DNA of 40,491 nt from Pseudomonadota bacterium (GTDB lineage Bacteria; Pseudomonadota; Gammaproteobacteria; Burkholderiales; Burkholderiaceae_C). Both the position numbers and the translations under genes were made by a program. Every line of letters begins with the position of its first letter. Positions within the stretch are counted from its first letter, which is position 1. The stretch covers positions 1-40,491 of the forward strand of contig JAFEER010000274.1 of the NCBI GenBank assembly GCA_018240985.1, in the 5' to 3' direction. This document shows positions 1-40,491 of this stretch, piece after piece. A model generated the notes under the pieces. The model was given only the letters and a program-made list of their open reading frames with translations, was not told the DNA's origin and made no database searches.

Positions 1-3
1 CAT

Positions 4-23
4 GGCCTATCGGAGTTGTAGGC
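4..23. repeat. short inverted repeat downstream of the SNF2 gene
   Basis: Arms GGCCTA and TAGGCC enclose an 8-base loop, just past the 3' end of the minus-strand helicase gene. No run of T follows on either strand, so it is at best a weak stem-loop. The remaining bases up to position 102 hold no gene I can support. Confidence 0.25.
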
Positions 24-102
24 CTGCATTGTTCCAGACTCATTGGTGAACACTATCATCGGCCCAGTTCCACGGCATCGCAGCGCAAACCCCAGTCACG
101 AC

Positions 103-2721
103 TCACGGCGCATGGCTTCGCAGCACTTCGGCCAGGCGGTCGGCCAGCTTGCGCAGTGCGGCGGGGTCGGGCAGGGGCAGGTGCAGATAGCGCTCGCCGG
201 TGGCGGGGTCGGTGCGCACCGCCGAGGCGGGCCGGGGTTGACCTCCCGCCGGTGTATCGGCCGGCGGCGCAGCCATCGATTCCAGCCATTGCAGGCCCGC
301 CTGCAGCAGCGGCGCCCAGGGATCACCTGCGGCCGGCGCCGCAGCGGCGCTCTCCTGGCTGGGCGGCGAAACGTCCGGCGCAGGGCCTGGCGCTGGTGCC
401 GGCGGGTCGGACATCCAGTCCGTTTCCGTGGCCGCCATGTCCCCTTGCGGGCCGACGTCGGCAGGCCCGGGCTGCGCGGATGCGGTTTCGTCCTGGGGTG
501 CGGGTTCGGATTCGGGCTCGGGCGTGGAGGCCGATGCCGCCGCGCCTTCCGTGGCCTTGTCCACCGTTTCCATGAAGCGCGACAGGCGGCTGCCCGCCAT
601 GAAGACTTCGCTGTCGCCGCCGTCGAGCACGCCGTCGAACAAGGCGCGCTTGAACGACAGCAGCGACAGCATGCCTTGCTCGATCGAGGCCTCGGCCACC
701 AGGTTGACGACCTGCACGCCGCGCCGCTGGCCCATGCGGTGCACGCGGCCGATGCGCTGCTCCAACAGGGCCGGGTTCCAGGGCTGATCCATGTTGACCA
801 CGACGGCGGCGGCATGCTGCAGGTTCAGCCCCGCGCTGCCGGCGTCGGTGGACAGGAACAGCCGGCAGCCCTCGTCCTCATGGAAACGTTGCACCAGCGC
901 GCCGCGCTGTTCGGCCGGCACGCTGCCATGGAAGAACACATGCCCCCAGCCGCGCGCGGCCAGGCGGCGCATCAGCACCTCGTGCGTGCCCAGCCACTGG
1001 CTGAACACCACGGCCTTGGCCTGCGGATCCTCAAGGATTTCGTCCAGCACCGCCATCAGCTCGTCCGCCTTGCCGCCGTGGTCGGTCTCATGATCCAGCA
1101 GCCAGGTGCTGTTGCAGACCATGCGCATGTTCTGCAGGGCGCACTGCAGGCGGCGCTGGTCGATGTCGGACAGGTAGCCGGTCTGGCGCCAGCGTTGCAC
1201 GATCCGGGTGACGATCTGGCCGTTCTCGTCGTGGTGCAGGCGCTGCTCGGGCGTCAGCGGCACGAACAGGGTCTTGTCCACCCGTTCGGGCAGCTGCGTC
1301 AGCACTTCGCTCTTGCGCCGGCGCAGCAGGATCGGCGCCAACCGCTCGCCGATGCGGTGCAGATCGCGGTAGCCGACCACGCGGCCGGACTCGTCGGTCT
1401 GCTGGTGCTCGTGCAGCAGGCGCCAGGTCGCGCCCAGGCTGTGCTGATCGACCACCTGGACGATGGACAGCAGTTCCTCCAGGCGGTTTTCCAGCGGCGT
1501 GCCGGTCAGCACCACCACGTTGGGGCACAGCCCGGGGTCGGCCACGCGTTTGATGGCGCGCGCGGCCTGCGTGTTCCAGTTCTTGACGCGCTGCGCCTCG
1601 TCCACGATCAGCAGCTCGGGCGCCCAGCCACTGGCCAAGTCGGCGTCGCGCACCAGCGTCTCGTAATTGGCGATCTTGCAGAACGCATCCTCGCGCCACT
1701 GCGCCTGCCTGGCCGGGCGCAGGCCTTGCAGCACCTGCGCCTCGCGCCCCGCGAAGCGCTGGAACTCGGCCTGCCACTGGTGCTTGAGCGAGGTCGGGCA
1801 CACCACCAGCACGCGGCGCACGCCGAAGTGGCGCGCCATCAGCTCCGCCGCCGCGATGGCCTGCACGGTCTTGCCCAGGCCCATGTCGTCGCCGATCAGC
1901 ACGCGGCCGGCCCGCGCCGCGAACAGCGCACCTTCGACCTGATAGGGATACAGCCGGGTCGTCAGCAGCTTGCCCAGGCCCTTGTCTCTGGCGCCCCTGG
2001 GGTAGGCTTGATCCAGCACCTGGGCGCGGTGGCGGGCATCGCGGGCGCGGGCCACGAAGGCCAGCACGTCTTCATGCACCTGCAGGCCATGCCCCAGCTT
2101 GCCGGCCAGGCGCCGCGCCTGCCGCAGCAGCCGGTCGAAAGCCCAAGGCGCGCCCGCCTCCCGCCAGGCGCCGCCCTGCGTCAGGTCGAAATGGCGGCCG
2201 GCCCAAGTCAACAGCGCCGGCGGGCAGTCGTGGCCGGGCGTGAAGCACAGCGTCCGCTGTTCACCGTAGCGCAGCCAGATCTCGCTTTCCTCGGGCTGCC
2301 ACCCGGCCTTGAACGCGGCCCGCGCGCCCCGCTTGCGCAACAGCCGGTGCAAGGCGAACTCGATGTGCTTGCAGGTGCCCAGGCCATTGGTGGCGTAATC
2401 GGCACAGGTGCAGAAGTTGTCGCCCGGCTGCAAGCCCCGGATGGCCACGCGGTAGCTGGATTGGCCGCCTGGGTTGACGACGCCCCAGTCGCCCAGCACT
2501 GGCCCCGGGCCCAGGCTTTCCAGCTCGAAGGCCTGCACCTGGCCGAACTGGCGGCGCAGCCCGCGCTGCCATTCGGCCGCGTCCATGCCCTCGGGGCAGC
2601 GCTGGCGGTGCAGCGGCGGCGGCGCGGCCTTGGACTTCTTTCCTCGCGGCTTGGTCTGCCTGGATGGCGCGTTGGAGCTGGCGCGGGCGGCGCGGATGGG
2701 CGGGGTTTTGGCATCTGCCAT
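103..2721 (-). CDS. SWIM zinc finger plus SNF2-type helicase/ATPase
   Basis: This 872-residue protein is a probable DNA-translocating ATPase of the SNF2/HepA class. After a basic N-terminus, a SWIM-type zinc-binding motif is visible as C104-x-C106 and C117-x-H119. The SNF2 core follows: Walker A GDDMGLGKT near residue 278, Walker B box DEAQ at 374-377, and the C-terminal helicase motif QRIGRVHRMGQ. A long acidic, proline- and alanine-rich tail makes up roughly the last 170 residues. The gene follows yicC by 9 bases, so the two are probably co-transcribed. SWIM modules in this family are thought to bind DNA or protein. The substrate and the cellular role cannot be read from the sequence. No methylase or nuclease partner is adjacent, so I do not call it a defence gene. 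Confidence 0.9.
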   Translation of the reverse strand: MADAKTPPIRAARASSNAPSRQTKPRGKKSKAAPPPLHRQRCPEGMDAAEWQRGLRRQFGQVQAFELESLGPGPVLGDWGVVNPGGQSSYRVAIRGLQPGDNFCTCADYATNGLGTCKHIEFALHRLLRKRGARAAFKAGWQPEESEIWLRYGEQRTLCFTPGHDCPPALLTWAGRHFDLTQGGAWREAGAPWAFDRLLRQARRLAGKLGHGLQVHEDVLAFVARARDARHRAQVLDQAYPRGARDKGLGKLLTTRLYPYQVEGALFAARAGRVLIGDDMGLGKTVQAIAAAELMARHFGVRRVLVVCPTSLKHQWQAEFQRFAGREAQVLQGLRPARQAQWREDAFCKIANYETLVRDADLASGWAPELLIVDEAQRVKNWNTQAARAIKRVADPGLCPNVVVLTGTPLENRLEELLSIVQVVDQHSLGATWRLLHEHQQTDESGRVVGYRDLHRIGERLAPILLRRRKSEVLTQLPERVDKTLFVPLTPEQRLHHDENGQIVTRIVQRWRQTGYLSDIDQRRLQCALQNMRMVCNSTWLLDHETDHGGKADELMAVLDEILEDPQAKAVVFSQWLGTHEVLMRRLAARGWGHVFFHGSVPAEQRGALVQRFHEDEGCRLFLSTDAGSAGLNLQHAAAVVVNMDQPWNPALLEQRIGRVHRMGQRRGVQVVNLVAEASIEQGMLSLLSFKRALFDGVLDGGDSEVFMAGSRLSRFMETVDKATEGAAASASTPEPESEPAPQDETASAQPGPADVGPQGDMAATETDWMSDPPAPAPGPAPDVSPPSQESAAAAPAAGDPWAPLLQAGLQWLESMAAPPADTPAGGQPRPASAVRTDPATGERYLHLPLPDPAALRKLADRLAEVLRSHAP

Positions 2722-2730
2722 CCTGAAACC

Positions 2731-3639
2731 TCACTCTATGTTCTGCACCTGCTCACGCATCTGCTCGACCAGCACCTTCATGTCCACGCTGATGCGCGTG
2801 AGCTCCATGGCCGCCGACTTGGAGCCCAGGGTGTTGGCCTCGCGGTGCAGTTCCTGGATCAGGAAATCCAGCCGCTTGCCAACCTCACCGCCCTTTTTCA
2901 ACAAGCGCTCGATCTCGTCCAGGTGCGATTGCAGCCGCGTGATTTCCTCGGCCGCGTCGATGCGGATGGCAAATGCCGTGGCCTCGGTCAGCGCGCGGTC
3001 TTGCGCGGCCTCGGGCACGGCCGTGCCCTCGGCCAATTGCATGGCCTCCCGCCAGCGCTCCATGAAGCGCTGGCGCTGCTGCTCCACCAATTGCGGCACC
3101 AGGGGCGCGGCCTGAGCGGCCAGCGCACGCAGTTGCTCAAGACGGTCATGCAGCATGGCGGCCAGGCGTTCGCCCTCGCGCTGGCGCGCAGCCACCATGT
3201 CATCCAGCGCGCGCTCGGCCAGTTCCAGCACCGGCCCGCTCCAGTCCTGCTCCGGGGCGCCGGCGTTGGCGCACAGGCGCAGCACCTCGGCCACGCTCAA
3301 GGGTGCGGCCTCGGGCAGCCAGGTGCGCACGGCGTCCTGCACCGCATCCAGGCGCTGCAGCAGCCGCGCTGTGGGCTCGGCCAAGGACGCGGAGTCATCG
3401 GCGACGACAAAGGCACGCACCTCGACCTTGCCGCGCTTGAGGCGCTGCGTGAGCAGGCCGCGCAGTGCGGGCTCCTGCGCCCGCAGCTCATCGGACAGGC
3501 GCAGCGACAAGTCCAGAAAACGGCTGTTGACGGAGCGGATTTCCAGGCCCAGGCGGCGCGCATTGCCAGGCCTGCCCTCCCCTGCCGCAGCTTCTGCCAG
3601 CTGTAAGCTGGCGTATCCGGTCATGCTGTAAACTGCCAT
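2731..3639 (-). CDS. yicC: YicC-family endoribonuclease
   Basis: The 302-residue product begins with the family signature YSMTGYAS and has the typical YicC length. The C-terminal part contains the conserved stretch from KGGEVGKRLDFLIQELHRE to SVDMKVLVEQMREQVQNIE, the end of the DUF1732 region. YicC/YloC proteins are RNA endonucleases that affect RNA turnover in stationary phase; this is family knowledge. A purine-rich GAGAAG lies seven or so bases upstream of the start. The gene diverges from the kinase gene across about 80 bases and leads into the SNF2 gene 9 bases later. The start is well supported because the signature begins at residue 4. Confidence 0.93.
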   Translation of the reverse strand: MAVYSMTGYASLQLAEAAAGEGRPGNARRLGLEIRSVNSRFLDLSLRLSDELRAQEPALRGLLTQRLKRGKVEVRAFVVADDSASLAEPTARLLQRLDAVQDAVRTWLPEAAPLSVAEVLRLCANAGAPEQDWSGPVLELAERALDDMVAARQREGERLAAMLHDRLEQLRALAAQAAPLVPQLVEQQRQRFMERWREAMQLAEGTAVPEAAQDRALTEATAFAIRIDAAEEITRLQSHLDEIERLLKKGGEVGKRLDFLIQELHREANTLGSKSAAMELTRISVDMKVLVEQMREQVQNIE

Positions 3640-3719
3640 GAGACTTCTCGGTGGTTGGTTGCTTGCAATCCGCCGATTATCCGGGTTCCCACCTGCGCCT
3701 GTGCCCGCTCTTGCTACCC

Positions 3720-4739
3720 ATGTCGAAAATCAAACCCGCTCCACTGCCCCCCGATACCGTCATTGGCGGTTATCGCGTGGTGCGCAAGCTTGCGGCAGGC
3801 GGCTTCGGCGTGGTCTACCTGGCAAGGGATGCCGAGGGGCAGCAGGTAGCCATCAAGGAATACCTGCCCGCATCGCTGGCCACGCGCGCGCCGGGCGAGC
3901 TGCTGCCCCAGGTGCAACCCGAGAAGCTGTCGCTGTACCGCCTGGGCCTGAAGAGTTTTTTTGAAGAGGGGCGCTCGCTGGCGCAGATCTCGCACGCTTC
4001 GGTGGTGAGCGTGCTGAATTTCTTTCGCGAGAACGAAACCGTCTACATGGTGATGAACCACCTGGAGGGCGCGTCCCTGCAGGACTTCATCATCACGGCG
4101 CGCGAACTCAAGGCGGAAAAGGTGTTTCGCGAGTCCACCATCCGCTCGCTGTTCGACGAGGTGCTGCGCGGCCTGCGCATCGTGCACCAGCACAAGATGC
4201 TGCACCTCGACATTAAGCCGGCCAACATCTTCATCACCGACGACAACCGCGCGGTGATGATCGACTTTGGCGCCGCGCGCGAGGTGCTGTCCAAGGAGGG
4301 CAACTTCATCCGCCCCATGTACACGCCCGGCTTTGCCGCGCCCGAGATGTACCGGCGCGACGCCCAGATGGGGCCCTGGACTGACATCTATGCCATTGGT
4401 GCCTGCATCTACGCCTGCATGCAGGGTTATCCGCCGGCCGAGGCGCCGCAGCGCCAGGAGAAGGATCGCCTGACGCTGGCGCTGAACAAGCTGCGCGGCA
4501 TTTACTCCGACAACCTCATCGAGGTGGTCGAATGGTGCATGGCGCTCGACCCGCTGTCGCGCCCGCAGTCGGTGTTTGCACTGCAAAAGGAATTGAGCCG
4601 CGAGGGCGAGCGCCGCTACACCAAGCTGTCGGTGGCCGAGAAGATGCGCATGCAGCTGGACACGCTGATCACCGACACCAAAAAGACCCCTCAGAAGCCA
4701 GTCGCCGACACCACGCACGCCGGGAGCCGGGCGAAATGA
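3720..4739 (+). CDS. Ser/Thr protein kinase (Hanks type, non-RD)
   Basis: This 339-residue soluble kinase has a glycine loop at 24-33 (LAAGGFGVVY), the ATP-anchoring lysine K46, catalytic loop HLDIKPANI at 162-170 and DFG at 182-184. The residue before the catalytic aspartate is leucine, so it is a non-RD kinase that probably does not depend on classical activation-loop phosphorylation. There is no transmembrane helix and no C-terminal sensor domain. I chose the ATG at 3720, because the upstream in-frame ATG at 3651 would add 23 residues that do not look conserved; no strong ribosome site decides it. Its stop overlaps the phosphatase start as ATGA, so the two are translationally coupled. Kinase/PP2C pairs accompany some type VI secretion loci, but no secretion genes are seen here. 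Confidence 0.92.
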   Translation: MSKIKPAPLPPDTVIGGYRVVRKLAAGGFGVVYLARDAEGQQVAIKEYLPASLATRAPGELLPQVQPEKLSLYRLGLKSFFEEGRSLAQISHASVVSVLNFFRENETVYMVMNHLEGASLQDFIITARELKAEKVFRESTIRSLFDEVLRGLRIVHQHKMLHLDIKPANIFITDDNRAVMIDFGAAREVLSKEGNFIRPMYTPGFAAPEMYRRDAQMGPWTDIYAIGACIYACMQGYPPAEAPQRQEKDRLTLALNKLRGIYSDNLIEVVEWCMALDPLSRPQSVFALQKELSREGERRYTKLSVAEKMRMQLDTLITDTKKTPQKPVADTTHAGSRAK

Positions 4740-5650
4740 AGTTCTCCGTGTTCCAGCTCAGCCGCCGCGGCGGGCGTCAGAAGAACGAAGACCGCATGGG
4801 CTACAGCTACACGCGCGGGTCGGCGCTGTTCGTGCTGGCCGATGGCATGGGCGGCCACCCCAAGGGCGAGGTTGCGGCGCAGATCGCGATTCAAACCGTG
4901 TCCTCGATGTTCCAGCGCCAGGCCAGGCCGGCGTTGAAGAACGTACCCGAATTCCTCTCGGCCGCACTGCTGGCCGCACACCACCAGCTGCTGCGCTACA
5001 GCAACGAGCGCGCCATGCTGGACACGCCCCGCACCACGCTGGTGGTGGCGGTGGTGCAGGATGGCTGCGCGCACTGGATCCACTGCGGTGATTCGCGCCT
5101 GTACCTGGTGCGTGGCGGCGAGATCCTGACGCGCACGCGCGACCACTCCTACCAGGAGCTGCGCAACGCCGCCGTCGCCGGCCTGGGGCATGTGAACCGC
5201 AATGTGCTGTTCACCTGCCTGGGCTCGCCCACCAAGCCGCTGTTCGATGTTGCCGGCCCGGTGCTGCTGGAACAGGGCGACCGCCTGCTGCTGTGCTCGG
5301 ACGGGCTGTGGGGCACGCTCGATGATGACACCATCGCCCAGGAACTGGACAGCAATGCGGTTGCCCAGGCCGTGCCGAAGCTGGTCGAGGACGCCCTGCG
5401 CAAGGCCGGCGACCGCAGCGACAACGTCACCGTGGTGGCCATGGAATGGGAGACGCCGAACGCGTTTGCCGAATCCAGCCTGGGCGTAAGCACCGACGAC
5501 ATCAACGAGGAGGTGTTCGCCTCCACCATCCAGGCCGGCTCACTCGAAGACTTCGTGGACGGGCAGGACGACATGGACGACGAAGCCATTGAGCGCTCCA
5601 TCGCCGAAATCAACGAGGCCATCAAGCGCACTGCCGCGCGCAAGCCGTAG
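4736..5650 (+). CDS. PP2C-family Ser/Thr protein phosphatase
   Basis: This 304-residue metal-dependent phosphatase probably reverses the action of the kinase encoded immediately upstream. Motifs in order: QKNEDRMG near residue 15, metal-binding DGMGG at 36-40, HCGDSRLYLV near 116, LLCSDGLWG near 184, and DRSDNVTVV near 223. All expected metal-coordinating aspartates are present. An acidic C-terminal extension of about 60 residues, rich in Asp and Glu, follows the catalytic core and is not part of the usual domain. The ATG at 4736 overlaps the kinase stop by four bases. A stem-loop with a T tail follows the gene, so kinase and phosphatase look like a two-gene operon. Confidence 0.93.
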   Translation: MKFSVFQLSRRGGRQKNEDRMGYSYTRGSALFVLADGMGGHPKGEVAAQIAIQTVSSMFQRQARPALKNVPEFLSAALLAAHHQLLRYSNERAMLDTPRTTLVVAVVQDGCAHWIHCGDSRLYLVRGGEILTRTRDHSYQELRNAAVAGLGHVNRNVLFTCLGSPTKPLFDVAGPVLLEQGDRLLLCSDGLWGTLDDDTIAQELDSNAVAQAVPKLVEDALRKAGDRSDNVTVVAMEWETPNAFAESSLGVSTDDINEEVFASTIQAGSLEDFVDGQDDMDDEAIERSIAEINEAIKRTAARKP

Positions 5651-5676
5651 GCCGGCACCTTCCCTGCCGTGCTGCA

Positions 5677-5707
5677 TGCCGCAAAGCCAGTGCGGCAGTT
5701 TTCTCTC
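5677..5707 (+). terminator. probable Rho-independent terminator after the phosphatase gene
   Basis: TGCCGCA at 5677-5683 pairs with TGCGGCA at 5691-5697 across a 7-base loop, and GTTTTCTCTC follows. It lies 26 bases past the phosphatase stop and just before rph. The T tract is short, so it may be leaky. Confidence 0.5.
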
Positions 5708-5722
5708 ATCAACCCGTACACC

Positions 5723-6457
5723 ATGCACACCACCCACTTCGCCCGCAGCGGCGGCCGCGCCTTTGACCAGCTGCGCCCCATACGCATCACGCGCCACTAC
5801 ACCATGCATGCCGAAGGCGCGGTGCTGATCGAATTCGGCAACACCCGCGTGCTGTGCACCGCCTCGGTCGAAGAGAAGGTGCCACCGCACAAGCGCGGCA
5901 GCGGTGAGGGCTGGGTGACGGCCGAATACGGCATGCTGCCGCGCGCCACGCATACGCGCAGCGACCGCGAGGCCGCGCGCGGCAAGCAAAGCGGGCGCAC
6001 GCAGGAGATCCAGCGCCTGATAGGCCGCAGCCTGCGCGCGGTGTTCGACCTGAAAGCACTGGGCGAGCGCACCATTCAACTCGACTGCGACGTGCTCCAG
6101 GCCGATGGCGGCACGCGCACCGCCGCCATCACCGGCGCCTGGGTGGCTGCGCAAGACGCCGTGGCGACGCTGCTGGCAGCGGGCAAGCTTGCCGCATCGC
6201 CGATCACCGGCGCCGTCGCCGCGGTCTCGGTCGGCATCGTGCAGGGCCAGCCGCTGCTGGACTTGGAATACGTGGAGGACGTGGCCTGCGACACCGACAT
6301 GAACGTGGTCATGACCGGCGCCGGCCACTTCATCGAGGTGCAGGGCACGGCCGAAGGCGCGGCCTTCTCGCGCAGCGAGATGGAGCAGCTGCTCGGACTG
6401 GCCGAAAAAGGCATTGCCGAGCTGGTCGCCCTGCAGCACGAAGCACTACGTAATTAA
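5723..6457 (+). CDS. rph: ribonuclease PH
   Basis: This 244-residue phosphorolytic 3'-5' exoribonuclease trims the 3' ends of tRNA precursors. The N-terminus [15 protein letters not shown], the motif [18 protein letters not shown] near residue 62 and [17 protein letters not shown] near 91 are RNase PH hallmarks, as is [19 protein letters not shown]. The basic patch after TRS is retained, as in active enzymes, and the length matches the family (about 238 to 245). I chose the ATG at 5723, since upstream in-frame codons add non-conserved residues. The gene is followed by a palindromic repeat and then rdgB, a neighbour order common in proteobacteria. Confidence 0.96.
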
Positions 6458-6494
6458 GAGCGTTCAGCGCTTACCAGACGGGCGTTAGCAGCCA
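6458..6494. repeat. palindromic intergenic repeat, copy A
   Basis: Core CGCTT, 7-base spacer accagac, then GGGCG, with flanks that fold further if G-U pairs are allowed. It begins directly after the rph stop and ends 7 bases before the rdgB start. It shares its layout with four other copies in this window (12551, 23592, 35381 and 39741). Confidence 0.6.
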
Positions 6495-6501
6495 ATTGAC
6501 C

Positions 6502-7119
6502 ATGAAACTTGTACTCGCCTCCAACAACCGCGGCAAGCTGGCCGAGCTGCAGGCCATGCTGGCGCCGCTGGGCGTGCAGCTGATCCCCCAGGCCGAGCTG
6601 GGCGTGGGCGAGGCCGAGGAGCCCTTCCCCACCTTCGTCGAGAACGCCCTGGCCAAGGCGCGCTTTGCCAGCGCCCACACCGGCCTGCCGGCGCTGGCCG
6701 ACGATGCCGGCCTGTGCGTGGAGGCCTTCGGCGGCCTGCCCGGCGTGCAGACGGCCTACTACGCCACCCAGTTCGGTTACGACAAGGGCGACGCCAACAA
6801 CGTGCGCGCCCTGCTGGAACAGATGGAGGGCGTCGATAACCGCCGCGCCGCCATGGTCAGCACCCTGGTGGCCGTGCGCAGCCCGCAGGACCCGGAGCCG
6901 CTGATTGCCGTGGGCCGCGTGGCCGGAGAGATCGCGCGCGAGCCTCGCGGCACGGGCGGCTTCGGCTTCGACCCGGTGATGTACATCCCCGCCTTCGGCA
7001 AGACCTTTGCCGAGTTGCCCACCGAGGTGAAGAACGCCCACAGCCACCGCGGCCGATCCGCCCTGCAGATGCTGGCGCTGATGCGCGAGCACTGGTTTGC
7101 CAATGGGGCAAAGCCATGA
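6502..7119 (+). CDS. rdgB: RdgB/HAM1 XTP/dITP pyrophosphatase
   Basis: The 205-residue product hydrolyses non-canonical purine nucleoside triphosphates (dITP, XTP) to the monophosphate, keeping them out of DNA. The N-terminal MKLVLASNNRGKLAEL, the active-site region ADDAGLCVEA near residue 70, and GTGGFGFDPVMYIP with the C-terminal SHRGRSALQ are characteristic. The ATG at 6502 is preferred over a TTG two codons earlier because the family starts with this lysine-rich strand. The stop overlaps the hemW start as ATGA. Confidence 0.96.
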   Translation: MKLVLASNNRGKLAELQAMLAPLGVQLIPQAELGVGEAEEPFPTFVENALAKARFASAHTGLPALADDAGLCVEAFGGLPGVQTAYYATQFGYDKGDANNVRALLEQMEGVDNRRAAMVSTLVAVRSPQDPEPLIAVGRVAGEIAREPRGTGGFGFDPVMYIPAFGKTFAELPTEVKNAHSHRGRSALQMLALMREHWFANGAKP

Positions 7120-8342
7120 CCATCCCCATCGTCCCCGCAGCCCCGTCCGGCAGCGCCCCGCGCGACGTGCAGCACTACATGCGCCCGGGGCTGCTGCAGC
7201 TGTCCAGCCTGCCGCCGCTGTCGCTCTACGTGCACCTGCCCTGGTGCCTGCGCAAATGCCCGTATTGCGACTTCAACTCGCACGAGGCCAGGGACGGCAT
7301 TCCCGAGCAGCGCTACCTCGATGCCCTGGTGGCCGACCTGGAGGCCGCCCTGCCCCTGATCTGGGGCCGCCAGGTGCAGACCATCTTCATCGGCGGCGGC
7401 ACGCCCAGCCTGTTCTCGCCCGAGTCCATCGACCGGCTGCTGAGCGACATCCGCGCCCGCCTGCGCCTGGAGGCCGACTGCGAGATCACGCTGGAGGCCA
7501 ATCCCGGCACCTTCGAGAAGGAACGCTTTCGCGCCTACCGCGGCGCGGGCGTGACGCGCCTGTCCGTGGGCGTGCAAAGCTTCAACGACCAGCACCTGGA
7601 GGCCCTGGGCCGCGTGCATGACCGCGCCCAGGCGCTGGCCGCGGTCGAAGAGGCTGCCGCCGCCTTCGACACCTTCAACCTCGACATCATGTACGCCCTG
7701 CCCGGCCAGACCCCGGCCGAGCAGGAAGAGGACATGCGCACCGCGCTCGGCTTTGCGCCGCCGCACATCTCCATCTACCACCTGACGATAGAGCCCAACA
7801 CCTACTTCGCCAAATACCCGCCGCGCCTGCCCGAGGACGACACGGCCTACGCCATGCTCGATCGCATCACCGAGATCACGGCCGCAGCCGGCCTGGAGCG
7901 CTACGAGGTCTCGGCCTATGCGCGCGCCAAGCACCAGTGCCGGCACAACCTCAACTACTGGCAGTTTGGCGACTACCTCGGCATAGGCGCTGGCGCGCAC
8001 AGCAAGCTGAGCTTTGCCCACCGCGTGGTGCGCCAGGTGCGCCTGCGCGAGCCGCAGCTGTACATGGCCGGCGCCCTGGCCGGCCGCGCCATCGCCCAGG
8101 ACGAGGACGTGCGCCGCGCCGAACTGCCGTTCGAATTCATGCTCAACGCCCTGCGCCTGCGCGATGGCTTTGCGCTGAAGGACTTCAGCGAACGCACGGG
8201 CCTGGCCGTCACCGCCATCGCCAAGGGCCTGCAGGAGGGCGAGGCGCGCGGCCTCATCACGCGCGACATGGAGCATGTGTGCCCCACCGAGCGCGGCTTT
8301 GATTTTTTAAGCGACCTGCAGGCGCTGTTTCTGCCGGACTGA
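7116..8342 (+). CDS. hemW: radical SAM heme chaperone HemW
   Basis: This 408-residue radical SAM protein has the cluster motif C44-x3-C48-x2-C51. The residue pair after the third cysteine is D-F (CDF), as in HemW, rather than the extra cysteine found in the coproporphyrinogen oxidase HemN. HemW proteins bind heme and a 4Fe-4S cluster and deliver heme to acceptors such as respiratory cytochromes; many databases still label them oxygen-independent coproporphyrinogen oxidase-like. GGGTPSLFS and the region GVQSFNDQHLEALGRVHD are further signatures, and a HemN C-terminal domain follows. The start overlaps the rdgB stop by four bases. Only six bases separate its stop from that of the convergent I78-type gene. 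Confidence 0.94.
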   Translation: MTIPIVPAAPSGSAPRDVQHYMRPGLLQLSSLPPLSLYVHLPWCLRKCPYCDFNSHEARDGIPEQRYLDALVADLEAALPLIWGRQVQTIFIGGGTPSLFSPESIDRLLSDIRARLRLEADCEITLEANPGTFEKERFRAYRGAGVTRLSVGVQSFNDQHLEALGRVHDRAQALAAVEEAAAAFDTFNLDIMYALPGQTPAEQEEDMRTALGFAPPHISIYHLTIEPNTYFAKYPPRLPEDDTAYAMLDRITEITAAAGLERYEVSAYARAKHQCRHNLNYWQFGDYLGIGAGAHSKLSFAHRVVRQVRLREPQLYMAGALAGRAIAQDEDVRRAELPFEFMLNALRLRDGFALKDFSERTGLAVTAIAKGLQEGEARGLITRDMEHVCPTERGFDFLSDLQALFLPD

Positions 8343-8348
8343 GCACCA

Positions 8349-8675
8349 TCAGCCGCAGCGCGCGGCGACGATCTTGCCGCTGCCATCCACCTCCAGGCTC
8401 AGGCGCTCGGCGTCCAGGGCCTGGGCCGGCTGGCCGGCATACACCACGCGCGCCATGCGCGCACCGGCGCGCACGCGGGCCTCTTCCACCACGCGGGCCG
8501 TGCCGCTCTTGCCCAGCGCCCACTGCGCAGCCTGGGCATTGCAGGTGCCGCCCACGGGCGCGGTGCTGGCACCCGTCGGCCGCGGGGCGCTGGCCGGCCC
8601 CGGCTGTGCACATCCCGTCAGCAATACCAAGAGCCCCACCGCAGTCAACCAGCAGGCGTGCAAAACATGGCGCAT
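8349..8675 (-). CDS. I78-type peptidase inhibitor lipoprotein
   Basis: This small lipoprotein of 108 residues has a signal sequence with lipobox LLTGC at 18-22, making C22 the predicted lipidated cysteine. After a proline- and alanine-rich linker, the domain runs from CNAQAAQWALGKS to LSLEVDGSGKIVAARCG. That pattern matches the I78 (elastase-inhibitor-like) family, including the closing V-D-x-x-G-K-I and terminal Cys-Gly. A role in inhibiting a serine protease in the periplasm is inferred. I place the start at 8675, because GGAGG lies 8 bases upstream of that ATG but only 2 bases before the in-frame ATG at 8681. Confidence 0.8.
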   Translation of the reverse strand: MRHVLHACWLTAVGLLVLLTGCAQPGPASAPRPTGASTAPVGGTCNAQAAQWALGKSGTARVVEEARVRAGARMARVVYAGQPAQALDAERLSLEVDGSGKIVAARCG

Positions 8676-8761
8676 ATCCATCCCCTCCAGAAAGCCAGGC
8701 ACCATAACCTTAAATCCGGCGCCAGCGATTGCCGCGTCACTTTAGCTGGTGCATCACCTGA

Positions 8762-9985
8762 TTATTTCGGCGTGAGCCGATACAAGCCGCCCTCGTGGTC
8801 GTCCTCGATCAACCACAGCGCGCCATCGGGCGCCTGCGCGACGTCGCGGACGCGAAAGCCGACCGTCCAGTGCTCGGCTGGTTTCGCGGTCGCGCCATGC
8901 ACCTCGATCCGGTGCAGGGCGCGGCTGACCAGGCCGGTGGCGAACGCCGAGCCCTGCCACTGCGGAAACATCGCGCCGCTGTAGAACATCAGGCTGCCCG
9001 GTGCGAGCACCGGCGTCCAGTAGATCACCGGCTTGGCGAGGTCGGCTCGCGTGTCGGGGCTGGCAATGGGCACGCCGTCGTAGTTCACCGCATAGGAGAC
9101 GAGCGGCCAGCCGTAGTTCTTGCCGGGTTCGATCAGGTTGAGTTCATCCCCGCCGCGCGGCCCATGTTCGAGCTCCCAAAGACGGCCATCCGGCGCGAAC
9201 GCAAGGCCGTAGGGTGTGCGATGGCCCGATGTCCAGATCTCGGACGGCGTCAGATTGGGGCCGTCAAAGACATGGGTGCGCACGACCGGCGCGGTCTTGG
9301 CGGCCTCCGTGTCTCTGGGCGGATCGATCACCGGAACCGACGGTGCGCCCATCTTGCCCTCCATGGGGTTGCCGGGTGCGGGCTTGCCGTCCAGGGTCAG
9401 CCGCAGGATCTTGCCGGCCGGTTGGTTCGGGTCTTGGGCGGGGGTAAAGCGCTGCCGATCACCGGCCGTGAGGAAGAGAAACTTCTGATCCGGCGAAAAG
9501 GCCACGGCGGCGCCGACCTGGCCGCCCTTGCCCTTGATCGGGTCGCGCCAGAGGACCTTCAGGTTCTCCAGCGCGGCGGCGGCGCCGATCCTGAGGGTCG
9601 CACGGGCCAGTGCCAGGCTCGAGGTGCCGGGGATCGGCCCAGGCTCCGAATAGGTCAGGTAGATCGCCCCATCGCTCGCATAGGACGGGGCCAGGTAGAC
9701 GCCGAGCAGGCCGTTCTGCTGCTGGTACAGCACCGGCGGCACGCCAGTGACGGCCAGCTTCTCCCCGGATGGGGTGACGAGGAACAGCTTGCCGATCTTC
9801 TCCGTGATCAGCATGCGTCCGTCCGGCAGGAAGGCAATGCGCCATGGCAGATCGAACTGCGCGACCTTCGTGAGCTTGAACGGTGGCGATGGGGTCGGCG
9901 GCAGGGCTCCGGCGTTGATCTGCGCCATCACGGGCGTCGCACCGAGGAGCAAGCAAGGGATGAATCGGAATTTCGAAAATGGCAT
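8762..9985 (-). CDS. PQQ-dependent soluble sugar dehydrogenase (GSDH family)
   Basis: The 407-residue product has an N-terminal signal peptide ending near ATPVMAQ and a six-bladed propeller sequence of the glucose/sorbosone dehydrogenase family. Signatures seen: PWRIAFLPDGRMLITEKIGK near residue 45, GHRTPYGLAFAPDGRLWELE and GPRGGDELNLIEPGKNYGWP. Relatives such as the E. coli Asd/YliI protein oxidise aldose sugars in the periplasm with PQQ as cofactor; the substrate here is unknown. The start at 9985 is supported by GAGGAG six bases upstream. By eye, codon choice is less strongly biased toward C or G in third position than in its neighbours, which hints at separate acquisition, but I have not measured this. 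No PQQ synthesis genes are in the window. Confidence 0.88.
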   Translation of the reverse strand: MPFSKFRFIPCLLLGATPVMAQINAGALPPTPSPPFKLTKVAQFDLPWRIAFLPDGRMLITEKIGKLFLVTPSGEKLAVTGVPPVLYQQQNGLLGVYLAPSYASDGAIYLTYSEPGPIPGTSSLALARATLRIGAAAALENLKVLWRDPIKGKGGQVGAAVAFSPDQKFLFLTAGDRQRFTPAQDPNQPAGKILRLTLDGKPAPGNPMEGKMGAPSVPVIDPPRDTEAAKTAPVVRTHVFDGPNLTPSEIWTSGHRTPYGLAFAPDGRLWELEHGPRGGDELNLIEPGKNYGWPLVSYAVNYDGVPIASPDTRADLAKPVIYWTPVLAPGSLMFYSGAMFPQWQGSAFATGLVSRALHRIEVHGATAKPAEHWTVGFRVRDVAQAPDGALWLIEDDHEGGLYRLTPK

Positions 9986-10026
9986 GCTTCGCTCCTCATT
10001 GGCCAACCTGCACCAGGCATCACTCA

Positions 10027-11115
10027 CTACTGCGCGGCTGCCACGGCCTCCAGCCCCAGCGCGCGCACCCGCGCCGCCGCCACATTGGCCTGCGCCGCCG
10101 AGTTGAACGGCCCTACGCGCACGCGCTGCAGGCGGCTGCCATCGGCGCGCACCAAGGGCTCGACAGCGGACGGCAGGCCCGCCTGGCGCAAGCGCGCATC
10201 GGCACGGCGTGCATTCTCGGGGTCGGCGAACAGCCCCACATTGATGTAGAGCCGGCGGTGCACGGCCGGTGCGGCCGGACGTTCGACCGCTGGCGCAGGG
10301 CGTTGCGCCTGGCGCGGTTCCTGCGCCGGTTCGGGCGCGGGTGCTGGTGACGCTTGCGGCTGCTGCTCTTGTTCCAGTAGCGTTTCCTGCATCGACTCCT
10401 GCGGCGCAGGCCGCTCTTCAGCGTCCGCAGTGGGGGATGGCACTGCAGCGGATGCTTCAGGCGCTTGCGCCAGTGCGGGCTCCTGCGCCGGCTCGGGCTT
10501 GAACACCGCGGCCGCGACCACCGCACCCCGCGCAGGCTTGCTGATCCATTGGCTGCCAGCACCCAACCACGCCGCCATTGCCGCCAGCATCAGCACCACT
10601 GCCAGCCCGGCCACCGACAGCAGCCAGCGCCGGCTGGCAGCCTCATGCTGCAGCGTGGCCATGGCCTCACGCATGGTGGGAGCGGCAGACACCGCCCTGG
10701 CGATGCGCCGCTGCACATCCGCATGCATGAGCGCATCACCGAACAAGCCAAACCCGCCACACAGCATCAACAGGCCTGCAATGGCCACGCCGGCCAGTAT
10801 GGGCAGCGGCAGGGCCAGCCAGAACTGCGCAGCCCACAGCAGCGCCGCCGCCAATGCCAGGCCCAACAGCAGCAACACAGCCGGCCGCCACAGTTTTCTG
10901 AACAGCAACCAACCCGGCGGGCACAGCGCCGCAGCCAGGTTCCACCCTGGCAGCACACGCCCGGCGCTATCCAGGCGCTCGAATGCAGCTAGATAGTGAT
11001 CCGGGTTCACGGCACCCAGGGCCGCGCGGTATAGCGCCGGCGCTACGCTGGTGTACTGCGCGGCCGCGCCCGCCGGCTCGGCAGCATGTGCGGCAAAAGC
11101 GGTATGGCTTGGCAT
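10027..11115 (-). CDS. membrane protein with DUF2628-like N-terminus and C-terminal SPOR domain
   Basis: This 362-residue protein begins with a segment, PGWNLAAALCPPGWLLFRKL (57-74 region), resembling the DUF2628 motif that precedes hydrophobic helices. Three probable membrane helices follow at about 78-99, 101-127 and 165-185. A long Pro/Ala/Glu/Gln-rich linker leads to a C-terminal SPOR domain (about 287-362; INVGLFADPENARR, VRVGPFNSAAQA). SPOR domains bind denuded septal peptidoglycan, which suggests an envelope or cell-division role; this is inference. The ATG at 11115 is used; a GTG eight codons upstream is possible and neither has a strong ribosome site. The stop lies 41 bases before the dehydrogenase start on the same strand. 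Confidence 0.82.
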   Translation of the reverse strand: MPSHTAFAAHAAEPAGAAAQYTSVAPALYRAALGAVNPDHYLAAFERLDSAGRVLPGWNLAAALCPPGWLLFRKLWRPAVLLLLGLALAAALLWAAQFWLALPLPILAGVAIAGLLMLCGGFGLFGDALMHADVQRRIARAVSAAPTMREAMATLQHEAASRRWLLSVAGLAVVLMLAAMAAWLGAGSQWISKPARGAVVAAAVFKPEPAQEPALAQAPEASAAVPSPTADAEERPAPQESMQETLLEQEQQPQASPAPAPEPAQEPRQAQRPAPAVERPAAPAVHRRLYINVGLFADPENARRADARLRQAGLPSAVEPLVRADGSRLQRVRVGPFNSAAQANVAAARVRALGLEAVAAAQ

Positions 11116-11167
11116 ACGCGCGATTCTGCCAGTCTCCACCTGCCAAGCCGGCAGGCGCGGGCAGCTT

Positions 11168-11237
11168 GTTGAATGGGCGGCAACGCGGTCGTGGCCGCTA
11201 TCACCCAGCGCTGGTAGCGGTCGTCTCGTTATTCAAC
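11168..11237. repeat. nested inverted repeats after the mutT-type gene
   Basis: Outer arms GTTGAAT (11168-11174) and ATTCAAC (11231-11237) enclose inner arms CCGCTA (11195-11200) and TAGCGG (11215-11220), with the palindrome CCAGCGCTGG between them. The element overlaps the last codons of the Nudix gene and precedes the SPOR gene on minus. No T run follows, so a processing or attenuation structure is as likely as a terminator. Confidence 0.4.
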
Positions 11238-11673
11238 CGAACAGCGCCGTGGCATCGAAGACCTCGCCGCGCTCCTCTGCCAGCCACTGCAGCACCGGAT
11301 AGGCGCCGGGCAGCACCGGCCGCACCTGCGGCGGCCACGACTGCCAGGCCATGGTCTGGCCCTCGCGCATCTCGAATTCGCCGCTCCACGCATGCACCTT
11401 GCACCAGTGCAGGCGCACCAGGGCGTGCGGATAGTCGTGCTCGGTCACCTTCCAGGGCTCGACTGGCCCTATGGTCACGCCCAGCTCCTCGATGAGCTCG
11501 CGGCGCAGCGCCTGCTCCACGCTCTCGCCCGCCTCGATCTTGCCGCCGGGAAACTCCCAGTAGCCGGCGTAGGGCTTGCCCGGCGGCCGGGTGGACAGCA
11601 GCATGGCGCCATCGGCGCGCAGCAGGATGCCGACGGCGACCTCGGTGTGCTTGCGCCCGCCCTGCCCGCTCAT
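11233..11673 (-). CDS. mutT: MutT-type Nudix hydrolase (8-oxo-dGTP diphosphatase)
   Basis: The 146-residue protein carries an intact Nudix box beginning GGKIEAGE and ending REL-x-EE-x-G-V (residues about 43-66). The preceding STRPPGKPYAGYWEFPGGK is typical of MutT enzymes that hydrolyse 8-oxo-dGTP to the monophosphate and so prevent A-to-C mutations. The length is close to the usual 130 to 150. The ATG at 11673 overlaps the stop of the DUF815 gene by four bases, so the pair is translationally coupled. Other Nudix substrates cannot be excluded, but the argJ-secA-mutT neighbourhood matches MutT placement in many proteobacteria. Confidence 0.88.
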   Translation of the reverse strand: MSGQGGRKHTEVAVGILLRADGAMLLSTRPPGKPYAGYWEFPGGKIEAGESVEQALRRELIEELGVTIGPVEPWKVTEHDYPHALVRLHWCKVHAWSGEFEMREGQTMAWQSWPPQVRPVLPGAYPVLQWLAEERGEVFDATALFG

Positions 11674-12542
11674 GCGCCCTGCCGTCCCGCGAAATCGCGC
11701 GCGAACTGGTAGGCCACGCGGCCGCTGCGCGAGCCGCGCTCCAGCGCCCAGACCAGGGCCTGGGGCCGCGCCGCCGCTATGTCCGGCTGCGCCACGCCCA
11801 GGGCCGACAGCCACTGTGCAACGATGGCCAGGTATTCGTCCTGGCTGAAGGGGTAGAAGCTGACCCACAGGCCAAAGCGCTCGGACAGGGAGATTTTTTC
11901 CTCCACCACCTCGCCGGGGTGGATCTCGCCGTCCGCCGCGGTGCTGTAGCTCAGGTTGTCCTTCATCTGCTCGGGCAGCAGGTGGCGGCGGTTGCTGGTG
12001 GCGTAGACCAGCACGTTGGGCGTACTGGCGGCCACCGAGCCATCCAGAATCGACTTGAGCGCCTTGTAGCCGCCCTCGCCCTCCTCGAAGCTCAGGTCGT
12101 CGCAGTAGATGATGAATTTCTCGGGCAGGCCCGAGACCACGTCCACGATGTCGGGCAAGTCCGTCAGGTCGGCCTTGTCCACCTCGATCAGGCGCAGGCC
12201 GCGCGCCGCGTAGCTGTTCAGGCAGGCCTTGATCAGGGACGACTTGCCGGTGCCGCGCGCGCCCGTCAGCAGCACGTTGTTGGCGGGCCGGCCGGACACG
12301 AACTGCTCGGTGTTGCGCTGGATCTTCTCCTTCTGCGCGTCGATCTCCTTGAGGTCGGACAGGCGCATGCCGGCCACATGGCGCACGGGCTCCAGCACGC
12401 CGTGCCCGCTGCTGCGCTTGCGGTAGCGCCAGGCGATGGAGGCGCTCCAGTCGGGCGCCGACAAGGGCTGGGGCAGCACCGCTTCGATGCGCGAGATGAG
12501 CTGCTCGGCGCGTGCGATCAGTTGGTCAAATTTATCAGTCAT
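11670..12542 (-). CDS. DUF815-family ATP-binding protein
   Basis: This 290-residue AAA-like ATPase belongs to the DUF815 family. The Walker A motif GARGTGKSS lies near residue 94, after the family-typical sequence NNVLLT. A segment reading FIIYCDDLSFEEGEGGYK corresponds to the Walker B region, and VYATSNRRHLLPE resembles the sensor-1 motif. Family members are widespread in proteobacteria, are usually single-domain, and have no firmly established function. It is the first gene of a unit with mutT. The start is the ATG at 12542; a palindromic repeat and a long stretch of hairpins lie upstream, where its promoter must be. Confidence 0.85.
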   Translation of the reverse strand: MTDKFDQLIARAEQLISRIEAVLPQPLSAPDWSASIAWRYRKRSSGHGVLEPVRHVAGMRLSDLKEIDAQKEKIQRNTEQFVSGRPANNVLLTGARGTGKSSLIKACLNSYAARGLRLIEVDKADLTDLPDIVDVVSGLPEKFIIYCDDLSFEEGEGGYKALKSILDGSVAASTPNVLVYATSNRRHLLPEQMKDNLSYSTAADGEIHPGEVVEEKISLSERFGLWVSFYPFSQDEYLAIVAQWLSALGVAQPDIAAARPQALVWALERGSRSGRVAYQFARDFAGRQGA

Positions 12543-12550
12543 TTTTGGCC

Positions 12551-12587
12551 CTAACGCTTACACAGCAAGCGCTGGTAGCTATCAAAT
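12551..12587. repeat. palindromic intergenic repeat, copy B
   Basis: On plus, CGCTT, spacer acacagc, AAGCG, then CTGGTAGCTATCAAAT. On minus it reads TTTGATAGCT, three bases, AGCGCTT, 7 bases, AAGCG, aligning with copies C and E. It sits 9 bases before the DUF815 start codon. Confidence 0.65.
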
Positions 12588-12599
12588 CAACTTGACTAA

Positions 12600-12815
12600 A
12601 ACACTGTCTCAGACACCTTCCCCCTTTGGGGCTGAAGGCTGCGGCTCCAGTTCCGCAAGTGCGGAACTGGACTGCCTGAAGAGCGGCGGCGTCTCGCCGC
12701 CAGCACCGAGGCTGGCATGGGGGCTGGAGCGCCGGCATCTTGCCGGCATCGACGCGCTAGCGTCGCTGGCCCCCACCCCGGCCCTCCCCCAGAGGGGGAG
12801 GGAGTAAGACGAGCC
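12600..12815. repeat. intergenic mosaic of small hairpins
   Basis: About 215 bases without a credible gene, built of consecutive short palindromes: CAGTTCCGCAAGTGCGGAACTG, GGCGGCGTCTCGCCGCC, GCCGGCATCTTGCCGGC and GACGCGCTAGCGTCGC. It is bracketed by cttccccc near its left end and by CTCCCCCAGAGGGGGAG at the right. Such composite elements look like a repetitive intergenic family rather than a terminator. The left T-poor end gives no transcription stop signal. Together with copy B it fills the 310-base gap between argJ and the DUF815 gene. Confidence 0.6.
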
Positions 12816-12852
12816 ATCTGAGACTCGTTGCGAATCAAGCAAATCAATGTAA

Positions 12853-14082
12853 TCAGGAACGGTAATCGGCGTTGATCGTCACGTATTCATGGCTCAGGTC
12901 GCAGGTCCACACCGTATCAAACGCGGCGCCGCGCCCGAGCAGCACGCGCACGGTGATCTCCTGCTGCTGCATCACGCGCTGGCCGTCTTCCTCACGGTAG
13001 GTCGGATTGCGCCCACCCTGCACGGCCACATGTACGTCGTCCAGGTACAGGTCGATCAAGGTCTGATCCAGGTCGGCAATACCGGCATAGCCCACGGCGG
13101 CGAGGATGCGGCCCAGGTTCGGGTCGCTGGCAAAGAACGCCGTTTTCACCAGCGGCGAATGGGCGATGGCATAGGCCACCTGGCGGCATTCCTCGCCCGT
13201 CCTGCCGCCTTCCACGCGCACGGTGATGAACTTGGTCGCGCCCTCGCCGTCGCGCACGATGGCCTGGGCCAGCTGTTGCGCCACCGACAGCAGCGCCGCC
13301 TTGAGCGCCCGGCCCTCGCTGCTGTCCAGTGCCGTGATGGGCGCATTGCCGGCCTGGTGCGTGGCCATGAGCACGAAGGAGTCGTTGGTACTCGTGTCGC
13401 CATCGATGGTCACGCGGTTGAAGGACTGGTCGGCCAGTTCGCGCACCAGCTGGCGCACCAGCTCGGGGGCAATGCAGGCATCCGTGGCCAGAAAGCCCAG
13501 CATGGTCGCCATGTTCGGGCGGATCATGCCCGCGCCCTTGGAGATGCCGGTGACCGTGACCGTGGCGCCGCCCAGCTGCAGCTGGGTGCTGAAGGCCTTG
13601 GGAATCGTGTCCGTGGTCATGATGCCCTCGGCCGCGCGCGCCCAATGGCCGGCTTGCGCGTCCGCCAGGGCCGCGGGCAGCGCGGCGGCGATGCGCTCGT
13701 GCGGCAGCGGCTCCATGATCACGCCGGTGGAAAACGGCAGCACCTGGCTGGCGGCCAGCCCCAGCTGGCCCGCCAGCGCCTCGCAGGTGGCGCGCGCACG
13801 CGCCAGGCCATCTGCGCCCGTGCCCGCGTTGGCGTTGCCGGTGTTGATGACCATGGCGCGGATCGCCTGGCCGCCGTCCAGGTGCTCGCGGCAGACCTGC
13901 ACCGGTGCGGCGCAGAAACGGTTCTGCGTGAACACGCCGGCCACCGTGGTGCCCTCATCCAGCAGAAACACGGTCACATCCTTGCGGTTGGCCTTGCGCA
14001 CGCCGGCCTCGGTCACACCGATGCGCACACCGGCAACGGGATGCAGGTCTTGAGCGATGGGAGCGGGGAGATTCACGGGCAT
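12853..14082 (-). CDS. argJ: bifunctional ornithine acetyltransferase/N-acetylglutamate synthase
   Basis: This 409-residue ArgJ moves the acetyl group from N-acetylornithine to glutamate, and in bifunctional forms also makes N-acetylglutamate from acetyl-CoA, in arginine biosynthesis. The autocleavage motif is intact: [14 protein letters not shown], with T193 the expected N-terminal nucleophile of the beta chain. Other conserved parts are [13 protein letters not shown] near 77, [10 protein letters not shown] near 118, and DGDTSTNDS. The length matches the family. The start at 14082 has AAAGG about eight bases upstream; an upstream in-frame start would add 24 unconserved residues. It lies downstream of secA on the same strand with a structured gap between them. 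Confidence 0.95.
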
Positions 14083-14175
14083 AGGTCGCCTTTCTTGAGA
14101 ATGCAAAACACGGGCACAAGTCCATGCCACCGGCGCGACCTGTGCCAGAGACACCGCGCAAGGGCCGCCCCGCCG

Positions 14176-14245
14176 CGCTGGTGTCGTCCCCCTTCCCGGC
14201 GAAGCCGAGAGAAGGGGGAAGCGGCGCAGCCGCTCAGGGGGTTGT
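14176..14245. repeat. double stem-loop between secA and argJ
   Basis: CCCCCTTC pairs with GAAGGGGG around a GC-rich loop. The next stem is GCGGC-gca-GCCGC, followed by CAGGGGG. It starts 10 bases past the secA stop in the direction of transcription. It resembles the C/G-run edges of the 12600-12815 element and may be the same kind of intergenic repeat. No T run is present. Confidence 0.5.
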
Positions 14246-14255
14246 TCCTAAGCTT

Positions 14256-17027
<2,772 letters not shown>

Positions 17028-17120
17028 GCGAGCGAGACCGCGCTGCACTGCCCGAGCAAAGCAGCAAAGCGACCGGAATCCTTGAGATGAATTGAATTCA
17101 GATAGGGCCTGCGCTTCCTA

Positions 17121-17136
17121 TTGCAAGCACTTGCAA
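17121..17136. promoter_or_regulatory. 16-bp perfect palindrome in the secA/dciA divergent gap
   Basis: TTGCAAG-CA-CTTGCAA is a perfect dyad in the 235-base gap between the divergent secA and DciA-like genes. On minus, its second TTGCAA could serve as a -35 box, with TATCTG 16 bases on as a weak -10 for secA. Such an arrangement would let a repressor bind over the -35 box. The regulator is unknown. Confidence 0.35.
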
Positions 17137-17262
17137 CCTGCAAACCGGCCCAAAGCCTGACATTCTACCGTTGCGCCTGCCGCCATCCCCCGCCTGGCAG
17201 GAAAGGGCGCAGCATCCGCAATAATGTCGCTGCGCATGCCCCGCCGTGCGTGCACTCTTGCC

Positions 17263-17562
17263 ATGAACCGCCGCCACTACGCCATCCCATTGCAACAAGC
17301 CAGCCAGGAATCCCCCACGCTGGCGCGGCTCACAGCCCTGACGCGCGACTCCAGCGCCCGACTCAAGGCCATCGAGGGTTTGATTCCGGCCATGCTGCGC
17401 CCCTCCGTGCAGGCCGGCCCCATCGACGGCAACAGCTGGTGCCTGCTGGTGAAAAGCAATGCTGCCGCGGCCAAGCTGCGGCAGCTGCTGCCGGCATTCC
17501 AGGCCCATCTGCGCGTCAAGGGATGGGAGGTGGATTCGATTCGGCTGAAAATTCAGTCCTGA
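17263..17562 (+). CDS. DciA-like protein (DUF721 family)
   Basis: This 99-residue protein resembles the short DUF721/DciA family, whose members help load or handle the replicative helicase DnaB in bacteria that lack DnaC. The segment LKAIEGLIPAMLRPSVQAGP then SWCLLVKSNAAAAKLRQLLP matches the family's pattern of an early helix followed by a strand with W-x-L-x-V and a leucine-rich helix. A position divergent from secA is common for this family in Burkholderiales, as I recall. The start at 17263 is the second plausible ATG; one at 17224 would add 13 arginine-rich residues. No strong ribosome site is visible. The family call is moderate because the protein is short. Confidence 0.65.
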   Translation: MNRRHYAIPLQQASQESPTLARLTALTRDSSARLKAIEGLIPAMLRPSVQAGPIDGNSWCLLVKSNAAAAKLRQLLPAFQAHLRVKGWEVDSIRLKIQS

Positions 17563-17657
17563 GTATGAAGAGGGTGTTGCTGACGCGATTGGCAGCATCT
17601 CGCACGATGCGATAGCGGATGAAATCAAGGACACGCTTGATGGCAAGGCCCGATCAT

Positions 17658-17683
17658 TTCAGGCCACCTGTTCAGGCCACCTG
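17658..17683. repeat. 13-bp perfect tandem duplication over the hsdR stop
   Basis: The unit TTCAGGCCACCTG occurs twice in a row, at 17658-17670 and 17671-17683. On minus, the first-read copy holds the final HsdR codons and the TGA stop; the second copy lies just beyond it. It looks like a replication-slippage event that leaves the protein unchanged. Confidence 0.8.
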
Positions 17684-20600
17684 TTCAACCGCGCCCTGCA
17701 CAGGCTGGCGCAGCTGCCGGTACACCTCCTGCACCAGCAGGCTGGCCAGGCCCTTGAACACCTTTTCGTGGCGCAGCGCCTGGTCAGCCATGGCGTTGTG
17801 GCTCTCCAGCGCATCGACCACGGCAATGTTCAGCTTTTCTTCGTAGGCTCCGTTGGCAAAGGCCTGCACCGTGTCATTGGCCTGCGCCTGCTGCTGCAAG
17901 GTGGGGTCGGCCACCATCTTGCCGATCAAGGTCGTGGCGTAGCCGCGCATATCCGCCTCCGACAGATTGCCCGAGAACACCTGGTTCATCTTCTGAATGA
18001 TGATGGACAGGCGCTCCTGCGGATCGTCCCAGGCCTGCCCGGCACCGCCACCCATGGGTTTGAGCAAGATGGCCTTGCCCTTATCCAGCTCAAGCTGGTG
18101 CTGCTGCTCATTGACTACCTTGTAGCCCGAGAGGCGCACCGATCCATCCAGCGCGTCATCGCCGTCCGCCTTACCCTGCAGGCGCGGCAGCAGCATGCGG
18201 CAAAAGGCGTGCAGGCGCTCCAGGTCGGCATCGCCGTAGCTCACCAGTTGCGACAAAAAGTCGTAGGCGCTGATGAAGGACGACACGTCGCCCCGAAACA
18301 GGTCTTGTACCTCCTTGGGCTGTGCCTTGAAGCGTTCGTGCGCTTTTTTCAGTGGTGCCTGAATGCTCGCCTGCTTGCCCTTGCGGTCAAAAAAACCCTT
18401 GGCAAACGCCAGCACTTCTTCCCACAAGTAAAGGCCTGAGCCGTCGAGCTTGGCGCGTAGCTGATGCACCAGGTTCCTATCGGTGACGCCAGACAGCTGC
18501 GCCGTCCGGTAATAGGGCAAGAAGGCTTTCAGAATGTCCTTGGCCTCGTTGCGAAAATCCAGCACAAAGGTGGTGCTCTTGCCCGGATGGATACGGTTCA
18601 GACGCGAAAGGGTTTGCACCGCCAGCACGCCATCGAGGCGCTTGTCCACATACATGGCGCACAGCTTGGGCTGGTCAAAACCGGTCTGGAATTTGGAGGC
18701 CACGATCAGCACCTGGTAGGCGCTGGTTTCAAACGCCTCCTTGATACCGTCGCCTTGCTCCTTCAGGTCGTTCAGGTCGCCTTCCTTGGCCTTGAGCACC
18801 CTGGATTCCTCATCCGTCACCTCGCCCGAGAACGCCACCAGCGCCCTGCAGTCGGCATAGCCCTGCTGGCGCATGTAGTCGTCCAGCGCCTTTTTGTAGC
18901 GCACCGCCGCCACGCGGCTATCGGTCACCACCATGGCCTTGGCTTGGCCGCCCAGCTGGTGCATCACATGGGTGCGAAAGTGCTCGACGATGACCGCCAC
19001 CTTCTGCGCAATGCTGGTGGGGTGCAGCTGCGCGTAGCGAAACAGCCGCGCAGTAGCCTTGCCTTTCTTGACCGACTTGTCCTCGCCCGCCTGCTCCAGC
19101 TTGAAGGCAAAGTCATACGTCGTGTAGCCGCGCAGCACGTCCAGGATGAAACCCTCTTCAATCGCCTGGCGCATGGAATACACATGAAACGGCGTCGGCG
19201 TGCCGTCTTGCCCCATGCGCCCAAACAGCTCCAGCGTCTTGGGCTTGGGCGTGGCGGTAAAGGCGTAGTACGACACATTGGGTGGACGCTGGCGCGCGGC
19301 CATCAGGGCGTTGATGGCATCCTCCTCGGTCAGGTCGGCATCTTCACGCGCAGCGGCTGCGGCCTCGTCATATGCATCGAATTGCGCCAACTCTGCCCCG
19401 TGCGCCGGTGGCCCGCCCGTGGTCGTCAGCACCTGGCGCAGCTTCACGGCCCCTTTGCCCGCCTGGCTGGAATGCGCCTCGTCCAGAATCAAGGCAAAAC
19501 GCCGCTCGCCCAGCGCGCCCACCTTGCTGAGCACCCACGGAAATTTTTGCAGCGTGGTGATGATGATGAGCTTGCCCTTGTCCAGCGCCTGGGCCAGCTG
19601 GGTGCTGTTGTCGTCAATCTTTTCCACCACGCCATGCTGGTGGTCAAACTGGTAAATCGTGTCCTGCAACTGCGTATCCAGCACGCGCCGATCCGTCACC
19701 ACAATCACGCTGCTGAACACCTTTTGATCCTGCGCATCGTGCAGCGAGGCCAGCCGGTGCGCCAGCCAGCCAATGGTGTTGGACTTGCCCGAACCCGCCG
19801 AATGCTGCACCAGATAGGTTTGGCCCACGCCCTCGGCCAGTGTGGCCGCTACCAGCCGGTTCACCGCATCCCACTGGTGGTAACGCGGAAACAGCAGCGC
19901 CGTTTTGAAAACCTTTTTGCCCTTGGCATCCTGCTCTTCACTCACCTGCGCCGACAAAAACTTGCCCACCACCGCCATCCAGGCATCGGGCTGCAACACC
20001 TCGCGCCACAGGTAGCCCGTGGCGTAGCCTAGTTTGTCATCGGCCGCATTGCCCGCCCCCGCGCCGCCCAGGCCGTCGGGCCGGCCCCGGTTGAAGGGCA
20101 AAAAGCGCGTCGCCTTGCCCGCCAGGCGCGTACTCATGCGCACCTCGTCGCAGCTCACGGCAAAGTGCACCAGCGCCCGCTTGCCAAACGACAGCAGCGG
20201 CTCCGGCTGGCGCGTGGCGGCATCCACCGGCTGACGGTCGTGCTGGTACTGGCGCACCGCGTCTTCAATGTTCTGCGTGGTATCGGTTTTCAGCTCGATG
20301 GTGGCCAGCGGCAGGCCGTTCAAGAACAGCACCAGGTCGATGCACCGCTGGTTGTGCAGCGAGTAATGCAGCTGGCGCACCACGCGCAGGCGGTTTTTTT
20401 GGTAATGCTCCCAGGTCGTGGCGTTTTGCTTGTTGCTGGGCGCAAACTGCGCCATCCTGAAAGTGGCGTTGATGTCCTTGAAGCCCTTGCGCAGCACCTG
20501 CAGCGTGCCCCATAGCTGCGGCTGCTCCTTGCGCAGCGTCGGGCGCTCCATGTCCAGCTCCTGCGCCAGCCGCTCGATGAACACCGCCTCGGGGTTCTTG

Positions 20601-20815
20601 GCGTGGTTCTTGGTGAATTTTTCCCAGGCCTCGGGCTGCGTCTCCTTCACCCAGGCCAGCGCATCCTCGGGGTAGAGCGCCGTGCGCCGGTCGTAGCCCG
20701 CGTCGTAGGCGTAGCCCGGCTGGTAGGGCAGCGGCCCATCCACCCGCCAGCCCTGGGCTTGGAGCGCCGCGCAAATCTCGTCTTCAAACTGGGCTTCGGT
20801 GTGGATGGCGGACAT
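17672..20815 (-). CDS. hsdR: type I restriction enzyme, endonuclease/translocase subunit HsdR
   Basis: The 1047-residue R subunit translocates and cuts unmethylated DNA as part of the HsdR2M2S1 complex. The N-terminal nuclease has the PD-(D/E)xK residues D160, E174 and K176 within the stretch from CIDLVLFLNGLP to TIELKTDT. The motor follows: Walker A SAGSGKSN at 339-346, DEAH at 445-448, motif III FTATPK, and a second RecA fold with FQTGFDQPKLCAMYVDK and QTLSRLNR. A helical C-terminal part for M-subunit contact is present. Everything looks intact. The start at 20815 has GAAAGG five bases upstream. Unlike in classical operons, hsdR is split from hsdM-hsdS by a four-gene plus-strand cassette and must use its own promoter in the 80-base gap shared with rloA. 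Confidence 0.97.
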   Translation of the reverse strand: MSAIHTEAQFEDEICAALQAQGWRVDGPLPYQPGYAYDAGYDRRTALYPEDALAWVKETQPEAWEKFTKNHAKNPEAVFIERLAQELDMERPTLRKEQPQLWGTLQVLRKGFKDINATFRMAQFAPSNKQNATTWEHYQKNRLRVVRQLHYSLHNQRCIDLVLFLNGLPLATIELKTDTTQNIEDAVRQYQHDRQPVDAATRQPEPLLSFGKRALVHFAVSCDEVRMSTRLAGKATRFLPFNRGRPDGLGGAGAGNAADDKLGYATGYLWREVLQPDAWMAVVGKFLSAQVSEEQDAKGKKVFKTALLFPRYHQWDAVNRLVAATLAEGVGQTYLVQHSAGSGKSNTIGWLAHRLASLHDAQDQKVFSSVIVVTDRRVLDTQLQDTIYQFDHQHGVVEKIDDNSTQLAQALDKGKLIIITTLQKFPWVLSKVGALGERRFALILDEAHSSQAGKGAVKLRQVLTTTGGPPAHGAELAQFDAYDEAAAAAREDADLTEEDAINALMAARQRPPNVSYYAFTATPKPKTLELFGRMGQDGTPTPFHVYSMRQAIEEGFILDVLRGYTTYDFAFKLEQAGEDKSVKKGKATARLFRYAQLHPTSIAQKVAVIVEHFRTHVMHQLGGQAKAMVVTDSRVAAVRYKKALDDYMRQQGYADCRALVAFSGEVTDEESRVLKAKEGDLNDLKEQGDGIKEAFETSAYQVLIVASKFQTGFDQPKLCAMYVDKRLDGVLAVQTLSRLNRIHPGKSTTFVLDFRNEAKDILKAFLPYYRTAQLSGVTDRNLVHQLRAKLDGSGLYLWEEVLAFAKGFFDRKGKQASIQAPLKKAHERFKAQPKEVQDLFRGDVSSFISAYDFLSQLVSYGDADLERLHAFCRMLLPRLQGKADGDDALDGSVRLSGYKVVNEQQHQLELDKGKAILLKPMGGGAGQAWDDPQERLSIIIQKMNQVFSGNLSEADMRGYATTLIGKMVADPTLQQQAQANDTVQAFANGAYEEKLNIAVVDALESHNAMADQALRHEKVFKGLASLLVQEVYRQLRQPVQGAVEQVA

Positions 20816-20840
20816 GAAAACCTTTCGCAGATGCATCAAC

Positions 20841-20870
20841 TGCACTTTTTCGCACTTATTGTGCAAAAAT
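20841..20870. promoter_or_regulatory. inverted repeat in the hsdR/rloA divergent gap
   Basis: TTTTTcGCAC, a five-base loop, then GTGCAAAAA forms a dyad with one unpaired C, and a further GCAC lies just before it. It sits 26-55 bases upstream of each start codon in an 80-base gap that must contain both promoters. TTGTGC (20859) could be a -35 for rloA, but no good -10 follows. Most likely it is an operator coupling the two genes; no regulator gene is seen. Confidence 0.35.
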
Positions 20871-20895
20871 GTCGGTGAAATCATAGACCAAAGCC

Positions 20896-22182
20896 ATGCT
20901 CATCGAATTTTCGGTCGCGAACTATCGCTCCATCCTGGGGCGGCAGACCCTGAACTTGACCGCCTCCAGCACCTACAAGGAGTTGGACGATACCAACACC
21001 TTTGCCCCAGAGCCCAAGGGGGAGGCCATGCCCCGCCTGCTGCACGCTGCGGTGCTCTACGGCCCCAACGCCTCGGGCAAGAGCACCCTGATTGAAGCCC
21101 TGCAATTCATGCAGCAGCAAGTCATCCACTCGCAAAAAGACAGCCAGGCCGGGGAGGCCATTGACGTCACGCCCTTCAAACTCACGGCGCAATCGCGCGG
21201 GGCCGACAGTGAATTTGAAATCGTCTTCGTCGAACAAGGCGTGCGCTATGAATATGGGTTTTGCTGCAACCGCGACCGCTTTACGGAAGAATGGCTATTT
21301 GCCTACCCGCTGGGGCGTGCGCAAAAATGGTTTCATCGCGTTTTTGATGCGGAGCAACAAAAATACAAGTACAAATTCAACACCTCATTTCAGGGCGGAA
21401 AGCAGCGCGATGTTTGGGCCGCGCAAACACGCCCGAATGCACTCTTCCTCTCAACCGCTATCCAGCTCAATAACGAACAATTAAAACCCATTTTTCATTG
21501 GTTTCAAGCGCGGCTGCGAGTGCTCAATTCAGTTCAAGGCATACACCCGGGGTACACCTTGCAGCGCTGCAAAAATGAGTCCGACAGAAAAAACATTGTT
21601 CAATTCATGAATGCCGCCGACCTGTCAATTGCCGACATCCAACTGAAAGAAACCCCGTTTCATGCGGATGAACTCCCCAAGGATATGCCCGCCATGATGA
21701 AGCAAGAGTTCATCAAGGAAATGTCTGGAAAAATTTTCCTGGAACCTCTCTTTTTTCATACAGACACGCACACCGAAGAATTCATTGAGTTTCAGGAGCA
21801 AGAAGAATCCGACGGCACCCGTGCGCTCTTCGCCTTTGCTGGCCCTTGGCTAGACGTGCTGGAAAACCAACGAATTTTGGTGGTGGATGAACTAGACTCC
21901 AGCCTACACCCCTTGTTGGTACACCAATTGGTCAAAACGCTGCACCACGCGGGCGCCCAGGCGCAGCTGATTTTCACGACGCATGACACCACCCTGCTCA
22001 GCCAAAAAATTCTGCGCCGCGACCAAGTTTGGTTTATGGAAAAAGATGCGCACAGAGCCACCCAACTCTATCCCCTGTCAGATTTCAGCCCCCGGGAAAA
22101 CGAAGCCATTGAGCGCGGCTACCTCAATGGCCGCTACGGCGCGATTCCCTTTTTGAAGACGCTGGACTTTTATGGGCTCTGA
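20896..22182 (+). CDS. rloA: AAA15-type ATPase, RloA/AbiLi-like
   Basis: This 428-residue ABC/SMC-like ATPase is of the AAA15 (COG1106) class. It begins MLIEFSVANYRSI, has Walker A GPNASGKS at 56-63, Walker B ILVVDELD at 327-334 and the switch histidine in TTHD at 361-364. The middle is an insert typical of this class and is poorer in GC (roughly half, by eye) than flanking genes. Relatives are RloA, from Campylobacter type I restriction loci, and AbiLi; the PARIS ATPase AriA is of the same broad class. In these systems the ATPase senses a phage-derived trigger and controls a nuclease partner. The partner here is rloB, which overlaps its end by 11 bases. The specific symbol is by analogy; the class is firm. 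Confidence 0.85.
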   Translation: MLIEFSVANYRSILGRQTLNLTASSTYKELDDTNTFAPEPKGEAMPRLLHAAVLYGPNASGKSTLIEALQFMQQQVIHSQKDSQAGEAIDVTPFKLTAQSRGADSEFEIVFVEQGVRYEYGFCCNRDRFTEEWLFAYPLGRAQKWFHRVFDAEQQKYKYKFNTSFQGGKQRDVWAAQTRPNALFLSTAIQLNNEQLKPIFHWFQARLRVLNSVQGIHPGYTLQRCKNESDRKNIVQFMNAADLSIADIQLKETPFHADELPKDMPAMMKQEFIKEMSGKIFLEPLFFHTDTHTEEFIEFQEQEESDGTRALFAFAGPWLDVLENQRILVVDELDSSLHPLLVHQLVKTLHHAGAQAQLIFTTHDTTLLSQKILRRDQVWFMEKDAHRATQLYPLSDFSPRENEAIERGYLNGRYGAIPFLKTLDFYGL

Positions 22183-22846
22183 CGACCTGTTTCACAAACG
22201 CAAGGCGCGCAGCAACGCCGCCCTGCAACGCCAGCAAAAGCAACGCGCACAAAACATCCGCTACCTGATCGTCTGCGAAGGCGCAAAAACCGAGCCGTAT
22301 TACTTTCAAGGGCTGCTTGACGACCGGGGCATACGCCCCACCAGCGTGCGCATTGCCTCCAACCAGGGGGCATCACCCGATAGGGTGGTGGAACATGCCC
22401 TGCGCTTGTACGAAGAAGATGCCCACCTAGGCGACCCCTACGATGCCGTGTACTGCGTTTTTGACCGCGACAAACACACCACTTTTGACGCTTCCGTGCA
22501 ACGCACCAAAGATTGCAGCGCTCATGGCAAGCCGCTGATTGCCATTACCTCTACCCCCTGTTTTGAGGTTTGGTTGCTGCTGCACTTTGGCTATTGGGAT
22601 CAGCCTTTTCATGCGGCGGGAAAAAAATCCGTGGGCGACCAAGTGGTGACGCAGTTACGCAAAAAAGCTGGCATGGCGCAATACGGCAAAGGGCAAAAAG
22701 ACGTGTATGCCCAGTTGAAAAATCGCCTAGACAGTGCATTGACGCAGGCCGAACGATTGCGCCAGCATGGCCAGGCCAGTGCCAGCATCAACCCCGCTAC
22801 CGAGGTAGATCAATTGGTGCGGGTACTGCTGACGCTGGGGCGCTGA
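22172..22846 (+). CDS. rloB: RloB-like protein with TOPRIM-type motifs
   Basis: This 224-residue protein resembles RloB/AbiLii. A basic N-terminal stretch precedes YLIVCEGAKTEPYYFQGL (residues 31-48), where E36 sits like the TOPRIM glutamate, then CVFDRDKH (95-102), with D98 and D100 as the TOPRIM D-x-D pair. TSTPCFEVWLLLHF (127-140) is a further RloB hallmark. I infer a metal-dependent nuclease similar in role to the TOPRIM halves of OLD proteins and of PARIS AriB. The ATG at 22172 lies inside rloA (11-base overlap), so the two proteins are probably made in fixed ratio. About 80 bases separate it from vapB, with that operon's own promoter between. Confidence 0.82.
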   Translation: MGSDDLFHKRKARSNAALQRQQKQRAQNIRYLIVCEGAKTEPYYFQGLLDDRGIRPTSVRIASNQGASPDRVVEHALRLYEEDAHLGDPYDAVYCVFDRDKHTTFDASVQRTKDCSAHGKPLIAITSTPCFEVWLLLHFGYWDQPFHAAGKKSVGDQVVTQLRKKAGMAQYGKGQKDVYAQLKNRLDSALTQAERLRQHGQASASINPATEVDQLVRVLLTLGR

Positions 22847-22871
22847 CGGCACCTGCCAGACTGATCGCCTC

Positions 22872-22914
22872 TTGCAGGAGGCCGATCGGGTGGATAATAT
22901 GACCATATAGTCAT
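22872..22914 (+). promoter_or_regulatory. vapBC promoter with overlapping dyad operator
   Basis: A -35 TTGCAG (22872-22877), a 17-base spacer and -10 TAATAT (22895-22900) form a good sigma-70 promoter. The dyad ATGAC-CATATA-GTCAT (22899-22914) overlaps the -10 and the expected start point, the usual place for autorepression by an antitoxin dimer. vapB starts 13 bases past the dyad. The -35 lies within another inverted repeat, GATCGCCTC-ttgca-GAGGCCGATC. Confidence 0.6.
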
Positions 22915-22927
22915 TTTTGAGCACCCC

Positions 22928-23170
22928 ATGATCAACGTCACCGTCGTAGAAGCCAAAAGCCGCTTTTCCGCCCTGTTGGCCGAGGTGGATGCGGGCGCAG
23001 AAATCGACATCACCCGCCACGGCAAGGTGGTGGCGCGGCTGGTACCGGCGCGCCCGCGCATGGCCAGCGAGGCCTTTGCCGATTTTTGGGATGACAGCAC
23101 CGGCTTTGACCTGCAAGCGCCGCCCGACCTGCCTCCCGAAGACGCCCCCGCCTGGGACGCCGCGCAATGA
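22928..23170 (+). CDS. vapB: VapB-type antitoxin (Phd/YefM fold)
   Basis: This 80-residue antitoxin begins with a Phd/YefM DNA-binding region: INVTVVEAKSRFSALLAEV, then ITRHGKVVARLVP. The acidic, tryptophan-containing C-terminal third (SEAFADFWDD and beyond) is the likely toxin-binding tail. Phd-type antitoxins neutralise their partner and repress their own promoter; the dyad just upstream supports this. The start has only a weak ribosome site. The stop overlaps the toxin start as ATGA. It could equally be named phd; I use vapB because the partner is a PIN toxin. Confidence 0.88.
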   Translation: MINVTVVEAKSRFSALLAEVDAGAEIDITRHGKVVARLVPARPRMASEAFADFWDDSTGFDLQAPPDLPPEDAPAWDAAQ

Positions 23171-23586
23171 GCACGCGCTACCTGCTGGACACCAACATCT
23201 TGATTGCCGCACTCAAGGGCGCGCCCAGCGTGCGCCAGCGGCTGGAAACCACGGCCTTGAACGACCTGCTGCTCTCCACCGTGGTGCTGGGCGAGCTGGA
23301 GTTTGGCGCCGAGAAAAGCGCCTGGGCCACGCGTAACCGAGAACGGCTGCAAGCCCTGACCGAGCGCCTGCCGCTGCTGGGCGTGGAGGCCAGCACCGCC
23401 CGGCACTACGGGCAGATTCGCGCGGTGCTGGAGCGCCAGGGCCAGCCCATAGGCGCCAACGATTTGTGGATTGCCGCCCAAGCGCTGGCCGCAGGCGCCA
23501 CGCTGGTGACGGACAACGAGCGTGAGTTTGCCCGCGTGCCGGGGCTGGCGCTGGAAAACTGGCTCAGGGATGCGGTGCCAGAATAA
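23167..23586 (+). CDS. vapC: VapC-type PIN-domain toxin ribonuclease
   Basis: The 139-residue PIN-domain protein carries the complete acidic active site: D8 in LLDTN, E43 in LGELEFG, D99 in ANDLWIAA and D116 in VTDNEREF. VapC toxins cut specific RNAs, often initiator tRNA or rRNA, when their antitoxin is degraded; the target here cannot be read. Nothing is truncated, so the toxin should be active. It overlaps vapB by four bases. A palindromic repeat with a T-rich right flank separates its stop from the stop of the convergent hsdS. Confidence 0.92.
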   Translation: MSTRYLLDTNILIAALKGAPSVRQRLETTALNDLLLSTVVLGELEFGAEKSAWATRNRERLQALTERLPLLGVEASTARHYGQIRAVLERQGQPIGANDLWIAAQALAAGATLVTDNEREFARVPGLALENWLRDAVPE

Positions 23587-23591
23587 GCATG

Positions 23592-23640
23592 AAATAAGCC
23601 TCTAACGCTTGCCGCACAAGCGCAAGCAGCTATTATTTTT
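23592..23640. repeat. palindromic intergenic repeat, copy C
   Basis: CGCTT, spacer gccgcac, AAGCG, with outer flanks AATAAGC and GCTATTATT and a final TTTTT on plus. It lies between the converging ends of vapC and hsdS and overlaps the last hsdS codons. The A- and T-rich flanks would allow it to act as a two-way terminator. Confidence 0.65.
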
Positions 23641-24985
23641 GCTTTGCCGTGCACACATCCACCCGCCCCAGCACGGCATCGGCAATGGTGGCGCTGCGCA
23701 GCTCTTTGAGCAGGGTGATTTCTTCTTGGGTGTGGGTGATGAGGGCGTCAAACGCGGTCAGCTCTGCGCTCAACCCCTGAAGCAGCGCATCACGCTGTGC
23801 TTTGGGCGGCAGTAAAACAGGCAACTCGCGCACGCTGGTTTGGCTGATGGATGCCAGATTGGTGCTTTGCTTGGCGTTGTTCATGAAATAGAACTTGGCG
23901 TATTGCGTTTGCGTAATCGCAGCCAGCCATTCCGATAAATCCCGCTGCTGCGGGCGCACGGCAAATACGTGGTTCTGGTGCAAGCAAGGGGTGATTTCAC
24001 CCGTCCATACCGCGCCGCGCCCCACCTTGTCGTAGTCGCCTCCCTCATTCATCAAAACATCGCCGGCCACCAAGGAAAAACGCTCTACGGCATCCAACTC
24101 CACCGGCATGGTCGCAATTTCACGCAAATCCAAACGGCCTTCCTGCACGTTGGCAACGCGCAAATAGGGTAATTCCACTGTCTGCCTATCGCCTGCATCC
24201 TTGCCCTTGGCCAAGCCGGAGCGCACCTGGGCCAGATGCTTCAAACGCTTGAACTCCCAGCCGTCTGGCAGATGCGGCGCCCACGGATCGCCGGTCGGTT
24301 TTCCGGGCAGATCGTCGCCGGAAATACGTTCGCTGATACGGCTGCCGCGTGCCTCCCGCAGCAAAGCAACCAACTCCTCCTTCTCCCGCACCAGCGTATC
24401 CAGGCGGGCGGTTTCGGTGTCGAGGTAGGCGGCGATGGCTTGTTGTTCGGCCAGGGGTGGCATCGCAATCTGCATGTGCAATATCGTCGATTGCCCAATA
24501 TTCAACATCGAGCTACTAGAGCCTGTTGCTGCCAATTCAATCTGCCCACGCGCCCCAGTAGTACCAAGAAAAAAAGCAATGAATGATGGGCTATAGGCGC
24601 TGTGATCTACGCGCAAACGATATAGCTTGTCGCATAGCATCAGTTTGGGGTAATTTTTCAAAGTAACCGCAGCGCTGCCTACGAGTTCGCGCGTATTTGC
24701 GCGTGAAATCAACAAATCACCGACACTCAGCCCCAATTCTGGAATGGGGTCAAACTCTGTTGGCAATTGTTTGTTTTCTTCCGGTTGAAAAACGCCTCCA
24801 TTGACACAACCCACTTTTAAAACAGCCCATTCATCCTCAGACTGCGCTGGGAACCCTTCGCATTGAGGGCTCCATCCCTGTTCAATGGTGGTGATGAGGT
24901 ATTTGATGCGCTTTACTTCCCAATGCCCCGGCACCTCCCCCAGCCAATCCACCCCCGAAGCCTGGTACTGCGCATACGGCTTCAT
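23633..24985 (-). CDS. hsdS: type I restriction enzyme, specificity subunit HsdS
   Basis: The 450-residue S subunit has two target-recognition domains and sets the bipartite DNA sequence read by the Hsd complex. It opens with VDWLGEVPGHWEVKRIK and has a first domain at about 30-165. A conserved spacer helix follows (MPPLAEQQAIAAYLDTETARLDTLV, 177-200 region), then a second domain from DGWEFKRLKHL, and a final helix (LLPPKAQRDALLQGL onward). The first domain lies in DNA near 45 percent GC by eye at 24480-24860, against 60 percent or more around it, as expected of a swapped domain. The start overlaps the hsdM stop by four bases. The 3' end converges on vapC. Confidence 0.95.
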   Translation of the reverse strand: MKPYAQYQASGVDWLGEVPGHWEVKRIKYLITTIEQGWSPQCEGFPAQSEDEWAVLKVGCVNGGVFQPEENKQLPTEFDPIPELGLSVGDLLISRANTRELVGSAAVTLKNYPKLMLCDKLYRLRVDHSAYSPSFIAFFLGTTGARGQIELAATGSSSSMLNIGQSTILHMQIAMPPLAEQQAIAAYLDTETARLDTLVREKEELVALLREARGSRISERISGDDLPGKPTGDPWAPHLPDGWEFKRLKHLAQVRSGLAKGKDAGDRQTVELPYLRVANVQEGRLDLREIATMPVELDAVERFSLVAGDVLMNEGGDYDKVGRGAVWTGEITPCLHQNHVFAVRPQQRDLSEWLAAITQTQYAKFYFMNNAKQSTNLASISQTSVRELPVLLPPKAQRDALLQGLSAELTAFDALITHTQEEITLLKELRSATIADAVLGRVDVCTAKQK

Positions 24986-27069
24986 GCCTGCTCCTCACCC
25001 TGAATGCCACGCAGCAGTTCCATAAAGCGCTGCTCTTTGGCCTGGATATCGGCCGCAATCTCGGCGCGGCTGCGTGGGCTTTGATAGCGGTAGAACTCGC
25101 GGTTGAAGTTGATTTCGGTGCCGACCACGCCGGTGTGGCCGTCTTGGGCGTCGCGCACTTCGTGGTTGATCCAGGCGTCGGGCCAGTGCGGCGCCACTTC
25201 GCGGGCAAAGTAGGCTGCAATGTCCTCGCCATAGGGCACGTATTCGGCGTCGCGCAATTCAGAATCGCTCAGGGTTTGGCCTTTTTCATTCGTCGTTGGC
25301 GCGGCGCTTGGGTCTTTGACGCCCAGGCAGACGCGGGCACGTTCCACGGCCTTGCTGCTGAGTTGGGCGGCCTTGCCGGTCAGCCCCTGTGCTTTGGCTA
25401 TGGCGGCGGCGGATGCGTGCAGCGCGGTGCGAAAGCTCTCGGCATCAAGGTAGGTGGCCTGCCCGTTCATGGCGTGCAGCGCCTGGGTGAGCAGGTGTTG
25501 CTGCTCTTGCGGCAGTTTTTGAAAGGCGGTGTCCCAGCCCAGCTGCTTCAAGCCTTGTTCGCTGACCGCAAAACGCGTGCGCAAGGGGCGCTCTATGGTC
25601 ACGCGGCGGTAGAAGAAATGTTCGCGCGCCAACACCTTGGCTTGGAGCACGCGCCCGGTTTTGCCGCTGCGGCTGTGTTCGTCGGCGGGGTTTTCGTACC
25701 ACTGCATGGTTTGAAAATCCGCATAGGCCTGGGCGATGCGCTGCAGGCAGTCGGGCGTGAACTCGCGGCGCTTTTTACCCAGGTTTTTCTTCATCAGCAC
25801 GCTCATGGCGCTGGCGTCGATCAGCAGCACCTGGCCCCGGCGCTCGGGCGGTTTGCGGTTGCTCATGAACCACAGGTAGGTGGTGATGTTGGTGTTGTAG
25901 AACATGTCCGTGGGCAGGGCCACGATGCAGTCCAGGTAGTCGCTCTCCAGAATGTGGCGGCGAATTTCGCTCTCGCCGCTGCCCGCGTCGCCGGTGAACA
26001 GGGGCGAGCCGTTGTGGACGACGCCCACGCGGCCCCCGCCGCGTTGCTCGTTCTGGCCATCGCCCTTGCCACCAATGACCGGCGCCATCTTGGACAGCAG
26101 GTGCAGCATGAACAGCATTTGCCCGTCGCGAATGGCGGGCAGCCCCGGCCCAAAGCGCCCGGCCGCACCTTTGGCATGTTCGCGCCTGACTGCCGCTTCG
26201 GCGGGCTTCCATTCCACGCCGTAGGGCGGGTTGGCGGCCTGGTAGTCGAAGGTTTTGCCCGGGTGCATGTCCAGCGCCAGGGTGTCGCCGTTTTGAATGT
26301 CCGCCGGGTTTTGCCCGCGAATCAGCATGTCGGCCTTGCAGATGGCGTAGGTTTCGTCTTCCAGCTCCTGGCCGAACAGGCGCAGCGTGGCGGCGCTGTT
26401 GAAGCTGCGCAGTTGCTCTTCGGCCACGCTCAAGATGCCGCCGGTGCCCGCTGTCGGGTCGTACATGGTGCGGATGGTGCCGGGCACGGCCAGCGCGGGC
26501 TGGTCGCCGTCAAACAGCAAGGTCACCATCAGCTCGATGACGTCGCGCGGGGTGTATTGCTCGCCGGCGGGCGATACGTCGTTGAACTTGCGCAGCAGCT
26601 CTTCAAACGCCTGGCCCATGTCGTGGTTGCTGACGGCCTCGGGCGACAAATCGGTTTCGGCAAAGCGCTGGACTACCAGGTAGAGGCGGTTTTTCTCGGC
26701 CAGCTTGTCCAGGGTGGCGGCAAAGCCGAACTTCTCGAAGATGTCGCGCACGTTCTGCGAGAAGCCGTTGATGAGCGCTTCCAGGTTGTCGCGCACGTCG
26801 TCGGGCGTCTGGGCAATGCCGGGCAGGGTGAAGCGCGCGGTGTTGAAGAAGGGATAGCCGCTGACGGGGGTGAGCAGCTTGTCGAGGTCGTAGCCCTTGC
26901 TGCGAATGGCTTCGTACTTGGCCAGCACCGCGCCGCGCGTGGGTTCCAGCACACAATCCAAACGGCGCAAGATGGTGAAGGGCAGGATGACCTTGCGGTA
27001 TTCGTTTTCTTTGTACGCGCCGCGCAGCAGCTCGGCGTTTTTCCAGATCAGGTCAGCGAGTTTGGACAT
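24982..27069 (-). CDS. hsdM: type I restriction enzyme, DNA adenine methyltransferase subunit HsdM
   Basis: This 695-residue M subunit methylates adenine at N6 using S-adenosylmethionine. The N-terminal helical domain begins SKLADLIWKNAELLRGAYKE. The SAM pocket is DPTAGTGG at 204-211 and the catalytic motif is NPPY at 280-283. The segment DMFYNTNITTYLWFMSNRK is another family hallmark. It is longer than the classical EcoKI subunit (about 530) owing to an extended C-terminal region, which ends with YRYQSPRSRAEIAADIQAKE. The start at 27069 fits the family although no good ribosome site precedes it. It is the first gene of the hsdM-hsdS unit and lies about 380 bases from tRNA-Thr. Confidence 0.97.
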   Translation of the reverse strand: MSKLADLIWKNAELLRGAYKENEYRKVILPFTILRRLDCVLEPTRGAVLAKYEAIRSKGYDLDKLLTPVSGYPFFNTARFTLPGIAQTPDDVRDNLEALINGFSQNVRDIFEKFGFAATLDKLAEKNRLYLVVQRFAETDLSPEAVSNHDMGQAFEELLRKFNDVSPAGEQYTPRDVIELMVTLLFDGDQPALAVPGTIRTMYDPTAGTGGILSVAEEQLRSFNSAATLRLFGQELEDETYAICKADMLIRGQNPADIQNGDTLALDMHPGKTFDYQAANPPYGVEWKPAEAAVRREHAKGAAGRFGPGLPAIRDGQMLFMLHLLSKMAPVIGGKGDGQNEQRGGGRVGVVHNGSPLFTGDAGSGESEIRRHILESDYLDCIVALPTDMFYNTNITTYLWFMSNRKPPERRGQVLLIDASAMSVLMKKNLGKKRREFTPDCLQRIAQAYADFQTMQWYENPADEHSRSGKTGRVLQAKVLAREHFFYRRVTIERPLRTRFAVSEQGLKQLGWDTAFQKLPQEQQHLLTQALHAMNGQATYLDAESFRTALHASAAAIAKAQGLTGKAAQLSSKAVERARVCLGVKDPSAAPTTNEKGQTLSDSELRDAEYVPYGEDIAAYFAREVAPHWPDAWINHEVRDAQDGHTGVVGTEINFNREFYRYQSPRSRAEIAADIQAKEQRFMELLRGIQGEEQA

Positions 27070-27404
27070 GCAGGGGGGAGTGAAGGCAGGTGTTGCTCTC
27101 TGGCCGCAGCCAAGACGGCGGCGCGTGGGAGGTATGCGCCTGAGGTTAGCCGATCAACAATGCGGGTATGCCACAAGCCTGATTTCCGTGCGCACCGACC
27201 TGCGTCCGGCGAACATACTTTTTCTCTGGCGTCCAGGTGGCATTTCGGCACTACGCATCGATCAGCATGGCATCCCTCGGTGTAGTTGTTCCCCGGCAAC
27301 CGCCGCAAAAGCAGCTTTGTTCCCCGATGTGTGCCCCACTCACGGCCTGGCTGCAAACGGTTATTCTTGTACGCCATTGCCCTTTAAGTCGCTGATTTAC
27401 CAAT
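27070..27404. other. gap between hsdM and the tRNA-Thr terminator, no recognised gene
   Basis: A short open frame on minus could be translated here, but its Cys- and His-rich sequence matches nothing I know and has no ribosome site. It is most likely chance. The hsdM promoter must lie here, but I see no clear boxes. I see no integrase remnant and no repeat of the tRNA 3' end. Confidence 0.4.
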
Positions 27405-27441
27405 GAAAAAGGCCCCGAGGTGGTCATACCTGAGGGCCTTT
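27405..27441 (-). terminator. Rho-independent terminator after tRNA-Thr
   Basis: On minus, AAAGGCCC, a loop of about 18 bases with some internal pairing, then GGGGCCTTTTT. It begins 12 bases past the tRNA CCA end and closes the tRNA transcript before the restriction locus. Confidence 0.75.
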
Positions 27442-27452
27442 GTTTGAGTGAC

Positions 27453-27528
27453 TGGTGCCGGTTGTCGGATTCGAACTGACGACCTACCGCTTACAAGGCG
27501 GGTGCTCTACCAACTGAGCTAAACCGGC
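27453..27528 (-). tRNA. tRNA-Thr (anticodon TGT)
   Basis: This 76-base tRNA has a complete cloverleaf. The acceptor stem GCCGGTT pairs with AACCGGC, the D arm is GCTC...GAGC, the anticodon loop CTTGTAA has TGT reading ACA and related threonine codons, the T arm contains TTCGAAT, and CCA is encoded. A -10-like TAGAAT at 27538-27543 lies about 10 bases upstream on minus, with no good -35. tRNA genes are frequent landing sites for islands, and the restriction locus starts just downstream of its 3' end, but I see no duplicated tRNA tail on the far side. Confidence 0.96.
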
Positions 27529-27594
27529 GCAGGCTGCATTCTAGCTGCCAAAAACAGCCAGAACGCCCACTGCTGCGCGGCAACCCTCGACGGT

Positions 27595-28107
27595 TTATTT
27601 GACGCGCTTGAGCGACGGGCGCCCACCGCCCGCCGGCGGCCGGGGGGGGCGCGGCGGCTTCTTGTCCGGCACCTGGCCCGCATGGCCGTCTATGGATTGC
27701 AACTGCACGGGGGCACGATCGGTGTTTTCTCCGGCGGGCGCTGGCTCGGCTGCAGGACTGGTGATGTCACTTGGAACGCCTTCGTCCTCTTCCAGCGGGA
27801 AGGCCATGCCCTGGCCGTTCTCGCGCGCGTAGATGGCAATCACCCGGTGTACCGGAACCAGAATGTCACGGGGCTTGCCGCCAAAGCGCGCCTTGAACTC
27901 GATGAAGTCGTTGCCAATGTGCAAACCGCTCGTCGCGTCATAGCTGACGTTGAGCACTATTTCGCCATTGTTGACATATTCGCGCGGCACCTGCACCGCC
28001 TCGTTCACACGCACCACCAGGTAGGGCGTGAAACCATTGTCCGTGCACCACTCATACAGCGCCCGAACCAGGTAGGGACGCGTGGAGGGGAGATCTTGAG
28101 CATTCAT
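27595..28107 (-). CDS. sspB: SspB, ClpXP adaptor (protease specificity-enhancing factor)
   Basis: This 170-residue adaptor delivers ssrA-tagged proteins to the ClpXP protease. The folded part starts STRPYLVRALYEWCTDNGFTPYLVV and includes VLNVSYDATSGLHIGNDFIEFKARFGG, with PVHRVIAIYARENGQGM, all typical. A flexible acidic to proline-rich tail follows; the ClpX-binding tip in family members is at the extreme C-terminus. The start is placed at 28107 because family members begin MNAQ. An ATG lies immediately upstream at 28110 and a TTG at 28116. sspA lies 21 bases upstream on the same strand, the usual sspAB order. Confidence 0.93.
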   Translation of the reverse strand: MNAQDLPSTRPYLVRALYEWCTDNGFTPYLVVRVNEAVQVPREYVNNGEIVLNVSYDATSGLHIGNDFIEFKARFGGKPRDILVPVHRVIAIYARENGQGMAFPLEEDEGVPSDITSPAAEPAPAGENTDRAPVQLQSIDGHAGQVPDKKPPRPPRPPAGGGRPSLKRVK

Positions 28108-28128
28108 CATGCGCAAAGGGTACTCTGC

Positions 28129-28740
28129 TTACTTGCGCATGACCTTTTCCGAGGGCGTCAGCGCCTCGATATAGGCCGGGCGGGAGAAGATGCGCTCTGC
28201 GTACTTGAGCAAGGGCGCAGCGTTCTTGGAGAGCTCAATGCCGTAGTAATCCAGGCGCCACAGCAGCGGTGCAATGGCGACATCCAGCATGGAGAAGCCG
28301 TCGCCCAACATGTACTTGTTCTTCAGGAACACCGGGGCCAGCTGGGTCAGGCGGTCGCGGATGTGAGAGCGGGCCTTTTCGAGGGCCTTTTCGTTGCCCT
28401 TGGTGGCGCGGGACTCCAGTGCGTTCACGTGGACGAACAGTTCCTTCTCGAAGTTCAGCAGGAACAGGCGCACGCGGGCGCGATCCACGGGGTCGCCGGG
28501 CATCAGCTGCGGGTGCGGGAAGCGCTCATCGATGTACTCGTTGATGATGTTCGACTCGTACAGGATCAGATCACGTTCGACCAGGATGGGAACCTGGCCG
28601 TAGGGGTTCATCACGCTGATGTCTTCGGGCTTGTTGTACAGGTCCACATCGCGAATTTCAAAGTCCATGCCTTTTTCGAACAGCACGAAACGGCAACGAT
28701 GGGAGAAGGGGCAGGTCGTACCCGAATAAAGCACCATCAT
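28129..28740 (-). CDS. sspA: stringent starvation protein A
   Basis: This 203-residue RNA polymerase-associated protein has a glutathione-transferase fold. The N-terminal thioredoxin-like part contains YSGTTCPFSHRCRFVLFEKG and the cis-proline region NPYGQVPILVERDLILYES, followed by NIINEYIDERFPHPQL. Its C-terminal helical domain ends PAYIEALTPSEKVMRK. SspA acts in stationary phase, acid tolerance and virulence gene control in relatives, and as a transcription cofactor for phage P1 late genes. AGGAG lies nine bases before the ATG at 28740. A strong terminator separates it from petC upstream, so sspAB is its own unit. Confidence 0.95.
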   Translation of the reverse strand: MMVLYSGTTCPFSHRCRFVLFEKGMDFEIRDVDLYNKPEDISVMNPYGQVPILVERDLILYESNIINEYIDERFPHPQLMPGDPVDRARVRLFLLNFEKELFVHVNALESRATKGNEKALEKARSHIRDRLTQLAPVFLKNKYMLGDGFSMLDVAIAPLLWRLDYYGIELSKNAAPLLKYAERIFSRPAYIEALTPSEKVMRK

Positions 28741-28754
28741 GGTGAAGAGCTCCT

Positions 28755-28790
28755 AAAAATCAAAAGAGTGGGTGCCAAGGCACCCACTCT
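28755..28790 (-). terminator. strong Rho-independent terminator of the petABC operon
   Basis: A 12-base perfect stem, AGAGTGGGTGCC with GGCACCCACTCT around a two-base loop, followed on minus by TTTGATTTTT. It lies 46 bases past the petC stop. The sspA ribosome site is at its downstream edge. Confidence 0.9.
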
Positions 28791-28836
28791 GTGCAGGCTC
28801 GCGTCGCGCGAGAATTGCGGCGCAAGAGTCCCGAGG

Positions 28837-29592
28837 TTACTTGACGTCCTTCCAGTAGGCTGCGTTCAGCCTCCAGGCGATGAAGGTGAAACCAGCGAGG
28901 AAGAGCAGTACCCAGACGCCGACGCGGACACGGGTAGTTTGCGCCGGCTCACCCATCCACTGCAGGTAGTTGACCAGATCACCTACGGCCTGGTCGTATT
29001 GCTGGGCCGTCATGCTGCCGCCGGACATCTGCTCCCAGCCCTTGAACACCTGCTCGGTCACGCCATGGCTTTCACGCTCTTCGAAAACAGCACGGCGCTC
29101 GCCCTGCAGCTGCCACAGTGCATGCGGCATGCCCACGCTGGGGAAGGCCAGGTTGTTCCAACCCGTGGCCTTGCTGTCGTCACGGTAGAAGGTGCGCAGG
29201 AAGGTGTAGAGGTAATCGGCGCCTGAGCCTTGATGGCCGGCACGCGAGCGCGCAATCACCGTCAGGTCTGGCGGGTTGGCACCAAACCAGGCCGCAGCCT
29301 GCTTGGGATCAATGGCCGCCTTCATGGTTTCACCGATCTTATCGGTGGTGAACAGCAGGTTGTCCTTGATCTGTTGATCGGTCAGACCGATGTCGTTCAG
29401 ACGGTTGAAGCGCATGAAAGCGGCCGAGTGGCAGCTCAGGCAGTAGTTGACGAACAACTTGGCGCCGCTTTGCAACGATGCCTGGTTGGTGACGTCAACG
29501 GGAGCCTTGTCCCAGGCGATGCCGCCTTCGGAAGCCTGGGCGCCGCTGGCGATGCCCAGTGCTGCAATCAGGGAGAGAAGCAGTTTTTTCAT
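28837..29592 (-). CDS. petC: ubiquinol-cytochrome c reductase, cytochrome c1
   Basis: This 251-residue cytochrome c1 receives electrons from the Rieske protein and passes them to soluble cytochrome c. A cleavable signal (MKKLLLSLIAALGIASGAQA) precedes the heme-binding CLSCH at 51-55. NLAFPSVGMPHALWQLQGE contains the region of the methionine axial ligand. A C-terminal anchor helix (VWVLLFLAGFTFIAWRLNA) holds it in the membrane. GGAG lies nine bases before the ATG at 29592; the ATG three codons earlier would be too close to it. It is the last gene of petABC and is followed by a strong terminator. Confidence 0.97.
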   Translation of the reverse strand: MKKLLLSLIAALGIASGAQASEGGIAWDKAPVDVTNQASLQSGAKLFVNYCLSCHSAAFMRFNRLNDIGLTDQQIKDNLLFTTDKIGETMKAAIDPKQAAAWFGANPPDLTVIARSRAGHQGSGADYLYTFLRTFYRDDSKATGWNNLAFPSVGMPHALWQLQGERRAVFEERESHGVTEQVFKGWEQMSGGSMTAQQYDQAVGDLVNYLQWMGEPAQTTRVRVGVWVLLFLAGFTFIAWRLNAAYWKDVK

Positions 29593-29608
29593 TGTTGTCA
29601 TCTCCGGC

Positions 29609-31030
29609 TCAGTGAGGCTTGAAGGTCACGCGATCAGGCACGGGCTTGGGCGTGCCAAGACGAGTCCACCAGGGCATGAGCAGGAAAAAGCCGAAGTAAA
29701 ACAGCGTGCCCACCTGCGACAGGCGTTCGCCCACCGGGAAGGGCGCCTGTGTGCCCAGGTAGGCCAGCACCACGAACCACACGACAAAGATGGCATACAG
29801 CCACTTGTGCCAACCCGGACGGTAGCGGATCGAGCGCGCCGGGCTGCAATCGAGCCAGGGCAGGAAGAACAGGATGATCACGGCTCCGCCCATCACCACA
29901 ACGCCCCAGAACTTGGCGTCGATGGAGAGCATGAGTGCAATGACCACAGCTGCGGCGACGGCGATACCCGCCTTGACGAAGCCAGGCAGCTTGGCCTTGA
30001 ACACGCCGTAGCCCGCGCCCAGCACCACGCAGGCAATCAGCGCATACATCATCTCGCTGGTGATGGCGCGCAGCATGGAATAGAAGGGCGTGAAGTACCA
30101 GACTGGTGCAATGTGATTGGGCGTCTTGAGCGGGTCGGCCGGAATGAAGTTGTTGTACTCCAGGAAGTAGCCGCCAAACTCGGGCGCAAAGAACATCACG
30201 GCCGAGAAGATGAACAGGAAGATGCTCACGCCGAAGATGTCGTGCACCGAGTAGTAGGGATGGAAAGGCACGCCGTCGAGCGGGTGGCCATGCTCGTCCA
30301 CCGGCTTGCCGGGGCCCTTGATCTCGATGCCGTCGGGGTTGTTCGAGCCCACGTCGTGCAGCGCCAGCAGGTGCGCCACCACCAGGCCCAGCAGCACCAG
30401 GGGCACGGCGATGACGTGGAAGCTGAAGAAGCGGTTCAGCGTTGCATCACCCACCACGTAGTCGCCACGGATCAGCAGCGCCAGATCCGGGCCGACGAAG
30501 GGGATGGCGGCGAACAGGTTCACGATCACCTGGGCGCCCCAGTAGGACATCTGGCCCCAGGGCAGCAGGTAGCCCATGAAGGCCTCGGCCATCAGCGCCA
30601 GGAAGATGGCGCAGCCGAAGATCCAGACCAGCTCGCGCGGTTTGCGGTACGAACCGTACAGCAAACCGCGGAACATGTGCAGATAGACGACGATGAAGAA
30701 GGCCGATGCACCCGTGGAATGCATGTAGCGGATCAGCCAGCCCCAGGGCACGTCGCGCATGATGAACTCAACCGACTCGAACGCCTTCGCGGCATCGGGC
30801 TTGTAGTTCATCACCAGAAAGATCCCGGTGACGATCTGGATCACCAGCACCAGAAGGGCCAGCGAGCCGAAGATGTACCAGAAGTTGAAGTTCTTCGGAG
30901 CGTAGTACTCCGACATGTGAACCTTGTAGGCATCGAACGCCGTCGGGAAACGGTTTTCGAGCCAGTTCATGGTTTTCGCGCCTGCCGAGGCATTGGGCGA
31001 GATCTCTTTGAATTCGCGGTAAGCAGCCAT
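29609..31030 (-). CDS. petB: ubiquinol-cytochrome c reductase, cytochrome b
   Basis: This 473-residue integral membrane subunit carries both b hemes and the quinol and quinone sites. Heme ligands are H104 and H118 in one helix and H205 and H220 in another. The second pair is 15 residues apart rather than the 14 seen in alphaproteobacteria, which I believe is usual in beta and gamma sequences. The Qo-site motif reads PVWY at 309-312 instead of PEWY. The C-terminal half adds further hydrophobic helices (PGFVKAGIAVAAAVVIAL and DCSPARSIRYRPGWHKWLY). GAGAGG lies eight bases before the ATG. It lies between petA and petC in one operon. Confidence 0.98.
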   Translation of the reverse strand: MAAYREFKEISPNASAGAKTMNWLENRFPTAFDAYKVHMSEYYAPKNFNFWYIFGSLALLVLVIQIVTGIFLVMNYKPDAAKAFESVEFIMRDVPWGWLIRYMHSTGASAFFIVVYLHMFRGLLYGSYRKPRELVWIFGCAIFLALMAEAFMGYLLPWGQMSYWGAQVIVNLFAAIPFVGPDLALLIRGDYVVGDATLNRFFSFHVIAVPLVLLGLVVAHLLALHDVGSNNPDGIEIKGPGKPVDEHGHPLDGVPFHPYYSVHDIFGVSIFLFIFSAVMFFAPEFGGYFLEYNNFIPADPLKTPNHIAPVWYFTPFYSMLRAITSEMMYALIACVVLGAGYGVFKAKLPGFVKAGIAVAAAVVIALMLSIDAKFWGVVVMGGAVIILFFLPWLDCSPARSIRYRPGWHKWLYAIFVVWFVVLAYLGTQAPFPVGERLSQVGTLFYFGFFLLMPWWTRLGTPKPVPDRVTFKPH

Positions 31031-31044
31031 TTTCAGTACCTCTC

Positions 31045-31644
31045 TCAGGCCTTTTTGTCGTCACCAATCAGGATTTTGGTGTCTGACAGGTACATATGCG
31101 GTGGCACCTCGAGGTTGTCGGGCGCAGGCTTGTTCTTGAACACGCGGCCGGCCATGTCGAACGTGGAGCCGTGGCAGGGGCAGAGGAAGCCACCCTGCCA
31201 GTCATTGGGCAGGGAGGGCTGGGGGCCCGGCGTGAATTTATCGGTAGGCGAGCAGCCGAGGTGGGTGCAGATACCCACCACTACCAGGACTTCGGGCTTG
31301 ATCGAGCGCCACTCGTTGCGCGCATAGGGCGGTGTGAATTCATCCGGGTGGCGTTTGGACTCGGGGTCGGCCAGCTGGCTATCGAGCTTGGGCAGCTCGG
31401 CCAACTGCTCCTTGGAGCGCCTGATGATCCAGACCGGCTTGCCGCGCCACTCCACGGTGAGCTTTTCATCCGGCTTGAGACCTGAGATGTCCACCTCGAC
31501 GGCGGCACCTGCGGCCTTTGCCTTCTCGGAAGGCTGGAACGTACTCACAAAGGGGACGGCAACTGCCACTCCGCCCACCGCACCGGCACAGCTGGAGGCA
31601 ATGAGCCATGTCCGCTTGCTGGAGTCGATCTGAGTTTGACTCAT
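31045..31644 (-). CDS. petA: ubiquinol-cytochrome c reductase, Rieske iron-sulfur subunit
   Basis: This 199-residue Rieske protein has cluster motifs CTHLGC (126-131) and CPCHGS (155-160). C126, H128, C155 and H158 bind the 2Fe-2S cluster, and C131 with C157 form the disulfide. An N-terminal anchor (about 12-33) is preceded by SSKRTW, a lysine-arginine version of the twin-arginine motif, which suggests Tat-dependent insertion with a relaxed signal. The tatABC genes lie about 5 kb away. GAGG precedes the ATG by six bases. It is the first gene of petABC, behind a promoter at 31684-31713. Confidence 0.97.
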   Translation of the reverse strand: MSQTQIDSSKRTWLIASSCAGAVGGVAVAVPFVSTFQPSEKAKAAGAAVEVDISGLKPDEKLTVEWRGKPVWIIRRSKEQLAELPKLDSQLADPESKRHPDEFTPPYARNEWRSIKPEVLVVVGICTHLGCSPTDKFTPGPQPSLPNDWQGGFLCPCHGSTFDMAGRVFKNKPAPDNLEVPPHMYLSDTKILIGDDKKA

Positions 31645-31683
31645 GGGGATCCTCGGTATGCTTCTCTATGGGGTCAACCACAA

Positions 31684-31713
31684 ATTGTAGCGGACGCGAA
31701 TTGCTTGCTTCAA
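31684..31713 (-). promoter_or_regulatory. petABC sigma-70 promoter
   Basis: On minus, TTGAAG (31713-31708), an 18-base spacer and TACAAT (31689-31684) make a near-consensus promoter. The start point would be near 31677, giving a leader of about 33 bases before petA. mscL diverges from the same 142-base gap. Confidence 0.6.
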
Positions 31714-31786
31714 CGTCATTCGCGCACTTAAGCTACGCCGTCAGTTTGTTTTTAATCAATTTTTCACCGCATCAAAGGTTTTCACC

Positions 31787-32215
31787 ATGAGCATCACCCA
31801 AGAATTCAAAGAATTTGCCGTCAAAGGAAACGTCATTGACCTAGCCGTCGGCGTCATCATCGGTGCCGCATTCGGCAAGATCGTCGATTCCGTCGTGGCC
31901 GACCTCATCATGCCGGTGGTCGGCCTGGTGTTTGGCAAGCTCGATTTTTCCAATCTTTTCCTTGTGCTGGGCAGCATTCCCGAGGGCACGGCACGCACCC
32001 TGGATGCGCTGAAAAAAGCCGGCGTGCCGGTGTTTGCCTATGGCAACTTCATCACCGTGGCGGTGAACTTCGTCATCCTGGCCTTCATCATCTTCATGAT
32101 GGTCAAGCAGTTCAATCGACTCAAGCGCGAAGCCCCGGCGGAGCCGGCTCCAGAGGCCGTAACGCCCGAAGACATCGTGCTGCTGCGCGAGATCCGCGAC
32201 AGCCTCAAGCGCTGA
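31787..32215 (+). CDS. mscL: large-conductance mechanosensitive channel MscL
   Basis: The 142-residue MscL opens under membrane tension to release solutes during osmotic downshock. The N-terminal amphipathic helix and first membrane helix read [29 protein letters not shown] periplasmic loop follows, then a second helix [20 protein letters not shown] and a charged cytoplasmic helix ending [10 protein letters not shown]. The length and motifs match the family. AAAGG lies eight bases upstream of the ATG. It is a single-gene unit with a strong terminator 20 bases downstream. Confidence 0.97.
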
Positions 32216-32235
32216 TTTTTTGTACCCAAACGACA

Positions 32236-32272
32236 CGCCCGTGGCTCGCACGCCACGGGCGTTTGTGTTTTT
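32236..32272 (+). terminator. Rho-independent terminator after mscL
   Basis: CGCCCGTGGC pairs with GCCACGGGCG around a six-base loop, followed by TTTGTGTTTTT. It ends 10 bases before the stop codon of the convergent pdxA. Confidence 0.9.
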
Positions 32273-32281
32273 GACGATTGT

Positions 32282-33316
32282 TCACCGTGCCAGCCTGCGT
32301 GCCATGCGCACGGCCTCGATGAGGCTGCTCGCATCCGCCACCCCCTGCCCGGCGATGTCGAAGGCCGTGCCATGGTCGGGGCTGGTGCGCACCAGCGGCA
32401 GGCCGAGCGTGACGTTCACGCCCTTGTCCACGCCCAGATACTTCACCGGGATCAGTCCCTGGTCGTGGTACATCGCCACCACGACATCGAACTCGCCGGG
32501 CTTGTGCGCCGCGGCACGTGCACGCATGAAGACCGTGTCCGGCGCATAGGGGCCATGTGCGTCCATGCCTTCGGCGCATGCCTGCGCAATCGCCGGCGCA
32601 ATGATGTCCAGTTCTTCACGGCCGAACAGCCCCCCTTCGCCGGCATGGGGATTGAGCCCGGCCACGCCAATGTGCGGCACCCGCCCCAGGCTGCGCGAGA
32701 GCGCGCCATGGGTAATGCGCAGCGTCTGCAGCACATTGTCGAAGGTCACGGCCTCAATGGCCTCGCGCAGCGCGACATGGATGCTGACCAGCACCGTGCG
32801 CAGTTCGTCGTTCGCCAGCATCATGCGCACCGGCATCTGCGCCACGGGTACGCCGGCATGCTGCGCCGCCTCGGCCTGCAGCAGCTCAGTGTGACCGGGA
32901 AAAGCTACGCCGGCCGCGGCCAGTGCCTCCTTGTGCAGGGGTGCCGTCACCAGGCCCGCGATCTCGCCACGCAGCGCGGCGCGCGCGGCCCAGAGCACGC
33001 AGGCCGCGGCCGCGCGCCCGGCCTCGGCACTGACCCGCCCCCAGGGCGCCGGGGTGCCGGCCAGTTCGGGCAGTTGCCACACCGGCAGGCAGCGCGGCGG
33101 CACCTGCCCCAGTTCGCCCAGCGACCCCAGGCGCGCGACAGGCAGGCTTGGCTTGCCGGGCCGCTCCAGGCAGGCGGCTGCGCGGCGCAACGTGGCCACG
33201 TCGCCCACGGCAAAGCAGCCCTGCATGTCCACCGGTGCGTCACGAAAGGCCTTGGCCACGATCTCGGGGCCTATGCCGGCGGGATCGCCCTGGGTGATGG
33301 CGAGAAAAGCGGTCAT
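32282..33316 (-). CDS. pdxA: 4-hydroxythreonine-4-phosphate dehydrogenase
   Basis: This 344-residue NAD-dependent enzyme works in the DXP-dependent pathway of pyridoxal 5'-phosphate synthesis. The N-terminus LAITQGDPAGIGPEIVAKA is diagnostic, as are VTAPLHKEAL with the following FPGHTELL, RVPHIGVAGLNPHAGEGGLFGREE and MYHDQGLIPVKYLG. The metal-binding histidines expected in these segments are present. The ATG at 33316 is preferred because the family begins close to LAITQGDPAG. No strong ribosome site is visible. A palindrome lies upstream, near the end of the NIF3-like gene that precedes it on minus. Confidence 0.96.
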   Translation of the reverse strand: MTAFLAITQGDPAGIGPEIVAKAFRDAPVDMQGCFAVGDVATLRRAAACLERPGKPSLPVARLGSLGELGQVPPRCLPVWQLPELAGTPAPWGRVSAEAGRAAAACVLWAARAALRGEIAGLVTAPLHKEALAAAGVAFPGHTELLQAEAAQHAGVPVAQMPVRMMLANDELRTVLVSIHVALREAIEAVTFDNVLQTLRITHGALSRSLGRVPHIGVAGLNPHAGEGGLFGREELDIIAPAIAQACAEGMDAHGPYAPDTVFMRARAAAHKPGEFDVVVAMYHDQGLIPVKYLGVDKGVNVTLGLPLVRTSPDHGTAFDIAGQGVADASSLIEAVRMARRLAR

Positions 33317-33361
33317 ATCGAAACAAATAGGGTGTTTGTCGTTAACCAACAACCGTCACAA

Positions 33362-33378
33362 GCTATGTAAAACATAGC
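33362..33378. promoter_or_regulatory. 17-bp palindrome between the NIF3-like gene and pdxA
   Basis: GCTATGT-aaa-ACATAGC is a perfect AT-rich dyad in the 66-base gap upstream of pdxA. It is followed on minus by only TTG, so it is a poor terminator. A regulator site is as likely. A weak TTGTTG, 17 bases, TATTTG pair lies between it and pdxA. Confidence 0.4.
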
Positions 33379-33382
33379 AAAT

Positions 33383-34135
33383 TCAGGCAGGATTGTCGAT
33401 GTCGATGAACTGATGCTCCAGCCCCAGCTGGCGCGCCACATGTGCGGCCACGGCGGGGGCGCCATAGCGCTCGGTGGCATGGTGGCCGGCAGCAATGAAG
33501 GCGACGCCGGTCTCGCGCGCCAGATGGGTCTGGGGTTCGGAAAATTCGCCGGTGATGAAGGCATCGGCCCCTGCTGCGATGGCCGACTCGAAGTAGCCCT
33601 GGGCACCGCCCGTGCACCAGGCGACGCGCCGTATCGGGCGAGCGCCCTCGGGCGCCACCAGGGTCACGCCACGCCCCAGCGCCACCTGCACATGCGCGGC
33701 CAGTTCGGCGGCGCCGGCAAAGGCGGCGGGGGCGGCAAAGCCCAGCTCCTGCTCGCCAAAGCGCTGATCGGCCTGCCAGCCCAGCACCAGGCCCAATTGG
33801 GCGTTGTTGCCCAGTTCTGGATGCGCATCCAGCGGCAGGTGGTAGGCGAACAGGTTGATGTCGTGCGCCAGCAGGCGCTGCAGGCGCTGCTTCATCCAGC
33901 CGGTGACGCGGCCATCCATGCCGCGCCAGAACAGGCCATGGTGCACAAAAATGGCGTCGGCACGCGCGGCAATGGCCGCGTCTATCAGCGCCAGACTGGC
34001 CGTAACGCCGCTCGCGACGCGCTGAATCTCGCCGCGGCCCTCCACCTGCAGGCCGTTGGGGCCGTAGTCCTTGAAACGCTCGGGCTGCAGCAGGGCGTCG
34101 AACCGGGCCAGTAGATCGCTTCGGGGGATGCTCAT
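33383..34135 (-). CDS. NIF3-like dinuclear metal centre protein
   Basis: This 250-residue member of the NIF3/YbgI family forms hexamers holding two metal ions per subunit. The metal-binding segments are visible: FVHHGLFWRG near residue 67 and HDINLFAYHLPLDAH near 93, with the C-terminal ETGVAFIAAGHHATERYG. EFSEPQTH carries another expected ligand region. The biochemical role is unsettled; links to GTP cyclohydrolase I and to metal delivery have been proposed. The start at 34135 follows the family pattern, in which conserved sequence begins near residue 10. It precedes pdxA on minus and diverges from the protease gene at 34231. Confidence 0.92.
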   Translation of the reverse strand: MSIPRSDLLARFDALLQPERFKDYGPNGLQVEGRGEIQRVASGVTASLALIDAAIAARADAIFVHHGLFWRGMDGRVTGWMKQRLQRLLAHDINLFAYHLPLDAHPELGNNAQLGLVLGWQADQRFGEQELGFAAPAAFAGAAELAAHVQVALGRGVTLVAPEGARPIRRVAWCTGGAQGYFESAIAAGADAFITGEFSEPQTHLARETGVAFIAAGHHATERYGAPAVAAHVARQLGLEHQFIDIDNPA

Positions 34136-34230
34136 GCAGCCGATTGTGCGGCAGTGCCGCGGGCAGGTGCTGCAAACACGCGACAATCACCCTTTCCCCG
34201 CCGCGCCACTAGGCCGCCCATCCCCGCATC

Positions 34231-35370
34231 ATGAAACGTTACTGGTTGCTGTTTTCCCAAGCCGTGACGGTGCTCGTCGCCGCCTATTTCGTGGTCGCCA
34301 CCTTGCAGCCAGACTGGCTGCAGCGCGGTGCGACGCGCGGCGGCGCCGGCATTTCCCTGATTGAAGCACCCCCATCCGCCAGCTCCCAGCCGGCGGCCGG
34401 CAGCTTCAGTGCCGCGGCGCGCAAGGCGGCGCCGGCCGTGGTCAGCATCACCACCAGCAAGGAGGTGCGCAACCCGCGCAGCAACGACCCCTGGTTCCAG
34501 TTCTTTTTTGGCGACCAGGGCCCGCAGGCGCAGACCGGGCTGGGCAGCGGCGTCATCGTCAGCCCCGATGGCTACATCCTGACCAACAACCATGTGGTCG
34601 AGGGCGCCGACGAGATCGAAGTGGCGCTCACCGACGGTCGTCGTGCGCGCGCCACCGTCATCGGCACCGACCCCGACACGGATCTGGCCGTGCTCAAGGT
34701 GCAGCTCGACAAGCTGCCGGTCATCGTGCTGGGCGACTCCGACAGGCTCTCCGTCGGCGACCAGGTGCTGGCCATAGGCAACCCCTTCGGCGTGGGCCAG
34801 ACGGTGACCAGTGGCATCGTCTCGGCGCTGGGCCGTTCGCACCTGGGCATCAACACCTTCGAGAACTTCATCCAGACCGACGCCGCCATCAATCCCGGCA
34901 ATTCGGGTGGGGCATTGGTGGACGTGAATGGCAACCTCATGGGTATCAACACCGCCATCTATTCGCGCTCCGGCGGCAGCATGGGCATAGGTTTTGCCAT
35001 TCCCGTGTCCACGGCCAAGCAGGTGCTGGAGGGCATCGTGCGCGACGGCCAGGTGACGCGCGGCTGGATCGGCGTCGAGCCCAATGAACTGTCGCCCGAG
35101 CTGGCACAGACCTTTGGCGTGCAGGCCACGCAGGGCGTGATCATCACCGGCGTGCTGCAGGGCGGGCCTGCGGCGCAGGCCGGCATACGCCCCGGCGACG
35201 TGATCCTGCAGGTGGGCGGCAAGCCCACCGACAACGTGTCGCAGCTGCTCACGGCCGTGGCGGCGCTGCAGCCGGGCCAGGCTGCGAGCTTCGAGCTGCA
35301 GCGCGGGGACAAGCAGATGAAGCTGTCAGTGGTGGCGGGAACGCGTCCGCGCGCACAGCAGCGCCGCTGA
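34231..35370 (+). CDS. membrane-anchored HtrA/DegS-type serine protease
   Basis: This 379-residue trypsin-like protease has one PDZ domain and an uncleaved-looking N-terminal anchor (LLFSQAVTVLVAAYFVVATL), as in DegS. The catalytic triad is H121 (TNNHVVEG), D151 (DTDLAVL) and S225 (NPGNSGGAL). The single PDZ domain covers about 275-370 (GWIGVE through VILQVGGKPTDN). DegS cuts the anti-sigma factor RseA when unfolded outer-membrane proteins bind its PDZ domain. With no rseA in the window, that role is inference, and DegQ-like quality control is possible. The short hydrophilic Q/R-rich tail is unremarkable. It converges on tatC across a palindromic repeat. Confidence 0.93.
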   Translation: MKRYWLLFSQAVTVLVAAYFVVATLQPDWLQRGATRGGAGISLIEAPPSASSQPAAGSFSAAARKAAPAVVSITTSKEVRNPRSNDPWFQFFFGDQGPQAQTGLGSGVIVSPDGYILTNNHVVEGADEIEVALTDGRRARATVIGTDPDTDLAVLKVQLDKLPVIVLGDSDRLSVGDQVLAIGNPFGVGQTVTSGIVSALGRSHLGINTFENFIQTDAAINPGNSGGALVDVNGNLMGINTAIYSRSGGSMGIGFAIPVSTAKQVLEGIVRDGQVTRGWIGVEPNELSPELAQTFGVQATQGVIITGVLQGGPAAQAGIRPGDVILQVGGKPTDNVSQLLTAVAALQPGQAASFELQRGDKQMKLSVVAGTRPRAQQRR

Positions 35371-35380
35371 ACTTACTCTT

Positions 35381-35427
35381 GAAATAGTAGCTGCTGGCGC
35401 CCAACAGACGGGCGCTGGCGCCAATTT
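35381..35427. repeat. palindromic intergenic repeat, copy D
   Basis: On plus, ATAGTAGCTGCTGG then CGCCC, spacer aacagac, GGGCG and CTGGCGCCAATTTT. The arms extend to about eight pairs. It separates the converging protease and tatC genes and has T-rich sequence on its right edge, so it may end both transcripts. Confidence 0.65.
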
Positions 35428-35440
35428 TCAACCCAACATC

Positions 35441-36229
35441 TCAGGATGCGGATTCCTGCGCGTCCTCGGGCGCCTTGGTGTGGCGTATGAACAGCTGCGC
35501 GGCCCAGATGCCGATCTCATACAACAGGCACATCGGTATCGCCAGTGCCAGCTGGGAGACCACGTCCGGCGGCGTGACGATGGCCGCGACCACGAAGGCC
35601 GCCACAACGAAGTAGCCACGAAAGCTCTTGAGCTTGTCCACGCTCACCACGCCCAGGCGCGCCAGCACCACCACGGCGATCGGCACCTCGAAGGCCAGGC
35701 CGAAGGCCAGGAACATGGTCAGCACGAAGCCCAGGTAGGCCTCGATGTCGGGCGCGGCCGTGATGCTCTTGGGCGCAAAGCCCTGGATGAACTTGAACAC
35801 CTGGCCGAACACGAAGAAGTAGCAAAACGCCACGCCGATGAAGAACAGCACCGTGCTGGAGATGACCAGCGGCAGCACCAGGCGCTTTTCGTGTGTGTAC
35901 AGCCCGGGCGCCACGAAGGCCCAGACCTGCCACAGCACGACGGGCAGGGCCACCAAAAATGCCGCCATCAGCAAAATCTTCAGCGGCACCATGAAGGGCG
36001 AGATCACCGAGGTGGCGATCATGGTCGAGCCCTGCGGCAGATGGGCCACGAGCGGCGCCGCCAGCAGGTCGTAGAGCTGGCCCGGGCCCGGGTAGAAGAA
36101 CAGCACGGCGGCGGCGATGCCCACCGCGATCATGGCCTTCACGAGGCGGTCGCGCAGCTCCATCAGGTGCTGCACGAAGGGCTGCTCGGTACCGGCGAGC
36201 TCGTCTTCTGGATTGGGTGTTTCAGGCAT
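35441..36229 (-). CDS. tatC: Sec-independent protein translocase subunit TatC
   Basis: This 262-residue, six-helix membrane protein is the receptor for twin-arginine signals. The start of the family is seen in EQPFVQHLMELRDRLVKAMIAVG, with the conserved FVQHLMELR. The stretch VISPFMVPLKILLMAAFLVALPVVLWQVWAFVAPGL covers the first periplasmic loop and helix. Conserved segments in the fourth and fifth helices (GFVLTMFLAFGLAFEVP) are present. It is the last gene of tatABC on minus, 75 bases past tatB. Confidence 0.97.
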   Translation of the reverse strand: MPETPNPEDELAGTEQPFVQHLMELRDRLVKAMIAVGIAAAVLFFYPGPGQLYDLLAAPLVAHLPQGSTMIATSVISPFMVPLKILLMAAFLVALPVVLWQVWAFVAPGLYTHEKRLVLPLVISSTVLFFIGVAFCYFFVFGQVFKFIQGFAPKSITAAPDIEAYLGFVLTMFLAFGLAFEVPIAVVVLARLGVVSVDKLKSFRGYFVVAAFVVAAIVTPPDVVSQLALAIPMCLLYEIGIWAAQLFIRHTKAPEDAQESAS

Positions 36230-36304
36230 GGCGGGGCGGATGGCTGGCTTGGCACCAGTCCAGGCTGCACGGTCGGAGTGCGGCAGCCTGTTCGTTCATG
36301 AGGG

Positions 36305-36787
36305 TCAATGGAATTTTTTGGGCCTGAAACGCGCCACGCGCGCCGCGCCCGACTGCGCCTTGGTGCGCACGCCCGTGCGGGCCTTGTACCACTGCGGCAC
36401 GGCGCCACGCTTGAGGCGCCAGTTCTTGCCCGGGTGCTTGTAGGCGGGAACGATGGTGTAGGAAGCCTGCTCGGTGCTGGTGGACTCGCCCGGCAGGCTG
36501 CCAACCTCACCCAGGCTGTTCTCCATGTCCTTCTGGAAGTCGCTGGCGCTGGTCTGGATCGACTGCTCGACGTCGCGTGCGGCGCTCTCCACCGTCTCCT
36601 TCATCTTGCGCAACTCGTCCAGCTCCATGGAGCGGTTGACCTCGGCCTTCACGTCGGCCACGTAGCGCTGCGCCTTGCCCAGCAGGGTACCCACGGTGCG
36701 CGCCACGCGCGGCAGCTTCTCGGGGCCGATGACGATGAGGGCAACGGCGCCGATCAGCGCCATCTTGGACAGGCCAATGTCGATCAT
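36305..36787 (-). CDS. tatB: Sec-independent protein translocase subunit TatB
   Basis: This 160-residue TatB begins [31 protein letters not shown], with the membrane helix and hinge typical of TatB, including the glutamate of GPEKLPR. A long amphipathic region ([23 protein letters not shown]) follows. TatB joins TatC to bind folded cofactor-bearing proteins. The C-terminal 80 residues are variable and basic, ending in a Lys/Arg-rich segment. It lies 24 bases after tatA. Confidence 0.95.
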
Positions 36788-36811
36788 GGACGGTGCTCAG
36801 GCAGCGGGCGC

Positions 36812-37057
36812 TCAGCTCTTCTGCTTGGCTTCGACGTCGATGGTGGTCTTGTCCGCGGCTGCGGTATTGGTCACCTGGCCGGCAGGGGCGTTGGCGGCCG
36901 ATGCGTCATCGCTGCTGGCGCCTTCCTTCATGCCGTCCTTGAAGCCCTTCACGGCGCCGCCCAGGTCGGAGCCGATGTTCTTGAGCTTCTTGGTGCCGAA
37001 CACCATGACGACGATCAGCAGCACGATCAGCCAGTGCCATATGGAAAACGAACCCAT
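36812..37057 (-). CDS. tatA: Sec-independent protein translocase subunit TatA
   Basis: This 81-residue TatA starts [29 protein letters not shown]. It has a single membrane helix, the [10 protein letters not shown] hinge and an amphipathic helix ([16 protein letters not shown]) before a variable acidic tail. TatA forms the size-adjustable pore of the Tat route. AGGAG lies about seven bases upstream of its ATG. It is the first of tatA-tatB-tatC and follows the HIT gene by about 85 bases. Confidence 0.96.
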
Positions 37058-37141
37058 GGAAATCTCCTAACGAATAGCGCCCATTTTAGTCCTCCGCCAG
37101 TCGCGGCCGTGATAACCCTGACGGGGGCGGACTGCTGCCGG

Positions 37142-37498
37142 TCAACCGCGCAACCAGGGGCGCGGCCCGCCGATCACGTGCATGTGCAGGTGGTGCACCT
37201 CCTGGCCGCCCTCGGCGCCGGTATTCACCACGATGCGGTAGCCGCCGTCCGGGTACGGATTGCAACCCTGCTCGATCGCCAGCCTGGGGGCGAGCAGCAT
37301 CATGTGGCCCAGCAGGCCCGCATGCTCGGGCGTGACGGAGGCCATGGAGGGCAGGTGCAACTTGGGCACGATCAGAAAGTGCACCGGCGCCCAGGGGTGG
37401 ATGTCGTGAAAGACGAAGACCTGCTCGTCCTCGTACACCTTCCTGGACGGAATCTGGCCGGCAATGATCTTGCAAAAGAGGCAATCGGGGTCGTGCAT
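37142..37498 (-). CDS. HIT-family protein (HinT-like nucleotide hydrolase)
   Basis: This 118-residue protein of the histidine triad family has the triad H103-x-H105-x-H107 in HHLHMHVIGG, where the central histidine attacks purine phosphoramidates such as AMP-lysine. The N-terminus DCLFCKIIAGQIPS has the C-x-x-C seen in HinT proteins, followed by VFHDIHPWAPVHFLIVPK. The length is normal for the family. It lies between the patatin gene and tatA on minus, in a run that starts with his genes, a placement also found in other Burkholderiales. Confidence 0.95.
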   Translation of the reverse strand: MHDPDCLFCKIIAGQIPSRKVYEDEQVFVFHDIHPWAPVHFLIVPKLHLPSMASVTPEHAGLLGHMMLLAPRLAIEQGCNPYPDGGYRIVVNTGAEGGQEVHHLHMHVIGGPRPWLRG

Positions 37499-37532
37499 GG
37501 TGTTTCTCAGGCAGCTGGGCCAAGAAAGGTGA

Positions 37533-38558
37533 TCAGGAGTTTTCGGTCAGGTGCAGCGTGTGCCGCACACCGATGTCGTGGCGATGGCGTTGCAGCCAGT
37601 GCTGGCCCTGGGTGCGCCCGAGCTGGAACAACTGGCGCACAAAGCCCATGTCGGCGCGCGTCTTGCTGGCGGCGCCAAACGGAGCCAACACGCTGCCACC
37701 GTCGATGCGGTGCATGCGCATGCTCTTGTAGTGCTGCGGATCGAGCCGCCCCTCGGCCAGCAGGCGGCGCACGAAGTCGATAGCGCGCAGCTCGCCCAGC
37801 AGGCTGGCGTTGAAGGTGACCTCGTTCATGCGCTCCATGATGTCCGGGGCGGTATCGGGCAGGTCGTGGTGTTCTATGGGGTTGATCTGCACCAGCAGCA
37901 CATCGCAGGTTTGCGTCTGGTAAATCAGCGGATACAGCGCCGGGTTGCCGGAATAACCACCGTCCCAGTAATGCTCGCCGCCAATCTGCACCGCCTTGAA
38001 CATCATCGGCAGGCAGGCCGAGGCCATCACGGCGTCGGCCGACAGGCGCGCGCCCGAGAAAATCTCGCCGCGGCCCGTGCGCACATTGGTCGCGCACACG
38101 AACACCTTGGGTATCCACGCATGGCGCGCATGGCACAGCGCGCCGAAGTCCACCACGCTCTCCAGCAGGCCACGCAGCGGGTTGATGTCCAGTGGATTGG
38201 TCTGGTACGGCGAGAGCCACTGGCTCATCATGCCCAGCAGCGGGTTGCCCTGCAGCGGCGCGCCCCACAGGCTGCCCATGGCGCCCACGCCCTCCCACAG
38301 CTTCGTGAGCGTCTCGCGCGCCAGCGTGCAGCCGGCCTGGTGCGCCTCGCGCGCGTCCTTGTGCTGCTGCGCCGCCTGGGCAAAACCATGGGCCAGGGCC
38401 ACGGCGTTCATGGCGCCGGCGCTGGTGCCGCTGATGCCCTCCAGGGTGAAGCCGCCGTCTTCGAGCAGCGCGTCCAGCACCCCCCAGGTGAAGGCGCCAT
38501 GCGAGCCGCCGCCCTGCAGCGCCAGGTTCAGCGGCGGCAGCGTAGCAGCCTCAGCCAT
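37533..38558 (-). CDS. patatin-like phospholipase
   Basis: This 341-residue protein has a patatin domain. The oxyanion loop GGGSHGAF is at 16-23, the nucleophile serine S46 in GTSAG, and the catalytic aspartate in WDGGYSGNP. Together these form the Ser-Asp dyad of lipid acyl hydrolases. There is no signal peptide, so it acts in the cytoplasm or is exported by another route. The downstream half (RRLLAEGRLDPQHYKSMRMHRI) resembles the long patatin proteins common in Burkholderiales. The ATG overlaps the end of the DUF4870-like gene by eight bases. The substrate is not known. Confidence 0.9.
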   Translation of the reverse strand: MAEAATLPPLNLALQGGGSHGAFTWGVLDALLEDGGFTLEGISGTSAGAMNAVALAHGFAQAAQQHKDAREAHQAGCTLARETLTKLWEGVGAMGSLWGAPLQGNPLLGMMSQWLSPYQTNPLDINPLRGLLESVVDFGALCHARHAWIPKVFVCATNVRTGRGEIFSGARLSADAVMASACLPMMFKAVQIGGEHYWDGGYSGNPALYPLIYQTQTCDVLLVQINPIEHHDLPDTAPDIMERMNEVTFNASLLGELRAIDFVRRLLAEGRLDPQHYKSMRMHRIDGGSVLAPFGAASKTRADMGFVRQLFQLGRTQGQHWLQRHRHDIGVRHTLHLTENS

Positions 38559-38937
38559 TGATGGCCTGGCCCTTGTTCATGGCCACCATGCCGAGCACGA
38601 TGCGGTACAGGAACCAGATGGAGATCAGGCCCCAGGCAATCCAGCCCGGGAAGAAAAACATCAGCCACAGCGGCGCGGTCACCGCGTACAGCACGCCCAC
38701 CCACAGCACGGTGGTTATGCGCCACGAGAAATGGCTGGCCTGCCAGCTGCCCTCGGCGTCGCTCTTCTTCACCAGGTCAATCACCAGGGCCACGATGAGC
38801 AGCGCCACGCCGGGCTGGGCGCCCGGCATCACGGCGCCGACGGCCACGATGAGGTGCAGGATGTAGCTGACCCAGCCCCAGGCCTTCAGGCCTTCGGCCT
38901 GTTCATTCGGCTCAACGTCGATGATGTCGTTGGTCAC
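38551..38937 (-). CDS. DUF4870-like small membrane protein
   Basis: This 128-residue protein has about three to four hydrophobic segments: [35 protein letters not shown], a region around [22 protein letters not shown] and [22 protein letters not shown]. The first and last parts resemble DUF4870 membrane proteins. The start is a GTG at 38937, which gives [10 protein letters not shown]. It is chosen because AAGGAG lies seven bases upstream and it overlaps the hisE stop as GTGA. The function is unknown. Its place in the his-tat run seems fixed by overlaps on both sides. Confidence 0.82.
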
Positions 38938-39311
38938 GGTGCTTCTCCTTCTTCCAGGGCGCGGCTCGCCACCCTGCGCAGCGCCTTTTCCTCGATGCCG
39001 CTGGTGCCCTCGCGGCGCTCCAGCTCGGCGATGACGTCGGCCGGGCTCAGGCCATAGTGGGCCAGCGCCACCATGCTGTGGAACCACAAGTCCGCCACCT
39101 CGTACACCAGCTTGGCCGGCGCCGCGCCGTGATCGACGTCCTTGGCCGCCATCACCACCTCGGTGGCCTCTTCGCCGATCTTCTTCAAAAAGGCATCCGG
39201 CCCCTTGTGCAGCAGGCGCGCGACGTAGCTGGCCTGCGGATCGCCGCCATGGGCGGGCTTGCGGCTCTCGATCACGGCCGCCAGGCGTGCCAGGGAATCT
39301 TGCGAATTCAT
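38934..39311 (-). CDS. hisE: phosphoribosyl-ATP pyrophosphatase
   Basis: This 125-residue HisE converts phosphoribosyl-ATP to phosphoribosyl-AMP, the second step of histidine biosynthesis. The motif [31 protein letters not shown] contains the two conserved glutamates of the MazG-like metal site, and [17 protein letters not shown] holds the E-x-x-D half. In many bacteria HisI and HisE are fused; here they are separate genes five bases apart. The downstream gene overlaps its stop. Confidence 0.95.
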
Positions 39312-39316
39312 GGGCC

Positions 39317-39706
39317 TTATTTATAGATGGATTCGGGGTCTTTCAAGACCGGATCGACGGCCTGCCAGGCGCCGTCCCTGAGCACACTGAAAAAACAGCT
39401 GTGGCGCCCGGTGTGGCAGGCAATGCCGGGCTCGTGCCCCAGCTGCGTCACCTTGAGCAGCACCACGTCGCTGTCGCAATCGATGCGCATTTCGTGCACC
39501 TGCTGCACATGGCCCGACTCCTCGCCCTTGAACCACAGCCGGCCGCGCGAACGGCTGTAGTACACGGCGCGGCCCAGCTCGGCCGTCTTGGCCAGCGCCT
39601 CGCGGTTCATCCAGGCGAACATCAGCACGTCGCCGGTGGCGGCCTCCTGCGCGATCACGGGCACCAGGCCCTGCGCATCCCATTTCACTTCATCAAGCCA
39701 GTTCAT
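39317..39706 (-). CDS. hisI: phosphoribosyl-AMP cyclohydrolase
   Basis: This 129-residue HisI opens the purine ring of phosphoribosyl-AMP, the third step of the pathway. Signatures are [38 protein letters not shown], the zinc and magnesium region with [13 protein letters not shown], and [11 protein letters not shown]. All three cysteine ligand positions are there. The start at 39706 is preferred because the family begins with the [12 protein letters not shown] region, and upstream in-frame sequence lies inside a palindromic repeat. Confidence 0.95.
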
Positions 39707-39740
39707 GGCGCCATTGTCGGTGGTTTGCCGCAGCGCAGCA

Positions 39741-39795
39741 TTTAATATCATTTTTGATAGCTGCTTGCGCTTACTAGACAAGCGCTGCAGCCCCA
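39741..39795. repeat. palindromic intergenic repeat, copy E
   Basis: On plus, TTTTTGATAGCTGCTTG, CGCTT, spacer actagac, AAGCG, CTGCAGCC. Arms GCTGCTTGCGCTT and AAGCGCTGCAGC pair over most of their length. It lies within the his operon between hisF and hisI, so transcription must pass through it. Confidence 0.65.
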
Positions 39796-39811
39796 TTTGA
39801 CTCAAAACCTT

Positions 39812-40491
39812 TCACAGACGCACGGGAATCCCGCGCGCGCGCATGTGCTCCTTGGCCTGGCGCACGGTGAATTCGCCGTAGTGGAAGATGCTGGCGGCCA
39901 GCACCGCATCGGCCCCGCCCTGCTGCACGCCATCGGCCAGGTGATCCAGGTTGCCCACGCCGCCCGATGCGATCACCGGCACGCCCACGGCGTCGCTCAC
40001 GGCGCGCGTCAGCTGCAGGTCGAAGCCGCTCTTGGTGCCGTCGCGATCCATGCTGGTCAGCAGGATCTCGCCGGCGCCGCGGCGCGCCATCTCCTCGGCC
40101 CAGCGCACGGCATCCAGCCCCGTGTTCTTGCGCCCGCCATGGCTGTACACGTCCCAGCCCTCGCCACGCTCGGCCACGTCCTGGCCCTGGCGGCGCTTGG
40201 CGTCTATGGCGACGACGATGCACTGCGCGCCGTATTTGGCCGATGCGGCATTGATGACATCGGGATCCGCGATGGCTGCGGAATTGAAGCTGGTCTTGTC
40301 GGCGCCGGCATTGAGCAGCCGCCGCACGTCGGCCACGGTGCGCACGCCGCCGCCCACCGTGAGGGGGATGAAGACCTGGCTGGCCACGGCCTCGATGATG
40401 GGCAGGATCAGGTCGCGCCCGTCGCTGGTGGCGGTGATGTCCAGGAAGGTGAGCTCGTCCGCGCCCTGCTCGTTGTAGCGCGCGGCGATCT
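39812..40491 (-). CDS. hisF: imidazole glycerol phosphate synthase subunit HisF (5' end outside the window)
   Basis: This TIM-barrel cyclase subunit joins HisH glutaminase to make imidazole glycerol phosphate and AICAR. The window holds the last 225 or so residues. Visible segments are [17 protein letters not shown], carrying the catalytic aspartate of the N-terminal half, [34 protein letters not shown] with the second catalytic aspartate, and [13 protein letters not shown]. The frame stays open to the window end, so the N-terminal 30 residues are missing because of the cut, not because of damage. It precedes hisI on the same strand. Confidence 0.95.

Follow-up and report, generated by a model that had tools for sequence, protein, structure and literature searches.

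The window analysed here is a 40,491-nucleotide stretch of a Pseudomonadota bacterium genome (contig JAFEER010000274.1), and it contains two overlapping genes lodged among the genes of a type I restriction-modification (R-M) system. This position raises the question of what the pair does, and whether it stands guard over the restriction enzyme beside it, as a sequence-only reading had proposed. The pair, RloAB, is a member of an already known kind of system, and its R-M placement is real but not exclusive.

Gene layout and family assignment

The first gene, rloA (20896-22182, + strand), encodes an AbiLi-like ABC-type ATPase of 428 aa (RloA), and the second, rloB (22172-22846, + strand), encodes an AbiLii-like predicted TOPRIM nuclease of 224 aa (RloB); these ORFs are exactly those that the sequence-only reading had described as an ATPase and a partner overlapping it by 11 bases. 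The 11-nt overlap (22172-22182, + strand, from the ORF coordinates) suggests that translation of the two genes may be coupled, and the same exact overlap was found in loci L028-L034. On one side lies hsdR (17672-20884, - strand), the type I restriction subunit gene that hosts the slot, whose product matched HSDR_N (2.2e-19) and SWI2_SNF2 and scored 182 bits against TIGR00348, below that model's cut-off. Alignment of HsdR N termini makes position 20815 the likely true start, which leaves a divergent gap of about 80 nt (20816-20895) between this probable start on the - strand and rloA on the + strand; a scan for a sigma-70-like site, a terminator, or an inverted repeat found none in this gap. 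A lone weak promoter-like site was picked up by the scan at 23609-23636. Downstream of rloB, the slot holds extra cargo consisting of genes for a Phd/YefM antitoxin (22928-23170, + strand; PF02604, 2.2e-8; TIGR01552) and a VapC-like PIN toxin (23167-23586, + strand; PIN, 5.1e-20; NF047863, 133.7 bits, just below the cut-off of 140). The hsdS specificity subunit gene (23633-24985, - strand; Methylase_S; PADLOC Specificity_I) and the hsdM methyltransferase gene (24982-27069, - strand; N6_Mtase, 2.2e-51; HsdM_N) follow. The pair thus lies inside a type I R-M locus with hsdR on one side and hsdS/hsdM on the other, the position from which rlo (restriction-linked orf) genes take their name and the one claimed for it earlier.

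The best Pfam match of RloA was AAA_21 (1.4e-40), whereas AAA_15 gave 34.0 bits, barely above its cut-off of 32.1, so the earlier label "AAA15" is a loose one. RloA matched PADLOC AbiLi at 4.5e-95 and also AriA at 8.5e-40, and a phmmer search of the PDB returned PtuA (best 9.6e-7); a viral scan using RloA alone gave no matches. The Walker A (G56/N58/G61/K62), signature (S305/G307), Walker B (D331/E332), and switch histidine (H363) residues were each conserved at 1.00 (rounded) in 168 RloAs, consistent with the intact ATPase motifs previously described, and a C-terminal block (Y409..G412..P418) was nearly invariant as well. RloB matched Pfam RloB (PF13707) at 1.2e-34 (120.7 bits, cut-off 31.5) and PADLOC AbiLii at 2.3e-26. 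Together with the AbiLi match, the latter bears out the proposed kinship with AbiL of Lactococcus, in which AbiLi and AbiLii represent the same two families in the same gene order; the window pair differs in being chromosomal and in occupying an R-M slot beside Phd-VapC.

Other two-component and single-chain systems were compared with the pair. PARIS (AriA/AriB) likewise combines an ABC-type ATPase with a separate TOPRIM nuclease, but RloB is PF13707, not DUF4435, and RloAB has no known trigger or tRNA substrate. PARIS membership was rejected in that RloB matched PF13707 alone in Pfam at E≤0.01 and G000 gave no PF14491 (DUF4435) match; DUF4435 proteins occurred in 2 of 94 genomes, too few for comparison. 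The suggested check against AbiL and PARIS models, carried out with PADLOC, was positive for AbiLi, AbiLii, and, with RloA, AriA, but RloB is not the DUF4435 effector of PARIS. Septu (PtuAB) is also an AAA ATPase plus nuclease pair, with an HNH nuclease in place of RloB, and membership was rejected because RloB contains no HNH match at E≤0.01. The OLD nucleases (P2 Old, Gabija) use the same ATPase plus TOPRIM logic according to a portion of PMC12409363; RloAB differs from them in being two chains rather than one (RloA and RloB are two ORFs, which rejects single-chain OLD membership) and in that RloB carries an invariant FE.W...H block, as well as C-terminal helices, of its own.

Predicted fold of RloB

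Conservation within RloB was assessed in an alignment (A2) of the window protein and 112 of 126 non-redundant rows, from which 14 rows with long or doubtful starts were omitted. A further alignment, A1, omitted L007, which contains ambiguous bases. E36 and D98 were present in 113/113 sequences and position 100 was Asp in 110/113 and Glu in 3/113, in agreement with the earlier description of E36 and D98-x-D100 in TOPRIM-like spacing; the residues that never varied were E36, Y44, D98, F131, E132, W134, H138, and Y171. An AlphaFold2 (AF2) model built from this 113-row alignment had a pLDDT of 92.2 and a pTM of 0.85, with lower values for the first 30 residues; a single-sequence model (pLDDT 51) was discarded. 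The model displays the order b-a-b-a-b-a-b, with strands 31-35, 59-63, 92-98, and 122-128 alternating with helices; E36 comes just past the first of these strands, and D98/D100 close the third. These positions are the ones expected in a TOPRIM layout.

Profile comparison by hhalign of the RloB core with 10 OLD-like TOPRIM cores (from 12 PF20469 loci, of which 10 were used) gave a score of 23.7, a P value of 9.4e-4, and an HH-suite probability of 22%. Ten decoys, sliced from methylase and HsdR alignments, scored 17.1 at most, with P values no lower than 0.014. The default core alignment covered the first motif only; when forced longer, it paired E36 and D98xD with the OLD motifs, and for whole sequences the P value was 0.012 and the probability 4%. 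We regard this profile comparison as suggestive only. Structure prediction of the smaller protein had been named as a check, and its outcome was mixed: the TOPRIM-like order was recovered with high model confidence, but a Foldseek search of the PDB gave no match at E≤0.001, with designed cages and lumazine synthases on top and the OLD C-terminal domain at rank 36 (E 0.03). In BFVD, a single protein reached E≤0.001, and it too was RloB-like. The A2 profile matched helical designs and unrelated proteins in the PDB, and no nuclease other than weak RNase P protein matches (E >1), and phmmer of RloB against the PDB gave nothing sensible. HHpred links D44, the RloB node, to OLD_TOPRIM in PMC10440598. 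The model topology, the invariant residues, the core comparison, and this HHpred statement together uphold the earlier view of RloB as TOPRIM-like, and we regard a TOPRIM fold for RloB as probable.

Linkage to hsd genes and other homes of the pair

Of 195 loci that could be judged, 194 encode RloA immediately before RloB and in the same direction, namely 80/80 genome loci, 56/56 viral loci, and 58/59 loci of a second genome sample, with L245 as the single exception. These totals derive from 80 genome, 59 viral, and 60 further loci, 4 of which ended too soon to judge; the samples overlap by 3 loci and contain some duplicates. For the genome sample, the best 80 were taken from 502 confirmed stretches, which biases it toward close kin, whereas the 60 loci of the second sample (L217-L276) were hand-picked among strong matches from three genome draws, 3 of them repeating loci of the 80. 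Among shorter loci outside this count (L002-L027), pairing was seen in 21/26: L022 had no RloA match in 1.4 kb, L023 and L024 were cut off by contig ends, and L025 and L027 contained RloA with no RloB ORF above threshold. Judged from gene order, the adjacency of RloA and RloB is not due to chance. RloB genes were present in 27/274, 54/398, and 43/399 genomes, or about a tenth (overlapping draws, weak matches counted).

Besides the window, type I hsd genes accompanied RloAB in 6/80 genome loci (L028, L033, L048, L052, L053, and L085) and in 1/60 of the second sample (L240); among loci whose flanks extend for at least 4 kb in each direction from the pair, the figures were 4/39 and 1/40, respectively. 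The search used our own HMMs, made from the window proteins together with 20 methylases and 30 HsdRs, so distant hsd genes may be missed. Not counted as embedded were L037 (methylase, 37.8 bits), L072 and L086 (HsdR model, 17.4 bits), and L237 (methylase about 7 kb off on the other strand). All 8 hsd-linked cases have RloAB between hsdS and hsdR or just ahead of hsdR; the latter description applies to L053 and L085, where hsdR is visible, hsdS is not in view, and a toxin-antitoxin (TA) pair precedes RloAB. The pair has the orientation of the hsd genes in L028, L033, L048, L053, L085, and L240, and runs against them in the window and in L052. Co-expression with hsd genes is likely in L085, where rloB and hsdR overlap by 4 nt, and in L048, where the order M-S-(macro)-A-B-R is on one strand.

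The uniform position and the probable co-expression in L085 and L048 would fit a dedicated guard of the PrrC kind, in which RloAB is held in check by contact with HsdR, HsdS, or HsdM and set loose once a phage inhibitor upsets the enzyme. The identity of the restriction partners argues otherwise. L048 and L052 have RloAs that are 79% identical but HsdRs that are 26% identical, and the window and L028 share 75% identity in RloA, with an HsdR match limited to a 45-aa stretch at 40%; the L048/L053 and L028/L033 pairs are alike in both proteins. Such dissimilar R-M partners speak against a guard in physical contact with the enzyme, as do the divergent orientation in the window and L052 and the majority of loci with no hsd gene near RloAB. 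On a tree of 168 RloAs, the embedded label required 7 changes, at least 5 of them forced by starred branches, in a count that cannot separate gains from losses; this scatter weighs on the side of a guard. Shuffled labels needed a mean of 7.9 changes, and 52 of 500 shuffles were as low as 7, so we consider embedding in hsd loci to be scattered. The tree was made with FastTree, which gave long-branch warnings, and its restriction to the 100 rows with enough flank left 6 changes.

The pair also resides on phages and plasmids. The P2-like Klebsiella phage ST13-OXA48phi12.1 carries RloAB with the replication endonuclease gene on one side and the portal gene on the other, and the 10.7 kb around the pair has a DNA adenine methylase and no hsd gene listed. 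According to a section of PMC9122126, this replication-portal place, where P2 carries old and tin, is a defence hotspot; RloAB thus occupies the old/tin slot in this phage. P2-type portal or replication genes were located within 5 kb in 9/59 viral loci and in L104, whose RloB is the same as that of L147. For the 5.2-kb plasmid pUUH239.1, the gene table, which is incomplete, lists RloAB, three mobilization genes, and one short hypothetical gene, with no hsd gene. An Agrobacterium plasmid has a large N-6 DNA methylase gene immediately after RloAB, with a recombinase gene next, and the pair of L036 sits inside a helicase/DUF1156/DUF499 cluster; these two contexts indicate that RloAB also accompanies other modification or defence genes. 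Around close kin of the window pair (L030, L031, L032, and L034), the neighbours look, by eye, like housekeeping ORFs.

The phage and plasmid homes lacking a listed hsd gene weigh further against a dedicated guard, and so does the variety of unrelated cargo in the slot itself. We surveyed 40 of the 48 other HsdR matches listed, relatives of the window HsdR: hsdS was upstream in 38/40, and the hsdS-hsdR gap exceeded 400 bp in 27/38. These gaps contained 48 ORFs of at least 90 aa, with Schlafen/AlbA_2, DUF4357, GmrSD, HepT, Phd, RhuM, macro, and FRG among the 25 of 30 families listed. L288 has a Septu-like AAA_21 plus HNH pair in the slot, and L311 has an AAA_15 plus DUF3226 pair bearing VEGRDD and VDADD motifs of its own; a search for an RloB match in the 40 surveyed loci found none. 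These gene neighbourhoods make RloAB a portable cassette and the slot a general one for cargo, and we consider a guard dedicated to one R-M enzyme improbable. Of the guard idea in the sequence-only reading, the placement stands (8/8 hsd-linked loci in or at the hsdS-hsdR gap), and the comparisons speak rather against a dedicated R-M partner.

Published cargo of R-M loci offers a comparison. PrrC, RloC, and DarTG2 in type I R-M loci are translation- or growth-blocking cargo, as RloAB would be in hsd loci, but their effector domains are unrelated to RloB, and PrrC is regulated by its R-M enzyme. PMC12255303 has already described DarTG2 between hsdS and hsdR, and RloC is likewise mostly unlinked: PMC2610378 puts 8/72 in R-M loci of type I or III.

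Probable mode of action, slot cargo, and acquisition

We interpret RloAB, with good though not full confidence, as an AbiL-type two-gene abortive-infection module in which RloA would restrain and trigger the RloB nuclease. RloA, as an ABC-type ATPase, would oligomerise and keep RloB inactive until a phage product, or a phage-caused change, acts on RloA. RloB would then be released or activated to work as a two-metal TOPRIM nuclease that cuts a nucleic acid needed by the cell, with RNA, perhaps tRNA, favoured at roughly even chances, and the cell would stop before phage is made. The module would be autonomous and mobile. Gene pairing, conserved catalytic residues, TOPRIM-like topology, and company with very different R-M families were observed here; the oligomerisation, the trigger, and the substrate are inferred. 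RNA is a plausible RloB substrate because AriB of PARIS is an ATPase-controlled, two-metal tRNase whose E26A mutant lacks cleavage, as described in an extract of PMC12409363. Searches of open-licence literature, covering sources in part, found no RloB trigger or substrate.

Relatives give support of varying weight. One example is the C. algidicarnis D44 (RloB-type):AAA pair, which a passage of PMC10440598 counts among those validated in toxicity-neutralisation assays. According to PMC3985639, AbiLii from F. nucleatum proved toxic to E. coli, AbiLii from L. lactis did not, and F. nucleatum AbiLi failed to neutralise its AbiLii. PMC10440598 further describes no convincing AF2 interface for toxin:AAA pairs of this kind, and no hits when an AAA-neutralised pair from A. 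guerrae, with a different toxin, was screened against phages.

The toxin/neutraliser behaviour of the C. algidicarnis relative, together with the company that RloAB keeps, could also mean that the pair is simply a TA addiction element that keeps the island stable, in which case Phd-VapC would be another and phage defence would be incidental. TA-type neighbours share the slot in the window (Phd-VapC), L028 (nucleotidyltransferase-HepT), L033 (HTH-HipA), L053 (DarT-macro), and L085 (HigB-HTH), and a lone macro-domain gene is present in L048; none was recognised near RloAB in L052 or L240. The TA queries were derived from the embedded loci, and TA-type families also surround 42 non-embedded loci (RelE 2, MqsA 2, and YhaV 1 in 123 flanking ORFs, among the 25 of 146 families listed), so we claim no TA enrichment. 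The P2 defence-hotspot placement and the strict conservation of the ATPase site point instead to a regulated activity, and we hold addiction to be an unlikely function of the pair.

The trigger of the AbiL-type module might be the anti-restriction proteins themselves. RloA may directly recognise DNA mimics such as Ocr, with no need for R-M contact; this PARIS-like sensing would account for both the repeated presence in R-M loci and the life in phages and plasmids, and it fits the AriA match of RloA. To our knowledge, no RloAB trigger has been described. PARIS itself combines ATPase and TOPRIM logic and is triggered by Ocr, as stated in PMC9122126. RloB is not DUF4435, and according to the same source the slot of P2-type phages is home to many defence genes with no relation to each other, so that company proves nothing. 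Direct sensing of anti-restriction proteins by RloA is compatible with everything that we saw, and we give it a minority chance.

At a similarly tentative level, the hsdS-hsdR gap may serve as a second line of defence, into which exchangeable suicide modules of an ATPase and a nuclease (RloA-RloB, AAA_15 plus DUF3226, and AAA_21 plus HNH) are recruited time and again, often with a TA pair; these modules would respond to phage anti-restriction proteins. If true, the R-M locus as a whole would work as restriction plus a failure alarm. Closely related RloABs at the same place beside very different HsdRs make the question of whether restriction-linked genes guard restriction directly testable.

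The R-M locus of the window lies entirely within a 9.9-kb island (17563-27452) that extends from a 112-aa ORF (17224-17562) to a tRNA-Thr(TGT) gene and is absent in three relatives. These relatives, which gave the three best SecA matches in a set of 29 other genomes, comprise one from the window's own genus and two from different genera; in all three, tRNA-Thr comes 30-106 bp after the equivalent of the 112-aa ORF. A search of positions 16000-19000 for a repeat of the tRNA-Thr region of at least 12 nt, as a putative att site, found none. The G+C contents of rloA (0.53) and rloB (0.57) are lower than that of the window (0.65). The best explanation of this arrangement is that RloAB and Phd-VapC are carried in the hsdS-hsdR slot of an island that would have been acquired beside the tRNA-Thr gene.

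The restriction-modification island and its hsdS-hsdR slot

The type I restriction-modification (R-M) island (17563-27528) adjoined a tRNA-Thr(TGT) gene, and the complete island was missing from the three relatives that we compared. A search of 16000-19000 for repeats of the tRNA-Thr region revealed no att repeat of at least 12 nt for the island, and no recombinase was detected among the window proteins scanned against Pfam. The hsdS-hsdR slot contained rloAB together with a Phd/YefM-VapC pair (22928-23586), the VapC of which scored near the NCBI model for tRNA-fMet-specific VapC (133.7 bits, model cut-off of 140). The GC content of this pair (0.67) was higher than that of rloAB (rloA, 0.53; rloB, 0.57), so the toxin-antitoxin pair may have arrived in the slot separately. 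Two R-M loci from other genomes, each encoding an HsdR related to that of the window, carried different ATPase-nuclease pairs in the same slot: an AAA_15 and DUF3226 pair with VEGRDD/VDADD motifs in L311 (4152-5953, minus strand) and an AAA_21 and HNH pair in L288 (10486-12488, plus strand).

RloAB in other gene clusters and on plasmids

Two further type I loci contained RloAB with macro-domain genes on its 5' side, namely DarT plus a macro protein in L053 (787-8731) and a single macro-domain gene in L048 (3875-14697); in both, a YgjP-like metallopeptidase followed hsdR. Apart from the additional presence of RloAB, this layout closely resembles the published EPEC restriction-DarTG-M48 island. 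Another multi-gene cluster, in L036 (4505-18141), had RloAB lodged between genes for a helicase (NOV_C, 1358 aa), a DUF1156 protein (982 aa), and a HEPN_Swt1/DUF499 protein (1124 aa); the called rloA and helicase ORFs overlapped by 4 nt. On an Agrobacterium plasmid (L348, 3676-8740), no more than 30 nt separated RloAB from a downstream gene of 3.1 kb for an N-6 DNA methylase, after which came a recombinase gene. A divergent RloA-RloB pair was borne by pUUH239.1 (L347), a small mobilizable plasmid of the ColRNAI type (∼5 kb); it was the one record from which gene content was taken among the 26 Klebsiella and 17 Escherichia plasmid records listed, which included others of ∼5 kb.

Partial matches to the RloB profile

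In several Burkholderiales genomes, ORFs of ∼168 to 190 aa matched the RloB profile weakly, over only its first ∼110 to 145 positions (E ∼1e-5 to 1e-9; e.g., the match at G877:C2:2592-2993). These ORFs possibly represent a separate TOPRIM family.
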